A DNA stretch of 64,000 nucleotides from Sulfurivirga caldicuralii (lineage in GTDB: Bacteria > Pseudomonadota > Gammaproteobacteria > Thiomicrospirales > Thiomicrospiraceae). Under the pieces are notes generated by a model. It made no database searches, was not told the DNA's origin, and saw only the letters and a program-made list of their open reading frames with translations. Below, piece after piece: positions 1-64,000 of the stretch; the first letter of the stretch is position 1, and the number at the start of each line of letters is the position of its first letter. Made by a program: the position numbers and the translations under genes. The DNA is taken from contig NZ_FSRE01000001.1 of the NCBI RefSeq assembly GCF_900141795.1, positions 496,001 to 560,000 on the forward strand, written 5' to 3'.

Positions 1-482
1 TGTTCATGGAGTCGCTGGAGCGGGAAACCAATCCGCTGCAGGAAAACAATATTCGCCTGCGTATCATGGGTGAGCGCAGCGGCTTCTCCCCCGACCTGCA
101 GGCCGCGATCGAGCGCGCCGAGGCCGCAACGGCGAGTAACGATGGCATGATCCTTAATGTGGCGGCCAACTATGGGGGGCGGTGGGATATAGTTCAGGCG
201 GTGCAGCACTGGTGTCAGGACCATGATGGGGATGTCTCGGCGCTGACCCCGGAAGCGCTCACCCCTTATCTGGCCACCGGTGAGCTGCCCGAGCCGGATC
301 TGCTCATCCGTACCGGTGGCGAGCACCGCATCAGCAATTTCATGATCTGGCAGATGGCCTACACGGAGTTTTACTTTACTGATGTGCTGTGGCCGGATTT
401 TGATGAAGCGGAACTGAGCGCGGCTTTTGAAGACTTCGCGCAACGGCAGCGGCGCTTTGGACGTGTGATCGAATCATGCTGA
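1..482 (+). CDS. uppS: Undecaprenyl diphosphate synthase, C-terminal part (5' end outside window)
   Basis: Cis-prenyltransferase that condenses isopentenyl diphosphate with farnesyl diphosphate to make the C55 lipid carrier precursor for peptidoglycan and O-antigen. The reading frame is already open at the left edge, so the gene is 5' truncated by the window. The visible 158 residues carry the conserved family block DLLIRTGGEHRISNF and the following FTDVLWPDF, which bind the homoallylic substrate in the known family. Its stop overlaps the cdsA start by 7 nt, indicating translational coupling within the envelope operon. Confidence 0.95.
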   Translation, partial: FMESLERETNPLQENNIRLRIMGERSGFSPDLQAAIERAEAATASNDGMILNVAANYGGRWDIVQAVQHWCQDHDGDVSALTPEALTPYLATGELPEPDLLIRTGGEHRISNFMIWQMAYTEFYFTDVLWPDFDEAELSAAFEDFAQRQRRFGRVIESC

Positions 483-1291
483 AAACGCGCATTGTTTCCG
501 CCATCGTCATGATCGCTGTGCTGGCAGCTGTCCTTTTCTGGAGCAGTGCGCGCATCTGGCAATGGGCCACTGTCGCGCTGGTGCTGCTGGCAGCCTGGGA
601 GTGGGCACGCCTTGCCGGTCTGGTTAAGCCATGGACCCAGTGGAGCTATGCGCTGGTCATTGCAGCCATGACGGCATGGGGCATGCATCAGGATGTCAGC
701 GATGCACTGCCGCGCTGGCTGACGCTGCTGTGGCTGTTCGTCATTCCGTTCATTCTGTATCAGTACGCCCGTAGCGAAGGGCGTTGGCATTTCAAGTCGC
801 CACTGCCCTTGCTGCTGCTGGGGTTTGTCGTGCTGTTTCCCTTTGCCTGGGCCCTGTTTCATGCGTTGCTGCGTTTCGGCCCGGAGGTGGTGCTGTGGTG
901 GATGGTGCTGGTGTGGCTTGCTGACAGTGGCGCCTATTTTGCCGGCCGGGCGCTGGGGCGGCGCAAGCTGGCCCCTGCAATCAGCCCCGGCAAGACGTGG
1001 GAAGGTGTGATCGGTGGGGCGACTGCTGCCCTGCTGGGCGCGTGGCTGGGTGCCTGGTGGCTCGCGCAGAAAGGGGTCCCCGACTTTTTCAATGGCCCGT
1101 TTTTCTGGCTCGGCCTGATTGCGGCCTTTTCTGTGATTGGCGACCTGTTTGAGAGTGTCTTGAAGCGTTGGGCCGGCATGAAGGACAGCAGTCAGCTGAT
1201 CCCGGGGCACGGTGGTGTGCTGGACCGCATCGACAGCCTGCTGTTTGCGCTGCCGTGGATGTGGGTGGTGGCCATGGAGTCCGTGGCATGA
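476..1291 (+). CDS. cdsA: Phosphatidate cytidylyltransferase (CDP-diglyceride synthase)
   Basis: Makes CDP-diacylglycerol from CTP and phosphatidate, the entry point of phospholipid synthesis, in the inner membrane. The 271-residue product is a multi-pass membrane protein and ends with the CdsA signature region (GDLFESVLKR, then KDSSQLIPGHGGVLDRIDS). It overlaps uppS upstream and rseP downstream by 3 nt (ATGA). No dxr lies between cdsA and rseP, unlike the Pseudomonas order. At 1073-1091 the coding sequence contains a copy of the dispersed GGGGTCCCCGACTTTTTC repeat, read in frame as GVPDFFN in a loop between membrane segments just before the signature. The rest of the protein is intact, so I expect it to be functional. 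Confidence 0.95.
   Translation: MLKTRIVSAIVMIAVLAAVLFWSSARIWQWATVALVLLAAWEWARLAGLVKPWTQWSYALVIAAMTAWGMHQDVSDALPRWLTLLWLFVIPFILYQYARSEGRWHFKSPLPLLLLGFVVLFPFAWALFHALLRFGPEVVLWWMVLVWLADSGAYFAGRALGRRKLAPAISPGKTWEGVIGGATAALLGAWLGAWWLAQKGVPDFFNGPFFWLGLIAAFSVIGDLFESVLKRWAGMKDSSQLIPGHGGVLDRIDSLLFALPWMWVVAMESVA
1073..1091 (-). repeat. Dispersed 20-bp repeat, copy 1 (inside cdsA)
   Basis: The plus strand reads GGGGTCCCCGACTTTTTCA, the reverse complement of the unit GAAAAAGTCGGGGACCCC also found at 15069, 23258, 33901, 38257, 55557 and 55598. Here it is in frame in cdsA and codes GVPDFF. Orientation is given relative to the GAAAAAGTCGGGG form. Confidence 0.8.
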
Positions 1292-2631
1292 GTTTTCTGT
1301 ACAGCCTGCTGGGCTTTGTGGTCATGCTGGGCGTGCTGGTGTTTGTACACGAGTGGGGGCACTATATCGTCGGACGCCTGTTCAATGTGAAAGTGCTACG
1401 CTTTTCCATCGGTTTCGGTCCGATTATCTGGCGACGACAGCGGGGTGAAACGGAGTGGGCCATCAGCGCATTGCCCCTGGGCGGCTATGTGAGGTTTCTG
1501 GATGAGCGTGAAGGGCCTGTTCCCGTTGAGGAGCAGTCACGTGCATTCAATCGCCAGCCACCGTGGAAACGCATGCTGATCGTGTTTGCAGGACCGTTCA
1601 TCAACCTGCTGTTTGCCTGGCTGATATTCGCTCTGGTGTATGTGATTGGGTTCGACGTGGTGCGCCCCGTGGTCAAACAGCTCAATGATGCATCCTCGCA
1701 GTACTGGATTGTTGAGCAGGTGTCACAGCAGCCTGTATACAGCTGGGGCGACGTGCAGGTGAAATTGTTGGAAGCGCAGCAGGCGAACGCGCCAGAGGTT
1801 GATGTGTTGGCGAAAGGGTGGCCTCAGTCGCGAGAAGCCCTGTGGTCATGGTCGCTGCAGGGCTTTTCGCCGGATGTGGATATGGCCGTCTGGCTCAAGA
1901 CACAGGGGTTTGAATTGTCGGCACCCCCTCTGGCGCCTGTGGTAGGGCAGGTGCAGCCGGGCACACCTGCACAAGCTGCGAGTTTGCGTGCAGGGGATGT
2001 AATCCTGCAGGTCAATGAGACGCCCGTCAGAGCATGGTCGGATCTGGTTAAGGTGGTGCAGACACATCCCGGGGAGATCCTGACCCTATTGGTGCAGCGT
2101 GATGGCCAGGCGCTTGTTATTCCTGTTCAGGTAGGCAAGCGTGACGTCGGGGGTGTGCAAAAAGGCTTTCTTGGTGTGGCCTCTGACCTTAAGAAGGGAT
2201 TGCCGCCGGCTTTTCGAGCGCGTGTGCATCATGACCCTGTTGAAGCGCTTGTGCTTGGACTGGAACGTACTTGGACATTCATTCGCCTGACCGGGCACAT
2301 GGTGCTGCAGATGGCGACGGGACAGGCCAGTCTGCAGAACCTGTCTGGACCGGTTAGCATCGCGCAGTTTTCCGGTGAGGCGCTGCAAAGCGGCTGGGTG
2401 AACTTTCTCATGCTGATGGGGTTGTTAAGCCTGAGTCTGGGGCTGCTGAACCTGCTCCCGATTCCGCTGCTGGATGGCGGCCATCTTCTTTTTGATGCGT
2501 ATGAATTGCTAACCGGGCGACCGATAAGCGAAAATGCGCAGCTTGTGGGGCAAAAGATTGGCATGGCGCTGATTCTTTTGCTGACCTTTATTGCTTTAAC
2601 CAATGATCTGGTGCGTTTGCTGCATGATTAG
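1288..2631 (+). CDS. rseP: Site-2 zinc metalloprotease RseP
   Basis: Inner-membrane intramembrane protease that cleaves anti-sigma factor RseA after DegS, releasing sigma E, and clears remnant signal peptides. The 447-residue product has the zinc motif HEWGH at residues 21-25 in the first membrane helix, a periplasmic region with PDZ-type sequence (around GTPAQAASLRAGDVIL), and the second active-site motif LLPIPLLDGG near the C terminus. The ATG at 1288 overlaps the cdsA stop (ATGA). An upstream ATG in the same frame lies deep in cdsA and is unlikely. It sits directly before bamA, which it overlaps by 8 nt, matching its role in outer-membrane stress control. Confidence 0.96.
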   Translation: MSFLYSLLGFVVMLGVLVFVHEWGHYIVGRLFNVKVLRFSIGFGPIIWRRQRGETEWAISALPLGGYVRFLDEREGPVPVEEQSRAFNRQPPWKRMLIVFAGPFINLLFAWLIFALVYVIGFDVVRPVVKQLNDASSQYWIVEQVSQQPVYSWGDVQVKLLEAQQANAPEVDVLAKGWPQSREALWSWSLQGFSPDVDMAVWLKTQGFELSAPPLAPVVGQVQPGTPAQAASLRAGDVILQVNETPVRAWSDLVKVVQTHPGEILTLLVQRDGQALVIPVQVGKRDVGGVQKGFLGVASDLKKGLPPAFRARVHHDPVEALVLGLERTWTFIRLTGHMVLQMATGQASLQNLSGPVSIAQFSGEALQSGWVNFLMLMGLLSLSLGLLNLLPIPLLDGGHLLFDAYELLTGRPISENAQLVGQKIGMALILLLTFIALTNDLVRLLHD

Positions 2632-4894
2632 AAAATCGACATTTCTGGCTTTCCTGACTCTGATACTCATAAGCTGGCAGGCATGGGCGGGCTTTGCGCC
2701 TTTCAAGGCGGAAACCATCCGGATCGTTGGCAATGAGCGCATCGGCACCGAAACCATTCGCAGTTATCTGCCGGTGGAGCCTGGCCAAAGCATAACGGCC
2801 GAGCAGGCGCAAATCATTCTGCGCGCACTGTATGGCACCGGCTTTTTCAAAACCGCCGCGTTGTTCCGTGAGGGGAACACCCTGATCGTCAAGGTGGTGG
2901 AGCGTCCCACCATTGCGGATATCACCATTACGGGCAACAGCCTTATCAGCACCGAAGATCTGCAGAAAGCCCTGGAGACACTCGGCATCAAGAAGGGGCG
3001 TATCTATGATGTTCTGCAGCTGGATCGGGTGGCGCTGGATTTGAAACAACGCTATCAGAATCGCGGTTATTACGATGCCAAGATTGAGATCAAGACGGAA
3101 ACCCTGCCGCGCAATCGCGTAAATATCGTGCTAGCGATCCACGAGGGCAAGCCGGCCACCATCGGGCGGATCACCTTTACAGGCAACCAGGCGTTCGACG
3201 ACAAAATGCTGCTGCGTCTGCTCTCTATTGCGCCTGGGGAGCAGTATGCCCGTGATCAGCTGCTGGGCGATCTGGACAAGGTGCAGCAGTTCTACATGAA
3301 CAAGGGCTATGCTGAGTTTCGCATCAATTCTTCCCAGGTGCGGCTGGCACCGGACCGCAAGAAGGTGTACGTTACTGTTAACCTGCACGAAGGGCCGGTG
3401 TATCACATCGGTGAGGTCAAGCTGGTCGGTGATCTCCAGCTCCCGCGCGAGGAGCTGGAGAAACTGATTCAGATCAAGACAGACCAGCGCTTCTCACGGC
3501 AGGCGATTGTGGATAGCGTTGAAGCATTGCGTGAGAAATATGGCGAGCATGCTTATGCCAATGCCCGTATTGCACCGATACCTGATCTGAAACCGCAACA
3601 ACGCATTGCCAATATCACCTTCCAGGTGGCCGCCGGCAGCCGGGTGTATGTGCGTCGCATTATTATGGAAGGCAACACACGTACGCGCGATCATGTCATT
3701 CGTCGCGAGCTGCGTCAGCTTGAGTCAGCTCCTTTCTCGCAGAGTGCATTGAAGCTCTCTAAGCACCGGCTGGAAAAGCTGGGCTTTTTCAAGTCCGTAC
3801 AGATTACGCCGCAGTCGGTGTCCAGGGATATGGTTGACCTGCATGTGAAAGTGGAAGAGCAGCCGACCGGCTCCTTTACGGCCGCGGTAGGCTACTCGCA
3901 GCTGGATGGTGCCAGTTTCTCCCTCGGCGTGACGGAACGAAACATTCTTGGCAGCGGTAATGCCGCTAATATCAAGGCCAGCCTCAGTTCATCCACCAAG
4001 AGTGTGGACCTGAGTTTGGTGAACCCCTATTTCACCCCCAATGGGGTCAGCCTCGGTGTTGGCCTGTTCTGGAACGAGATCGATGCCGATCAGCTGGATA
4101 TCGCCAACTATACCGTGAACACCCTGGGCGGCAATATTTTCAGCAGTATCCCCTTGAGCGAAGAGTCCAGTTTTACCTATGGCTTCAAGATCAAGCGTGA
4201 CAGCCTTGTTTGTGGCAGCACGTTCAATGAGTGCAACACCTACGTCGCTCAGCACGGTGACAGCTTCAATGTGCCGCTGGTGAACGTGGGCTGGAACTAC
4301 AATTCCACCAATGCGTTTTACTTCCCCACGGACGGGTATCGTCTCAACCTCTCTGGCGAAGCGGTGGTCCCTGCAGGCACGTCCATCGGCTTTGTGAAGC
4401 TGTATGCATCGGCCAAGCGTTTTGTTCCGCTGACGAAAGCCTTTACTTTCAAGGCTGCCTTGAATACGGCGTATGGTACTGGCTATGGTGATGTGAACGA
4501 CCTGCCCTTCTATGAGCGCTTCTTTGCCGGCGGTATTCGTTCCGTGCGCGGCTACGAGCCCAACAGCCTGGGTGAGCACTATGACTTCAATACCGATGGA
4601 ACCGACGTGGCAAAAGGGGGTGACTTCAAGCTGACCGGCACGCTGGCGCTGATTTCACCGTTCCCCTTTATCGAGGATTCCAGCAACCTGCGGGTAAGTC
4701 TGTTCTATGATTTCGGCAATGTCTACAAGGACTTCAGCCACTTCAAGGCAGAAGAGCTGCGTGACTCGGTTGGTTTCATGATTAACTGGATCACACCGGT
4801 TGGACCATTGGCGCTTTCATTTGCCAACCCTATTCATTACAGTGATAATGACAAACTTCAACAATTCCAATTCAGCCTGGGGATGCCTTTCTGA
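2624..4894 (+). CDS. bamA: Outer membrane protein assembly factor BamA
   Basis: Omp85 family core of the BAM complex that folds and inserts beta-barrel proteins into the outer membrane. The 756-residue product starts with a signal peptide (MIRKSTFLAFLTLILISWQA, cleavage near AWA-GF). POTRA repeats follow from about residue 22 to 420 and then a beta-barrel. The barrel holds the lid motif as VRGY (GGIRSVRGYEPNSLG; VRGF in E. coli), and the chain ends in Phe as outer-membrane barrels do. The ATG at 2624 was chosen because it opens the signal peptide and overlaps the rseP stop. An earlier in-frame ATG at 2603 would add seven residues before it. Confidence 0.97.
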   Translation: MIRKSTFLAFLTLILISWQAWAGFAPFKAETIRIVGNERIGTETIRSYLPVEPGQSITAEQAQIILRALYGTGFFKTAALFREGNTLIVKVVERPTIADITITGNSLISTEDLQKALETLGIKKGRIYDVLQLDRVALDLKQRYQNRGYYDAKIEIKTETLPRNRVNIVLAIHEGKPATIGRITFTGNQAFDDKMLLRLLSIAPGEQYARDQLLGDLDKVQQFYMNKGYAEFRINSSQVRLAPDRKKVYVTVNLHEGPVYHIGEVKLVGDLQLPREELEKLIQIKTDQRFSRQAIVDSVEALREKYGEHAYANARIAPIPDLKPQQRIANITFQVAAGSRVYVRRIIMEGNTRTRDHVIRRELRQLESAPFSQSALKLSKHRLEKLGFFKSVQITPQSVSRDMVDLHVKVEEQPTGSFTAAVGYSQLDGASFSLGVTERNILGSGNAANIKASLSSSTKSVDLSLVNPYFTPNGVSLGVGLFWNEIDADQLDIANYTVNTLGGNIFSSIPLSEESSFTYGFKIKRDSLVCGSTFNECNTYVAQHGDSFNVPLVNVGWNYNSTNAFYFPTDGYRLNLSGEAVVPAGTSIGFVKLYASAKRFVPLTKAFTFKAALNTAYGTGYGDVNDLPFYERFFAGGIRSVRGYEPNSLGEHYDFNTDGTDVAKGGDFKLTGTLALISPFPFIEDSSNLRVSLFYDFGNVYKDFSHFKAEELRDSVGFMINWITPVGPLALSFANPIHYSDNDKLQQFQFSLGMPF

Positions 4895-4895
4895 T

Positions 4896-5432
4896 ATGCG
4901 CACACCATTTTTTGCTTTTTTATTTGCCATTTGCTTCATGACCGTTCCTGTTGCCTGGGCCGAGCCCCCGGCCAAGCTGGGTGTGGTCAATGTCAGCCTG
5001 CTGATCGAGCAGGCGCCTCAGGCCAAGGCTGCCAGCAAGAAACTGGAGCAGGAGTTCGCCCCCCAGCAGAAAGAGCTGGAAAAGCTGGCGAAAAAGCTGG
5101 ATGGTCTGCAGAAGGATTACGCCAAGAACAAGCTGGCCATGAGTGCAACCCAGCGTACCGCCAAGGAGCGTGAAATTGCCTTGCTGACCCGTGAAATCCA
5201 GCGACGTCGCAGTGACATCCAGGAGCTGGTCAATCTGCGTCGCAATGAAGAGCTGAGCAAGTTGCAGGCGCTGATCAATCAGGCCATCCGGGAGATCGGC
5301 GAAAGCCAGAAGTATGACCTGATTCTCTACGACGGCATCGCTTTCAGCAGCAAGCGGATTGATATTACGCCGCAAGTTCTTCAGTATCTTCAGAAGCGCT
5401 ACAAGCAACAGAAAGCTGCCTTTAACCGATAA
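4896..5432 (+). CDS. skp: Periplasmic chaperone Skp/OmpH
   Basis: Trimeric periplasmic chaperone that carries unfolded outer-membrane proteins to BAM. The 178-residue product begins with a signal peptide (MRTPFFAFLFAICFMTVPVAWA). The mature protein starts KLGVVNVSLLIEQAP, typical of OmpH-like proteins, and continues as a long charged coiled coil (about residues 45-130) that would form the tentacle arms. The start at 4896 lies 1 nt after the bamA stop. An upstream in-frame ATG inside bamA would spoil the signal peptide. The position between bamA and lpxD is the usual one. Confidence 0.94.
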   Translation: MRTPFFAFLFAICFMTVPVAWAEPPAKLGVVNVSLLIEQAPQAKAASKKLEQEFAPQQKELEKLAKKLDGLQKDYAKNKLAMSATQRTAKEREIALLTREIQRRRSDIQELVNLRRNEELSKLQALINQAIREIGESQKYDLILYDGIAFSSKRIDITPQVLQYLQKRYKQQKAAFNR

Positions 5433-5446
5433 TAAAGGACGAATCC

Positions 5447-6502
5447 GTGCACCTTTCCGAGCTGTGCGCCTTCCTGAAAGAGCGCGATGTCAGGGTTGAT
5501 GCCTGTCCGGAAGTGGACAGGGTTATTAGCCATGTCGCTCCTTTGGCGAGTGCTGATGCAGAGGCGGTCAGTTTTCTGGCCAATGACAAATACCTGACTC
5601 AACTTAAAGCCACGCGTGCCGGTGCAGTGCTGGTCAAATCGGTCCATGCAGAGGATGTGCCGAGCGGTACCGCGGCGATTGTGGTGGATGATCCGTACTA
5701 CGCCTATGCGCTGGTCGCAGAGAAGCTGTCCCCGCCAGCGCCAGTGCAAGCAGGTATTCATCCCACAGCGCAGGTTGATCCCTCTGCGACACTGGGCGAG
5801 GCGGTCAGTATCGGGCCCTATGTGGTCGTTGGTCCCAACGCGCGCATTGGAGATCACGTGATCATTGAGGCGCACTGTGTTATTGACCAAGGGGTTGTCC
5901 TGCAGGAAGGTGTGCGGCTCGAACCCCATGTGGTCATCCATCACGACTGTGAAGTGGGCGCCAACACGCGCATCAAATCCGGTGCAGTGATCGGGGGCGA
6001 TGGCTTTGGGTTTGCGCCGCACAAGGGGCGCTGGCAGCCGGTGCCGCAACTGGGTCGTGTTGTCATCGGCGCGCGCTGCTCCATTGGCAGTCAGGTAACC
6101 ATTGACCGCGGCGCACTGGATGATACCGTCGTGGGGGACGATGTCATCATTGACAACCAGGTGCATCTCGCCCATAACGTCAAGGTGGGTGATGGCACGG
6201 CGATCGTGGCCCAGGTGGGCGTATCCGGCAGCACTGAAATCGGGCGTCACTGCATTCTCGCGGGGCAGGTGGGTACTGCAGGCCATCTGCGCATTACCGA
6301 CGGCGTTCAGATCATGGCGCGCGGTGGGGTCACCACCGATGTTACCGAGCCGGGCAGTTATGCCGGCTTTCCGCTGCAGCCGCAAAAGGAGTGGCAGAAA
6401 ACCATGGTCTATACCCGCAGTCTGCCCAAGCTCCATCAGGAACTGAAAGCGCTTAAAAAGCGTCTGGCTCAACTGGAATCTCAGCTGAATTCGTCCGAAT
6501 GA
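5447..6502 (+). CDS. lpxD: UDP-3-O-(3-hydroxyacyl)glucosamine N-acyltransferase LpxD
   Basis: Third step of lipid A synthesis: transfers a 3-hydroxyacyl chain from ACP to the 2-amino group of UDP-3-O-acyl-glucosamine. The 351-residue protein has a small N-terminal uridine-binding domain (about 1-100), a left-handed beta helix of hexapeptide repeats (about 100-310) with the conserved DRGALDDT...IDNQVHLAHNV block including the catalytic His, and a C-terminal helix. The start is GTG at 5447, with AAAGGAC 7 nt upstream as ribosome binding site. It is followed by fabZ, which competes for the same 3-hydroxyacyl-ACP pool. Confidence 0.96.
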   Translation: MHLSELCAFLKERDVRVDACPEVDRVISHVAPLASADAEAVSFLANDKYLTQLKATRAGAVLVKSVHAEDVPSGTAAIVVDDPYYAYALVAEKLSPPAPVQAGIHPTAQVDPSATLGEAVSIGPYVVVGPNARIGDHVIIEAHCVIDQGVVLQEGVRLEPHVVIHHDCEVGANTRIKSGAVIGGDGFGFAPHKGRWQPVPQLGRVVIGARCSIGSQVTIDRGALDDTVVGDDVIIDNQVHLAHNVKVGDGTAIVAQVGVSGSTEIGRHCILAGQVGTAGHLRITDGVQIMARGGVTTDVTEPGSYAGFPLQPQKEWQKTMVYTRSLPKLHQELKALKKRLAQLESQLNSSE

Positions 6503-6535
6503 CGGGTTCGTAATACTTGATCAAGGACTGTTTAA

Positions 6536-6979
6536 ATGAGCACCATGCTGATTACCGACATTTTCGACTATCTGCCGCACCGTTATCCTTTTCTGCTCGT
6601 GGACCGTGTGGTGGAGTGCGTCGAAGGAGACTACCTCAAGGCCTACAAGAACATCAGCTTTAACGAACCCCAGTTTACCGGTCATTTCCCCAAGCACCCC
6701 ATCATGCCGGGCGTGATGATCATCGAGGCGATGGCACAATGCACCGGCATTCTGGCATTTCGCACCCAGGGCGTTAAGCCGGATGGCAGCTCCATGTATT
6801 ATCTCGCGGCGGTGGACAACTGTCGTTTCCGTCAGCCGGCCATCCCAGGCGACCGCCTCGATTTCGAGGTCAAGACTGTCAGCAACAAGCGCGGCATCTG
6901 GAAGTTCGAGTGCAAGACCGAAGTGGACGGCAAGGTCATCGCCAGTGCCGATCTGCTCTGTGCCGAGCGCAAGGTGTGA
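6536..6979 (+). CDS. fabZ: 3-hydroxyacyl-[ACP] dehydratase FabZ
   Basis: Hot-dog fold dehydratase of type II fatty acid synthesis that converts 3-hydroxyacyl-ACP to trans-2-enoyl-ACP. The 147-residue product has the signature [22 protein letters not shown] with catalytic His and Glu, and the N-terminal [13 protein letters not shown] motif. Length and placement between lpxD and lpxA are standard. It balances acyl supply between membrane lipids and lipid A. Confidence 0.97.
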
Positions 6980-6988
6980 GGGAACGGC

Positions 6989-7765
6989 ATGGCGCTGATT
7001 CATCCCACAGCCCTGATTGACCCCAAGGCGCAGCTGGATGAGGGCGTGCGTGTCGGCCCCTACAGCATCATCAATGGTGATGTGCACATTGGCGCCGGCA
7101 CCATCGTAGGGCCCCATGTGGTCATTCAGGGGCCGACGCGCATCGGCGAAGACAACCACTTCTATCAGTTCGGCTCCATTGGCGCCGCCCCCCAGGATAA
7201 GAAATACCATGGCGAGCCGACCCGGTTGGTGATCGGCAATGGCAACACCTTTCGCGAAAATGTGACGCTCAATCGCGGCACGGTGCAGGATCGTGGCGAA
7301 ACCACCATTGGCGATGACAACTGGATCATGGCGGGCGTGCACATTGCCCACGACTGCGTTGTCGGCAACCACACCATTTTTGCCAACGCCTCGGCGCTGG
7401 CCGGTCACGTGGAAGTGCATGACTGGGCCATTCTCGGCGGCTATACGCTGGTACACCAGTTCTGCCGTATCGGCGCGCACAGTTTCTGCGGCATGGGCAG
7501 TGTCATCAATCAGGATGTGCCTGACTTTGTCGTCGTCTCCGGCAACCTGGCCGAGCCGCGCGGTATCAACACGGAAGGACTGAAGCGCCGCGGTTTCACA
7601 CGTGAGCAGATGGCGATTATCAAGAAGGCCTACCGTATTCTCTATCGTACCGGCAATCGGCTGGAACAGGCCCTGGAAGAGATCGAGCTGATCAATGACG
7701 CTCAGGGAACGCTGGATTCCCTGATCGCCTTCCTTAAAAACTCCAGGCGGGGTATCGTGCGCTAG
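6989..7765 (+). CDS. lpxA: Acyl-ACP-UDP-N-acetylglucosamine O-acyltransferase LpxA
   Basis: First step of lipid A synthesis: 3-O-acylation of UDP-GlcNAc from 3-hydroxyacyl-ACP. The 258-residue product is a hexapeptide-repeat left-handed beta helix with the typical QFGSIGAAPQDKKYHGEPT loop and the catalytic His in GVHIAHDC. A C-terminal helical bundle follows. It starts 9 nt after fabZ and lpxB begins 2 nt after its stop, so the genes are cotranscribed. Confidence 0.97.
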   Translation: MALIHPTALIDPKAQLDEGVRVGPYSIINGDVHIGAGTIVGPHVVIQGPTRIGEDNHFYQFGSIGAAPQDKKYHGEPTRLVIGNGNTFRENVTLNRGTVQDRGETTIGDDNWIMAGVHIAHDCVVGNHTIFANASALAGHVEVHDWAILGGYTLVHQFCRIGAHSFCGMGSVINQDVPDFVVVSGNLAEPRGINTEGLKRRGFTREQMAIIKKAYRILYRTGNRLEQALEEIELINDAQGTLDSLIAFLKNSRRGIVR

Positions 7766-7767
7766 CC

Positions 7768-8910
7768 ATGGCTGCACCGCTGCAGATTGCATTGGTTGCC
7801 GGCGAGCCGTCCGGCGATGCACTGGGCGCGGATCTGATTCAGGCCTTGAAACAGCACTATCCTCAGGCACAGTTTGTCGGCATTGGCGGGCCAGGCATGC
7901 AGGCTGCCGGTCTGCAAAGCTGGTATCCGATGGAAACCCTTTCCGTCATGGGGTTTTGGGACGTGCTCAAGCGCCTGCCTGAACTGCTTTCCCTGCGTGC
8001 TCAACTGAGCAAACGGCTCAAGCGCACGCCACCCCATCTGTTCATTGGCATCGACGCCCCCGATTTCAATTTTGCCGTGGAGCGGGCGCTCAAGGCGGCA
8101 GGTGTGCCCGCCATTCACTATGTGGGGCCGTCCGTATGGGCGTGGCGTGAGAAGCGGCTGGAGAAAATTCGCCACTGGGTTGATGGTGTACTGCTGCTGT
8201 TTCCCTTTGAGCCACCCCTTTACGAAAAATACTCTATCCCGGCGGCCTTTGTGGGGCATCCACTGGCTTGGAAAATCCCGTTGCAGCCGGATCGAGTCGC
8301 GGCCCGACGCACCCTGGGTGTTCCTGAGCAGATGTCGCTGACAGCCCTTTTGCCGGGGTCCCGCATGGGCGAGATCACCCGTATCTGGCCCGAGTATCTG
8401 CGCACCGTGCGGTTGCTGGTGGAACTGTATCCCGACATGCAATTTATCGTGCCAACCGTGCATGCGCGTGCCCATGCTTACCTATCCGAAACGCTTCACA
8501 ACGAAAAGCTGCCGATTGAATTGGTGCGAGGACAGGCAAGCACTGTGTTGCAGGCCGCTGATCAGGCCCTGGTCTTTTCCGGCACGGCCACCCTGGAAGC
8601 AGCATTGTGCAAATGCCCCATGGTGATTACTGGCAAGGTGCACCCGGTGACCTATTGGCTGGCGAAAAGACTTGTCAAAACCCCCTGGGTGGGGCTGCCC
8701 AATGTACTGGCAGGGCGAGAAGTTGTGCCCGAGTTGCTGCAGGATGCGGCGCGGGCGGAACGACTTGCGCCGGAGCTGGGCAGGCTGGTGGTGGATGAGC
8801 TGCTGCGTAGGAAACAGCTGGATGCGTTTGCGCACATGCATCAGCAGTTGCGGCAGCCGGCCGGCGAGCGGGCCGTTGAGGCGATGCAGCAGTGGGGCGT
8901 GCTGCCATGA
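7768..8910 (+). CDS. lpxB: Lipid A disaccharide synthase LpxB
   Basis: GT19 glycosyltransferase joining UDP-2,3-diacylglucosamine and lipid X into the lipid A disaccharide at the inner face of the inner membrane. The 380-residue product carries the family motifs VAGEPSGD at the N terminus, [20 protein letters not shown] and LPGSRMGEI. The stop overlaps the rnhB start (ATGA). Nothing unusual is seen. Confidence 0.97.
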
Positions 8911-9536
8911 GGCAGTATCCGCAACAGGCTGATCTGTTTGCCAGTCTTCACTCCCAGGAAGATCATGCACTGCAGGCAGGCGTGGATGAAGTGGGGCGGG
9001 GCCCGCTGGTCGGCAATGTGGTCGCTGCAGCCGTGATCCTGCCCTCAGACTGTACGCTTCCTCTGAATGACTCCAAAAAGCTCAGTGCCGCCAAGCGCGA
9101 AGCGCTGGCGCAAGCCATCCGTTCGCAGGCGGTCGCCTGGAGCATTGGCGAGGCAAGCCCTGCGCAGATTGATGCACTCAATATTCTGCAGGCGACTCTG
9201 CTGGCCATGCGGCGCGCCGTCGCTGGTCTCAAGGTGACGCCCGGCCATATCTGGGTGGATGGCAATCGTTGCCCGGAACCCTTGCCTGCCCCCTGTACTG
9301 CTGTGGTCAAGGGGGACGGCAAGGTGGCCTGCATCAGTGCAGCCTCGATTCTGGCCAAGGTGTATCGGGATGAACAGATGGCGGCGTTGCACGCACGTTA
9401 TCCTCAGTACGGCTTTGACCGCCACAAGGGGTATCCGACGCCGGCCCACTTAGAGGCTCTGAAGCAACATGGTGTCATTGAGGGGGTGTATCGAACCAGT
9501 TTTGCCCCGGTGCGGCGCCTGCTTGACGGACAATAA
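8907..9536 (+). CDS. rnhB: Ribonuclease HII
   Basis: Removes RNA from RNA-DNA hybrids and single misincorporated ribonucleotides. The 209-residue product has the metal-binding block [21 protein letters not shown] ([10 protein letters not shown] is usual, so one residue differs), a later conserved Asp in HIWVDGN, and the [11 protein letters not shown] stretch. The ATG at 8907 overlaps the lpxB stop and is preferred over one 15 nt upstream. It is the last gene of the envelope operon. An intrinsic terminator follows immediately, and the dnaE-accA pair found here in Pseudomonas is absent. Confidence 0.95.
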
Positions 9537-9565
9537 AAAAGCCCGCTCAACGAGCGGGCTTTTTG
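9535..9565. terminator. Bidirectional intrinsic terminator between rnhB and rpmJ
   Basis: Perfect 8-bp stem GCCCGCTC/GAGCGGGC (9541-9548 and 9552-9559) with loop AAC, flanked by six A on the left and five T on the right. It can end transcripts from both converging genes. Confidence 0.92.
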
Positions 9566-9584
9566 ACACGGAAGCAATCAGAAA

Positions 9585-9710
9585 TTACTTCTGGCGGGCC
9601 TTGAAGCGCGGGTTGGTTTTGCAGATCACATAGACCTTGCCGCGGCGGCGAACCACCTGACAGTCCTTGTGTCGCTTCTTGGCTGATTTCAGTGAAGAAA
9701 GAACTTTCAT
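9585..9710 (-). CDS. rpmJ: 50S ribosomal protein L36, zinc-independent type
   Basis: A 41-residue basic protein, [18 protein letters not shown] at the start and [10 protein letters not shown] at the end. It resembles the YkgO-type (C-minus) L36: only Cys17 and Cys30 remain, and the four-ligand C-x2-C...C...H zinc ribbon of classic L36 is incomplete. The true start is the Met at 9710; an upstream in-frame ATG at 9776 would add 22 unrelated residues. In known cases this form replaces zinc-L36 when zinc is scarce. A good sigma70 promoter lies upstream (9748-9776), and I saw no clear Zur site. No other ribosomal gene is adjacent. Confidence 0.9.
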
Positions 9711-9747
9711 GACAATCCCCGTTGAACTGGTGGCTTCAAAAAACGGC

Positions 9748-9776
9748 ATTATGCATACGGATAGCCAAAAAGTCAA
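9748..9776 (-). promoter_or_regulatory. Sigma70 promoter for rpmJ
   Basis: On the minus strand TTGACT (9771-9776) and CATAAT (9748-9753) are separated by exactly 17 bp and lie about 40 bp before the rpmJ start codon. Confidence 0.75.
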
Positions 9777-9810
9777 TGTACAACACCATATTGGCTAAAC
9801 TATCGTCCCC

Positions 9811-11745
9811 ATGAGTCGCCTGGAACAGCACGTCGATCGGTATTTTTCTTCAGCGTCCCCCCTTATGGAGGTGGTGGAGGGGTTTCAGCCGCGTCCGGGT
9901 CAGCAACAGATGGCCCAGGCGGTGGCCAAAGCCATCACGGCGCGGGGAACGCTCGTTGTGGAGGCAGGCACGGGGACGGGCAAGACCTTTGCCTATCTGG
10001 TGCCGGCCCTGCTCAGCGGCAAAAAGATCCTTATTTCCACCGCCACCAAGAATCTGCAGGAGCAGCTCACGGCACGGGATTTGCCCCGGCTGATGGCGCA
10101 GCTGGCGCCGCGCGGACAGGTCCTGCAGCTGAAAGGGCGTGAAAATTATGTCTGCCAGCAGCGCCTGTTGCTCGCCGAGCGCAATCCGGATCTGCCGCGG
10201 GCGCAGCTGCATGCCATCGCCCAGATCCGCACCTGGTTAAGCAGTGGTGGGGATGGGGATCGCGCCCATTGCGAGCACGTCCCGGAAGATGATCCGGCAT
10301 GGCGGCATGTCTGTGCCCGCGCCGAGTTTTGTCAGGCGGCCAGGTGCGGTGATGACGAGGGAGATGGCTGCATTGTGCCGCGCCTGCGCCGCGAAGCCCA
10401 GAGCGCGCGGGTGGTGGTGGTGAATCATCATCTGCTGGCTGCGGACATGGCGTTGCGCGCGCAAGGCAAGGGGGCGCTGCTGCCCGAATTCGATGTGTAT
10501 GTCATTGATGAAGCCCATCAGCTGCCGGAAACCATGCAGCAGTTTTTCGGTGAACAGTGCAGTTCGGCCCAATTCGTGCAGTTGCTCAAGGATGCGCGCC
10601 AGGCGGGTACTGAAGACGCACCAGACGACAATGTGCTGTCCGAGCAGCTGGACGCGCTTGAAGACGCGCTCCTGTCGTTTCAGAGCAGCCTGAGTCGGTT
10701 TGAGGGGCGCTGGGCCTTGAGGGAGCGACGCGCGGAGATAACCGCTCTCATGGAAGCCCTTGAAGCGCCGCTGGAGCAGCTGTGCGATCATCTGGAGGCC
10801 ATCGCCCCCCGCAGTGTGCAGCTACAGGCCGCGGCGCAGAGCGCCCAGACGTTGCTGGACGCGCTCCGGCACTGGCGGGGCGCCGAGGATGGGCATGCGG
10901 TGGCCTGGGCCGAGGTGCAGAGCAACTGGTGGCGGTTATATCTGACGCCTCTGTCCATCAGTGGCGACTTTTCAAACATCAAGGCGCAGCTGGAAGGTGC
11001 GTGGATCTTTACCTCGGCGACCCTGGCCGATCATCACGGCTTTACGTCCTTTTGCCGCAAGCTGGGGTTGGGCGAAGTGGATACGCTGAAAGTGGACAGC
11101 CCATTTGACCACGCGACGCAGGGGCTGATCTACCACCCAGAGCAGTTGCCGGAGCCCAATCGCCCCGACTACACGCGCCAGTGCCTGCGGCGTGCCTGGC
11201 CTGTGCTGGAAGCGGCGCAGGGGCATGCCCTGTTGCTGTTCTCCAGTTTCCGCGCCCTGAACGAGGCAGCTGAGCTGTTGCGCCCCCACTGGAAAGGGAC
11301 GGTTCTGGTGCAGGGCGAAGACAGCAAGGCGCAACTGCTCGAGCGATTCCGCGCTGCGCGGCGCCCGCTGCTGCTGGCGACGGCCAGTTTCTGGGAGGGG
11401 GTGGATATTCCGGGGGATGACTTGCGCGTGGTGCTGATCGACAAGATTCCCTTCGCCAGCCCGGACGATCCGGTGCTGCAGGCGCAGGATACGCGCCTGA
11501 AAGAGGAGGGCAAGAGCGGCTTTGCCCTGTTGCAGCTGCCTCGGGCGACGCTGGCGCTGAAGCAGGGGGTGGGGCGCCTGATTCGCACCGAAACCGACCA
11601 TGGCGTGCTGATTCTCTGCGACCCGCGCCTCACTTCGCGAAGCTATGGCACCACCATTCTCAATCAGCTGCCCCGCTTTGCCTGGACGCAGGACGGGCGC
11701 GTCGCGGCTGCTTTTTTGAAGCAGAATTTTGCCTCAGAGGGTTGA
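9811..11745 (+). CDS. yoaA: ATP-dependent DNA helicase, YoaA/DinG type (XPD-like, Fe-S)
   Basis: Superfamily 2 helicase of the DinG/XPD group, probably 5'-3' and involved in repair of blocked forks. The 644-residue product has Walker A AGTGTGKT near residue 54, a DEAH box in VIDEAHQLPE (about 233) and the C-terminal motif V/VI region with GVGRLIRTETDHG. Between Walker A and DEAH lies a Cys-rich stretch (Cys at YVCQQR, AHCEH, HVCAR, EFCQ, RCGDD) that matches the Fe-S ligand region, although more Cys are present than the four needed. Length fits E. coli YoaA (636) better than DinG (716). It is divergent from rpmJ. Confidence 0.88.
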   Translation: MSRLEQHVDRYFSSASPLMEVVEGFQPRPGQQQMAQAVAKAITARGTLVVEAGTGTGKTFAYLVPALLSGKKILISTATKNLQEQLTARDLPRLMAQLAPRGQVLQLKGRENYVCQQRLLLAERNPDLPRAQLHAIAQIRTWLSSGGDGDRAHCEHVPEDDPAWRHVCARAEFCQAARCGDDEGDGCIVPRLRREAQSARVVVVNHHLLAADMALRAQGKGALLPEFDVYVIDEAHQLPETMQQFFGEQCSSAQFVQLLKDARQAGTEDAPDDNVLSEQLDALEDALLSFQSSLSRFEGRWALRERRAEITALMEALEAPLEQLCDHLEAIAPRSVQLQAAAQSAQTLLDALRHWRGAEDGHAVAWAEVQSNWWRLYLTPLSISGDFSNIKAQLEGAWIFTSATLADHHGFTSFCRKLGLGEVDTLKVDSPFDHATQGLIYHPEQLPEPNRPDYTRQCLRRAWPVLEAAQGHALLLFSSFRALNEAAELLRPHWKGTVLVQGEDSKAQLLERFRAARRPLLLATASFWEGVDIPGDDLRVVLIDKIPFASPDDPVLQAQDTRLKEEGKSGFALLQLPRATLALKQGVGRLIRTETDHGVLILCDPRLTSRSYGTTILNQLPRFAWTQDGRVAAAFLKQNFASEG

Positions 11746-11817
11746 AATGCATTTGTCTGCGCCTATGAAAGGGGGGCATTCAGTTTATTTTTCAATCCGT
11801 TCAAGAGGAGAATACCC

Positions 11818-12309
11818 ATGAAACGACCCTACGCGCTGATTTTTCTGATGACATTTCTTGGTATTATCGCCGGTTGGGGTGCGGGCAGCTATCTGAGCAA
11901 TGCCGACCTGAAGGCCACTCTGGCCACCATGCCGGCTGCCCCGGTCGTGATCGCATCAAAGTATGATCAGAAAGCGAAATCCCTGGCATTGACCTTCAGC
12001 AACCCGGGCGGTCAGCCCATTACCCTGCTGGGCAAGGCTGTGGCTTTCCAGCCCAAGAAAGGACAGGGTTATGAAATCGCCTATGTGGACTTTGATAAGC
12101 CCTTCGTAGTGCCCGCCTTTTCTGTGGCGACACTGGCGGTGCAGATGAAAGCCAATACACCGGATCTGGTGGACGGCGATGTAGTGGCCACCACCATTCG
12201 CTACGCCTATGCGCTGCTGCCGGATGTGTATGACATGACTCATGTGTTTACCCACGGTCAGCCGGCACAGGCCCCTGAAGCGCTGAAAAAACCTGCCGAC
12301 AGCAAATAA
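11818..12309 (+). CDS. Unknown membrane-anchored protein
   Basis: I do not recognise this 163-residue protein. It has one N-terminal hydrophobic segment (about residues 5-28, LIFLMTFLGIIAGWGAGSYL) that could be an uncleaved anchor, then a soluble, probably periplasmic beta-rich domain with repeated phrases such as NPGGQPITLLGKAV and FDKPFVVPAFSVATL. The ribosome binding site is AAGAGGAG, 8 nt before the ATG. It is 13 nt upstream of the next gene and was probably cotranscribed with it, which suggests a two-gene membrane unit. Confidence 0.75.
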   Translation: MKRPYALIFLMTFLGIIAGWGAGSYLSNADLKATLATMPAAPVVIASKYDQKAKSLALTFSNPGGQPITLLGKAVAFQPKKGQGYEIAYVDFDKPFVVPAFSVATLAVQMKANTPDLVDGDVVATTIRYAYALLPDVYDMTHVFTHGQPAQAPEALKKPADSK

Positions 12310-12322
12310 GGAGGGGTGAATC

Positions 12323-13054
12323 ATGATTACCCGTAAAGACTGGCTTGAACAGGTGCTCTACTGGGGCATGCTGTTCGCGTTGGCGGTATTCGTCACCCTG
12401 TTGCTGCTGGACCTGATCATTCGTCCGTGGCTGCCGGAAGAGGTGGCGTTCGTACTGGGTTTCGCCACCTTCTACCTGTTGGCCAACACCCTCTTTTTCG
12501 GCTATGGCAGCCTGAGTGCCTATCTGGACAAGCTGGCCAAGAGCGAATTGACAGAAGCCGACAGGCAGAAGGCGTATGAAAAGAGTGGTGCCAGCAAGCA
12601 CGGTCTGATTGAGCAGCTGACCCACTATGGTATTGCGACCATCTGGCTGGATCGCTATTCACCCTATCGGTATGCCTATCTGGGGCTTTATCTCCTGCTG
12701 GCAGCCTCGGTGTTGACCCTGAATCTGAACCTGGTGAGCGGCCTGACCACCGGCTCCATTCTGGAGGGGCTGTTCTGGGGGGCTACCCTTGTCAGCGTGT
12801 TTGTGCTCGCTGCGGACAGCGTGGTACGCTGGCAGTATGCGCACACTGTGGCCGAACCGGTTTACCAGACCCTGGCACCGGCTTTGATGGCGGCGCAAGC
12901 ACCGACGCCTGAAGCGCAGGAACAGGAATACGAGCTGGCCCACAACAAGGTCTGCCCGGATCCTGATGACAAGGAATGTCAGGCAGCGGTGCACGAGGCC
13001 GAAAAGACCGACAAGGCCTCCGACGCAGACAAGGAAGCAGGCAAAAAGGCCTGA
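12323..13054 (+). CDS. Unknown multi-pass membrane protein
   Basis: This 243-residue protein is not recognised. Hydrophobic segments are seen near residues 10-30, 35-58, 110-130 and 145-165. A cytosolic or periplasmic loop lies between the second and third pairs (about 60-105). A charged, low-complexity Glu/Lys/Ala tail contains two Cys (KVCPDPDDKECQ). The ribosome binding site AAGGAGGGG precedes the ATG. It follows the anchored protein at 11818 and is closed by an intrinsic terminator at 13078, so the two genes form a unit separate from lolCD. Confidence 0.75.
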   Translation: MITRKDWLEQVLYWGMLFALAVFVTLLLLDLIIRPWLPEEVAFVLGFATFYLLANTLFFGYGSLSAYLDKLAKSELTEADRQKAYEKSGASKHGLIEQLTHYGIATIWLDRYSPYRYAYLGLYLLLAASVLTLNLNLVSGLTTGSILEGLFWGATLVSVFVLAADSVVRWQYAHTVAEPVYQTLAPALMAAQAPTPEAQEQEYELAHNKVCPDPDDKECQAAVHEAEKTDKASDADKEAGKKA

Positions 13055-13077
13055 AACGGACTTCAGACCCTGCGATG

Positions 13078-13102
13078 AACCCGGCCCCGTGCCGGGTTTT
13101 TC
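13078..13102 (+). terminator. Intrinsic terminator after the unknown membrane pair
   Basis: Perfect 8-bp stem AACCCGGC/GCCGGGTT (13078-13085 and 13091-13098) with loop CCCGT, followed by a short T run. Confidence 0.88.
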
Positions 13103-13142
13103 ATTTATACTTGCAGACTTTGCGACATTTCACTGATCCCCG

Positions 13143-14393
13143 ATGAACAATCTCCCCTACGAGCTGCAGCTGGGCATTCGCTATACCCGTGCCAAACGCC
13201 GTAACGGCTTTATTTCCTTCATGTCCTTTTCCTCCATGGCCGGCATCGCGCTGGGGGTGATGGCGCTGATCGTGGTGATGTCGGTCATGAATGGCTTTCA
13301 GGTGGAGCTGCGAGAGCGTATCCTCAGCATGACGGCACACATGCAGATCACCGGCTACGATCAGCGTCTGCGCAATTGGAAAAAGGTCTATGAGGCGGTG
13401 CAGGATGTGCCCCATGTGGTGGGGGCGGCGCCGCTTATCAAGGAGCAGAGCATGCTGGCGTTCGGTCGTAATGTGACCGGTGCCATGCTGTGGGGGGTGG
13501 ATCCCGCCTATGAAAATCAGGTGGCAAAACTGGATGCAGCCATTGAGGATGGTTCGCTGAAGGAACTCAATGGTCATCGATATGGCATCTACCTGGGCAA
13601 GGATCTGGCGGAAAAGCTGGGCGTACGCAAGGGAGACAAGGTGACCGTCATCGCGCCCGAGGCCAGCGCCACGCTGCTGGGCGTGATGCCGCGCTTCAAG
13701 CGCTTTACTGTACTGGGTACCTTTTCCGTGGGCATGTACGAATACGATGTGGGTCTGGCGGTGGTGCATATCCGGGATGCGGCCAAGATATTCCGTTATG
13801 GTGATGCGGTCTCCAGTCTGGTGCTCAAGCTGGATGACCTGTTTGCCATTCAGCCGGTACGCGATGCCCTGGCGCAACGTCTGGACGACACCCTCTATGT
13901 GGTGGACTGGACGCAGCAGCACCGCAACTTTTTCAAGGCCGTGCAGATGGAAAAGCGCATGATGTTTCTGGTGCTGGCGCTGATCATCATGGTGGCCGCT
14001 TTCAATATTGTCTCCATGATGGTCATGGTGGTGACCGACAAGCAGAGTGACATCGCCGTATTGCGTACACTGGGGGCGACGCCGCTGAGTATTCAGTTCA
14101 TGTTCATGGTGCAGGGACTGATTATTGGGACCGCCGGCACCCTGCTGGGCATTGTTTTGGGTGTGGCGCTGGCCCTCAACCTGGATGTGGTGGTGCCGTG
14201 GATCGAGCGGACCTTTGGCTTCCACTTCTTCCCGCCGGACGTCTATTACATCAGCGAAGTGCCTTCAAAACTGGCGTGGACCGACGTGGAAGGCGTGGCG
14301 CTGCTGGCGTTTGCGCTGACGCTGCTGGCGACGCTCTATCCCAGTTGGCGGGCCGCACGCATTCAACCGGCGGAGGCGTTGCGCTATGAATAA
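13143..14393 (+). CDS. lolC: Lipoprotein-releasing ABC transporter permease (LolC/LolE/LolF type)
   Basis: Permease of the Lol exporter that extracts mature outer-membrane lipoproteins from the inner membrane and passes them to LolA. The 416-residue product shows the MacB/FtsX-type plan: one membrane helix near residue 30, a large periplasmic domain (about 50-270), then three helices (about 270-405) ending in the coupling motif [14 protein letters not shown]. Only this one permease lies with lolD, and no second permease follows as in lolCDE. The subunit may therefore act as a homodimer (LolF type), which I infer only from context. Confidence 0.92.
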
Positions 14394-15069
14394 CCGTGTG
14401 CTTGAAGGGCGCAATCTGGTCAAGACCTATCGCGATGGTCCAGCAGAGACGCCGGTGTTAAAAGGCGTTTCCCTGATCCTGCATCGCCGTGAGCGGGTGG
14501 CCATCGTGGGCAGTTCCGGCTCCGGCAAGAGCACACTGCTGCACCTGCTGGGAGGGCTGGATCGGCCCACAGACGGCGAGGTGCTGTTATTGGGACAGCC
14601 GTTTTCCAAGTTGGGGGAGGCCGCCCGCGGGCGGCTGCGCAACCGCCACATGGGCTTCGTATATCAGTTTCACCATCTGCTGCCTGAGCTGACGGCAGAA
14701 GAAAACGTGATGATGCCGTTGCTGATCCGCCGTGAATCCGAGGCGACGGCGCGCGACAAGGCCCTTGCGCTGCTGGATGCCGTAGGGCTGAGTCGTCGCA
14801 CGGCGCACAAGCCGTCCGAGCTCTCCGGCGGTGAACGTCAGCGGGTGGCGCTGGCGCGGGCGTTGGTGACCGAGCCGGACTGCGTGCTGGCGGATGAGCC
14901 CACCGGCAATCTGGACAGCCGTTCAGCCGAGCAGGTGTTGAGTCTGATGGACGACCTTAATCAGCGCTTTGGCACCGCGCTGCTTGTCGTCACCCACGAT
15001 GTCAACATTGCGGCGCGAATGGACCGCACGCTGACCCTGCGGGATGGCATGATCAGGGTGGAAGAATAG
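14386..15069 (+). CDS. lolD: Lipoprotein-releasing system ATP-binding protein LolD
   Basis: ABC ATPase that powers lipoprotein release by the LolC-type permease. The 227-residue product has Walker A GSSGSGKS, the Q loop in [16 protein letters not shown], signature LSGGERQR and Walker B CVLADEP. It overlaps the permease gene by 8 nt. Its stop codon TAG (15067-15069) runs directly into a copy of the dispersed GGGGGTCCCCGAC repeat, so the extreme C terminus (MIRVEE) may have been set by that insertion. The protein is otherwise full length. Confidence 0.96.
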
Positions 15070-15087
15070 GGGGGTCCCCGACTTTTT
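15069..15087 (-). repeat. Dispersed 20-bp repeat, copy 2 (at lolD stop)
   Basis: The plus strand reads GGGGGGTCCCCGACTTTTT, starting at the last base of the lolD stop codon. A T-rich GGCG/CGCC hairpin sequence follows at 15091-15110. Confidence 0.8.
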
Positions 15088-15112
15088 GCGAGGCGGTTTT
15101 TTTCGCCGCTAC

Positions 15113-15150
15113 AAAAAAGCCCGCAGAACAAGTGTCCAGCGGGCTTTTTT
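15113..15150. terminator. Bidirectional terminator between lolD and the YgaP-like gene
   Basis: GCCCGC (15119-15124) pairs with GCGGGC (15139-15144), flanked by A6 and T6. It lies between converging genes. Confidence 0.82.
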
Positions 15151-15167
15151 ATGGCATGGAGCGGGGT

Positions 15168-15398
15168 TTACTGTTCCTGTTGTGCCTGACGGGGAGCAAA
15201 GGGGCTGGGGCCGTGCTTCATGCCCAGTTTTTCCAGAATCTTCACCAGCGGGCAGAAACCGGTCAGCGCAGAGATGATCAGATTCAGGCCGACAAAGGCG
15301 GTGAGCAGAATCCACCAGCTGTTGATCCACATGGCCAGCGCCAGGCTGATCAGAATCATGGAGCCGGCAAAAATCGGTACGAAACGTTCGATGGTCAT
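15168..15398 (-). CDS. YgaP-like small inner-membrane protein (DUF2892)
   Basis: This 76-residue protein has two closely spaced membrane helices (about residues 8-27 and 29-48) and the family phrase NLIISALTGFCPLVKILEKLGMK with a single conserved Cys. That matches the stand-alone YgaP transmembrane domain family. In other proteins this domain is attached to a rhodanese, but here there is none. Function is unknown. The gene is monocistronic between a terminator and the tig promoter region. Confidence 0.85.
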   Translation of the reverse strand: MTIERFVPIFAGSMILISLALAMWINSWWILLTAFVGLNLIISALTGFCPLVKILEKLGMKHGPSPFAPRQAQQEQ

Positions 15399-15569
15399 GG
15401 CAGTCCTCTCAAAATTATTTATAGGGGGATTAACAAAAGCTTATTTTATCCATGCAGCACAGTGCACGGCAAGTTCAAGTTGTTGTTTTGACGAGATGGC
15501 TTATAATTGCGGCTTTTGATCGACGGGCCTGGGCCCGAAGCATCGTCAACCTACAGAGTAGAGCGTTTT

Positions 15570-16877
15570 ATGCAAGTCACTGTCAACAAACCTGAATCAG
15601 GTCTCGAATACGAAATGGAAGTGGTGCTGCCTGCCGAGCAGATCAACGAGCAGGTCAACCAGCGTCTGGCGGAAATCCGCCGCACTGTGAAGATGGACGG
15701 CTTCCGTCCGGGCAAGGTGCCTCTGTCTATCGTCAAGAAGCGCTACGGGCCGCAGGTTCGCCAGGAAATTCTCGGCGATGTGGTTTACAAGGCGTTCTAC
15801 GATGCCGCCGCACAGGAAGATCTGAAAGTGGCCGGCTACCCGCGCTTTGAAAAGCTGGAAGACGAAGGCGACACCATTCGCTTTACTGCCAAGTTTGATG
15901 TGCTGCCGGAAATCGAGCTGCCGGATCTGAGCAGTCTCGAAGTGGAAAAGGTAGAAGGTGAAATCACCGATGCCGACGTGGATGCCATGATCGACAAGCT
16001 GCGTGATCAGAAGAAGCGCTGGCGTCCGGCCAATGGCAACAAGAAGGCGGCCGAGGGCAATCAGGTGATCATCGACTTTGAAGGGTTTGTGGATGGTGAA
16101 GCCTTTGAAGGCGGCAAGGCGGAAAACGTGCCCCTCGTGCTGGGCAGCGGCCGCATGATCCCCGGCTTCGAGGAAGGCATCCTCGGCATGAAGAAGGGTG
16201 AAGAGAAGACCATTACCGTTAAGTTTCCCGAGGACTACCACGCCGAGTCCCTGGCCGGCAAGGATGCCGAGTTCAAGATCAAGGTGCACTCCGTTCAGGT
16301 AGAAGAGAAGCCTGAGGTGGATGAGGAATTTGTGAAAGAGTTCGGCGTGGAAAGCGGCGATGTGGAAGAGTTCCGCAAGGAAATCCGCGAAAACATGGCG
16401 CGCGAGCTCAAGCGCCTGGTCACCGCGCAGAACCGCAATGCCGTGCTGGCAGCGCTGGACAAGGCCGTGGAGATCAAGCTGCCCAAGTCGCTGGTGGATC
16501 AGGAGATCCAGACCATGATGCAGAACCAGCTGCGCGAGCTGCAGATGCAGGGCGTGGATCCCAGTCAGGTGCAGCTGAACGCGGAAGATTTCCGCGAGCG
16601 TGCCGAGCAACGCATCCGCCTGGGACTGGTCATTGGCCAGCTGATCAAGGATCTGGGTATCGAGGTGACACCGGAAGAGATCGAAGCCTACATCCGTGAG
16701 CAGGCCTCGGCCTACGAAGATCCGGAAGAGGTCGTGCAGTGGTACAAGCAGAATCCGGAGCACCTGCGCGAGATCGAAGCCATTCTGGTGGAAAACAAGG
16801 TGGCGGACGCAGTGCTCGACAAAGCCAAGACCACCGCGGTGAAAAAGACCTTCGAGGAGCTGACTGCTCAGGGGTGA
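15570..16877 (+). CDS. tig: Trigger factor
   Basis: Ribosome-associated chaperone and peptidyl-prolyl isomerase acting on nascent chains. The 435-residue product has the ribosome-docking signature GFRPGKVP (about residue 45), an FKBP-like middle domain (about 150-245, VIIDFEGFVDGEAFEGG) and a long helical C-terminal domain. The ATG at 15570 gives the classic MQVTVNKPESGLEYEM start; an in-frame ATG 63 nt upstream adds residues not typical of the family. A TATAAT lies at 15502-15507. Gene order tig-clpP-clpX-lon is conserved. Confidence 0.97.
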   Translation: MQVTVNKPESGLEYEMEVVLPAEQINEQVNQRLAEIRRTVKMDGFRPGKVPLSIVKKRYGPQVRQEILGDVVYKAFYDAAAQEDLKVAGYPRFEKLEDEGDTIRFTAKFDVLPEIELPDLSSLEVEKVEGEITDADVDAMIDKLRDQKKRWRPANGNKKAAEGNQVIIDFEGFVDGEAFEGGKAENVPLVLGSGRMIPGFEEGILGMKKGEEKTITVKFPEDYHAESLAGKDAEFKIKVHSVQVEEKPEVDEEFVKEFGVESGDVEEFRKEIRENMARELKRLVTAQNRNAVLAALDKAVEIKLPKSLVDQEIQTMMQNQLRELQMQGVDPSQVQLNAEDFRERAEQRIRLGLVIGQLIKDLGIEVTPEEIEAYIREQASAYEDPEEVVQWYKQNPEHLREIEAILVENKVADAVLDKAKTTAVKKTFEELTAQG

Positions 16878-16906
16878 TCACCGTTCCCGTGACGGCTTTG
16901 CGTGAA

Positions 16907-16936
16907 AAGGCTTGTCATTTGACAAGCCTTTTTTTT
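16907..16936 (+). terminator. Intrinsic terminator after tig
   Basis: An 11-bp stem, AAGGCTTGTCA/TGACAAGCCTT with a TT loop, is followed by a run of T. It separates tig from clpP, so clpP probably has its own promoter. Confidence 0.88.
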
Positions 16937-16988
16937 GCGGTAGTCTATCCTTATAAACAGACAATAAAAGATAAAAGGAATACCCTGT

Positions 16989-17600
16989 ATGCAAGACATT
17001 GAAAACACCCTGGTGCCCATCGTCATCGAACAGACCAGCCGCGGCGAGCGCTCGTTCGATATTTACTCACGCCTGCTGAAGGAGCGCGTGATCTTTCTGG
17101 TGGGCCCGGTGGAAGACCACATGGCAAACCTGATTGTGGCACAGATGTTGTTTCTTGAGTCCGAGAACCCGGAAAAGGATATCCATCTGTACATCAATTC
17201 GCCGGGTGGGAGCGTGACGGCGGGGATGGCCATTTACGACACCATGAACTTCATCAAGCCCGATGTCAGCACCATGTGCATCGGTCAGGCGGCCAGTATG
17301 GGCGCATTTCTGCTGGCGGGCGGTGCCAAGGGCAAGCGCTATGCGCTGCCCCACAGCCGTGTGATGATCCACCAGCCGCTGGGCGGTTTCCAGGGGCAGG
17401 CGAGCGATATCGAGATTCACGCCAAGGAAATCCTGAAAATTCGCCATACCTTGAACGAAGAGCTGGCGAAAAACACGGGTCAGCCGCTCGAGCGCATCGA
17501 GCAGGACACGGATCGAGACAACTTCATGGGCGCATGGGAAGCCCAGGAATACGGCCTGATTGATCAGGTTCTGACAAAACGAGAAGGTAACGATGAGTAA
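16989..17600 (+). CDS. clpP: ATP-dependent Clp protease proteolytic subunit
   Basis: Serine peptidase that forms the double-heptamer chamber working with ClpX or ClpA. The 203-residue product shows the catalytic triad Ser103 (GQAASMGAF), His128 (RVMIHQP) and Asp177 (EQDTDRDNF). The N terminus includes a short propeptide-like stretch. It overlaps clpX by 8 nt, so the protease and its unfoldase are translationally coupled. Confidence 0.97.
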
Positions 17601-18918
17601 GCACGACGACAAGGATCTCTACTGCTCCTTTTGCGGCAAGCACCAGGACGAGGTGCGCAAGCTGATTGCGGGACCTGGCGTCTATATCTGTGACGAGTGC
17701 GTGAATCTGTGCAACGAGATTCTGCGCGAGGAATTTGAAGGTCGCGGCGAAGGCAGCTCAACCTTTCAGCTGGACAAGCTGCCGACGCCCCACGAAATCA
17801 AGCAGCACCTGGATGACTATGTCATCGGTCAGGACAAGGCCAAGAAGATTCTGGCCGTGGCGGTCTACAACCACTACAAGCGCCTGATGGCCGGTCAGCA
17901 GGATGATGATGTTGAGCTGAACAAGTCCAATATCCTCATGATTGGCCCGACCGGTTCGGGCAAGACGCTGCTGGCACAGACGCTGGCCAAGATGCTGGAC
18001 GTGCCCTTTGCCATTGCCGACGCCACCTCGCTGACCGAAGCTGGCTATGTGGGCGAGGATGTGGAGAGCATCATCCTCAAGCTGCTGCAGCGCTGTGATA
18101 ACGATCCGGAAAAGGCCGAGCGCGGCATTATCTATATCGATGAGATCGACAAGATTACGCGCAAGTCGGAAAACCCGTCCATAACCCGGGATGTTTCCGG
18201 CGAAGGCGTGCAGCAGGCACTGCTGAAGATCATCGAAGGCACCATTGCCAATGTACCGCCGCAGGGCGGGCGCAAGCACCCGAATCAGGAAATGATTCAG
18301 GTGGACACCTCCAAGATCCTGTTCATCGTGGGCGGCGCCTTCGAAGGCCTGGACAAGATCATCGAGCAGCGCGTTGCGCAGGGTTCGGGCATCGGTTTTG
18401 CCGCGGTGGTGAAGGCAAAGGACAAGGATCGCGATATCAGCGAGCTGTTCGAGCAGGTGGAGCCGGAGGATCTGGTCAAATATGGCCTGATCCCGGAATT
18501 CGTTGGTCGCCTGCCGGTGATTGCCACCCTGGAGGCGCTGGATGAAGAGGCGTTGGTACGCATCCTCACCGAGCCGAAAAATGCACTGGTGAAACAGTTC
18601 CAGAAGATGTTCGAACTGGAAGGCGTGCAGCTGCAGTTTACCGATGATGCTGTGCGCGCCATTGCGCAGGAAGCCATCAAGCGCAAGACCGGCGCCCGCG
18701 GTCTGCGCGCCATTCTCGAGCATCTGCTGCTGGATCTGATGTACGACCTGCCCAGCATGCCAGATGTAGAGAAGGTGGTGATCGACGAAGCTGTGGTCAA
18801 GGGAGACAAACAGCCGGTTCTGGTGTACAAGACCGAGAAGAAGGACGGCGGCAAGAAGCCAGCCAAGTCCAGCAGCAAGACGAACGAAAAACCTCAACAA
18901 GCCTCAGGAACCGAATAA
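17593..18918 (+). CDS. clpX: Clp protease ATP-binding subunit ClpX
   Basis: AAA+ unfoldase that recognises degrons and feeds ClpP. The 441-residue product has an N-terminal C4 zinc finger (CSFCGK...CDECVNLC), Walker A GPTGSGKT, Walker [10 protein letters not shown], the pore loop GYVGEDVE and an IGF-like loop for ClpP docking (GIGFAA). The C terminus is a Lys/Ser-rich tail. It overlaps clpP and is 4 nt upstream of lon. Confidence 0.97.
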
Positions 18919-18922
18919 GAGT

Positions 18923-21340
18923 ATGAGCAAACACGATATCGAACAACTGGACATGAAACTGGGTGCGCTGGTGATGCCACTGCGAGATGTAGTGGTGTTT
19001 CCGGGCACCGTCATGCCCCTGTTTGTAGGGCGCGAGAAGTCCATCGAAGCGATCCAGGCAGCCATGCAGGGGGATCGGCAGATCTTCCTGGTTTCGCAGA
19101 AGAACCCGGAGCAGGACAGCCCACGCTACGAGGATGTGTATCACGTCGGTACGCTGGCGACCATTCTGCAGACACTCAAGCTGGCCGACGGCACCGTCAA
19201 GGTGCTGATCGAAGGCATGGAGCGCTTCGAGCTGCTCAACCTGCAAGAGGATGAGCATGTTTTTCGTGGCGATATACGCCGCCTCTACTCCAGCGTGGAC
19301 GACGAGGCAGAGTTGCAGCAGCTGATGAAGCTGGCTAAGGAGCGTTTCGCCCATTACGCAAAGCTCAACAGCAAGCTCTCCAGCGACGTGCGCGGCTCCG
19401 TGGAGCGTGCCGAGGAGCCGGATGTGCTGGTGGATCTGGTGGCAGCCAATCTGGACCTGACTCTGGAAGCCAAGCAGCAGCTGCTGGAAACTTCCTCGCT
19501 CAACAAGCGCGTTGAAAAGCTGATCGCCCTGGTTGAAACCCAGATCGACCTGATCGAGGCGGAAAAGCGCATCGCCGAGCGGGTCAAGAAGCAGATGGAC
19601 CGCAATCAGCGCGAGTACTACCTCAACGAAAAGATCAAGGCGATCCACAAGGAACTGGGGCGCAGCGACGGCGAAGAAGATGAATATGTCGATCTGAAAA
19701 CCAAGATCGAAGCGGCCGGCATGCCCGACGAGGTCAAGGAAAAGGCGCTGTCGGAGCTGAATAAGCTGCGCATGATGCCGCCTCAGTCCGCCGAGGCAGC
19801 CGTGGTGCGCAACTACATCGAGTGGCTGCTGGATGTGCCGTGGAAGAAGCGCACTCGCGTTTCCAAGGATATCAAGCGTGCGGCAAAAATCCTCGATGCC
19901 CATCACTATGGGCTGGAAAAGGTCAAGGAGCGCATTCTCGAGTATCTCGCTGTGCAGAAACGGGTGCGCAAGCTCAATGGGCCGATCCTGTGCCTGGTGG
20001 GTCCGCCGGGCGTGGGCAAGACGTCGCTGGCGCGCTCCATTGCCGAAGCTACCAACCGCAAGTTCGTGCGCATGTCCCTGGGTGGCGTGCGCGACGAAGC
20101 CGAGATCCGCGGCCATCGTCGCACCTATCTGGGCGCGCTGCCGGGCCGCATCATTCAGAAAATGGTCAAGGCCGGCGTGAAAAACCCGCTGTTCCTGCTG
20201 GATGAAATCGACAAGATGAGCGCGGATTTCCGTGGCGATCCGGCGGCTGCGCTGCTGGAGGTGCTGGATCCCGAACAAAACAGTACCTTCAACGACCATT
20301 ATCTGGAAGTGGATTACGATCTGTCCGAAGTGATGTTCGTGGCCACCTCCAACTCCATGGATATGCCGGAACCGTTGCTGGATCGTATGGAAATCATTCA
20401 GTTGTCAGGCTATACCGAGTTGGAGAAAAAGCATATCGCCATGCAGCATCTGTTGCCGCGTCAGCTGCGCAACCATGGCCTCAAGGCCGATGAACTGCAG
20501 ATTACGGAAGCGGCGATCGAGGCGATTATCCGTGGCTATACCCGCGAAGCAGGTGTGCGCAGTCTGGAGCGCGAACTGGCCAAGATTGCGCGTAAGGTGG
20601 TCAAGGCACTGGAGGAGGGCGAGAAACAGGCGCCCGTGGTGGTGGAGCCTGAGCATCTGGAAGCCTATCTGGGCGTGGCGCGCTATCGTCATGGTGAAAA
20701 GATGCAGCAGAACCGCGTTGGCCTGGTCAATGGTCTGGCTTGGACCCGTGTGGGCGGCGATCTGCTGCACGTGGAAGCCACCTGCATGCCTGGCAAGGGA
20801 CGCATCAAGCGGACCGGTCAGTTGGGCGATGTGATGCAAGAGTCGGTGGAAACGGCGGTGAGCGTGATCCGCAGCCGCACCGCGCAGCTGGGCCTGCAGC
20901 CGGACTTCTACGAAAAGGTGGACCTGCACCTGCACTTCCCGGAAGGTGCCATCAAGAAGGACGGTCCCAGCGCCGGCATCGCCATCGCTACGGCCATAGC
21001 ATCCGTGCTCACCAATATTCCGGTGCGCAACGACGTGGCCATGACCGGTGAGATCACCCTGCGAGGCGAGGTGTTGCCCATCGGCGGTCTCAAGGAGAAG
21101 TTGCTGGCCGCCCTGCGCGCAGATATCCGCAAGGTGCTTATCCCGCATGATAATGTACGTGATCTGGCCGAGATCCCCGATGAGATCAAGGGTGAACTGG
21201 AGATCGTGCCGGTGCGCTGGGTGGACGAGGTATTCGAGCATGCATTGGAACGCCTGCCGAAACCAGTGGATAATGCCGAGGCGTTCAGTTGTCTAGTCAC
21301 TGCTGAGCCCGCCGTATCGGCCAGTGAAAGTGCCCATTAA
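18923..21340 (+). CDS. lon: ATP-dependent protease Lon
   Basis: Single-chain AAA+ protease for misfolded and regulatory proteins. The 805-residue product has the N-terminal LON substrate domain (about 10-205), an AAA+ module with Walker A GPPGVGKT and Walker [10 protein letters not shown], and the C-terminal protease domain with the Ser of KDGPSAGIA and the Lys of [10 protein letters not shown] forming the dyad. The start is 4 nt after the clpX stop. A strong terminator follows. Confidence 0.97.
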
Positions 21341-21354
21341 AAAACTTGATGGTG

Positions 21355-21380
21355 AAAAGGGCGCCAGAGCGCCCTTTTTT
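21355..21380 (+). terminator. Intrinsic terminator after lon
   Basis: AAAAGGGCGC, loop CAGA, GCGCCCTTTTTT. The T run ends two bases before the -35 box of the hupB promoter. Confidence 0.9.
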
Positions 21381-21381
21381 C

Positions 21382-21409
21382 TTGACACCTCACAGGGCAT
21401 TGCTATAAA
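21382..21409 (+). promoter_or_regulatory. Sigma70 promoter for hupB
   Basis: TTGACA (21382-21387) and TATAAA (21404-21409) with 16-bp spacing, about 85 bp before the hupB ATG. Confidence 0.78.
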
Positions 21410-21497
21410 TTCAAACTACCGTCAGAACTCTGGTGGCAGCGCGAGGCGGGCATCAGAGGATGGAAAGGTTCAAACAAACTCATGGAGAGCTATCACA

Positions 21498-21770
21498 ATG
21501 AATAAAACGGAACTGGTAAGCGTGATCGCGGAGAAGGCTGGTCTGAGCAAGGCACAGGCTGCTGCAGCCCTGGATGCAGCCATGGAAGCCGTGACCGAAG
21601 CCCTGAAAAACGGCGAGCAGGTTTCTCTGATTGGTTTCGGTACCTTCAAGGTCGGTGAACGTGCAGCCCGTACCGGTCGTAACCCGCAAACCGGCAAGAC
21701 CATTCAGATTCCTGCAGCGAAAGTACCCAAGTTCACGCCAGGCAAAGCCCTCAAGGACGCTGTCAACTGA
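21498..21770 (+). CDS. hupB: DNA-binding protein HU-beta
   Basis: Small histone-like protein that bends and compacts DNA. The 90-residue product begins [20 protein letters not shown] and contains the beta-arm signature [21 protein letters not shown], ending in [19 protein letters not shown]. The ATG at 21498 is the family start; the frame is open further upstream but that part is not HU-like. It has its own promoter and terminator downstream of lon, as in many gammaproteobacteria. Confidence 0.97.
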
Positions 21771-21796
21771 TCCGATTTCGTCGTACATCCGGATTT

Positions 21797-21821
21797 AAAA
21801 GCCGCTGCAAAGCGGCTTTTT
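21797..21821 (+). terminator. Intrinsic terminator after hupB
   Basis: AAAAGCCGCT, loop GCAA, AGCGGCTTTTT. Confidence 0.92.
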
Positions 21822-21883
21822 ATTTTGTGGGAGAGGCTCGCTGAGTCTGCGCGACTCCTGCGCACGCTTCCATGCAAAATCGC

Positions 21884-21911
21884 TTGACACCTGCATTCTG
21901 ACCCTTATAAT
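21884..21911 (+). promoter_or_regulatory. Sigma70 promoter for the tRNA cluster
   Basis: Consensus TTGACA (21884-21889) and TATAAT (21906-21911), 16-bp spacing, with a GC-rich discriminator (ACGCGC) just downstream, typical of stringently controlled stable-RNA promoters. It lies 17 bp before the first tRNA. Confidence 0.88.
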
Positions 21912-21928
21912 ACGCGCTCATTGATTGC

Positions 21929-22004
21929 GGGTGCTTAGCTCAGCTGGGAGAGCATCGCCCTTACAAGGCGAGGGTCGCAGGTTCGATCCCTGCAGCACCC
22001 ACCA
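21929..22004 (+). tRNA. tRNA-Val (anticodon TAC), copy 1
   Basis: 76 nt with encoded CCA. The acceptor stem GGGTGCT pairs with AGCACCC, the anticodon loop is CTTACAA, and the T loop GGTTCGATCC is canonical. First of a Val-Asp-Val-Asp array. Confidence 0.97.
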
Positions 22005-22021
22005 CTCAACCAAACCACTGC

Positions 22022-22098
22022 GGAGCGGTAGTTCAGCTGGTTAGAATACCGGCCTGTCACGCCGGGGGTCGCGGGTTCGAGTCCCGTCCGCTCCGCCA
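22022..22098 (+). tRNA. tRNA-Asp (anticodon GTC), copy 1
   Basis: 77 nt with encoded CCA. The acceptor stem GGAGCGG pairs with CCGCTCC with discriminator G, and the anticodon loop is CTGTCAC. Only 17 nt separate it from the Val gene. Confidence 0.97.
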
Positions 22099-22107
22099 TT
22101 ACATTAC

Positions 22108-22183
22108 GGGTGCTTAGCTCAGCTGGGAGAGCATCGCCCTTACAAGGCGAGGGTCGCAGGTTCGATCCCTGCAGCACCCACCA
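22108..22183 (+). tRNA. tRNA-Val (anticodon TAC), copy 2
   Basis: Identical over 76 nt to the copy at 21929, with a different 3' spacer. It arose by duplication of the Val-Asp pair. Confidence 0.97.
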
Positions 22184-22204
22184 CCTCGTTCGAGGCGACA
22201 CTGC

Positions 22205-22281
22205 GGAGCGGTAGTTCAGCTGGTTAGAATACCGGCCTGTCACGCCGGGGGTCGCGGGTTCGAGTCCCGTCCGCTCCGCCA
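22205..22281 (+). tRNA. tRNA-Asp (anticodon GTC), copy 2
   Basis: Identical over 77 nt to the copy at 22022; even the short leader CTGC before it is retained. It lies 13 nt before the uvrC start, so uvrC may share the tRNA transcript. Confidence 0.97.
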
Positions 22282-22294
22282 TCTTCTTCTGCCT

Positions 22295-24100
22295 ATGTCG
22301 TTTGATATCCAAGCCTTTCTCAAGACGTTGCCGGAACGACCGGGCGTTTACCGCATGCTCAATGCCGACGGGCAGATCATCTATGTGGGCAAGGCACGCA
22401 ATCTGAAGCGCCGTGTCAGCAGTTATTTCCAGAAGCAGCACGACAGCCCCAAGACGGCTCGGCTCGTCAGCCAGATTGCCTCCATTGAAGTGACTCTGAC
22501 CGAAACCGAGGCCGAAGCCCTGCTGCTGGAAAGCACGCTCATCAAGCGGCACAATCCCCGCTATAACGTGCTGTTTCGCGACGACAAGTCCTATCCCTAC
22601 ATTTATGTGAATACGAAAGACCGCTATCCCGGCCTTTATTTCCATCGTGGTGCCAAGCGCAAGAAGGGCGCCTACTTCGGGCCGTTTCCCGATGCCGGTG
22701 CTGTGTATCAGACTTTGCACGCCCTGCAGAAGATCTTTCCCGTGCGCCAATGCAGCGACAGTGTGTTTCGCCACCGCAGCCGCCCCTGTCTGCAATACCA
22801 GATTGGGCGCTGCTCCGGACCGTGTGTAGGTCTGGTGTCCGACGAAGAGTATGCGGAGGATGTACGCAATACGCTGCTGTTTCTCGAGGGCAAGAGTTTC
22901 GAAGTGATCGAATACCTCGGCGAGCAGATGCAGCAGGCAGCGTTGGCGCTTGAGTTCGAAAGAGCAGCGCAGCTGCGCGACCGCATTGCCGCCTTGCGTG
23001 CCATACAGAGCCAGTACCTGATCAATCAGCAGGCGGGCGAACTGGACGTGATCGGGCTTGCGGGTCAAGGAGATCAGTATGCCGTGGTGCTGATGCGCTA
23101 TCAGGGGGGGACGCTGTGGGGGTCGCAGACTTTCTACCCCAAGGCGGCCGAAGCCAGCCCAAAAGAGGTTCTGGAAGCCTTTCTGGGACAATATTACGCG
23201 GAACGTACGCGTCCACGCACCATTCTGCTGCCATTTGACCTGGCCGAAAAAAGCTGGTTTGAAAAAGTCGGGGACCCCCCACATCCACGCTTGGGGGTAG
23301 CGCGCACGCGCACGGAAAAGGAGCTGATCAAGCTGGCGGAAACCAATGCCCAGGCTGCGTTGCGTCAGCATCTGACCCAGAAGGCCACGCAGGAGCAGAA
23401 ACTTGCCGCTGTGCAGGCGGTACTTGCGCTGCCACGTCCGCCACAGGTGATGGAGTGCTTTGACATCAGTCACACCCAAGGGCAGGAAACCGTGGGCAGC
23501 TGTGTCTGTTTTCGTGACGGTGTGCCGGACAAGTCACGCTATCGGCGCTACAACGTGGAGGGGATTACCCCCGGGGATGACTATGCGGCCATGGAACAGG
23601 TGCTGCGCCGGCATTACGGCCGGCTCAGGGCGCAGCCGGAACAGCTGCCGGACCTGATTGTCATCGACGGGGGCAAGGGGCAGCTCAATCGCGCACTGGC
23701 GGTGCTGAAGGATCTTGATCTGGATCACCTGCCGCTGGTGAGTGTGGCCAAGGGAGAAGGGCGCAAGGTGGGGCTTGAGGTATTGCATACCCCCTATGAG
23801 GAAGCGGGCATTGATCTGCCGCCGGAAGAACCCGCGCTGCATCTGATCAATTTTCTGCGTGACGAGGCCCACCGCTTTGCCATTACCGGTCATCGCGGCC
23901 GCCGTCAGAAACGCCAGCTGGGCACGCGTCTGGAGGAAATCGAAGGGGTGGGACCCAAACTGCGTCAGCGTCTGCTCACCCACTTCGGCGGCCTCAGGCA
24001 ACTGCAGGATGCCTCCGTGAGTGAACTGGCCAAGGTGAAAGGGGTCAGCCAGCGGCTGGCACAGCGCATTTACGACCATTTCCACGGCGAAATCGAGTAA
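22295..24100 (+). CDS. uvrC: Excinuclease ABC subunit C
   Basis: Nuclease subunit of nucleotide excision repair; makes both incisions around the lesion with UvrB. The 601-residue product has the GIY-YIG domain (RPGVYRMLNADGQIIYVGKARNLK, residues about 15-40), a UVR/UvrB-binding segment near 200-235, the RNase H-like endonuclease domain (MECFDISHTQG, LIVIDGGKGQL) and C-terminal helix-hairpin-helix motifs (IEGVGPKLRQRLL, VKGVSQRLAQ). At about residues 322-329 a copy of the dispersed repeat is read in frame as FEKVGDPP. This replaces or interrupts the less conserved linker before the conserved EKELIKLAETNAQ helix. The catalytic parts are intact. Confidence 0.95.
   Translation: MSFDIQAFLKTLPERPGVYRMLNADGQIIYVGKARNLKRRVSSYFQKQHDSPKTARLVSQIASIEVTLTETEAEALLLESTLIKRHNPRYNVLFRDDKSYPYIYVNTKDRYPGLYFHRGAKRKKGAYFGPFPDAGAVYQTLHALQKIFPVRQCSDSVFRHRSRPCLQYQIGRCSGPCVGLVSDEEYAEDVRNTLLFLEGKSFEVIEYLGEQMQQAALALEFERAAQLRDRIAALRAIQSQYLINQQAGELDVIGLAGQGDQYAVVLMRYQGGTLWGSQTFYPKAAEASPKEVLEAFLGQYYAERTRPRTILLPFDLAEKSWFEKVGDPPHPRLGVARTRTEKELIKLAETNAQAALRQHLTQKATQEQKLAAVQAVLALPRPPQVMECFDISHTQGQETVGSCVCFRDGVPDKSRYRRYNVEGITPGDDYAAMEQVLRRHYGRLRAQPEQLPDLIVIDGGKGQLNRALAVLKDLDLDHLPLVSVAKGEGRKVGLEVLHTPYEEAGIDLPPEEPALHLINFLRDEAHRFAITGHRGRRQKRQLGTRLEEIEGVGPKLRQRLLTHFGGLRQLQDASVSELAKVKGVSQRLAQRIYDHFHGEIE
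23258..23280 (+). repeat. Dispersed 20-bp repeat, copy 3 (inside uvrC)
   Basis: Contains GAAAAAGTCGGGGACCCC preceded by TTT and followed by CC; coded in frame as FEKVGDPP within UvrC. Confidence 0.85.
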
Positions 24101-24108
24101 GATTTTGA

Positions 24109-24379
24109 GGCACCTGCGCAAACCCTCTGAATGCGCTCGCGTTGCTGGCGCGAGGGCAGCAGATTCAAGGCGCACGGGGCAGCCTTTGGTGGCGCTAAAG
24201 GCAGGATGCTCAACGCAGAAGATGCTGCCATCCCGCCGCAACCCGAAGGGACAGGGCGATTCTGGCCTAAGACGGCGTTGCACATCACTCGCACGGAGTG
24301 ACCATGCCACGTTCGTTGCGCCTTGCCTTGAACTGAAATCATCACTGTCGCGGCCGTTCAGAGGTTTTGCGCGGGTGCC
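24109..24379 (+). mobile_element. MITE-like element, copy A (between uvrC and pgsA)
   Basis: A 271-bp non-coding element filling most of the 306-bp uvrC-pgsA gap. The left end GGCACCTGCGCAAACCCTCT and the inverted right end GGCACCCGCGCAAAACCTCT differ at two positions. TGA flanks both sides and could be a 3-bp target duplication. Internal sequence matches the copies at 55626 (same length, same orientation) and 36962 (opposite orientation). No transposase is encoded. Confidence 0.75.
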
Positions 24380-24406
24380 TGAGTTTCCACAGAGGACGTC
24401 GCCATT

Positions 24407-24970
24407 ATGGCCAACACCCTGCCCATGTGGATGACCTGGGGTCGCATCATTCTGATCCCGGTGTTCATTCTGCTTTACTACCTGCCCATCGAGTCCGCCC
24501 ATTTCTGGGGGGCACTGGCGTTCATGATCGCCGCCATAACCGACTGGCTGGACGGGTTTCTGGCGCGGCGGCTGGGCAGCACTTCCAAGCTGGGTGCGTT
24601 TGTGGACCCGGTGGCGGACAAGCTGGCCGTGGGCGCTGCATTGGTCATGGTGGCGGCGGAATACCAGCAGCTGCTGGTGACCCTGTCGGCGATTGTGATC
24701 ATCATGCGCGAGCTGGCCATTTCCGGCCTGCGCGAATGGATGGCCGAGCACAATATCCGTGAAGTAGTGGCAGTTTCCAGGCTGGGTAAGTGGAAAACGG
24801 CCATCCAGCTGGCGGCGCTCACCTGGCTGCTGTACGGCGATACGCTGTGGGGCATCAACTGGGGCGCGCTGGGCTTTCCGGCGCTGTACCTGGCCGCGCT
24901 GCTGACATTGATTACCTGGATCGAATACATGCGCTCGGCCTGGCCGCATCTGCGCAAGACTCTGCAGTAG
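24407..24970 (+). CDS. pgsA: CDP-diacylglycerol-glycerol-3-phosphate 3-phosphatidyltransferase
   Basis: Inner-membrane enzyme making phosphatidylglycerol-phosphate from CDP-diacylglycerol and glycerol-3-phosphate. The 187-residue product has several membrane helices and the CDP-alcohol phosphotransferase motif D-G-x2-A-R-x8-G-x3-D-x3-D (DWLDGFLARRLGSTSKLGAF, then VDPVADK). uvrC-pgsA adjacency is conserved in gammaproteobacteria. The MITE-like element between them may have separated their transcription. Confidence 0.95.
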   Translation: MANTLPMWMTWGRIILIPVFILLYYLPIESAHFWGALAFMIAAITDWLDGFLARRLGSTSKLGAFVDPVADKLAVGAALVMVAAEYQQLLVTLSAIVIIMRELAISGLREWMAEHNIREVVAVSRLGKWKTAIQLAALTWLLYGDTLWGINWGALGFPALYLAALLTLITWIEYMRSAWPHLRKTLQ

Positions 24971-25008
24971 GATTTGCCGCCTGGCCCCTTTATAATGGGC
25001 CGCGCTTT

Positions 25009-25097
25009 GCCCAGGTGGCGAAACTGGTAGACGCAAGGGACTTAAAATCCCTCGGACCTTGCGGTCCGTGCGGGTTCGATTCCCGCCCTGGGCACCA
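25009..25097 (+). tRNA. tRNA-Leu (anticodon TAA)
   Basis: 89 nt with encoded CCA and a long variable arm, as expected for a class II tRNA. The acceptor stem GCCCAGG pairs with CCTGGGC and the anticodon loop is CTTAAAA. A TATAAT at 24991-24996 lies just upstream, without a clear -35. Confidence 0.96.
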
Positions 25098-25103
25098 GAC
25101 ATG

Positions 25104-25135
25104 AAAAAGCCGCCTCATCTGCAGGCGGCTTTTTT
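25104..25135 (+). terminator. Intrinsic terminator after tRNA-Leu
   Basis: The 7-bp stem GCCGCCT/AGGCGGC (25109-25115 and 25123-25129) with A run before and T6 after. Confidence 0.9.
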
Positions 25136-25154
25136 GTTGGGCCGAAAATGCGCC

Positions 25155-25416
25155 TCGCACCTGCACATAACCGCTGCATGCGCTCGCGTTGCAGGTGCTG
25201 CTGTGTTGAGCAGATGCAAGTCGCGCCACGGGGCTGGGTTGGGCCAAATCCAAGGCAGGCAACACGGCAGATGTCGCCATCCGGCCACCCTCCGAAGGGG
25301 TAGGGCAGTTGTGGTCCAATGCTTCTCTGTTGCGCTCGTACATGGAAAGACCATGCTGCGCTCGCCACGCCTTGAACCAGAATCGCTATTGCCGCGCCCG
25401 TCAGGGGGGCGGTGCC
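25155..25416 (+). mobile_element. MITE-like element, copy B (diverged)
   Basis: A decayed copy of the element at 24109, same orientation. The left part GCACCTGC...GCATGCGCTCGCGTTGC and the internal CCATGCTGCGCTCGCC...CTTGAACCAGAAT align with copy A, and it ends GGTGCC. The inner ends no longer form a good inverted repeat. Together with the terminator it fills the 323-bp gap before the converging GGDEF-like gene. Confidence 0.6.
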
Positions 25417-25420
25417 ACGA

Positions 25421-26341
25421 TCAAGCGATCTTGGTGTTTTCGCGGCTGTTGGCCAGTTCCGCGATGGCCTGATTGACGCGCTTGAACAGGGTTTCAGCGT
25501 TGTCGGACTCGTCGCGCACTTCGGTGACGCCACCGCGCGTGGTCAGGCAGGTGCGGATGCCGTTGAACTCCAGCTGCTGGCTGCTGATTGCCTGCTGCGC
25601 CAGCTTGGCGACGCGGAAGGCGTCCACCGCCTTCATGCCTGGCAGCGCCGCCATGAACTGATCACAGCTTAGCCGCCCCAGAAAGCCCAGCCCCGGCTCT
25701 TCGATCACCTTTTTCAGCGCGTGGGTGGCGTGCAGAATGGCGCGGTCACCGGCTTCATGCCCAAAGGTATCCACCACATTGCGGAAACACTCCAGGTCGA
25801 TCTTGATCAGCGAGAGGGGTTCGTTGTTGAGGCGCGTGCGCTTGAGCTCCTCGTCCAGCACGCCGAGGAAAAAGTCGCGGTTGAGCAGGCCGGTGAGCGG
25901 GTCGTACTTGGACAAGGCTTCCAGCTGCTCTTCCATGTGCTTGCGCCTGGTGATGTTGATGGCCAGCCACAGCACCGCAGGCTGTCCGTAGGCATCCGTG
26001 TCCACCGGATAGACGCGCGCTTCATACCACTGCGTGCCCTGCGGGCCATTCTGCTCGATCCCATCGATCTCGTCATTGGAGAGGGCGTATTCGATTTCCT
26101 GCAGGCGGCCGGTCTTGAGGGTGATCTGTACTACCTTGAGGAAGCGGTCTGCCATCTCCTTCGGCAGCACATCGTGGTACTTTCTGCCGACCAGTGAACG
26201 GCCGTCGGCGTAGAGGGCACGCTCGCGCCCACCGATCACGTCCAGATAGGTGCCATCCTCCCCCATGATGAAAATGGGGTCGGGGAAGGCATTGGCGATG
26301 GCATCGAGGTGGGACTGCGCTTTGGCGAGCTGCTCGGGCAT
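25421..26341 (-). CDS. PAS domain protein with degenerate GGDEF domain
   Basis: A 306-residue cytosolic protein with an N-terminal PAS sensor (about residues 8-130: DAIANAFPDPIFIMGEDG, ending INITRRK) and a GGDEF-like domain (about 140-300: YDPLTGLLNRDFF). The active-site motif GGDEF is replaced by SCDQF at 225-229, and the substrate-binding Asn of the FK-x-x-N-D motif is Val (FRNVVDTFGH). It is therefore very unlikely to make c-di-GMP and may act as a receptor or scaffold. The start at 26341 was chosen because AAGGAGG lies 7 nt upstream. It begins 22 nt after ettA ends, suggesting cotranscription. Confidence 0.9.
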   Translation of the reverse strand: MPEQLAKAQSHLDAIANAFPDPIFIMGEDGTYLDVIGGRERALYADGRSLVGRKYHDVLPKEMADRFLKVVQITLKTGRLQEIEYALSNDEIDGIEQNGPQGTQWYEARVYPVDTDAYGQPAVLWLAINITRRKHMEEQLEALSKYDPLTGLLNRDFFLGVLDEELKRTRLNNEPLSLIKIDLECFRNVVDTFGHEAGDRAILHATHALKKVIEEPGLGFLGRLSCDQFMAALPGMKAVDAFRVAKLAQQAISSQQLEFNGIRTCLTTRGGVTEVRDESDNAETLFKRVNQAIAELANSRENTKIA

Positions 26342-26363
26342 GGTGTGACCTCCTTGAAAAGCG

Positions 26364-28034
26364 TTAGTCGCGTACAACCGGCTTGTACTTGATGCGGTGC
26401 GGGTTGGCGGCGTCTGCCCCCTTGCGCCGCTTCAGATCCTTTTCGTATTCGCTGTAGTTGCCCTCGAACCACACCACTTCGGAATCGCCTTCGTAGGCGA
26501 GGATATGCGTGGCGACCCGATCCAGGAACCAGCGGTCGTGGGAAATGACCATCGCCGTGCCGGCATAGTCCAGCAGCGCCTCTTCCAGTGCACGCAGGGT
26601 TTCCACGTCCAGGTCGTTGGTGGGTTCGTCCAGTAGCAGCACGTTGCCGCCGGAGCGCAGCATCTTGGCCAGGTGCACGCGGTTGCGTTCACCGCCGGAA
26701 AGCTGGCCGATGTACTTCTGCTGATCGGTGCCGCGGAAGTTGAAGCGTCCCACGTAGGCGCGCGAATTGATTTCGTGGTTGCCCACTTGAATGATGTCCT
26801 GGCCGTCGGAAATCTCTTCCCAGACGGTCTTGTTGGGATCGAGGGCGTCGCGGCTCTGATCCACATAGGAGAGCTTCACCGTTTCGCCAATGGAAATGGT
26901 GCCGCTGTCCGGCTGCTCCTGACCGATGATCATGCGGAACAGTGTGGACTTGCCGGCGCCGTTGGGGCCGATAATGCCCACGATCGCGCCCGGCGGCACA
27001 ATGAATGACAGATCGTCGATGAGCAGGCGGTCGCCATAGCCCTTGGAAACATGGTCGAACTCGATGACCTTGTTGCCGAGGCGTTCTGCCACCGGGATAA
27101 ACAGTTCGGTGGTTTCGTTGCGTTTCTGCGTACTCTGGTTGGCCAGCTCTTCAAAACGCTGGAGGCGGGCCTTGGACTTGGCCTGTCGGCCTTTCGGATT
27201 GGCGCGCACCCACTCCAGCTCCTGTTTCATCGCCTTGATGCGCGACTGCTCCTGCTTGGCCTCGTTTTCCAGACGCTTCTCCTTCTGTTCCAGCCAGCTG
27301 GAGTAGTTGCCCTTCCAAGGGATGCCTTCGCCGCGGTCCAGTTCCAGAATCCACTCAGCCACATTGTCGAGGAAGTAGCGGTCGTGGGTAATGGCGACCA
27401 CGGTGCCGGGATAGTCGTGCAGATAGCGCTCCAGCCAGGCAACGGACTCGGCATCCAGGTGGTTGGTGGGTTCGTCCAGCAGCAGCATGTCGGGCTGGGA
27501 CAGCAGCAGCTTGCACAGGGCGACGCGGCGCTTTTCCCCACCGGACAGGTTTTTTACGTCCGCATCCCACGGCGGCAGGCGCAGGGCGTCGGCGGCGATT
27601 TCCAGCTTGCGTTCCAGCTCCCAGCCACCGGCGGCATCGATCTTGTCCTGCAGTTCGGCCTGTTCGGCCAGCAGCTTGTCGAAATCGGCATCCGGGTCGG
27701 CAAAGGCGGCGGTCACTTCGTTGAAGCGCTCCAGCAGCGCCTTGAGTTCGCCCAGCCCTTCTTCCACATTGCCGCGCACATCCTTGCTTTCGTCCAGCTG
27801 CGGTTCCTGTGGTAGATAGCCAATCTTGATGCCGGGCTGCGGGCGCGCTTCACCTTCGTATTCGGTGTCCACGCCAGCCATGATGCGAAGCAGGGTGGAT
27901 TTGCCGGCACCGTTGAGGCCGAGCACGCCGATTTTTGCGCCCGGGAAAAAGGAGAGGGAAATGTCCTTGAGGATAGTGCGGTTGGGCGGCACGATCTTGC
28001 TCACCCGGTTCATGGTGTAAATGTATTGAGCCAT
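26364..28034 (-). CDS. ettA: Energy-dependent translational throttle protein EttA (ABC-F)
   Basis: ABC-F ATPase that binds the ribosomal E site and gates entry into elongation according to the ADP/ATP ratio. The 556-residue product has two ABC domains (Walker A GLNGAGKS and GPNGAGKS; signatures LSGGEKRR and LSGGERNR; Walker B LLLDEPTN twice). They are joined by the charged P-site tRNA interaction motif linker (about 245-325). The N terminus [17 protein letters not shown] is characteristic. A TATAAT-like box on the minus strand (28073-28078) precedes it. The PAS/GGDEF-like gene follows closely. Confidence 0.96.
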
Positions 28035-28207
28035 AGGAATTGAACGGTATGCATGTTGTTGTGTTGCGGCTCATTATAGCTGGTGTCAACGTGCTGGCGG
28101 GTCATGTGTCAAATTCATGCAATCGGGCCGCTGCGTTCATGGTGCCGGGTGAGGCAAGCTGTTAAAATACCGTCCTTTCCGTTTTGAGCACAGTATGGAG
28201 AGCCCAC

Positions 28208-29479
28208 ATGTTTGAAAAGTCCATGACCATCGCCGGCTATGACGATCTGATCGCCGACGCCATTGAAAAGGAAGCGCGTCGTCAGGAAGAGCACGTTGAA
28301 CTGATTGCGTCGGAAAACTATACCAGCCCGCGGGTCATGGAAGCGCAGGGCTCCGTCTTTACCAACAAGTATGCCGAAGGCTACCCGGGCAAGCGCTACT
28401 ACGGCGGCTGTGAATACGCCGACATCGTCGAACAGGCGGCCATCGACCGTGCCAAGGAACTGTTCGGTGCCGACTTTGCCAATGTGCAGCCCCATTCCGG
28501 TTCCCAGGCCAATGCGGCGGTGTATCTGGCGCTGCTCAACCCGGGCGACACCATTCTGGGCATGAGTCTGGCCCACGGCGGCCACCTGACCCACGGTGCC
28601 AAGGTGAACTTCTCCGGACAAGTGTTCAATTCCGTACAGTATGGCATCGATACCGAAACCGGCCGCATCGATTACGACGAGGTGCGCCGCCTGGCGCTGG
28701 AGCACAAGCCCAAGCTGATCGTGGGCGGCTTCTCCGCCTATTCACAGGTGGTGGACTGGCAGGCCTTCCGCGACATCGCTGACGAAGTGGGCGCTTACCT
28801 GATGGTGGACATGGCGCACGTAGCCGGTCTGGTGGCGGCGGGTGAATATCCGTCACCGGTGCAGATCGCCGATGTCACCACGACTACCACGCACAAGACC
28901 CTGCGCGGCCCGCGCGGCGGACTGATCCTCGCCAAGGCCAATCCTGAAATCGAGAAGAAGATCAACTCCAAGGTGTTTCCGGGCACCCAGGGCGGGCCGC
29001 TGGTGCACGTGATTGCCGGCAAGGCGGTGGCGTTCAAGGAGGCGATGGAGCCCGAGTTCAAGGAATGGGCCAAGCAGGTGAAAGCCAACGCCAAGGCCAT
29101 GGCGAGCGTATTCGTGGAGCGTGGTTTTGATGTGGTTTCTGGTGGCACGGAAAACCACCTGTTTCTGGTCAGCTTCATCAATCAGGGTCTGACCGGCAAG
29201 CTGGTGGACGCGGCACTGGGCGCGGCCAATATCACCGTCAACAAGAATGCGGTGCCCAACGACCCCATGAGCCCATTTGTCACCAGTGGTATCCGTGTGG
29301 GCACGCCGGCCATCACCACCCGCGGTTTCAAGGAGGCCGAGTGTGCCGAGCTGGCCCACTGGATGTGCGACATCATCGACACCTGCGATCAGGAAGCGGA
29401 AACCTGGGATCACGCAGTGGAAGCAGATGTGAAGCAGAAGGTGCTCGACTTGTGCAGCCGCTTCCCCGTTTACAAGTAA
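28208..29479 (+). CDS. glyA: Serine hydroxymethyltransferase
   Basis: PLP enzyme that interconverts serine and glycine and loads tetrahydrofolate with one-carbon units. The 423-residue product has the PLP-lysine block [14 protein letters not shown] and the N-terminal [11 protein letters not shown]-like motif ([14 protein letters not shown]). The ATG at 28208, with GGAGAG 7 nt upstream, gives the family start; an earlier in-frame GTG would add eight residues. A strong terminator follows and nrdR begins 71 nt downstream. Confidence 0.97.
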
Positions 29480-29504
29480 GCGTTGCATAACCTGCTAAAA
29501 TGAA

Positions 29505-29531
29505 ACGCCCGCCGTTGTGCGGGCGTTTTTA
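29505..29531 (+). terminator. Intrinsic terminator after glyA
   Basis: ACGCCCGC, loop CGTTGT, GCGGGCGT followed by T5. Confidence 0.9.
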
Positions 29532-29550
29532 TTGAATACGGAACCGATTC

Positions 29551-30030
29551 ATGCGTTGCCCCTTTTGTCATACCGACGATACCAAAGTGATCGACTCCCG
29601 CCTGGCGCAGGAGGGCACTCAGGTGCGCCGCCGCCGCGTGTGTCAGGCATGCGGAGAGCGTTTCACCACTTACGAAGTGGCTGAGCTGTCGCTGCCGCGG
29701 GTGATCAAGCGCGATGGCAACCGCGAGCGCTTCGACCCGGACAAGATCCGCCGCGGTCTGATCAAGGCGCTGGAAAAGCGCCCGGTGGATTCCGAAGCCA
29801 TCGAGCGCATCGTGCACGACATCCAGCAAAAACTGATGAGCGAAGGCGCTCGCGAGGTGCCGGCCAGCCAGATCGGCGAGCTGGTCATGGATGCCTTGCG
29901 CGACCTGGACCAGGTGGCCTATGTGCGCTTTGCGTCCGTGTACCGCAGCTTTCAGGATGTGAACGCATTCCGGGAGGAGATTGAACGGTTGATGAAACTG
30001 ACCGCAGCGGAAGGAGAAAAGCGCGAATGA
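29551..30030 (+). CDS. nrdR: Transcriptional repressor NrdR
   Basis: Nucleotide-sensing repressor of ribonucleotide reductase operons. The 159-residue product has an N-terminal zinc ribbon ([13 protein letters not shown]...[12 protein letters not shown], Cys3, Cys6, Cys31, Cys34) and an ATP-cone domain (about 49-139, [17 protein letters not shown]). It overlaps ribD by 4 nt, heading the riboflavin operon, a conserved gammaproteobacterial arrangement. Confidence 0.97.
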
Positions 30031-31178
30031 GCGGTTTTAGCGCAGACGATTATCGCTACATGGCGCGTGCCATGCGCCTGGCCGAACGCGGGCTATACAG
30101 CACGCGCCCCAACCCCGCCGTGGGTGCGGTGGTGGTCAAGGACGGCCAGATCGTGGGCGAGGGTTACCATGTACGCGCCGGCGAACCTCACGCCGAGCGC
30201 ATCGCTCTGCAGCAGGCAGGCGAGGCGGCGAAAGGCAGCACCGTCTATGTCACGCTGGAACCCTGCAGTCATCAGGGGCGCACACCGCCCTGTGCTCATG
30301 CGCTGATTCAGGCACAGGTGGCCCGCGTTGTGGTGGCCATGATCGACCCCAACCCCGAAGTCTCCGGTCAGGGCGTCATGCTGCTGCGCAGCTACGGTAT
30401 CGAGGTGGAAATCGGCCTGATGACCGAAGCGGCCATGGCGCTGAACCGCGGTTTCATCAAGGCCATGACCGAAGGGCTCCCTTGCGTGCGCCTGAAGACG
30501 GCCACCGGACTGGATGGGGCCACGGCCACGGCCGGCGGCGAAAGCCAGTGGATCACCGACGAGGCCGCCCGTCAGCGCGGCCACCTGCTGCGGGCCCGCC
30601 ACGGCGCCATCATGACCGGCATTGGTACGGTGCTTGCCGATGATCCCAGCCTGAACGTGCGTCTGCCCGAACACCTGCAGGAACGCTATCACCTGGACGA
30701 GGCGCTGTGTCATCCGATCCGGGTGGTGCTGGACAGCCAGCTGCGTTTTCCGCAGACGGCGAAGATGCTCAACCTGCCCGGCCAGACGCTGATCGCCACC
30801 ACCGATGCTGCGCGCGCGAAGGAAAAGATCAACGCTGCCGTGCTGCACGCCATGGGCGTTGAATTTATTCTGGTGGACGAGGTGTCGCCCGGGCGTCTGG
30901 ATCTACAGGCGATTCTGCGTCATCTGGCGCGGGAGTGGCAGGTGCGCGATCTGCTGGTGGAAGCCGGGCCGACGCTGTCGGGCGCCATGCTGGAAGAAGA
31001 TCGGGTGGATGAACTTCACTGGTTCCGCGCCGCCAAGCTGCTGGGCGGGGATGCCCGTCCGGCCTGCGCACTGCCGCCCATCGACGCCATCGAGAAGGTG
31101 CGCCGCTGGACGCCGGTGGACTGCCGTCAGGTAGGCTCTGACCTCTACGAAATCTATCGCCATCCGGAGGTGCGTTGA
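30027..31178 (+). CDS. ribD: Bifunctional riboflavin deaminase/reductase RibD
   Basis: Carries out deamination and then side-chain reduction of the pyrimidine intermediate in riboflavin synthesis. The 383-residue product has an N-terminal deaminase domain (HAE zinc motif in GEPHAERIA; second part [11 protein letters not shown]) and a C-terminal DHFR-like reductase (from about 150: [13 protein letters not shown]). The start overlaps the nrdR stop (ATGA). ribE begins 1 nt after its stop. Confidence 0.96.
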
Positions 31179-31179
31179 C

Positions 31180-31839
31180 ATGTTTACCGGTATCATCGAA
31201 GCCGTCGGGCGGATTGAGCGCATTGAACCGCGCAATGGCGACTGGCGCCTGACCGTCTCCACCGGCAAGCTGGACATGAGCGACGTGGCTATCGGCGACA
31301 GCATCGCCACCTCCGGTGTCTGCCTTACGGCTATTGAACTGGGCAGCGATCACTATGTGGCGGACGTCTCTGCAGAAACCCTGGCGGTGACGACCTTCAG
31401 GGACAAGACAGTGGGCACGCCGGTCAATCTGGAAAAGGCACTGCGCTTGCAGGACCGCCTCGGCGGTCATCTGGTCAGTGGTCATGTGGACGGCATCGGT
31501 GTGGTGAAGGCGATTACGCCGGAAGCACGCTCATGGCGTTATCAGATCGAGGCGCCGGTGGCGCTGGCGCGCTACATTGCAGCCAAGGGATCGATCACGC
31601 TGGATGGCATCAGCCTCACCGTGAATCACGTGGACGGTACCCTGTTTGACGTGAATATCGTGCCGCATACGCGACAGGAGACCACCATGCAGTTTCTGCA
31701 GGTGGGCGATCGCGTGAACCTGGAGGTGGATCTGATCGCCCGCTATCTTGAACGGCTGCTCACCGGCCCCATGGAAGATGAACAGGGCGGCAGCGATGAC
31801 CGCTTGAAAATTCTGCTGGCAGAACGAGGCTTTGTATGA
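31180..31839 (+). CDS. ribE: Riboflavin synthase alpha subunit
   Basis: Dismutates two 6,7-dimethyl-8-ribityllumazine molecules to riboflavin. The 219-residue protein shows the duplicated lumazine-binding fold: MFTGIIEAVGRI with GVCLTA in the first half, and HLVSGHVDGIGVV with DGISLTVN in the second. It overlaps the following rib gene (ATGA). It is also called ribC in some genomes. Confidence 0.96.
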   Translation: MFTGIIEAVGRIERIEPRNGDWRLTVSTGKLDMSDVAIGDSIATSGVCLTAIELGSDHYVADVSAETLAVTTFRDKTVGTPVNLEKALRLQDRLGGHLVSGHVDGIGVVKAITPEARSWRYQIEAPVALARYIAAKGSITLDGISLTVNHVDGTLFDVNIVPHTRQETTMQFLQVGDRVNLEVDLIARYLERLLTGPMEDEQGGSDDRLKILLAERGFV

Positions 31840-32963
31840 TCAGCCCTATTGAAGAGATTATCGAGGATTACCGTCAGGGCAAGATGGTGATCCTCATGGA
31901 TGACGAGGACCGCGAAAACGAAGGCGACCTGATGGTGCCGGCGGATACGGTCACGCCGGAAGACATCAATTTCATGGCCAAGTATGGCCGTGGCCTGATC
32001 TGCCTGACGCTGACAGAAGAAAAGTGTCGCCAGCTGCATCTGCCGCTGATGGTACGCGACAATCGCGACCCCCACGGCACCAATTTCACCGTTTCCATCG
32101 AGGCGGCCAGGGGCGTGACCACCGGCATTTCCGCCCACGACCGTGCCGTGACCATCCGCACCGCCGTCAAGCCGGACGCCAAGCCGGATGATATCGTCAC
32201 CCCCGGGCATGTGTTTCCGCTGATGGCACGGGCGGGGGGTGTGCTCACCCGCGCCGGGCATACCGAGGCGGGCTGCGATCTGGCGCGGCTGGCCGGACAT
32301 CAGCCGGCGTCGGTGATCGTGGAGATCATGAACGAGGACGGCACCATGGCGCGGCGCGATGACCTGGAGCGCTTCGCCAAGGAACACGGCCTGAAGATGG
32401 GCACCATCGCCGACCTGATTCACTACCGTCTCAAGCATGAGAAGACCATTGAGCGGGTGGCCGAGTGCAACCTGCCCACCGAATATGGCGACTTCCGCCT
32501 GGTGGGCTACGAGGATATTGTGGAGCACAAGGCCCATTTTGCCCTGGTGAAGGGGCCGATCGATCCCGAAACACCAACGCTGGTGCGCGTACACATGCAG
32601 GATACGTTGTGCGACCTGTTTCACGCCACCCGTGAAGAGTGTGGCTGGCCGCTGCGCGAAGCCATGCGTCAGATCAGCGAGGCGGGCAGTGGCGTGATCG
32701 TGGTGCTGCGCAAAAAGGAATCGGATACCGCGCTGTTGGATAAAATTCAGCATTATGCGCTCAAGGATCGCGGCATTGAGCCGCCCGAAGCCGAGCCCAA
32801 CGACGATCAGAAAACCTTTGGGCTGGGGGCGCAGATTCTCGCCGATCTGGGCCTGAAAAAACTGCGCATTATTGGCAGCTATACGCGCCTGAACGCCCTG
32901 AGCGGCTTCGGTCTGGAAATTGTGGACAACGTAGAAAAGGAACACGCCAATGAAAACCATTGA
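31836..32963 (+). CDS. ribB: 3,4-dihydroxy-2-butanone-4-phosphate synthase with degenerate GTP cyclohydrolase II-like domain (RibBX type)
   Basis: The N-terminal domain (about 1-200) is a complete RibB: acidic loop [10 protein letters not shown], then the [13 protein letters not shown] block. It makes the four-carbon unit for lumazine. The C-terminal domain (about 205-370) resembles GTP cyclohydrolase II in layout, but its zinc motif is gone. Where RibA has SECLTGD...GSLRCDCG, this protein reads [17 protein letters not shown], with only scattered Cys. It should therefore lack cyclohydrolase activity, and a separate ribA is expected elsewhere. It overlaps ribE by 4 nt and ribH by 14 nt. Confidence 0.93.
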
Positions 32964-33411
32964 AGGCAACCTGCTCGCCAGTGGCCTCAAGTTCGGTCTG
33001 GTGGCCGGCCGCTTTAACCACTTTGTGGTGGATACGCTGGTGGAGGGGGCCATTGATACCATCGTGCGCCACGGCGGCGATGAAAACGCCATTGATCTGG
33101 TCAAGGTGCCTGGTGCATTCGAGATTCCACTGGTAGCGGAAAAGATGGCGGCTTCCGGCAAGTACGACGCCGTGATCGCGCTGGGTGCAGTCATCCGCGG
33201 CGGCACGCCCCACTTCGATTACGTGGCCGGCGAGTGTGCCAAGGGGCTGGGGCAGGTGATGCTCAAGCATGGTATCCCGGTGGCATTTGGCGTGCTCACG
33301 GTGGACTCCATCGAGCAGGCCATCGAGCGTTCTGGCACCAAGGCGGGCAACAAGGGTGAAGAGGCCGCGCTGTCTGCCATCGAAACCGTTAACGTGCTTA
33401 AGCAGTTATGA
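32950..33411 (+). CDS. ribH: 6,7-dimethyl-8-ribityllumazine synthase
   Basis: Condenses the RibB product with the ribitylamino-pyrimidine to lumazine. The 153-residue protein has the family motifs [18 protein letters not shown] and [12 protein letters not shown] with the catalytic His. The start lies inside the 3' end of ribB and the stop overlaps nusB (ATGA). Confidence 0.97.
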
Positions 33412-33854
33412 AGGTCAATCCCAATCTGTCCCACCGCACGCTGGCGCGCCAGCTGGCGATCCAGTCGCTCTATCAGCACGAGATCGCTGGCACGCCGTGG
33501 ATCGAGCTGGAGCGCCAGGCCATGGAGCGGCCCGAGTTCGACAAGATCGACCAGAACCTCTATCGCAACGCGGTGCGCTATATTACCGCGCATCGTGATG
33601 AGCTGGATGCGTTCTACAAGCCGTATCTGGACCGGGCCTTTTCCCTCATCGATCCCATTGAGCGCAGCATTCTGCGCCTTGGCACCTGGGAGCTGACCCA
33701 GACGCCGGAAGTGCCGTATCGCACCGTTATCGACGAGGCGGTGGAGCTGGCCAAGGACTTCGGTGCCGAGGAAAGCTACAAGTACATTAACGCTGTGCTG
33801 GATAAAGTGGCCGAACAGGTGCGCCAGGCGGAAAAAGCGGCTTCCAATCACTGA
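33408..33854 (+). CDS. nusB: Transcription antitermination factor NusB
   Basis: All-helical protein that binds boxA RNA with NusE (S10) in rRNA antitermination. The 148-residue product starts with the typical Arg-rich helix ([19 protein letters not shown]) and contains [11 protein letters not shown]...[17 protein letters not shown]. It overlaps ribH by 4 nt. A repeat insertion separates it from thiL. Confidence 0.96.
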
Positions 33855-33900
33855 AACCACTGCTTTTCGCCGCGCCGCACGGCTGCTGAAAAAATGGCTT

Positions 33901-33922
33901 TTCAAAAAGTCGGGGACCCCCC
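33901..33922 (+). repeat. Dispersed 20-bp repeat, copy 4 (at thiL start)
   Basis: AAAAAGTCGGGGACCCCCC preceded by TTC; it ends 3 nt before the TTG proposed as thiL start. Confidence 0.82.
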
Positions 33923-33925
33923 TCC

Positions 33926-34846
33926 TTGCATGAATTTGAGCTGATCGAGCGCTTTTTTGCGCCACTGGCTTGCCGCAATGTGTCGGTGCCGCTTGGTGAT
34001 GATGCCGCGGTGATTGAATGCAGCGGCTCGATGGCGGTGTGCACCGATACCCTCGTGGCCGGGCGCCATTTTCTGCCCGATGCGCCGGCGGAGGCGGTGG
34101 CGTGGAAGGCGCTGGCGGTCAATGTGAGCGATCTGCTCGCCATGAACGCCACGCCGCGGCATTACACCCTTGCGTTGACCTTGCCCCAGGCTGATGACGC
34201 CTGGCTGGCAGGTTTTGTCCGTGGACTGGATGAGGCGCAGCACGCATTCGGCTGTTGCCTGCTGGGAGGGGATACCACGGGTGGACAGACCCTCACGGTC
34301 ACCATTACTGCCTTGGGTGAATTGCGCGGTGTGCCTTGGCGGCGCGCAGGCGCTCAGCCGAGGGATGCGCTGATGCTCACGGGGCCGGTGGGGGCTGCTG
34401 CGCTGGGGTTGAAGCAGCTTCTGGGCGAGGTTTGCCTGAATGAAGAAATGGTGGCTGCGCAGCTCAAGCCCCGGTTGCCGCTGGATGCGTGGCAGGCACT
34501 GGCCGATTATCCGGTGCACGCCGCCATTGATATTTCCGATGGCCTGGTACAGGATGCCGGTCATATGGCTGCCGCATCAGGCGTAGGGTTGCGTCTCTAC
34601 GTGGAAAAAATCCCCATGCAGAAGGGCGTGGCGGATTGGTGTGCCCGTCAGCATGACTGGTCGCTGCCGCTGGCTGGGGGTGAGGATTATCAGCTGCTGT
34701 TGAGTGTTGCAGCGCAGACAGCGGCTCGCATTGAGGCAGCTGGGCTGGCTGTGCCGATTGGTGAGGTTATTGAGGGCGAGGGCGTGAGCGTATTGCACCA
34801 CGGGCAACCTGTTTCACTCGCCAATGGGGGCTTTCAGCACTTTTAA
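33926..34846 (+). CDS. thiL: Thiamine-monophosphate kinase
   Basis: Phosphorylates thiamine monophosphate to the active diphosphate. The 306-residue PurM-like protein has EFELIERFF at the start, the Mg/ATP motif GDDAAVIE, and later LLGGDTTGG and AIDISDGLVQD. The frame has no ATG near its start. The first usable codon is TTG at 33926, 3 nt after a dispersed repeat, and there is no recognisable ribosome binding site because the repeat supplies CCCCCCTCC. The frame is open back to 33890 without another better start. The N terminus is close to the family's usual one. Translation is presumably weak or coupled to nusB 70 nt upstream. Confidence 0.93.
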   Translation: MHEFELIERFFAPLACRNVSVPLGDDAAVIECSGSMAVCTDTLVAGRHFLPDAPAEAVAWKALAVNVSDLLAMNATPRHYTLALTLPQADDAWLAGFVRGLDEAQHAFGCCLLGGDTTGGQTLTVTITALGELRGVPWRRAGAQPRDALMLTGPVGAAALGLKQLLGEVCLNEEMVAAQLKPRLPLDAWQALADYPVHAAIDISDGLVQDAGHMAAASGVGLRLYVEKIPMQKGVADWCARQHDWSLPLAGGEDYQLLLSVAAQTAARIEAAGLAVPIGEVIEGEGVSVLHHGQPVSLANGGFQHF

Positions 34847-35021
34847 TTAGAGGTACAGGACGAGGGAAAGCCGAGCGGTTGGGAAAGTGGCTCGCTTGAG
34901 CGGATCAACCTCTTATGCGGCCTTCAAGCCATGGGAACAGCGGCGCTCACCCTTCTCTTCCTGGGCGGAGGTGGGTCATGAGGTAAAAACGGGTTTCAGG
35001 AAATTGACGAGCTGATTGAGC
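34847..35021. other. Intergenic gap between converging thiL and DAHP synthase
   Basis: 175 bp without a credible reading frame, tRNA or clear terminator. pgpA, which often follows thiL, is absent. Confidence 0.6.
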
Positions 35022-36095
35022 TCAGGCGCCGCGGGCCCGGCGTGCGCGCACGCCTTCTGCCAGGGTTTCCAGTACGGTTTCGCTGTCGTCCCAGCCAATG
35101 CAGGCGTCGGTAATGCTGACACCGTATTCCAGCGGCTGTCCGGGTACCACATCCTGGCGGCCCGCTTTCAGATTGCTTTCCACCATGGCGCCCATGATAT
35201 AGGGGGCGCTTTCGCCTTCCTTCAACTGTCGCGCGATGTCTTCCGCGACCACCAGCTGGCGTTCGTGCTGCTTGCTGCTGTTGGCGTGCGAGCAGTCGAT
35301 CATAAGCTTGTCCTGCACGTTTGCAGCCTGCAGCTGGCGCACCGCTTCCATGACGTGTGCTTCATCGTAGTTGGGGCCGGAAGCGCCGCCGCGCAAAATG
35401 ACATGGCAGTCTTCGTTGCCGGTGGTAGAGAAGATGGCTGAACGACCGTCCTTGGTGAGCGACAGGAAGATGTGCGGGCGCATGGCGGCGCGAATGGCAT
35501 CCACCGCGATCTTGACGCTGCCGTCGGTGCCGTTCTTGAAGCCGACGGGACAGGAGAGGCCGGAGGCCAGCTCGCGATGACCCTGACTTTCGGTGGTGCG
35601 CGCACCGATGGCGCCCCAGCTGACCAGGTCGGCAATGTACTGTGGGGAAATCAGGTCGAGGAATTCGGTGGCGGCCGGCACGCCCAGCTTGTTGACATCC
35701 AGCAGCAGTTCGCGAGCCAGCCCCAGCCCCTTGTTGATCTTGAAGCTTTCGTCCAGGTCCGGGTCGTTGATCAGCCCCTTCCAGCCGACGGTGGTGCGTG
35801 GCTTTTCAAAATAGACGCGCATGACGATCAGCAGATCGTCCTTGAAGCGTTCGATCTGCTTTTTCAGTCGCTGTGCGTAGTCGCGAGCCGCATCCGGGTC
35901 GTGAATGGAGCAGGGTCCGATCACGACTAGCAGGCGGTCGTCTGCACCGAAAAGGATATTGTGAATCTGCTGGCGGGTTTCATAGACCGTGCGGGCCGCG
36001 GTTTCGTCCAGCGGAAAGCGCTCGTGCAGCGTTTTCGGTGGCACAACTTCGGTAATTTCTCGGATACGCAGATCGTCAGTGCGGTATTGCGTCAT
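35022..36095 (-). CDS. aroG: 3-deoxy-7-phosphoheptulonate synthase (DAHP synthase, class I)
   Basis: First enzyme of the shikimate pathway: condenses PEP and erythrose-4-phosphate. The 357-residue product shows the AroFGH-type motifs: VIGPCSIHDPDAA (metal Cys), MRVYFEKPRTTVGWKG, GARTTESQGHRELASG, and the metal ligands in MIDCSHANSSK. The start was set at the Met of MTQYRTDDLRI (36095); an upstream ATG adds 13 unlikely residues. Which amino acid feeds back cannot be told from sequence alone, so the symbol aroG is tentative. Confidence 0.93.
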   Translation of the reverse strand: MTQYRTDDLRIREITEVVPPKTLHERFPLDETAARTVYETRQQIHNILFGADDRLLVVIGPCSIHDPDAARDYAQRLKKQIERFKDDLLIVMRVYFEKPRTTVGWKGLINDPDLDESFKINKGLGLARELLLDVNKLGVPAATEFLDLISPQYIADLVSWGAIGARTTESQGHRELASGLSCPVGFKNGTDGSVKIAVDAIRAAMRPHIFLSLTKDGRSAIFSTTGNEDCHVILRGGASGPNYDEAHVMEAVRQLQAANVQDKLMIDCSHANSSKQHERQLVVAEDIARQLKEGESAPYIMGAMVESNLKAGRQDVVPGQPLEYGVSITDACIGWDDSETVLETLAEGVRARRARGA

Positions 36096-36238
36096 GGTTG
36101 CAGCAGATCCTCGATTCAGAAGGGTGAAAAACAAAGGCAGTATTATGCCATTTTTTGTCGGGTTCTGCTGTGGTCGCAGGGCTCGGGGCTGTGCTAAAAT
36201 TCCGCTGTTTACCGTTATTTCAGAGAGGGTTTCTCGTC

Positions 36239-36529
36239 GTGCACTGCAAATACATCATCGAGGGCTATACCGAGGACGGCAGAAAGTTTCGTCCCAGCGA
36301 CTGGATCGACCGCATTGCATCGATGATGGCCACGTACGAGCACCGCCGCCTGGTTTATTCCGATCTGCTGCACCCCGAGTTGTATGACGGTCAAAAGTGT
36401 CTGATTATTGACGACCGCCTCAAGGACGAGAATCCCGGCATGTACGACTACGTGATGAACTTCGTCAAGAGCAACAAGCTGCGCATGAGTCACGTGTGCG
36501 ACATTGATCAGGACAAGCTGGGCAAGTAG
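36239..36529 (+). CDS. DUF3579 family protein
   Basis: A 96-residue cytosolic protein of the DUF3579 family, recognised by YIIEGYTEDGRKFRPSDWIDRIASMM and KCLIIDDRLKDENPGMYDYVM. Function is not known. The start is GTG at 36239 with GAGAGGG 9 nt upstream; the open frame extends further 5' but that part is not family-like. It is transcribed away from the DAHP synthase gene and ends at a strong terminator. Confidence 0.85.
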   Translation: MHCKYIIEGYTEDGRKFRPSDWIDRIASMMATYEHRRLVYSDLLHPELYDGQKCLIIDDRLKDENPGMYDYVMNFVKSNKLRMSHVCDIDQDKLGK

Positions 36530-36558
36530 GTCGGCAGACTATCGTGCACCTGGAAAGC

Positions 36559-36586
36559 AAAACGCCCCGCCACTGCGGGGCGTTTT
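36559..36586. terminator. Bidirectional intrinsic terminator
   Basis: AAAACGCCCCGC, loop CACT, GCGGGGCGTTTT: a perfect 12-nt inverted repeat between two converging genes. Confidence 0.92.
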
Positions 36587-36604
36587 GGTATGCAGACCCG
36601 GTTT

Positions 36605-36928
36605 TCAGCTGGCCGGTGTGGGCAGTAGGCCTTCCTGTGGCACGCGCGGGGCATCCGGGTAAGGCGAGGGCTCGATAATATGGCTGTTCCACAGTGAGCC
36701 GAACACAAGCCCCAGCAGCATCGCCATGGCAAAGGTCCACAGCCAGCGCTTGCGCATTGTCTTTTCTTCTTCGGTGGCCTGTTCCGGGTCAAAGTCCTTG
36801 AAAAAGAGGATCAGGAAGCCGGTCAGGCCAAAAATGAATTCCAGATTGGCCAGGATGGGCAGCTGCAGGATGGCGGCAGCCAACCCCCAGACGAGCACAA
36901 TGGCAGCGGTAATGAGCAGTTTATGCAT
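36605..36928 (-). CDS. Unknown small membrane protein
   Basis: A 107-residue protein with three predicted membrane segments (about residues 3-22, 26-42 and 66-82), a charged loop FKDFDPEQATEEEKTMRKRW between the second and third, and a Pro-rich C-terminal tail. No family is recognised. The Met at 36928 is preceded by an AGGA-type binding site. The frame is open 246 nt further upstream only because it runs through the MITE-like element, so those residues are not part of the gene. Confidence 0.75.
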   Translation of the reverse strand: MHKLLITAAIVLVWGLAAAILQLPILANLEFIFGLTGFLILFFKDFDPEQATEEEKTMRKRWLWTFAMAMLLGLVFGSLWNSHIIEPSPYPDAPRVPQEGLLPTPAS

Positions 36929-36961
36929 GGGTTTCCTACCTGTCGAAAAGTGGGCTACAGT

Positions 36962-37218
36962 GGCACCTTCGCAAAGCCTCTGAACGGACGCGACAGGGAC
37001 CATTGGTCCATGCGGCCCAGTATGACCGTTGTATCTTCCCTGACTACAGTATGCGTCTGGACCCCTGTTACCCTGTCCCTTCGGGTTGTGACGCAATGAT
37101 GGCATCTTCTTCGTTGAACGCCTTGCCTTTGGCCCCACCAAAGCCTGTGGCGTTCGCCTTGAATCTGTCATCATTGCGCCGGCAACGCGAACGCATTCAG
37201 AGGTTTTGCGAAGGTGTC
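36962..37218 (-). mobile_element. MITE-like element, copy C (inverted)
   Basis: A 257-bp copy of the 24109 element in the opposite orientation, filling the 323-bp space between two divergent genes. Ends are GGCACCTTCGCAAAGCCTCT (left) and, inverted, GACACCTTCGCAAAACCTCT (right). The internal CCCTGTCCCTTCGGGTTG matches the reverse complement of copy A. The following gene starts 34 nt beyond it, so the element may carry or displace promoter signals. Confidence 0.75.
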
Positions 37219-37251
37219 TATTTTAATGTACACACGACAGGAGCGCAGAGG

Positions 37252-37563
37252 ATGTACAAGATTGCCTTTTTTGTCCCGGTAGGACATGAGGAAACGGTCA
37301 AGGAAGCGATGTTTGCAGCCGGTGCAGGGCGTATTGGTGACTATGATCGCTGCAGCTGGCAGGTGCTGGGCGTTGGCCAGTTTCGCCCGCTTGAAGGCGC
37401 CAGCCCCTTTATCGGCTCTGCAAATACGCTGGAACGGGTGGCCGAATATCGTGTGGAGATGGTCTGCGAGGCAGGCGTAATCGAGGCGGTGGTCGCAGCG
37501 ATGAAAGCTGCGCATCCCTACGAAACGCCGGCTTACGAGGTCTATCGACTGGCGGATTTTTGA
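37252..37563 (+). CDS. YqfO/NIF3-like domain protein
   Basis: A 103-residue stand-alone version of the CutA/PII-like domain inserted in NIF3 proteins, seen in KIAFFVPVGHEETVKEAMFAAG and AHPYETPAYEVYRL. It is probably a small oligomeric, possibly metal-binding protein, and the biological role is unknown. The ATG at 37252 has AGGAG 8 nt upstream. The frame is open upstream only through the MITE-like element. Confidence 0.85.
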   Translation: MYKIAFFVPVGHEETVKEAMFAAGAGRIGDYDRCSWQVLGVGQFRPLEGASPFIGSANTLERVAEYRVEMVCEAGVIEAVVAAMKAAHPYETPAYEVYRLADF

Positions 37564-37638
37564 GGCGGACAGTTGTCTGGATTTATAAGCTGTTGTTTTT
37601 TAAGCTGGAAAAAAGTTCAAAAAAAGTTCACACATGGG

Positions 37639-37667
37639 TTGATATCAAGGTTTCATTATATTATTAT
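37639..37667 (+). promoter_or_regulatory. Sigma70 promoter of an orphan small transcript
   Basis: TTGATA (37639-37644) and TATTAT (37662-37667) spaced by exactly 17 bp in an AT-rich stretch. No coding sequence follows on this strand; a terminator lies about 100 bp downstream. Confidence 0.6.
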
Positions 37668-37673
37668 TCAATC

Positions 37674-37773
37674 TCACTGTTTACAGTGACCTCCTCTTGA
37701 AGAGCTTTGTTTAAACCTTCGTTCGACCGAATGGAAAGGCAACCCGCAGCGCAGATGCACTGCGGGTTTTTTT
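37674..37773 (+). ncRNA. Candidate small RNA
   Basis: The region between the predicted transcription start (about 37674) and the T run of a strong terminator is about 100 nt long and non-coding. It can form CACTG-TTTA-CAGTG, CTCTT-GAAGAG-like and TTCG-CGAA small hairpins, then the terminator stem AACCCGCAG/CTGCGGGTT. This is the layout of a Hfq-type small RNA, but I recognise no known family. It fills most of the 224-bp gap. Confidence 0.45.
37741..37773 (+). terminator. Intrinsic terminator of the orphan transcript
   Basis: The 9-bp stem AACCCGCAG (37741-37749) / CTGCGGGTT (37760-37768) is followed by T7. It could also end the converging psiE-like gene on the other strand less efficiently. 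Confidence 0.88.
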
Positions 37774-37787
37774 CGCCCCCAGAATTG

Positions 37788-38231
37788 TCAGATAGGATCA
37801 TCCACTGGCGGCGGCGGGTCGCGGCGCATCAGATAGTAAACGATACCCACCGCCAGGATGGCGAGGGTGATCAGGCCATAGGCCCATGCCCATGCATTGA
37901 TGTTGCCGCCGCTTTCCACCGGCAGGATCACCAGTTGTCGCAGCAGAGTGATCAGCACCACCTCCACAAATACCAGCACGTCAAAGATGCCGGTCTTGAG
38001 CCAGCGTACCTCGGCGGAAATGAGCGATGAGAGAATCCACAGCACGAACAGGTTGCCAAGCGCTGTGAGGAACCCGCGGGTGAAATTGCCAGTCTGCAGC
38101 GTGTTCCACACCTGCAGGATGAACTGCACCACCACCAGCACGCTGGCTGCCAGAAGCGCCAGAGCGATGAAAATGTGCAGCAGCTTGTTGGACTGGGTTA
38201 GGAAGCGTTCAATGCGGGGTAACTGGTTCAT
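37788..38231 (-). CDS. PsiE-like membrane protein
   Basis: A 147-residue inner-membrane protein with four hydrophobic segments (about residues 17-40, 53-72, 80-100 and 113-135) and the phosphate-starvation-inducible PsiE family pattern (ALGNLFVLWILSSLISAE, VEVVLITLLRQLVI). Function of the family is unknown. A copy of the dispersed repeat lies just upstream, between it and recN. Confidence 0.82.
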   Translation of the reverse strand: MNQLPRIERFLTQSNKLLHIFIALALLAASVLVVVQFILQVWNTLQTGNFTRGFLTALGNLFVLWILSSLISAEVRWLKTGIFDVLVFVEVVLITLLRQLVILPVESGGNINAWAWAYGLITLAILAVGIVYYLMRRDPPPPVDDPI

Positions 38232-38256
38232 GGCGGCACGCGTGAATTTTTGGCAG

Positions 38257-38280
38257 TTTGAAAAAGTCGGGGACCCCCCC
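38257..38280 (+). repeat. Dispersed 20-bp repeat, copy 5 (between psiE-like gene and recN)
   Basis: GAAAAAGTCGGGGACCCC preceded by TTT and followed by further C residues, in the 84-bp gap between the two minus-strand genes. Confidence 0.85.
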
Positions 38281-38315
38281 TACAAATTTGAATGTGGGGG
38301 TGTGCAGGCCCTGCT

Positions 38316-39989
38316 TCAAGGGCGACGCGCCGCCCCAAGGAGTTCTTCGGCGTGGCGCAGGGTGGTGTCCGTGAGTGTCTGTCCGCCCAGCATGCGGGCC
38401 AGTTCCTGAACCCTTGTGGCCTCATCCAGTTGGGCGATGTGCGTTTCGGTTTCCGTCTCCGAGCTCTGTTTTTCGATGTGGAGATGATGGTCAGCACAGG
38501 CAGCCACCTGTGGCTGGTGGGTAATCGCCAGCACCTGCCGCTGCGTGCCCAGGCGTTGCATCAGGCGGCCCACCTGTTCTGCGACGCCGCCGCCAATGCC
38601 CACGTCCACTTCGTCAAATATAAGAGTGTCGATGCCGCGGCTGCTGGTCAGCACCAGCTCCAGCGCCAGGCTGATACGCGCCAGCTCACCGCCGGAGGCG
38701 ACTTTTTTCAGGGGTTGCAGGGGCTGACCCGGGTTGGTGGTCACCATGAAGGCTACCTGATCCATGCCATGTTTTTGTGGTGTCGCGGTGGGAGTCACTT
38801 CCACGGCAAAGCGTGCCTTTTCCAGCCCGATGGTGGGCAGGATGGCTTCGATTTCCTGCGCCAGTTTTTCGCCTGCCTGGGCGCGTGCTTCAGATAACTG
38901 TTCCGCCGCGTTGCGGTAGGCCGTTTCGCCCTCGGCCACCTCCATTTCCAGCGTATCGAGGGTCGTATCCAGATTGCTGAGCTGATCATATTCCGCTTGT
39001 AGCGCCTGATGCTTCTCTTCCAGTGCCTCAGGATCCAGCAGGTAATGCTTGGCGAGGGCGTGGTATTGAGCCAGACGGGCCTCTACCTGCGCCAGCGCCT
39101 CGGGATCATGACTGATGCTGTCGGCTTCGTGGGTCAGATCCCGTGCCAGCTCCTGTGCGACGATCAGCTGTTCGTTGAGCTGCGCCACTGTGTTTTCAAG
39201 CTCGGGGTTGATGGAGGTCAGCGGTTCCAGTTCAGCCAGTGCCTGGGAGTAGGCGGATACCGCGCTGTCATTGCCGTCGAGCGCCTCGATGGCCTGGCGC
39301 AAACCCTGCTCATATTCCTGGGCATGGGCCAGGGTGTGATGCTGTTGCGACAGGGTTTCGTACTCATCGCGGCTTGGTGCTAACTCGGCAAACTGCTGCA
39401 GCTGCAGGGTCAGCGCCGCCAGCCGCTGTGCCTGTTCGTGCTGCTGGGATCGCAGCGTTTCCAGTTCATGCTGCAGGCGCTGCCAGCGTTGAAATGTTTC
39501 CGCGACCATTGCCAGCAGCTCGGGTGCATTGAGCCAGCCATCCAGCAGGCGGCGTTGCTGGGTGCTGTCGAGTAGCTGCTGGTGAGCATGCTGGCTGTGA
39601 ATTTCCAGCAGCTGAGGCACGATTTCCTTCAGCTGCTGAGCGGTGACCCGGATGCCGTTTATCCACGCACGCGATCCCCCATCCGCCTGTACCACACGAC
39701 GCACGTGGAGCGTGTGCGGACTCTCTTCATCCAGCAGGGCTTCTTCTTCAAGCAGGCGCTGCAGCGCGGGATGATCTGCGATAGTGAATTCGGCCTGAAT
39801 ATCGGCCCGTTTCTCGCCGTGTCGCACCATGCCGCTGTCGGCGCGGTTGCCGGCGATCAGCCCGAGCGCATCCAGCAGGATCGATTTGCCGGCGCCGGTT
39901 TCACCGGTCAGGGCGGTAAAGCCGGTTTCAAAGGAAATATCCACCTGCTTGATGACGGCCAGATTGCGGATGGTCAGCTGTGAAAGCAT
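38316..39989 (-). CDS. recN: DNA repair protein RecN
   Basis: SMC-like ATPase acting in double-strand break repair. The 557-residue product has an N-terminal Walker A (LTGETGAGKSILLDAL), long coiled coils (about 150-370) and a C-terminal half with the ABC signature ASGGELARISLAL and Walker B TLIFDEVDVGIGG. The start directly abuts the nadK stop, a conserved pairing in gammaproteobacteria. I saw no SOS box in the nadK-hrcA gap. Confidence 0.96.
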   Translation of the reverse strand: MLSQLTIRNLAVIKQVDISFETGFTALTGETGAGKSILLDALGLIAGNRADSGMVRHGEKRADIQAEFTIADHPALQRLLEEEALLDEESPHTLHVRRVVQADGGSRAWINGIRVTAQQLKEIVPQLLEIHSQHAHQQLLDSTQQRRLLDGWLNAPELLAMVAETFQRWQRLQHELETLRSQQHEQAQRLAALTLQLQQFAELAPSRDEYETLSQQHHTLAHAQEYEQGLRQAIEALDGNDSAVSAYSQALAELEPLTSINPELENTVAQLNEQLIVAQELARDLTHEADSISHDPEALAQVEARLAQYHALAKHYLLDPEALEEKHQALQAEYDQLSNLDTTLDTLEMEVAEGETAYRNAAEQLSEARAQAGEKLAQEIEAILPTIGLEKARFAVEVTPTATPQKHGMDQVAFMVTTNPGQPLQPLKKVASGGELARISLALELVLTSSRGIDTLIFDEVDVGIGGGVAEQVGRLMQRLGTQRQVLAITHQPQVAACADHHLHIEKQSSETETETHIAQLDEATRVQELARMLGGQTLTDTTLRHAEELLGAARRP

Positions 39990-40868
39990 TCAGCTTCCCC
40001 ACTTCAGCTTGGTGCGCAGGATATCGTAGTAGTTGTAGCCTCTGGGGTGGATCATGCGCAGGCGTTTTTCATAGGTCTGCACGTGGGTGATATGCTGCGC
40101 AAAGATCTCGAACGTCACCTGACCATCACAGGTGACCTTGGCCGAGCCGGTGCAGGTTTTTGAAGGCACTACCTTGACCACGCTGCTGCCCGGGACAACT
40201 ACGGGCCGGTTACTCAGTGTATGTGGATTGATGGAAACCAGTGCCATGGCGTCGAGGCGCGGATCCATGATGGGGCCGCCGGCAGAGAGGGCGTAGGCTG
40301 TCGAACCGGTGGGCGAGGTGACGATCAGGCCGTCGGAGCGTTGCCGGTTCATGAAGTGATCGTCCACCCAGGTGTCGAATTCGATCATGCGCGGCGTGTC
40401 TTTCTTGTGCACCACCACGTCGTTAAAAGCGAGATGGTGGAACACCTCCTGGGTATTTTCATGCACGCTTACCTTGAGCATGCTGCGGTACTCTTCCTCA
40501 TAGTCGCCCGCCAGAACGGCCTGCATGGACTGCTCCAGCGTATCCGGAGAAAAGTCCACCAGGAAGCCCAGACGGCCCAGGTTGATGCCCAGTACCGGGA
40601 TGTCGTACTCCACCAGATCACGAGCAGCGTTGAGCAGGGTGCCGTCGCCGCCGACGATCACGCCCAGATCAATGTTCCTGACCAGCTCTTCCCGTGGCAG
40701 CTGCCGGGCAGGATAGCGTTCGATGGGAAAGTCGGGACAGCAGACCTGATCGAGATAGACAGTGCAGCCGGCCTGTGAGAAAAACTCGATCACGCGGCCG
40801 ATGGTTTCCCACGCTTCCAGCGCGTTGAACTTGCCGATAATGCCGATGCGTTCAAATGCGTGTGCCAT
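39990..40868 (-). CDS. nadK: NAD kinase
   Basis: Phosphorylates NAD to NADP. The 292-residue product has the catalytic GGDGTLLNAAR motif, SPTGSTAYALSAGGP and NPHTLSNRPVVVP, all standard. It is divergent from hrcA and 0 nt upstream of recN. Confidence 0.96.
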   Translation of the reverse strand: MAHAFERIGIIGKFNALEAWETIGRVIEFFSQAGCTVYLDQVCCPDFPIERYPARQLPREELVRNIDLGVIVGGDGTLLNAARDLVEYDIPVLGINLGRLGFLVDFSPDTLEQSMQAVLAGDYEEEYRSMLKVSVHENTQEVFHHLAFNDVVVHKKDTPRMIEFDTWVDDHFMNRQRSDGLIVTSPTGSTAYALSAGGPIMDPRLDAMALVSINPHTLSNRPVVVPGSSVVKVVPSKTCTGSAKVTCDGQVTFEIFAQHITHVQTYEKRLRMIHPRGYNYYDILRTKLKWGS

Positions 40869-40879
40869 GGCGGTATTCC

Positions 40880-40908
40880 TTGACCGAGTCCGAACCCGAC
40901 CCCATAAT
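40880..40908 (+). promoter_or_regulatory. Sigma70 promoter for hrcA-grpE-dnaK
   Basis: TTGACC (40880-40885) and CATAAT (40903-40908) with 17-bp spacing. The -10 box touches the CIRCE operator, so bound HrcA would block RNA polymerase. Confidence 0.8.
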
Positions 40909-40934
40909 TAGCACTCGAATAATGAGAGTGCCAA
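40908..40934 (+). promoter_or_regulatory. CIRCE operator (HrcA binding site)
   Basis: TTAGCACTC-N9-GAGTGCCAA, one mismatch from the consensus inverted repeat TTAGCACTC-N9-GAGTGCTAA. It lies 26 nt before the hrcA start and downstream of a -35/-10 pair, the expected place for autorepression. Confidence 0.93.
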
Positions 40935-40959
40935 TGCCACTCGTTGAGGGGAGCGAACC

Positions 40960-42006
40960 ATGTTGAAAGCGCGTGATGAGCTGTTGTTGAAAAAACTCAT
41001 CGAATTATACCTGAAGGAAGGAAAACCGGTCGGGTCGCGCACGCTCTCCAAGCTGCCGGACGTGGGCGTGAGCCCGGCGACGGTGCGCAATGTGATGGCC
41101 GATCTGGAAGGGCTGGGGTTCATTCGTGCGCCGCATACCTCGGCCGGCCGTATTCCCACCAGCAAGGGGCTGCGGCTGTATGTGGACCGCTTTCTCATCT
41201 GTCAGCCCCTGTCTGCTGAGCTGACCCATCAGCTGGCATCCAAAATTGCTGAGTCGGGTGATGCACAGGCCGTCATGGATACGGCCTCCCGGCTGCTGTC
41301 CGAGCTGACCGGCATGGTCAGTGTCGTACTGATGCCGGATCGCCGCCAGGAGCGCCTCAGTCATGTGGAGTTTATTCGGATCTCCGACCGCAGGGTGCTG
41401 GTGGTGCTGGTGTTCAACGAGCAGGAAGCCGAGAACCGCTTTATCGAGCTGGATGCGGATATCAGCAGCGATCAGCTGCAGCGCATGGCGAGCTTCTTCA
41501 ATACCGAACTGGTGGGGCTGACGCTGCACGAGGCACGGGAACGCCTGCTGCAGAAAATGAGTGGATTGCGCGCGCAGCTTAATGGCGGCATGCTGCGCAT
41601 TGTACAGGGGGCCGAGGACGCACTGGAGGCCCACGAGCAGGGCGCTTCGCCGCTGAAGGTGAAGGGCGAGAAAAACCTGCTGCAGTACGACGAACTGGCG
41701 GACATTCAACAGCTCAAGCAGCTGTTCAACTCCTTTGAAGAACATCAGGCCATTCTGTCGCTGCTGGACAAGAGCATTGCCGCCAAGGGGTTGCAGGTGT
41801 TTATCGGGCGGGAAACCGGCTTGGAGTTGTATGAGCCTTGTTCTGTCATTACGCACCCGTTTGACATGGGTGATGAGCTGGTGGGTGTGCTGGGCGTGCT
41901 AGGCCCGCGGCGCATGCCCTACGAGCGCATCATTCCCATGGTGGATGTGACCGCAAAGATTGTGGATTCGGTCTTGAAAAAGCACGTACCCATCCCAATT
42001 GAATAA
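40960..42006 (+). CDS. hrcA: Heat-inducible transcription repressor HrcA
   Basis: Winged-helix repressor that binds CIRCE and is kept folded by GroEL. The 348-residue product has the N-terminal DNA-binding domain (ARDELLLKKLIELYLKEGKPVGSRTL, SPATVRNVMADLEGLGFI) and the GAF-like dimerisation region ending with VLGVLGPRRMPYERIIPMVD. A CIRCE operator lies directly upstream. grpE, dnaK and dnaJ follow on the same strand. Confidence 0.97.
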   Translation: MLKARDELLLKKLIELYLKEGKPVGSRTLSKLPDVGVSPATVRNVMADLEGLGFIRAPHTSAGRIPTSKGLRLYVDRFLICQPLSAELTHQLASKIAESGDAQAVMDTASRLLSELTGMVSVVLMPDRRQERLSHVEFIRISDRRVLVVLVFNEQEAENRFIELDADISSDQLQRMASFFNTELVGLTLHEARERLLQKMSGLRAQLNGGMLRIVQGAEDALEAHEQGASPLKVKGEKNLLQYDELADIQQLKQLFNSFEEHQAILSLLDKSIAAKGLQVFIGRETGLELYEPCSVITHPFDMGDELVGVLGVLGPRRMPYERIIPMVDVTAKIVDSVLKKHVPIPIE

Positions 42007-42039
42007 GAGATTTTTAACTGAATTTGAACAGGTGGAACC

Positions 42040-42606
42040 ATGAGCGAAGAAAACAAAAACACCCAACAGAACCCTGAAGCGCCCAGCGCTGAAGAAGCGA
42101 TTCAGGATCTTGAGCAGGCTGAAGCGCAGGTTGAGCAGGATCTGGAGAAGGCGTTGCAGGAAGCCAAGCAGCAGGCTGCGGATCATTGGGAGCAGCTGCT
42201 GCGCGTGAAGGCCGATATGGAAAACCTGCGTCGGCGCACGCGCATCGACGTGGAAAATGCGCACAAGTTCGCGCTGGAGAAATTCGTCAATGCGCTGTTG
42301 CCGGTGGTGGACAGTCTGGAAATGGGTATTCAGGCGGCCCATAACGAAAATGCCACAATTGACTCCTTGCGCGAAGGCATGGAAATGACCCTCAAGCTGT
42401 TGCTGGACACCATGGCGGAATTTGGCGTGGAACGCATCAACCCCGAGGGTGAGGCCTTTGACCCACAGAAGCACGAAGCCATGACCATGGTGCCGGTGGC
42501 AGACAAGGAACCGAACACGGTGATTGAAGTGGTGCAGAAGGGCTACAGTCTCAATGACCGGCTGGTGCGTCCGGCGCGTGTGGTCGTCAGCAAGGAAGCG
42601 GAATAA
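42040..42606 (+). CDS. grpE: Nucleotide exchange factor GrpE
   Basis: Dimeric cochaperone that releases ADP from DnaK. The 188-residue product has an acidic, Gln/Glu-rich N-terminal coiled coil (about 1-60), the core VKADMENLRRRTRIDVENA and a C-terminal beta domain ending NDRLVRPARVVVSKE. It is 33 nt after hrcA and 71 nt before dnaK. Confidence 0.97.
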   Translation: MSEENKNTQQNPEAPSAEEAIQDLEQAEAQVEQDLEKALQEAKQQAADHWEQLLRVKADMENLRRRTRIDVENAHKFALEKFVNALLPVVDSLEMGIQAAHNENATIDSLREGMEMTLKLLLDTMAEFGVERINPEGEAFDPQKHEAMTMVPVADKEPNTVIEVVQKGYSLNDRLVRPARVVVSKEAE

Positions 42607-42677
42607 AGGCCCTTGGAAAGCTGCAAGGCGTCCCCATATAACAGGCAGAATTCAAGAATAGTAAAGGAGAGCGGAAT

Positions 42678-44600
42678 ATGAGCAAGATTATCGGTATTGA
42701 CCTGGGTACCACCAACAGCTGTGTGGCTGTAATGGAAGGGGGTGAACCAAAAGTAATCCCCAACGCGGAAGGGTCCCGTACAACCCCGTCCATCGTGGCG
42801 TTTACCAAGGACGGTGAGATTCTGGTGGGTGAGCCCGCCAAGCGTCAGGCGGTGACGAACCCTGAAAACACCCTGTTTGCCATCAAGCGACTCATTGGTC
42901 GCAAGTGTGACGATGAGGTCGTGCAGAAAGACAAGGAGATGGTGCCCTACAAGATCGTCTGTGCGGACAACGGCGACGCATGGGTGGAAGTCAACGGCAA
43001 GAAAATGTCCCCGCAGGAAGTCTCTGCCCTGATTCTGAAGAAGATGAAGGAAACCGCAGAAGACTATCTGGGCCATGAAGTAAAGGAAGCCGTTATTACC
43101 GTACCAGCCTACTTTAACGACGCACAGCGTCAGGCGACCAAGGATGCAGGGCGCATCGCCGGTCTGGACGTGAAGCGTATCATCAACGAGCCGACTGCGG
43201 CTGCGCTGGCCTACGGTGTGGACAAGGACACCAAGGGTGACAAGAAGATTGCCGTATACGACCTCGGTGGTGGTACGTTCGATATCTCCATCATCGAAGT
43301 GGCCGATGTGGACGGTGAGAAGCAGATTGAAGTGCTGGCCACCAACGGTGACACCTTCCTGGGTGGTGAAGACTTCGACAAGCGCATCATCGACTATGTG
43401 GTCGAGGAGTTTAAGAAGGATCAGGGCGTCGACCTGCGCAATGACCCGCTGGCACTGCAGCGCCTGAAGGAAGCGGCGGAAAAGGCGAAGATCGAGCTGT
43501 CTTCGCGTGAGCAGACCGACATCAACCTGCCGTACATTACGGCAGATGCGACCGGTCCGAAGCACCTGAACGTGCGCATTACTCGCGCGAAGTTCGAGTC
43601 GCTGATCGAGGACTTGGTGGAAAAATCCATCGAGCCCTGCCGCATTGCCATGAAGGATGCAGGCCTGAGCAATAGCGACATTGATGACGTCATCCTGGTG
43701 GGTGGTTCAACCCGTGTGCCGCTGGTGCAGAAGAAGGTGGAAGAGTTTTTCGGCAAGGCACCGCGCAAGGATGTGAACCCGGATGAAGCCGTTGCCATCG
43801 GTGCCGCGATCCAGGGTGGCGTACTGTCCGGCGAAGTGAAGGACGTACTGCTTCTGGACGTGACCCCGCTGTCTCTGGGTATCGAAACCATGGGTGGCGT
43901 CATGACCAAGCTGATCGAGAAGAACACCACCATTCCGACACGCAAGTCGCAGATCTTCTCGACAGCGGAAGACAACCAGACTGCGGTGACGATTCACGTG
44001 CTGCAGGGCGAGCGTGAGCTGGCGAAGGACAACAAGTCCCTCGGCATGTTCAACCTGGAAGACATTCCGCCTGCACCCCGTGGTGTGCCGCAGATCGAGG
44101 TAACCTTCGACATCGATGCGAACGGTATCCTCAGCGTGTCCGCCAAGGACAAGCAGACAGGCAAGGAGCAGAAGATCACCATTCAGGCATCTTCCGGTCT
44201 GACAGAGGAAGAGATCGAGCGCATGATCAAGGAAGCGGAAGCCCACGCGGAAGAAGACCGCAAGGCCCGCGAACTGATCGAGGCGCGCAACCAGGCCGAC
44301 GCGTTGGTACACGAAGCCAAGAAGCTGCTTAAGGAAGCGGTTGAGAAGATCAGCGAAGCGACCAGGTCGCTGGTTGAAAAGGCGATCGAGGCCGTGGAAG
44401 AAGCCGTCAAGGGCGATGAAAAAGCGGTCATCGAAAGCAAGACCAAGGAACTGGCCGAAGCGATGCAGAAAGCGGCGACCGAGCAGGCGCAGACCGGCGG
44501 TGGTCAGCAACAACAGGCGCAAGGCAGCCAGTCCGCGGCAAGCCGCGATGACGACGTGGTCGACGCCGAGTTTGAAGAAGTCGATGACGACAAGAAGTAA
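42678..44600 (+). CDS. dnaK: Chaperone DnaK (Hsp70)
   Basis: Hsp70 ATPase. The 640-residue product starts [21 protein letters not shown], has the phosphate loop [15 protein letters not shown], the linker [17 protein letters not shown], a substrate-binding domain (about 390-500), and a Gln-rich tail ending in [10 protein letters not shown], typical of proteobacterial DnaK. Binding site AAGGAGAG. It is regulated with hrcA by CIRCE; a further internal promoter is possible in the 71-nt gap. Confidence 0.98.
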
Positions 44601-44622
44601 TCCTCAAGCGTGAGGTATAATC

Positions 44623-44652
44623 GGGCGTTTCCTTCGGGAGCGCCCTTTTTTT
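44623..44652 (+). terminator. Intrinsic terminator between dnaK and dnaJ
   Basis: GGGCG...CGCCC stem with an extended inner pairing around TTCC-TTC-GGGA and T7. It would give more dnaK than dnaJ transcript. Confidence 0.82.
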
Positions 44653-44748
44653 GTATCCCCGTTTCTAAAAGTGAGTTTTTGATTCGAGCGGATTGTTGAG
44701 CGCTACTCAACAATCCGTTTGAGTGCCCAGTCCGGAGTATTCTGACCC

Positions 44749-46726
<1,978 letters not shown>

Positions 46727-46734
46727 ACAAAACC

Positions 46735-46763
46735 CTGAAAAGCGGGCATAAATCCGTTAAAAT
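46735..46763 (+). promoter_or_regulatory. Probable promoter of carA-carB
   Basis: CTGAAA (46735-46740) and TAAAAT (46758-46763) with 17-bp spacing, 35 bp before a short leader frame and about 140 bp before carA. Confidence 0.55.
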
Positions 46764-46797
46764 TCGCCTAATTTGGTTTAAACACGGATTGGTGTGC

Positions 46798-46821
46798 ATG
46801 ACGAGCCCCGCAGCCTATTAG
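46798..46821 (+). CDS. Possible 7-codon leader peptide before carA
   Basis: ATG ACG AGC CCC GCA GCC TAT TAG encodes MTSPAAY. Its stop codon abuts the 5' arm of a terminator hairpin (46822). This geometry is that of a ribosome-position-dependent attenuator. The ribosome binding site is weak and the peptide has no obvious pyrimidine or arginine sensing codons, so translation is uncertain. Confidence 0.35.
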   Translation: MTSPAAY

Positions 46822-46859
46822 AACGGAGCCAGCCCACTTGGGGTTGTGCTCCGTTTTTT
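46822..46859 (+). terminator. Terminator in the carA leader (candidate attenuator)
   Basis: AACGGAGC (46822-46829) pairs with GCTCCGTT (46848-46855), followed by T6. The 18-nt loop holds CCCA/TGGG pairing. It lies between the probable promoter and carA, so transcription must read through it. Confidence 0.75.
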
Positions 46860-46904
46860 GTAGGTGGGTCTTGATCAGTACACGGTCAGCAGCGAAGGGT
46901 GACT

Positions 46905-48050
46905 ATGGCACAGCAGCATACAGCAATTCTGGCGCTGGAAGACGGCACGGTTTTCTGGGGGCAGTCGATCGGTGCTGAAGGAGAGACCGTCGGCGAGGTG
47001 GTTTTCAATACATCCATGACGGGGTATCAGGAGATCCTTACCGACCCGTCCTATTTCCGTCAGATCGTAACGCTGACCTACCCGCACATTGGCAATGTGG
47101 GCGTCAATCACGAGGATGAAGAGTCCCCGCGTATCATGGCGCAAGGGCTGGTCATTCGCGATCTGCCGCCGCTGCACAGTAATTTCCGCGCGCAAAGCGA
47201 TCTGCAGAGCTATCTGCGGCAGCAGAATGTGGTGGCCATCGCCGACATCGATACCCGCAAGCTGACCCGCATTCTGCGCGAGAAGGGTGCACAGAACGGC
47301 GTCATCCAGGCGGGCGACAATCTGGATCCCGATGGGGCCATTGCTCAGGCCAAGGCCTTTGCTGGCCTCAAGGGCATGGATCTGGCACAGGAAGTGACCA
47401 CGCCGGAAACCTATGTGTGGACCGAAGGCACCTGGCGCTTGGGCGAGGGACACGTGGACCGCAGTGCCGAAGCAAAATATCACGTTGTCGCCTACGACTT
47501 CGGCGTGAAGCGCAACATCTTGCGCATGCTGGCGGATCGAGGCTGCAAGCTTACCGTGGTGCCGGCGAAGACCCCGGCAGAGGATGTTCTGGCCATGAAC
47601 CCGGACGGCATCTTCCTTTCCAATGGTCCCGGTGATCCGGAGCCGTGTGACTACGCCATCGAAGCCATCCAGACCATTCTGAAGACCGATATTCCCGTGT
47701 TCGGCATCTGCCTCGGTCATCAGCTGCTGGCGCTGGCAGCGGGTGCGCGCACCGTGAAGATGAAGTTCGGCCATCATGGCGCCAACCATCCGGTGCAGGA
47801 TCTGGACAGCGGGCGCGTTTACATCACCTCGCAGAACCACGGCTTTGCCGTGGACGAAGCGTCTCTGCCGGACAATGTTGACGTGACGCACAAGTCGCTG
47901 TTTGATGGCTCGCTGCAGGGCATTCGCCTCAAGGATCGCGCCGCCTTCAGCTTTCAGGGGCACCCGGAAGCGAGCCCCGGCCCGCACGATGTGGCCTACC
48001 TGTTCGACCAGTTTATTGCAGACATTGAAAACCGTGCAGCTCAGGGATAA
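46905..48050 (+). CDS. carA: Carbamoyl-phosphate synthase small subunit
   Basis: Glutaminase subunit that supplies ammonia to CarB. The 381-residue product has the N-terminal [24 protein letters not shown]-type region and a class I glutamine amidotransferase domain with Cys269 in GICLGHQ and the His-Glu pair in [10 protein letters not shown]. The ATG at 46905 with AAGG about 8 nt upstream is preferred; a GTG at 46899 is the alternative. A leader terminator upstream suggests attenuation. Confidence 0.96.
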
Positions 48051-48058
48051 CAGAGTCC

Positions 48059-51000
48059 ATGCCTAAAAGAACAGATATCGAAAGCATTCTCATCATCGGT
48101 GCCGGCCCCATTATCATCGGCCAGGCGTGTGAATTCGACTACTCGGGGGTCCAGGCGGTCAAGGCCCTCAAGGAGGAGGGGTACAGGGTCATTCTGGTCA
48201 ACTCCAACCCGGCCACCATCATGACCGACCCGGATCTGGCGGATGCCACCTATATCGAGCCCATCGAGTGGCGTACCATTGAAAAGATCATCGAGAAGGA
48301 GCGTCCGGATGCGATCCTGCCCACCATGGGGGGGCAGACTGCGCTCAACACGGCGTTGGATCTGGCACGCCACGGTGTGCTGGAAAAGTACGGCGTGGAG
48401 CTGATCGGTGCCAATGAAGACGCCATCGACAAGGCGGAAAACCGCGACCGCTTCCGCGCTGCGATGCAGAAAATCGGCCTGGACATGCCCAAGTCTGCCG
48501 TGGCCCACTCCATGGAAGAGGCGTGGGCCATTCTGGACGAGGTGGGCTTTCCGGCCATTATCCGTCCATCGTTCACCCTGGGCGGTTCCGGCGGTGGCAT
48601 TGCCTATAACCGGGATGAATTCGAGCAGATCTGCAAGTTCGGTCTGGACCTGTCGCCCACGAATGAGCTGCTGATCGAAGAGTCCATCATCGGCTGGAAA
48701 GAGTACGAGATGGAGGTGATTCGCGACAGGAACGACAACGCGATCATTGTCTGCTCCATCGAAAACCTCGATCCCATGGGCGTGCATACCGGTGATTCCA
48801 TTACGGTCGCGCCGGCGCAGACCCTGACCGACAAGGAATACCAGATCATGCGTAACGCCTCGCTGGCCGTGCTGCGCGAAATCGGGGTGGAGACTGGCGG
48901 TTCCAATGTGCAGTTTGCGGTCAATCCGGAAACCGGGCGCATGATCATTATCGAAATGAACCCGCGCGTCTCGCGTTCCTCTGCACTGGCATCCAAGGCA
49001 ACCGGCTTCCCCATCGCCAAGGTGGCGGCCAAGCTGGCAGTGGGCTATACGTTGGACGAGCTCAAGAACGACATTACCGGCGGGGCCACACCGGCCTCGT
49101 TCGAGCCCACCATCGACTATGTGGTCACCAAGATTCCGCGCTTTACCTTCGAGAAGTTCCCGCAGGCGGAGCCGCGCCTGTCCACACAGATGAAGTCCGT
49201 GGGCGAAGTCATGGCCATGGGGCGCAACTTCCAGGAGTCCCTGCAGAAGGCGATTCGGGGTCTGGAAACGGGCCGCACGGGCCTCAATGAAATGCTGGAT
49301 CTGAATACGCTGGATGAAAAGGAGGTGCGCGACACCCTGCGTGCCGAGCTGCGTCATCCGGGACCGGATCGTCTCTGGTATGTGGCCGATGCCTTCCGCG
49401 CCGGCTGGACGCTGGAAGAAGTGCATGACGCCTGCGATATCGATCCATGGTTCCTGGCCCAGATTCAGGAGCTGGTGCGCATGGAAGATGAACTCAGGCA
49501 GTTGGGGCTGGACGGTTTGGATGCAGGCACCCTGCGCCGCTACAAGCAGAAGGGCTTTTCCGATGCGCGCATTGCTGAACTGCTGGGGGTGTCGGAAAAG
49601 AGCATCCGCAAGCTGCGTCACATGCTGGACATCCGTCCCGTGTACAAACGCGTGGATACCTGTGCGGCCGAGTTTGCCACCAAGACGGCCTACATGTATT
49701 CGTCCTATGACGAGGAGTGCGAGGCAGAACCCTCTGAGCGGAAAAAGATCATGGTGCTGGGCGGCGGGCCGAACCGGATCGGTCAGGGCATCGAGTTCGA
49801 CTACTGCTGTGTGCATGCCGCCTTTGCCCTGAGCGAGGATGGCTATGAAACCATTATGGTCAACTGTAATCCTGAAACCGTTTCCACCGACTACGACACC
49901 TCCGACCGTCTCTATTTCGAGCCGCTGACACTGGAGGACGTGCTGGAAATCGTCGAGGTGGAGAAGCCGGACGGCGTCATCGTGCAGTACGGCGGCCAGA
50001 CGCCGCTCAAACTGGCGCGGGATCTGGAAGCTGCGGGCGTGCCCATTATCGGCACCACGCCGGAATCCATCGACCTGGCGGAAGACCGCGAGCGCTTCCA
50101 GCAGCTGTTGCATCGGCTGGATCTGAAGCAGCCACCCAACCGTACCGCTCGCAGTGAGGAAGAGGCGCTGGCGCTGGCCAAGGAGATCGGTTATCCGCTG
50201 GTGGTGCGTCCCTCCTATGTGCTGGGCGGGCGCGCCATGGAAATCGTTTACACCGAGAAGGATCTCGAGCGCTACATGCGCGAGGCGGTCAAGGTATCCA
50301 ACGATTCGCCTGTCCTGCTGGATCGCTTCCTGGATGATGCGGTGGAAGTGGATGTGGATGCCGTAAGCGATGGCGAACAGGTTGTCATTGGTGGCATCAT
50401 GGAGCACATCGAACAGGCCGGCATTCACTCCGGTGACTCCGCCTGTTCCCTGCCGCCATACAGCATCCGTCCCGAGCTGCAGGATCGCATCCGCGAGCAG
50501 GTGGAGAAGATGGCAAAAGCACTCAATGTAGTGGGCCTGATGAATACCCAGTTCGCCATCAAGGAGGATGAAATTTTCGTGCTGGAAGTCAACCCGCGGG
50601 CGTCGCGCACGGTGCCGTTCGTCTCCAAAGCCATCGGCCATCCGCTGGCGAAGATCGCCGCCCGCTGCATGGTTGGTCAGACGCTGGCGCAACAGCAGTT
50701 TGAACGCGAGATCGTGCCCAGGCACTACTCGGTCAAGGAAGCGGTGTTCCCGTTCATCAAGTTCCTCGGCGTGGACCCCATTCTCGGCCCGGAGATGAAG
50801 TCCACCGGCGAGGTAATGGGCATCGGGGAAACCTTCCCGCAGGCGTATGCCAAGGCCGAGATGGCGGCCGGTACGGTACTGCCGCGCAGTGGCACGGCTT
50901 TCCTGTCCGTGCGCAAGGCGGACCGCGAAAAGGCGACCGAGCTGGCCCGCAGGCTGATCGAGCGCGGCTTCCGTCTGGTGGCCACGCGTGGCACCGCCGC

Positions 51001-51274
51001 GGCGCTGAAAGAGGCGGGGATCGAAGTGGACGTGGTCAACAAGGTCACCGAAGGGCGTCCCAATATTGTTGACCTGATCAAGAATGGCGAGATTGATCTG
51101 ATCGTGAACACCTCAGATGGTTCGGTCAGCATCAAGGACTCGGCGGACATTCGCCGCGAAGCCCTGATGCACAAGGTGTGCTACACCACCACCATCGCCG
51201 GTGCTTTTGCCATGGTGGCTGCCATGGACTATCTGGATCCGCAGCCGGTGTATCGCCTGCAGGATTTGCAGTAA
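48059..51274 (+). CDS. carB: Carbamoyl-phosphate synthase large subunit
   Basis: Makes carbamoyl phosphate from bicarbonate, ATP and ammonia for arginine and pyrimidines. The 1071-residue product is an internal duplication of two ATP-grasp modules: [22 protein letters not shown] in the first half and [23 protein letters not shown] in the second. Each is followed by the [11 protein letters not shown] or [11 protein letters not shown] loop. The C terminus is the MGS-like allosteric domain. It lies 8 nt after carA. The very long antisense frame opposite it is a coding shadow. Confidence 0.97.
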
Positions 51275-51298
51275 AATTCCATTAAATCCATTGATGTC

Positions 51299-51332
51299 CG
51301 CACGCCCCGCTTCTGCGGGGCGCGTGCGTTTT
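51299..51332 (+). terminator. Intrinsic terminator after carB
   Basis: The stem GCCCCGC/GCGGGGC around loop TTCT is extended by CGCA/TGCG and followed by TTTT. It lies 24 nt before the greA start, so greA transcription depends on read-through or a promoter overlapping this region. Confidence 0.8.
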
Positions 51333-51355
51333 GGCTACATGAACAGGAGATTTGC

Positions 51356-51832
51356 ATGAACCGACATCCCATGACCAAGGAAGGCGCCGACAAGCTCAAG
51401 GAAGAGCTGCGCCGCCTCAAGCAGGAAGAGCGTCCCCGTATTGCCGAAGCGATTGCCGAGGCGCGTGAGCACGGCGACTTGAAGGAAAACGCCGAGTATC
51501 ATGCCGCCCGCGAACAGCAGGGCATGATCGAAGCGCGTATCCGTCAGATCGAAGGCATTCTCTCCAATGCGCAGATCATTGACGTCACTCAGCTGAATGC
51601 GAACGGCAAGGTGGTGTTCGGCGCCACCGTGCATCTGCTCAATCTGGATACGGACGAAGAAGTCGTGTACAAGATCGTGGGCGACGAGGAGGCCGATTTG
51701 GCCCACGGCAAGATCTCCGTCAGTTCGCCCATTGCCCGTGCCCTGATCGGCAAGGAAGAAGGGGACGAAGTGACGGTTGAAGCGCCGGGCGGCAATATCG
51801 ACTACGAGATCGTCAAGGTTGAATACATCTGA
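51356..51832 (+). CDS. greA: Transcription elongation factor GreA
   Basis: Rescues backtracked RNA polymerase by stimulating transcript cleavage. The 158-residue product has the N-terminal coiled coil with the acidic tip ([20 protein letters not shown]) and the C-terminal FKBP-like domain ending [15 protein letters not shown]. Binding site AGGAGA. carB-greA adjacency is typical of pseudomonad-like gammaproteobacteria. Confidence 0.97.
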
Positions 51833-52259
51833 GCTGCGGCGGCGCGTTGCCGCCCTGTCCTTGTGGTTCAGTGCGCTGGTTGCCCAGGCAGTTATTGGCT
51901 ATGTGGTCGCGCCCGTGCTGTTTACGCAGTTGGACAAGAAGACGGCCGGCCACATTGCCGGGATTCTGCTTAATGGCGTCGAGATCAGTGCGGTGGTGCT
52001 GGTGGTCGCAGGTTTGCTGCTGTGGCGGCAGCGGGTAGTTGCCTGGCTGGCATTGGCCTTCGTTCTGTTGCAGGGGGTGCAGTTACTGTATCTCAACCCC
52101 GCCATGGCGGCCCTGAAGCATGCGGGTGCCGCTGAGTCCCAGCAATTCATGATGTTGCATGGCGTTTCTCACGCGCTCTATCTGGCAGGGATTCTGCTGC
52201 TGGCCGGGCTTGTCGCAATGAGCTGGCGGTCGCTTGCGGGCAGTGCAGCAAAAGCATAA
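51819..52259 (+). CDS. DUF4149 membrane protein
   Basis: A small inner-membrane protein (146 residues if started at TTG 51819) with four hydrophobic segments and the DUF4149 pattern ([33 protein letters not shown]). This gene normally follows greA in related bacteria, and function is unknown. The start is uncertain: TTG at 51819, overlapping the greA end with AAGG just upstream, or an ATG at 51777 further inside greA. After it the usual yhbY-rlmE-ftsH genes are missing from the window. Confidence 0.8.
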
Positions 52260-52383
52260 ATTCTGCTTATAAGTGTTTAATGATTTTTGAATATTCTATT
52301 GGTTGCAATCGCCATTCAAAAGGCGGACAATTAGGCAGACACGGTTTAGGCGCACATTCAACCCCAACGAATTGGAGAGCTAC

Positions 52384-52821
52384 ATGAAAAAGCTGACCCT
52401 TAAAGCCCTGTTTGCAGCGGCTTTCGCACTGGCTGCCGCCAATGCTCAGGCTGGTGCCTCAGTTTACGATCAGTGCCTGCAGGATGGCGAGAAGCTGATC
52501 GAAGCGGCCAAGAAAGAAGGTCGCAAGGCATATGAAAACGTCGAGCAGGCCACTACGCTGGAGCAGTGCAAGGCCGAGCTGACCAAGATGGAAGAAGCCG
52601 CGATGAAGCGTGCAGGCGTTGATCCCAAGGCCAACACCAAGAACCCCTACGTATACATGACCGGCGAAGAGCGCGTGAAGTGGTCCAAGCTGTGGGAGGC
52701 GGTTGATGCCAAGCAGGGTCGCGGTGTGCGCTATCTGCAGAACGCCTGGTACGGCGGTGATCCGGGCAAGCGTCTGGACGAAATGGAAAAGACTGGCAAG
52801 ATTCCTGAGAACTGGCGTTAA
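52384..52821 (+). CDS. Unknown secreted protein
   Basis: A 145-residue protein with a clear signal peptide (MKKLTLKALFAAAFALAAAN, cleavage near AQA-GA). It has a mature domain rich in Lys and Glu helices and two Cys (YDQCLQDGEK, EQCKAELTK) that could form a disulfide. The C-terminal half reads NPYVYMTGEERVKWSKLW and YGGDPGKRLDEMEKTGKIP. No family is recognised. The ATG at 52384 follows GAGAGC. It stands alone, closed by a strong terminator, suggesting its own promoter in the AT-rich gap at 52260-52383. Confidence 0.8.
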   Translation: MKKLTLKALFAAAFALAAANAQAGASVYDQCLQDGEKLIEAAKKEGRKAYENVEQATTLEQCKAELTKMEEAAMKRAGVDPKANTKNPYVYMTGEERVKWSKLWEAVDAKQGRGVRYLQNAWYGGDPGKRLDEMEKTGKIPENWR

Positions 52822-52844
52822 GCACTCCAGGAAACATGCTTGAT

Positions 52845-52869
52845 AAGCCGGGCCCTGCCCGGCTTTTTT
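52845..52869 (+). terminator. Intrinsic terminator after the secreted protein gene
   Basis: AGCCGGGC, loop CCT, GCCCGGCT followed by T6. Confidence 0.92.
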
Positions 52870-52882
52870 GTTGAGGATTGCG

Positions 52883-53701
52883 ATGCAAAATCTTTTTGAA
52901 GCCACCTACGATTGCCTGATGTGCTCGGATCTGGACGAGAAGGTCAGCCGTTTGTCTGCGCTGCAGCAGGCCTGGACCGAGGATCGGTTGCGCCTTGGGC
53001 CGTTGGACGAGGTGGTGCGTATCCCGGATCCGGGGCGGCCATCCAGACCCGAGCTGGTGCCACCACGCAAGCTCCCGAAACGTCGGCTGGGTTCGCGGGA
53101 AGGCCACGCTGCACTCATGCATGCCATTGCCCATATCGAGTTCAATGCCGTCAATCTGGCGCTGGATGCGGTCTATCGCTTTCAGGACATGCCGCGGGAC
53201 TACTATTTCGAGTGGCTTGGTGTGGCCTGCGAAGAGGCCTACCACTTTCAGATTGTGCGCGAACATCTCAATCGCCTGGGCTACGAATATGGCGACTTTC
53301 CCGCTCACAATGGCCTGTGGGTCACCACCTACGAAACCGATCACGACCCGCTGGTACGCATGGCCATGGTGCCGCGTACGCTGGAAGCGCGCGGGCTGGA
53401 CGTCACACCGGGCATGATGGCCAAGCTGCGTGCCATTGGCGATAAACGTGGGGTGGAGATCCTCAAGATTTTGCTGCGAGACGAGGTGGGCCACGTGGCG
53501 GTGGGCACCCGCTGGTTCCGCTACCTGTGCGAGCAGCGTGGTCTGCAACCGTTCCCAACCTTTCAGTCCATCGTGGAAACCTATTTCAATGGCAATCTGG
53601 CCGGGCCATTCAACTACGAAGCCCGCCGTGAAGCCGGCTTCAGCGAGGACGAAATCGAATGGCTGAAACGCATCGAGCAGGAGAGTCTGGCGCAGGCCTG
53701 A
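52883..53701 (+). CDS. DUF455 ferritin-like protein
   Basis: A 272-residue helical protein with di-iron type motifs: Glu in AHIEFNAVN, E-x2-H in CEEAYHFQI and E-x2-H in RDEVGHVAVG. This pattern fits the ferritin-like DUF455 family (distant from the tRNA hydroxylase MiaE). The reaction is unknown. The ATG at 52883 has GAGG 7 nt upstream. Its 3' end overlaps the following methyltransferase gene by 43 nt, indicating coupled expression. Confidence 0.88.
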   Translation: MQNLFEATYDCLMCSDLDEKVSRLSALQQAWTEDRLRLGPLDEVVRIPDPGRPSRPELVPPRKLPKRRLGSREGHAALMHAIAHIEFNAVNLALDAVYRFQDMPRDYYFEWLGVACEEAYHFQIVREHLNRLGYEYGDFPAHNGLWVTTYETDHDPLVRMAMVPRTLEARGLDVTPGMMAKLRAIGDKRGVEILKILLRDEVGHVAVGTRWFRYLCEQRGLQPFPTFQSIVETYFNGNLAGPFNYEARREAGFSEDEIEWLKRIEQESLAQA

Positions 53702-54306
53702 ACCCGGTTGACCGAGCGCGTATCATTACGCGTCATGCGGCGGCGCTGGAACGGCACGGCTATCGACCGCAGGCGCTGTTCTGGCAGGAGCGGGGCGTTC
53801 AGATCGCGCGCTTTGGCGTCATCGCTGACGCGATGCTGTCAGCACCCGCCTCGCTACTGGATGTGGGCTGCGGCTTTGGGGATTTTTATGCCTGGCTGCA
53901 CGAGCACGGCATGACACCGGATTTCACCGGGATAGATCTATCGCCGGACATGATCTTTGCCGCGCGCAGTCGTTTTCCGCAGGCGCAGTGGCTGGAAGGG
54001 GAGTTGCTCACCGTGGCCTTGCCGGAGGCGGGCTATGAGGTGGTGACGCTCTCGGGCGCGCTTAACGAGCCGATTGCTGATGCAGATGCCTATGCTCAGG
54101 CGGTCATTGCACGCATGTGGGCGCTAGCACGCCGGCAGGTGATCTTCAATATGCTCGACAACCGCAACGACGAAGTGGCCCGCTCACCCTTTCTGCACGG
54201 GCGGGTGCCGGAAACCGTTGAGCGCTGGTGTCGGCGCCACACTGCCAATGTGCGTGTGATTGAAGGGTATTTGCCTAATGATTTCACCGTGGTGATGGGG
54301 AAATAG
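53659..54306 (+). CDS. Class I SAM-dependent methyltransferase
   Basis: A 215-residue protein with the SAM-binding motif I SLLDVGCGFGDFYAWL, an acidic residue in motif II (FTGIDLSPDM) and a motif IV-like VVTLSGALNEP. The substrate is unknown. It overlaps the DUF455 gene by 43 nt and lies 1 nt before the ROK kinase gene, so it is part of a four-gene unit (DUF455, methyltransferase, kinase, thioredoxin-like). Confidence 0.88.
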   Translation: MAETHRAGESGAGLNPVDRARIITRHAAALERHGYRPQALFWQERGVQIARFGVIADAMLSAPASLLDVGCGFGDFYAWLHEHGMTPDFTGIDLSPDMIFAARSRFPQAQWLEGELLTVALPEAGYEVVTLSGALNEPIADADAYAQAVIARMWALARRQVIFNMLDNRNDEVARSPFLHGRVPETVERWCRRHTANVRVIEGYLPNDFTVVMGK

Positions 54307-54307
54307 C

Positions 54308-55222
54308 ATGCTGCATCTCGGTATTGATCTGGGCGGCACCAAAACGGAACTGATTGCGCTGAATGCCCAGGGCAGAGAGCTGTATCGGGAGCGGCGTCCT
54401 ACGCCACAGGGCGACTATGCTGCAACGGTGGCGAATATCGTTGCCATGGTGCGCGACGCCGAAGTCAGCCTCGGCGAGCAGGGGACGCTGGGGCTGGGCA
54501 TTCCCGGCGCGCTGTCGCGCAGAACGGGGCGGGTAAAAAATGCCAATTCCACCTGGCTGATCGGTGAGGATCTGCAGGGTGATCTCGAACGCGATCTGGC
54601 GCGCCCAGTGCGCATTGAAAACGATGCCAACTGCTTTGCCCTGTCTGAAGCCACGGATGGAGGGGGTGCTGGTGCCGAGAGCGTATTCGGTGTGATTATC
54701 GGCACCGGCTGCGGCGGCGGGCTGGTGTATCGCGGGCAGATCATTACCGGCATCAATGCCATTGGCGGCGAGTGGGGACACAATCCACTGCCGTGGGCGG
54801 CACTTGAGGATGAACCCATGCCCTGCTACTGCGGTCAGCAGGGCTGCATCGAAACTTTTCTGTCGGGGCCAGGCATGGCACGGCATTTTGAGAGAACAAG
54901 CGGACAGGCGCTGACCGCGAAAGAGATTGCAGCGCGCGCTCGGCAGGGCGATGCGCCCGCGCAGGCGCATCTGGAGCGCTATGCGACCTGGCTGGCCAAG
55001 GGGCTGGCGTCGGTCATCAATGTATTTGATCCGGCGGTCATCGTGCTCGGTGGTGGCCTGTCGAATATCCCCATGCTGTATGCGCGTGTGCCACAATTGT
55101 GGGCACGCTGGGTGTTCAGCGACAGCGTGGAAACCCGCCTGGTGCCGCCACAATATGGCGACAGCAGCGGAGTGCGCGGCGCGGCCTGGCTGGGCGCCGC
55201 ATCGGAAGGAGGGAAAGATTGA
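54308..55222 (+). CDS. mak: Fructokinase, ROK family (Mak-like)
   Basis: A 304-residue sugar kinase with phosphate motif GIDLGGTKTELIALNAQG, NANSTWLIG, the catalytic region ENDANCFALSEA, IIGTGCGGG, and the ROK zinc motif GHNPLPW...CYCGQQGCIETFLSG. It resembles E. coli Mak along its whole length, ending HGDSSGVRGAAWLG-like (YGDSSGVRGAAWLG). It therefore probably phosphorylates fructose, but another hexose is possible. It overlaps the next gene by 1 nt. Confidence 0.9.
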   Translation: MLHLGIDLGGTKTELIALNAQGRELYRERRPTPQGDYAATVANIVAMVRDAEVSLGEQGTLGLGIPGALSRRTGRVKNANSTWLIGEDLQGDLERDLARPVRIENDANCFALSEATDGGGAGAESVFGVIIGTGCGGGLVYRGQIITGINAIGGEWGHNPLPWAALEDEPMPCYCGQQGCIETFLSGPGMARHFERTSGQALTAKEIAARARQGDAPAQAHLERYATWLAKGLASVINVFDPAVIVLGGGLSNIPMLYARVPQLWARWVFSDSVETRLVPPQYGDSSGVRGAAWLGAASEGGKD

Positions 55223-55533
55223 TGGATTTGCAGAACAGGGTTCGGGAAAGCGATGCCGTGCTGGTACTGTTTGGCGGGGCGCATTGCAATGTCTGTCAGG
55301 TGATCAAGCCGAAGATTGCCGAGTTGCTGGAAAACGCGTTTCCCCGCGTGGAAATGGTCTATGTGGACTGCGAGGCGGAACGGGATCTGTGTGCACAGGA
55401 AGGCGTCTTCAGCCTGCCGGTGGTGCGTATCTACTTTGGCGGACAGCGTATCGGTGAATGGGTACGCACCTTCAGCCTGGGGCAGCTGCGCGAAGCCATG
55501 CAGCGTCCCTACGCGCTCTTTTTCGATGAATAA
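55222..55533 (+). CDS. Thioredoxin-like protein with CNVC active site
   Basis: A 103-residue single-domain thioredoxin fold with Cys22-Asn-Val-Cys25 (GGAHCNVCQVIKPKI) in place of CGPC and the cis-Pro segment GVFSLPVVRIYF. The altered dipeptide between the cysteines should shift redox potential. The partner is unknown. GGAGGG precedes the ATG, which overlaps the mak stop (TGATG). It is the last gene of the unit; two inverted repeat copies follow it. Confidence 0.88.
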   Translation: MDLQNRVRESDAVLVLFGGAHCNVCQVIKPKIAELLENAFPRVEMVYVDCEAERDLCAQEGVFSLPVVRIYFGGQRIGEWVRTFSLGQLREAMQRPYALFFDE

Positions 55534-55556
55534 GGGCTGAAACAGCCCCAATGGAA

Positions 55557-55578
55557 GGGGGTCCCCGACTTTTTTCAA
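55557..55578 (-). repeat. Dispersed 20-bp repeat, copy 6 (left arm of inverted pair)
   Basis: The plus strand reads GGGGGTCCCCGACTTTTTTC, inverted with respect to copy 7 only 19 nt away. Both arms together form a hairpin of about 20 bp. Confidence 0.85.
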
Positions 55579-55597
55579 CCGACAAATTTTCGGCCGC

Positions 55598-55618
55598 TGA
55601 AAAAGTCGGGGACCCCCC
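55598..55618 (+). repeat. Dispersed 20-bp repeat, copy 7 (right arm of inverted pair)
   Basis: TGAAAAAGTCGGGGACCCCC plus one C, paired with copy 6. It ends 7 nt before the MITE-like copy D. Confidence 0.85.
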
Positions 55619-55625
55619 TGTGTTA

Positions 55626-55896
55626 GGCACCTCCGCAAACCGCTGAATGCGCTCGCGTTGCAGGCGCGATGGCAACAGAAATAGGGCGCGTGTCACAGGG
55701 TTTGGCGGGTTCAAATCCAATACGAGCAACGCAGTAAAGGCTGCCATCCCGCCAGCAACCCACAGGGGCAGGGCGATTTTGGCTCAATGCTGCGTTGCAC
55801 CTCACTGGCATGGAATGATCATGCCACGTTCGCTGCGCCTTGGCTTGAACCAAAATTGCCACTGTCGCGACCGTTCAGAGGTTTTGCGGAGGTGCC
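55626..55896 (+). mobile_element. MITE-like element, copy D
   Basis: 271 bp, the same length as copy A and in the same orientation. The left end GGCACCTCCGCAAACCGCTG matches the inverted right end GGCACCTCCGCAAAACCTCT apart from small changes. Conserved inner blocks are CTGCCATCCCGCC and CATGCCACGTTCG. Together with copies 6 and 7 of the short repeat it fills the 421-bp gap between two converging genes. Confidence 0.78.
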
Positions 55897-55954
55897 TTGG
55901 CGTTTTTATGCCTCTGCCTGGAACGACGGTAGGGATCGTTCCGGCCCCCCGGTA

Positions 55955-56731
55955 TCAATCCAGATGCTTGCGGGCAATCTCTCGCAGGGTGGGAACTTCC
56001 AGTCCGGCTTCGTCCGCGTGCAGCAGCGCACGGCGCAGCCGGGCAGGTGCGGAGCGACCCTTGCACTTGTGCGCGGGATCACCGTCAAAGGCGTCGAGCA
56101 TGCCTGCCATCAGGGCAGGGCGATCCAGTTCGTGGCCCACCAGCCACGCCTGAATATCCATCACGTCGTGGGCGACCGCGTCCATCAGATCCGGATGCTC
56201 GTGGCGCAGTTCATCCACGGTAGCCCCATCGGGCAGTTCCAGACCGGCGATATTGGTGGTGAGAATGTAGAGGTTCTTGCGCACCAGTTCGTATTCCAGC
56301 GCGTCCATGTCATCCACTTCGTAGCTGGGAATGTCCAGCGAGGCAAGCGCATCGCGCACCAGCTGCGCGTGGGGGCCATAGACGGGTGATGGCAGTACCA
56401 CCTTGCTGTCCATGCCCTTTTTCTTTTCGAACCACACGGAAATGACCGTGGGGTTGTCGATGGCGTGCGCCTGCCAGTCGCGTGGCAGCAGCTCATTCTG
56501 CAACAGAATGACGCGGTCTTTCCACGCTTCCGGCAGGGCTTCCAGGGTGGGGTGCAGATCGGTTTCGCCTACGGCGATCAGCACGGCTTCCGGCTGGGGA
56601 ATCTGTTTCGATTCATCCAGCATGCTCATGTGGCGGGTGATGGGATAGACTGGGTGGCCGGTCTTGAGAAAACCGCGGGCAAACACGCTGCCCAGTTCAC
56701 CGATACCGATCACGACGACGGGTGATTTCAT
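55955..56731 (-). CDS. NAD(P)-binding Rossmann protein of unknown function
   Basis: A 258-residue protein with an N-terminal dinucleotide-binding motif, VVVIGIGELGSVFARGFLKTG, as in ketopantoate reductase and 6-phosphogluconate dehydrogenase relatives. A mostly helical C-terminal half holds LEYELVRKNLYILTTNIAGLE, reminiscent of the helical domain of those enzymes. The substrate cannot be told. The Met at 56731 has GGAGG 8 nt upstream; an earlier ATG adds 12 residues. It is the last of three minus-strand genes (cupin, membrane protein, this one). Confidence 0.75.
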   Translation of the reverse strand: MKSPVVVIGIGELGSVFARGFLKTGHPVYPITRHMSMLDESKQIPQPEAVLIAVGETDLHPTLEALPEAWKDRVILLQNELLPRDWQAHAIDNPTVISVWFEKKKGMDSKVVLPSPVYGPHAQLVRDALASLDIPSYEVDDMDALEYELVRKNLYILTTNIAGLELPDGATVDELRHEHPDLMDAVAHDVMDIQAWLVGHELDRPALMAGMLDAFDGDPAHKCKGRSAPARLRRALLHADEAGLEVPTLREIARKHLD

Positions 56732-56781
56732 GGTATTGCCTCCTTGTTCCTTGTGTCTTTTACGCACTGCGCGTTAGGGAT

Positions 56782-57228
56782 TTATTGCATCAGCCACTGG
56801 AGGGTGCCGATAAGAATGGCCAGGCCCAGCGCCACCAGAACGACGATCAATACCTGGGCCCAGAACACCAGCAGCCCCTTGGCAAAGCCCACACCCTCGG
56901 CATGTTGCTCACAGCGAATCCAATTGCCATAGATGTAGCTGGACACGGTCATGAGAAACAGAAATGCCAGCAGATTGAAAAACGGGTCCACCTGCAGCAT
57001 TTCCACCGTATAGCCGGCCACGAAAACGGCCGTGATGCCGACAACGAACTGCGTGATCAGGCCGGCGACGAATACCAGTAGCACAATCTTGAGCCCCTGT
57101 CCCCAGCCGAGAATACAGCCGGTGACCCAGCGCGCGGCCATTTTCAGCAACAAGGTCACCAGAAAAAGATAGAGCGTAATCGAAACAAGGGCGACCACCA
57201 GCATCGCCGCAGGGCCGGGTCCGTTCAT
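56782..57228 (-). CDS. Unknown four-helix membrane protein
   Basis: A 148-residue protein with hydrophobic segments near residues 8-30, 45-70, 82-100 and 118-145. It resembles a small integral membrane protein with no recognised family. The ATG at 57228 has GGAG 8 nt upstream. It is 15 nt after the cupin gene and about 50 nt before the Rossmann protein gene, so the three are probably one operon. Confidence 0.75.
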   Translation of the reverse strand: MNGPGPAAMLVVALVSITLYLFLVTLLLKMAARWVTGCILGWGQGLKIVLLVFVAGLITQFVVGITAVFVAGYTVEMLQVDPFFNLLAFLFLMTVSSYIYGNWIRCEQHAEGVGFAKGLLVFWAQVLIVVLVALGLAILIGTLQWLMQ

Positions 57229-57243
57229 AACAGGGTCTCCGTA

Positions 57244-57516
57244 TCAGGAAAAGGTGTAGTGTTTGCGAATGGGTTCGTGAATCTCCCAGGTGCAGCGCAT
57301 GCCTTTCGGGAAGGTGACCAGATCGCCCGCTTCAATCTCAACCGGTTCACCGTCTTCGGGGGTGACCGTCACGCGCCCGTCAAGGATATAGCAGGTTTCA
57401 TCAGTGTCGTATTCCCAGGGGAAACTGGAAACTTCCTTTTCCCAGATGGGCCAGTTTTCCACGCCGAGGCGCTGCAGTTCCAGTGTGACCCGGTTCTTGA
57501 TGATCTTGATTTGCAT
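57244..57516 (-). CDS. Cupin domain protein (DUF861 type)
   Basis: A 90-residue single cupin with the DUF861 pattern: WEKEVSSFPWEYDTDETCYIL, DGRVTVTPEDGEPVEI and GDLVTFPKGMRCTWEI. This family has a small beta barrel that may bind metal. Relatives act on ureidoglycine or are uncharacterised, so the substrate is unknown. The start Met at 57516 has AAGGTG upstream; a GTG 12 nt earlier is an alternative. It is divergent from the CBS gene. Confidence 0.85.
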   Translation of the reverse strand: MQIKIIKNRVTLELQRLGVENWPIWEKEVSSFPWEYDTDETCYILDGRVTVTPEDGEPVEIEAGDLVTFPKGMRCTWEIHEPIRKHYTFS

Positions 57517-57591
57517 GGTCTTTTTCACCTTGTTGCCGTTATAGTGAACAGAGTGGCCCGCAAAGGGCGGCGATGTCTGTGGAGATTATAT

Positions 57592-58227
57592 ATGTTTGTG
57601 GTGTACAGCCCGGAAGGACAGAGCTACCTCGGCATGCAGAACACGCTGCCGCCGCTGCAGGTGCCGAAGGCGCAGTCGGTACCGCCGGTGGAAAAGCCGA
57701 CGCTGGATCCGCTCCAGGTAGAGCAGGACCGTCGCTACGAACAGGTTCCTCTGAGCGTGGAACAGGCACGGCGCCAGTACGAGCAGGTGATCAAGGCCGC
57801 GCGGGAGCGGGGCGAAACCATTATTCAGGTGCGCGAAATCATGTCCCAGCCGGTGGTGCAGATTGCACCGGAGGCACCGCTGCAAACGGCATGGGAACGC
57901 ATGCAGCAACATGGCATCGGTCATCTGGTGGTGGTGCAGGATGGCAAGGTGATCGGCCTGCTTTCTTCGCAGGATCTGCTGGGGCATGTGTGGCAGGAAG
58001 GTGAACAGACGCGGGTCAAGCGCGCTGCGGTGAAAGACCATATGTCGTCACCGGTGGTGACCTGCTGGCCGGAAACCCTGATACGCCGGGCGGCGCAGGT
58101 GATGACGGATTATGTGATTCATGCCCTGCCGGTGGTCACGCAGAATGGTGAACTGGTGGGTATTGTGACGGCATCGGACATGATTCGGCGGCTCGCCATG
58201 GAGCCGCCGCTGGAGCTTTATGTCTGA
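57592..58227 (+). CDS. CBS domain pair protein
   Basis: A 211-residue cytosolic protein. The first 80 residues are Pro- and Gln-rich and charged (VPKAQSVPPVEKPTLDPLQV, then a helix rich in Glu and Arg). Two CBS motifs follow (about 87-140, VREIMSQPVVQIAPEAPLQT, and about 150-205, VKDHMSSPVVTCWPETLI). Such pairs bind adenosyl nucleotides and regulate partners, but no partner domain is fused here. The ATG at 57592 has GGAG 8 nt upstream; longer in-frame sequence lies opposite the cupin gene and is a shadow. Confidence 0.87.
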   Translation: MFVVYSPEGQSYLGMQNTLPPLQVPKAQSVPPVEKPTLDPLQVEQDRRYEQVPLSVEQARRQYEQVIKAARERGETIIQVREIMSQPVVQIAPEAPLQTAWERMQQHGIGHLVVVQDGKVIGLLSSQDLLGHVWQEGEQTRVKRAAVKDHMSSPVVTCWPETLIRRAAQVMTDYVIHALPVVTQNGELVGIVTASDMIRRLAMEPPLELYV

Positions 58228-58239
58228 CGGAAAGGCGGC

Positions 58240-58620
58240 TCAGCCCTGTTGCTGCTGTTCCTGTTGCGCTTTTTCCAGATCGGCACGTACCTGATCCATG
58301 TCCAGCGCCTTCAGCTGCTTGATGCCTTCTTCCAGCATCTCTTCCGGCATCATGCCCGGCTGTGCGTAAACCACGATCCCTTCACGCATGAACGCGACGG
58401 TAGGGATGGAGCGCACCTGAAACATCGCTGCCAGCTGCTGTTCTTCTTCCACGTTCACCTTGGCGAAGGCTACATCGGGATGCTTTTCGGACACCTTCTC
58501 GAAGATGGGGCCGAACATCTTGCACGGACCGCACCATTCCGCCCAGAAATCCAGCACGATCATGGGGTTTTCCTGCACGAACTTTTCGAACTCTTCAGTC
58601 TTGAGGTTGACTACAGCCAT
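58240..58620 (-). CDS. Thioredoxin-like protein (CGPC)
   Basis: A 126-residue thioredoxin with Cys30-Gly-Pro-Cys33 in FWAEWCGPCKMFGPIFE and the cis-Pro loop RSIPTVAFM. A Gln-rich charged C-terminal tail (about 110-126, KAQQEQQQQG) makes it longer than E. coli TrxA (109). AAGGAAAT precedes the ATG at 58620. The start lies inside the 3' end of fumC (26-nt overlap), so it is probably coexpressed with fumarase. It is probably a general or specialised disulfide reductase. Confidence 0.9.
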   Translation of the reverse strand: MAVVNLKTEEFEKFVQENPMIVLDFWAEWCGPCKMFGPIFEKVSEKHPDVAFAKVNVEEEQQLAAMFQVRSIPTVAFMREGIVVYAQPGMMPEEMLEEGIKQLKALDMDQVRADLEKAQQEQQQQG

Positions 58621-60031
58621 GGTTATTTCCTTTTTTGGGTTGAATATCACCGATAGAGGGTGTGCCACCCTCTGTCAGGCGGGCGGGGTCAAGCAGCTTT
58701 TTCAGCGTGGCCTCGTCCAGATTGGTCATTTCAAGCGCCACATCCAGCACCGGGCGACCCTGTGCATAGGCGCTTTTGGCGATTTGCGCGCCTTTTTCGT
58801 AGCCTACCACACGGTTGAGGGCGGTCACAAGAATCGGGTTGGCATCCAGCGCCTTTTTCAGATTGGCCTCATTCACCTCGAAGCCGTCGATCGCCTTGTC
58901 GGCCAGCACGCGCAGGGCATTTCCTGCCAGTTGCAGGCTGTCGAGCAGGTTGGCCGCGATCATGGGCAGCATCACATTCAGCTGAAAGTTGCCGGATTGC
59001 GCGCCGATGGTGATGGCGGTGTGGTTGCCGGTGATCTGCGCCGCCACCATGGCCACCGCTTCCGGAATAACGGGATTGACCTTGCCCGGCATGATGGAGC
59101 TGCCCGGCTGTAGCGCCGGCAGCTGAATTTCCGCCAGACCGGCCAGTGGTCCGGAGTTCATCCAGCGCAGATCGTTGGCGATTTTCATCATCACCGCCGA
59201 AAGCACGTTCAGCTGAGCGGAGAGCTCCAGCGCGCTGTCCTGCGCGCTGATGCCCACAAAGGCATTATCCATGCTTTCAAACGGGATACTGAGCGTCTGC
59301 GCCAGCCGTTGCGCCACCAGCGGGCCGAAGCGCGGGTCGGCATTGATGCCGGTGCCCACGGCGGTACCGCCCTGCGGCAGGCGCACGATGCGTTTTGCTG
59401 CATCCAGCAGGCGCTCGCGCACGTCCTCCAGCTGTACCTTCCAGGTATCCAGTTCCTGCGCCAATGTCACCGGCATCGCGTCCATCAGGTGGGTGCGCCC
59501 GGTCTTGACGACACCTTCTACCGCTTCGGCCTTGCGTGCCAGCGTGTCAATGGTGTGGTCGATAGCCGGCAGCAGGTGGCGATACAGCAGTGTCGCCGCC
59601 GCCACGTGAATGGCGGTGGGAATGGTGTCGTTGGAGCTCTGGCTCATGTTCACATGATCGTTGGGGTGCAGCGCCACGCCCAGCTCGCGCTCGGCCAGAT
59701 GGCTGAGCACCTCGTTCATGTTCATGTTGGTGCTGGTGCCCGAGCCGGTCTGGAAGATATCGATGGGGAACTGGTCCAGATACTCGCCGGCGGCGATCCT
59801 TTCTGCCATGCGTGCAATGGCGTCGGCACGGGTAGCGTCCAGCAGGCCCAGCTCGGCATTGGCCTGGGCGCAGGCTTTTTTCACCTGCGCCAGCGCCTGA
59901 ATGAACGGGGCGGGCAGGGGGCGGCCGCTGATAGGAAAGTTGTTGACGGCACGCTGAGTCTGCGCACCCCACAGGGCATCGGCAGGCACCTCTACAGGGC
60001 CCATGGAGTCGGTTTCGATGCGTGTTTTCAT
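58595..60031 (-). CDS. fumC: Fumarate hydratase class II
   Basis: Iron-free fumarase interconverting fumarate and malate. The 478-residue product starts with the Met of MKTRIETDSMGPVEVPADAL (an in-frame extension upstream is not family-like) and has the signature GSSIMPGKVNPV plus SQSSNDTIPTAIH. The C terminus runs some 18 residues past the usual LDPARLTEGGTPSIG end, into the ribosome binding site and start of the thioredoxin gene. It is divergent from prfB. Confidence 0.96.
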   Translation of the reverse strand: MKTRIETDSMGPVEVPADALWGAQTQRAVNNFPISGRPLPAPFIQALAQVKKACAQANAELGLLDATRADAIARMAERIAAGEYLDQFPIDIFQTGSGTSTNMNMNEVLSHLAERELGVALHPNDHVNMSQSSNDTIPTAIHVAAATLLYRHLLPAIDHTIDTLARKAEAVEGVVKTGRTHLMDAMPVTLAQELDTWKVQLEDVRERLLDAAKRIVRLPQGGTAVGTGINADPRFGPLVAQRLAQTLSIPFESMDNAFVGISAQDSALELSAQLNVLSAVMMKIANDLRWMNSGPLAGLAEIQLPALQPGSSIMPGKVNPVIPEAVAMVAAQITGNHTAITIGAQSGNFQLNVMLPMIAANLLDSLQLAGNALRVLADKAIDGFEVNEANLKKALDANPILVTALNRVVGYEKGAQIAKSAYAQGRPVLDVALEMTNLDEATLKKLLDPARLTEGGTPSIGDIQPKKGNNHGCSQPQD

Positions 60032-60140
60032 GACACGGCGTCCTCGTATTTGGTAACCGCATGCTATTTTAGCGCGCCCGTCGCGGTGCATTCCGCGCCT
60101 ATGCTAAAATTTGCTATTCAATTTCGAGTTTGGAACCGCT

Positions 60141-61253
60141 ATGGAACTGGGTGGACTCTATTCACGCATCAAGGATTATCGCGAGCGGGCCGAGGGCCTG
60201 AAGGACTATCTGCGTCTGGAAGAAAAGCGCGAGCGCCTCGAAGAGGTGAATCGCGAAATGGAAGACCCGGACGTGTGGAACGATCAGGAGCGCGCGCAGG
60301 CGCTGGGCCGCGAAAAGGCGCAGCTGGAAAAGGTGGTGGACGGCCTGCAGAACCTGCTCGACGGGCTGGAATCGGCCAAGGAGCTGCTGCAGATGGCGGA
60401 AGAGGCCGGTGACGAGGAGCTGGTAGCAGAAGTCACCGAGGAACTGGAGGCATACGGCAAGGTGCTGGAGCAGCTGGAATTCCAGCGCATGTTCTCCGGC
60501 GAGATGGACGCCAACAACTGCTACGTGGACATTCAGGCCGGTTCCGGCGGCACCGAGGCGCAGGACTGGGCCAATATGCTGCTGCGCATGTATCTGCGCT
60601 GGATCGAGAAAAAGGGCTTCGAGGCCGATCTCATCGAAGTCACGCCGGGTGAAGTGGCCGGTATCAAGTCTGCCACCATTCATGTCAAGGGCGATTTCGC
60701 CTACGGCTGGCTGAAGACCGAAACCGGTGTGCACCGTCTGGTGCGCAAGTCGCCGTTCGATTCCGGTAATCGCCGCCATACCTCGTTTGCCTCGGTGTTT
60801 GTCACCCCAGAGGTGGACGACAATATCGATATCGAAATCAATCCGGCCGATCTGCGCATCGACGTCTATCGCGCCTCCGGTGCCGGTGGTCAGCACGTCA
60901 ACCGCACCGAATCGGCGGTGCGCATCACCCACCTGCCCACCGGCATTGTCGTCCAGTGCCAGAACGGCCGCTCGCAGCACCAGAACAAGGATGAGGCCAT
61001 GCGCCAGCTGCGCGCCAAGCTGTGGGAACATGAGATGCAGAAGCGCAATGCCGAGAAGCAAAAGCTGGAAGAGAGCAAGGCCGACATCGGCTGGGGCAGT
61101 CAGATCCGTTCCTATGTGCTCGATTCCGGCCGTATCAAGGATCTGCGCACCGGTGTGGAAACCGGCAATACCCAGGCCGTACTGGACGGCGAGCTGGATC
61201 AGTTTGTAGAAGCCAGCCTAAAGGCCGGAATCGGCGAACAGGCGCCCATTTAA
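60141..61253 (+). CDS. prfB: Peptide chain release factor 2 (no programmed frameshift)
   Basis: Recognises UAA and UGA and triggers peptide release. The 370-residue product has the SPF tripeptide for stop-codon reading ([13 protein letters not shown]) and the GGQ motif at 249-251 ([11 protein letters not shown]). In most bacteria prfB has an in-frame UGA after about codon 25 requiring a +1 shift. Here the equivalent place reads TAT CTG CGT CTG GAA with no stop, and the frame is continuous. The ATG at 60141 was chosen; a TTG 30 nt upstream is possible. lysS follows 25 nt later, the usual partner. Confidence 0.95.
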
Positions 61254-61278
61254 CCTAATTCACGGACAGCACAAGACC

Positions 61279-62796
61279 ATGACAGAGAAGACAAACGCGC
61301 CCGAGCAGCAGGACGAAAACCGCATTATTGCCGAGCGTCGCGCCAAACTGGCGGCGCTGCGCGAACAGGGTCAGGCCTATCCCAACACCTTCCGGCGCGA
61401 ACATCTGGCGGCGGACATCCACGCTCATTACGACGACTGGGATAACGAGCGCTTCCAGCAGGAAGGGCCGGTGCGCGTCAAAATTGCCGGGCGCATGATG
61501 ACACGTCGCATCATGGGCAAGGCCAGCTTCGCCACCCTGCAGGACATGAGCGGCCGCATTCAGATATACGTCACCCGCGATGATCTGCCGGAAGGGGTCT
61601 ATAACCAGCAGTTCAAGAAGTGGGACTTGGGCGACATCATCGGCGTGGAAGGCTATCTGTTCAAAACCAAGACCGGGGAGTTGACCGTCCATGCCGAGCA
61701 TGTGGAGCTGATCACCAAGGCGATCCGTCCGCTGCCGGACAAGTTCCACGGCCTGCAGGATCAGGAGCTGCGCTATCGCCGCCGCTATCTGGACCTGATC
61801 ATGAACCCGGAAAGCCGTGAAACCTTTTTGATCCGCTCGCGCATCGTGCAGATGGTGCGCGAGTTCCTCACCCGCCACGGCTTCCTCGAGGTGGAAACCC
61901 CCATGATGCAGGTGATCCCGGGCGGGGCGAGCGCCAAGCCGTTTATCACCCATCACAATGCGCTGGACATGCCGCTCTATATGCGTATCGCGCCGGAGCT
62001 GTACCTCAAGCGTCTGTTGGTGGGCGGCTTTGAAAAGGTATTCGAGATCAATCGCAACTTCCGCAACGAAGGCCTCTCCACCCGCCACAACCCCGAGTTC
62101 ACCATGGTGGAGTTCTACGAAGCCTACGCGGACTACCACAAGATGATGGACTACACCGAGGCGCTGTTCAAGGAGATCGCCGAAGCCGTCACCGGCGGGT
62201 TTGAGGTCACCTATCAGGGTGAAACCTACGATTTCGGCAAGCCCTTTGCGCGCATGACGCTGAAGGAGTCCATTATCATGCTCAATCCGGGCGTTACCGA
62301 AGCGCAACTGGATGACTTCGAGCAGGCAAAGGCGCTGGCGGAGAAGCTGGGCATTGACGTGCAACCGGGCTGGGGGCTGGGTAAGGTGCAGACGGAGATT
62401 TTCGAAAAGACCGTCGAGCACAATCTCAAGGATCCCACCTTCATCACCGAATATCCGGCGGAAGTCAGTCCGCTGGCGCGCCGCAACGATCAGAACCCGT
62501 TTGTCACCGACCGTTTCGAGCTGTTTGTGGGCGGACGCGAGATCGCCAACGGCTTCTCGGAGCTGAACGACGCCGAGGATCAGGCGGAGCGTTTCCGCAA
62601 GCAGGTGGAAGCGAAAGAGGCGGGCGACGAAGAGGCCATGTTCTACGACGAGGACTATATTATCGCGCTGGAGCATGGCATGCCCCCCGCCGCCGGCGAA
62701 GGCATCGGCATCGACCGCCTGGTGATGCTGTTTACCGACAGCCCCTCTATCCGCGACGTGATTCTCTTCCCACACATGCGGCCGCAGAAGGATTAA
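61279..62796 (+). CDS. lysS: Lysyl-tRNA synthetase (class II)
   Basis: Charges tRNA-Lys. The 505-residue product has an N-terminal OB-fold anticodon-binding domain (about 60-170, [21 protein letters not shown]) and a class II catalytic domain with motif 1 [10 protein letters not shown], motif 2 [20 protein letters not shown] and motif 3 [14 protein letters not shown]. It is cotranscribed with prfB. Confidence 0.97.
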
Positions 62797-63271
62797 AGGG
62801 CGTCAGGGCTGTGAGCCGTGTGTGCGCTTTTACTTCCAGGGTTTTACGCCCGTAGAAGAGGTATTGCCAATAGACTGGTGTCAGGGGTCAAATCCCAAAT
62901 CTGCTGTAAATTCCCTTGCGCAGGTTTGACATTGCTCCGGTCTCAGTGATCGATACCGACCACCTTATCCGTCTTGTGCTCGGAAGCCTGTTGCGCTTCC
63001 CACCATTCGTTAATTTGAGCCGTCGGCGGTATTTCTCCGCCAAGGCCATCACTGCCAGGGCGTCTTCCAGCCCTTCTTCCAGACAGGCCTCCGCCTTGGG
63101 GGCTGCATTTTCCATCTCCTCCATCAGGGGGCCTTTTGTCGTGCTTCCTGTGCCGTCTGCGCTCTGAAGATGCGCTTGAGCCCTTCTGTCATGGCCGTTT
63201 TGTTCTGTCACCTGTGCAAATTATGCAGGATATGGCGTGGGGAAGCAGTAAAGAAAATATACTCGGAAAAT
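62797..63271. other. Gene-poor stretch with transposase debris
   Basis: No intact gene lies between lysS and the tRNA terminator. It holds the transposase remnant at 62888-63211. At about 62878 there is a phrase GTGTCAGGGGTCAAATCCC that looks like the end of a mobile repeat. The rest shows nothing recognisable. Confidence 0.6.
62888..63211 (-). pseudogene. Remnant of an IS256/mutator-type transposase
   Basis: A 107-codon frame whose middle (ACLEEGLEDALAVMALAEKY, RRRLKLTNG) resembles the C-terminal region of IS256 family transposases, where LPEKYRRRLRTTN-x-ERLNEEIRRR is typical. The following residues do not continue the family motif. A different frame reads INEWWEAQQASEHKTD at the same place, so a frameshift or deletion joint is likely. 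The catalytic core is absent. The assignment rests on this short stretch. Confidence 0.5.
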
Positions 63272-63300
63272 AAAAAAGCCGGCATAAAGCCGGCTTTTTT
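63272..63300 (-). terminator. Intrinsic terminator of the initiator tRNA gene
   Basis: GCCGGC (63278-63283) and GCCGGC (63289-63294) form a self-complementary stem around ATAAA, with A6 and T6 flanks. It works on either strand and lies 7 nt past the tRNA 3' end. Confidence 0.88.
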
Positions 63301-63306
63301 ATGGGT

Positions 63307-63383
<77 letters not shown>

Positions 63384-63400
63384 TCATTGGAACGAGGCGT

Positions 63401-63429
63401 ATTATAGGGGCGCCGCGCTCAGGTTTCAA
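63401..63429 (-). promoter_or_regulatory. Sigma70 promoter of the initiator tRNA gene
   Basis: On the minus strand TTGAAA (63424-63429) and TATAAT (63401-63406) with exactly 17-bp spacing, 17 bp before the tRNA 5' end, followed by a GC-containing discriminator. Confidence 0.85.
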
Positions 63430-63436
63430 CCCTGTT

Positions 63437-64000
63437 TCAGGCCTGCTGCAGGGATTTTTCAATCTCTACCACCTTCGCCCAGGTGCTGAGCAGGGCGTCC
63501 GGGTTCAGGCTGAGGGTGTCGATGCCATGACGCACGAGAAATTCGGCCACTTCGGGGTAGTCCGACGGCCCCTGTCCACAGATGCTGCTGTGGATGCCGT
63601 TGCGTTTACAGGCCGCCACTGTCAGTCGCATCATTTCCAGCACGCCTGGGTCGCGCTCGTCGTAGTCAAAGGCCACCTTGTCGGAGTCGCGATCGACGCC
63701 CAAGGTCAACTGGGTGAGGTCGTTGGATCCGATGGAAAAACCGTCAAAATGCTGCGCGAAGGCATCGGCCTGAATCACGTTGTTGGGGATTTCGCACATC
63801 ATGTACACCTTGAGCCCGTTCTTGCCACGCTCAAGGCCGTTGGCTGCCAGGGTCTGCAGGGTGCGTTGCGCCTCATCCACACGTCGGCAGAAGGGGATCA
63901 TGGGGATGATGTTGTCCATGCCGATGGTTTCCCGGGCCCGCTTGATGGCGGCGCACTCCAGCGCAAAGGCCTCCACATAGTCCGGATGGCTGTAGCGGGC
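63437..64000 (-). CDS. ppsA: Phosphoenolpyruvate synthase, C-terminal part (5' end outside window)
   Basis: Makes PEP from pyruvate and ATP for gluconeogenesis. The visible residues belong to the C-terminal PEP-binding TIM barrel: MIPFCRRVDEAQRTL, KVYMMCEIPNNVIQADAF, FSIGSNDLTQLTLGVDRDS and the catalytic Cys in SICGQGPSDYPEVAEFL. The frame is open to the window edge, so the gene is truncated only by the window. It ends 54 nt upstream of the divergently placed tRNA gene's 5' end on the same strand. Confidence 0.95.
   Translation of the reverse strand, partial: ARYSHPDYVEAFALECAAIKRARETIGMDNIIPMIPFCRRVDEAQRTLQTLAANGLERGKNGLKVYMMCEIPNNVIQADAFAQHFDGFSIGSNDLTQLTLGVDRDSDKVAFDYDERDPGVLEMMRLTVAACKRNGIHSSICGQGPSDYPEVAEFLVRHGIDTLSLNPDALLSTWAKVVEIEKSLQQA

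Follow-up and report, generated by a model that had tools for sequence, protein, structure and literature searches.

The uvrC gene lies within the window (the whole 64-kb stretch of DNA that was analysed), and all of the Pfam domains expected of its product (UvrC, GIY-YIG, UVR and HHH) were detected. In its frame, the bases at 23258-23281 are TTT GAA AAA GTC GGG GAC CCC CCA, and the ORF translation confirmed what a preliminary description had proposed, that a repeat is read here as FEKVGDPP in a protein that has remained intact. The 17-mer core of this copy had seven exact matches in the window, against 0.01 expected (Table 1).

Table 1. Features of uvrC and of the core copies in the window
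Feature	Position	Strand	Remarks
uvrC CDS	22295..24100	+	601 aa; ORF and Pfam; host of the reported copy
17-mer core of uvrC copy, AAAAAGTCGGGGACCCC	23262-23278	+	reads KVGDPP after FE
20-bp core of uvrC copy, AAAAAGTCGGGGACCCCCCA	23262..23281	+	reads (E)KVGDPP
A-tract AAAAAA of uvrC copy	23247..23252	+	at -15 to -10
Phased A/T region of uvrC copy	23130..23240	+	-132 to -22
Core copy	1070..1089 (17-mer match 1073)	-	antisense within gene; product CdsA-like by eye
Core copy	15068..15087 (17-mer match 15071)	-	overlaps stop codon of gene 14386-15069 (+)
Core copy	33904..33923	+	intergenic
Core copy	38261..38280	+	intergenic
Core copy, half of close inverted pair	55555..55574 (17-mer match 55558)	-	
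Core copy, partner half of inverted pair	55600..55619	+	

Other repeats were found near these sites. Just upstream of uvrC (21924-22282) there was a tandem duplication of two apparent tRNA genes, in which the duplicated units alternate (an 84-nt pair, 100% identical, and an 82-nt pair, 99% identical). A separate repeat family of about 270 bp occurred in the window at 24108-24380, 37071-37219 and 55625-55897, with one of its copies adjoining the inverted core pair 55558/55600. Approximately 18 copies of this family, with roughly 68-90% identity, were present in the genome sequence examined.

When one mismatch was allowed, the core occurred 147 times across the 1.67-Mb Sulfurivirga genome, 81 times on the forward and 66 times on the reverse strand, and the reversed control yielded 0 matches. 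Its sequence was strict: over the approximately 90% of the genome examined for this (83% of C5, 93% of C6, 98% of C7 and less of C3 and C4), 136 copies were exact, 10 had one mismatch and none had two. The density was about one core per 11 kb and the spacing was even. The coefficient of variation of the gaps was 0.64 compared with 0.97 in simulations, none out of 5000 of which was as low, and only 8 gaps were shorter than 3 kb where 33 were expected. Two inverted core pairs, 26 bp apart, were found. Core orientation had no genome-wide bias and did not follow local GC skew (p 0.31); for the latter reason a polar replication motif of the KOPS or Chi kind was rejected. The longest stretch free of cores measured 63.6 kb and, judging by eye, presumably holds the RuBisCO and carboxysome genes, rpoBC, and the S10, spc and alpha ribosomal operons. 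According to provisional gene calls from a simple codon model, with most gene names likewise provisional, 82 out of 140 copies were located at or between gene edges although about 90% of the DNA is coding. The other 58 were fully within genes, 40 of them sense and 18 antisense (p 0.005).

When the 140 copies were aligned on the core, A/T was found at positions -15 to -11 in 89-97% of them. Beyond this tract, A/T-rich positions recurred at intervals of ~10.2 bp as far as about -130 (period 10.24 bp; bootstrap 10.2-10.3), and AA/TT steps were approximately five-fold enriched at the A/T peaks. The phased pattern was absent farther upstream than about -131 and weak on the opposite side of the core. 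Its strength was about the same whether the copies were intergenic or lay within genes, in sense or antisense orientation. The phased region of the uvrC copy correlated with the family pattern at 0.33; the mean correlation was 0.28 across the family and 0.01 in controls. A wedge model gave an estimated median bend of 54 degrees over 120 bp at the sites, compared with 26-29 degrees in controls. None of the 9730 pairs of upstream flanks exceeded 70% identity. The flanks thus share a rhythm without sharing a sequence, which excludes the possibility that the sites are copies of a longer unit or transposed units.

The peptide is not confined to UvrC. KVGDP was read by 33 of the 40 sense genic copies, and at least 33 proteins carry it. 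From a reading of the sequences we take the carriers of KVGDP-type peptides to include PrmC, TilS, DusA, MurE, CoaBC, AnmK, LpdA, YfiH, MutS and MutY. Compared with a genus that has no such system (G011), residues were gained at some of these sites (12 in a KdsB-like, 8 in a TilS-like and 8 in a PrmC-like protein), and at several others there was no net gain. Since UvrC is only one of about 40 proteins bearing the motif on the coding strand, its copy is not a special case of domestication.

Within UvrC, the repeat site was supported as a variable segment of the protein. Relatives that lack the repeat did not have KVGDPP in their UvrC, so the result that the preliminary description had named as a refutation was not obtained. 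The peptide (residues 323-329) lies between the UVR region (208-236) and the endonuclease domain (374-530), as the preliminary description had placed it. However, the segment is not the free linker that was supposed, because these residues fall within PF22920, the RNase H-like domain that Pfam defines for UvrC (residues 250-359). The protein is 3 aa shorter than most of the family members compared and has no net gain at the motif. In the AlphaFold model (mean pLDDT 80.7) the RNase H-like block holding the peptide is of low confidence (pLDDT 57); there the peptide is predicted to close helix 318-325 and turn into strand 332-335. The model fits with a surface loop at this site that tolerates variation.

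Three other Sulfurivirga genomes, all of them drafts, carried comparable sites in two other dialects. Sulfurivirga sp. S141_79 had 157 matches of a different core, AAAAATGGGGGAGACCCCG. A second sister genome (G002) had 69 matches, mostly of the same core AAAAATGGGGGAGACCCCG, and the third (G003) had a looser form, AAAAA..GGGGGACCCC. In an eye count, the S141_79 dialect stood at the position of the motif of the window species in 12 out of 20 genes with a credible ortholog, with a one-base variant in 2 of the 12. The UvrC of S141_79 lacked the motif. In DusA- and PrmC-like genes, the S141_79 dialect also occurred in tandem and in frame, at a spacing of 93 or 102 bp, which is about 9-10 helical turns. 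In the window species, the sequence AAAAGGTCAGAGACCCC at C5:138169 differed from the core by three mismatches, possessed its own A/T tract and was inverted relative to a perfect copy at 138144. It is perhaps a relic of another dialect.

Outside the genus, the window dialect had none or one match per genome in other genera of the family, and a loose G-run/C-run pattern was essentially absent from 369 genomes of the class. An unrelated class member that was an outlier for the loose pattern was rejected, as its palindromic G-run/C-run repeats had different sequences and surroundings. No comparable over-represented words were found in G011, and a further genus of the family (G019) had a different iterated palindrome, ACCAGGCCTGGT, with 66 copies in 200 kb. 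Viral contigs contained no match to the window dialect and four to the S141_79 dialect. A literature search with the motif string returned a single match, a glioma lncRNA paper which by its title and abstract is unrelated.

A partial set of competence and pilus genes was identified in the Sulfurivirga genome. ComEC and DprA were present, together with ComM-like and ComF-like sequences and PilT. An MSHA-type pilus operon at C6:1-11 kb included a secretin, an MshE-like ATPase and a GspF-like protein; the MshL-like secretin scored just under the family cut-off. There were three prepilin matches, none of them a canonical major pilin (PilA). A simple pattern detected no PilQ-like secretin in the sequence examined, but the same weak pattern also missed MshL. 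MSHA pili have, to our knowledge, no established role in DNA uptake. ComEC was apparently absent from two sister genomes, but in S141_79 fragments on two short contig stretches matched ComEC, and this gap is therefore probably due to assembly.

By analogy with the DUS of Neisseria and the USS of Haemophilus, we hold with moderate confidence that the repeat serves Sulfurivirga as a self-marking site throughout its genome and most probably works as a DNA uptake sequence (DUS/USS-like). As their hallmarks, USS and DUS have a strict consensus without bias in orientation, are spaced more regularly than at random, include inverted pairs at close range, are favoured in non-coding DNA and come in variants specific to clades; USS also have A/T tracts on one side (Redfield 2006, PMC1626085). 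The listed hallmarks were all found in the Sulfurivirga core. Also found was the presence of many copies in coding sequences with one orientation preferred in the reading frame, as in USS and DUS. Its density, however, was roughly ten-fold below the one per kb of USS and DUS, and the evidence on whether the sites arose by substitution rather than insertion, as USS do, was mixed, with no gain in UvrC and several other sites and a clear gain in some. The competence machinery also gave a mixed picture: ComEC, DprA, PilT and an MSHA-type secretin fit the uptake reading, and the lack of a canonical PilA among the prepilin matches and of a PilQ in the sequence examined speaks against it.

We infer a receptor, an uptake function and a recombination drive. 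A receptor at the surface or pilus tip would recognise the ~20-bp core. The helically phased A-tracts, which occupy ~100 bp next to it, would bend the DNA in advance and so ease its kinking on passage through the secretin. Preferential uptake and recombination of fragments with a perfect site would keep the copies near-perfect and evenly spaced, and would allow copies to become established in protein loops that tolerate them, such as that of UvrC. A change of receptor would shift the entire genome to a new dialect. The KVGDPP stretch of UvrC is one copy of a species-specific DNA word and, in our reading, not mobile DNA that landed in a gene.

Other readers of these sites can be envisaged. One less probable alternative is an undescribed genome-marking system, consisting of a ~20-bp word, about 100 bp of nucleosome-like phased DNA, a putative DNA-wrapping reader and whole-genome dialect switching, which would serve chromosome organisation or self/non-self discrimination and not uptake. 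The main rival to uptake, likewise less probable, is that a protein which wraps DNA inside the cell, such as gyrase, a nucleoid protein of the Lrp/HU type or a condensin loader, binds the sites and that these, at approximately one per 11 kb, delimit chromosome domains. About ten helically phased A/T tracts beside a specific core do suggest wrapping or curvature, the ~11-kb spacing is even, highly expressed operons lack sites, and E. coli gyrase sites likewise have periodic G/C flanks (PMC6379681). Gyrase itself is weakened as a candidate because the flank is mainly one-sided, extending over ~110 bp and not as two 47-bp arms, and because its period is 10.24 bp, shorter than that of the gyrase motif (10.75 bp); a wrapping protein other than gyrase may be the reader. 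Any such factor would have to account for the near absence of decayed copies, although selection on any single site should be weak where 147 are redundant, and the concerted change of the core between species requires a homogenising process.

The preliminary description had seen in UvrC a mobile sequence turned into protein sequence, a view that the data did not bear out. In its general form the proposal is of a short mobile element (REP/MITE-like or RPE-like), inserted as ~20 bp beside naturally bent DNA and subject to local immunity, of which UvrC received one copy. The net gain of residues at several protein sites, the scarcity of close copies, which could be due to target immunity, and the tandem copies of the sister genome would fit such an element. 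It is nevertheless unlikely, as the flanks of the copies are unrelated, the REP-associated Y1 transposase (PF01797) had no match in the Sulfurivirga genome, neither UvrC nor several other sites show a net insertion, and the sister species has a different dialect at the same positions. Least probable of all, and in our judgement very improbable, is an element acting at the RNA level, for example an intrinsic terminator of short length. On its reverse strand the site does read as GGGG-loop-CCCC followed by TTTTT, the G-run and C-run beside a T tract are kept on that strand in all three dialects, and several copies directly follow stop codons in that direction. However, 58 of the 140 copies lie within genes, and the ~110-bp phased flank and exact conservation are atypical of terminators. 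The arms around the A-tract were not complementary beyond chance; a hairpin around the A-tract at -13 was rejected, its arm complementarity being no higher than in shuffled sequences.

If the sites are uptake sequences, Sulfurivirga would represent a third lineage with its own dialects, and the origin and switching of uptake tags could be tested by comparison. The long phased flank would also offer a way to test what DNA bending contributes to uptake. If the sites are not uptake sequences, they constitute a strict, evenly spaced, dialect-bearing chromosomal site with some other reader. Whichever function holds, dozens of proteins, UvrC among them, carry a peptide imposed by pressure at the DNA level.

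Among known systems, Rickettsia palindromic elements (RPE), which occur between genes as well as in frame within proteins, and REP elements resemble the Sulfurivirga sites in this double placement. Unlike them, the Sulfurivirga sites have flanks that are not copied, no Y1 transposase and dialect-specific cores at shared positions. The E. coli gyrase motif and the Mu strong gyrase site share with the sites a long, helically periodic A/T-G/C pattern, but the gyrase motif has two arms around a cleavage site and no strict core, whereas the Sulfurivirga pattern is mainly one-sided beside an invariant core (PMC6379681).

Uptake sequences have been described, in the literature examined, only for Neisseriaceae and Pasteurellaceae. 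The Sulfurivirga system sits outside these two families and its curved flank is unusually long. The USS of Haemophilus and other Pasteurellaceae are alike in their strict core, one-sided A/T tracts, even spacing, inverted pairs, non-coding preference, many in-frame genic copies and clade-specific variants (PMC1626085; PMC7811141; PMC2346458). They differ in having a core of 9 bp with two A/T tracts at 1 per kb, compared with 20 bp, ~10 tracts and 1 per 11 kb in Sulfurivirga, and USS are said not to be insertions, whereas some Sulfurivirga sites show a net insertion. The DUS of Neisseriaceae are similar in that a conserved dialect is specific to each species and the dialects follow phylogeny (PMC3630211). 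DUS have no A/T flank and thousands of copies, whereas the Sulfurivirga core has a phased A/T flank and 147 copies.
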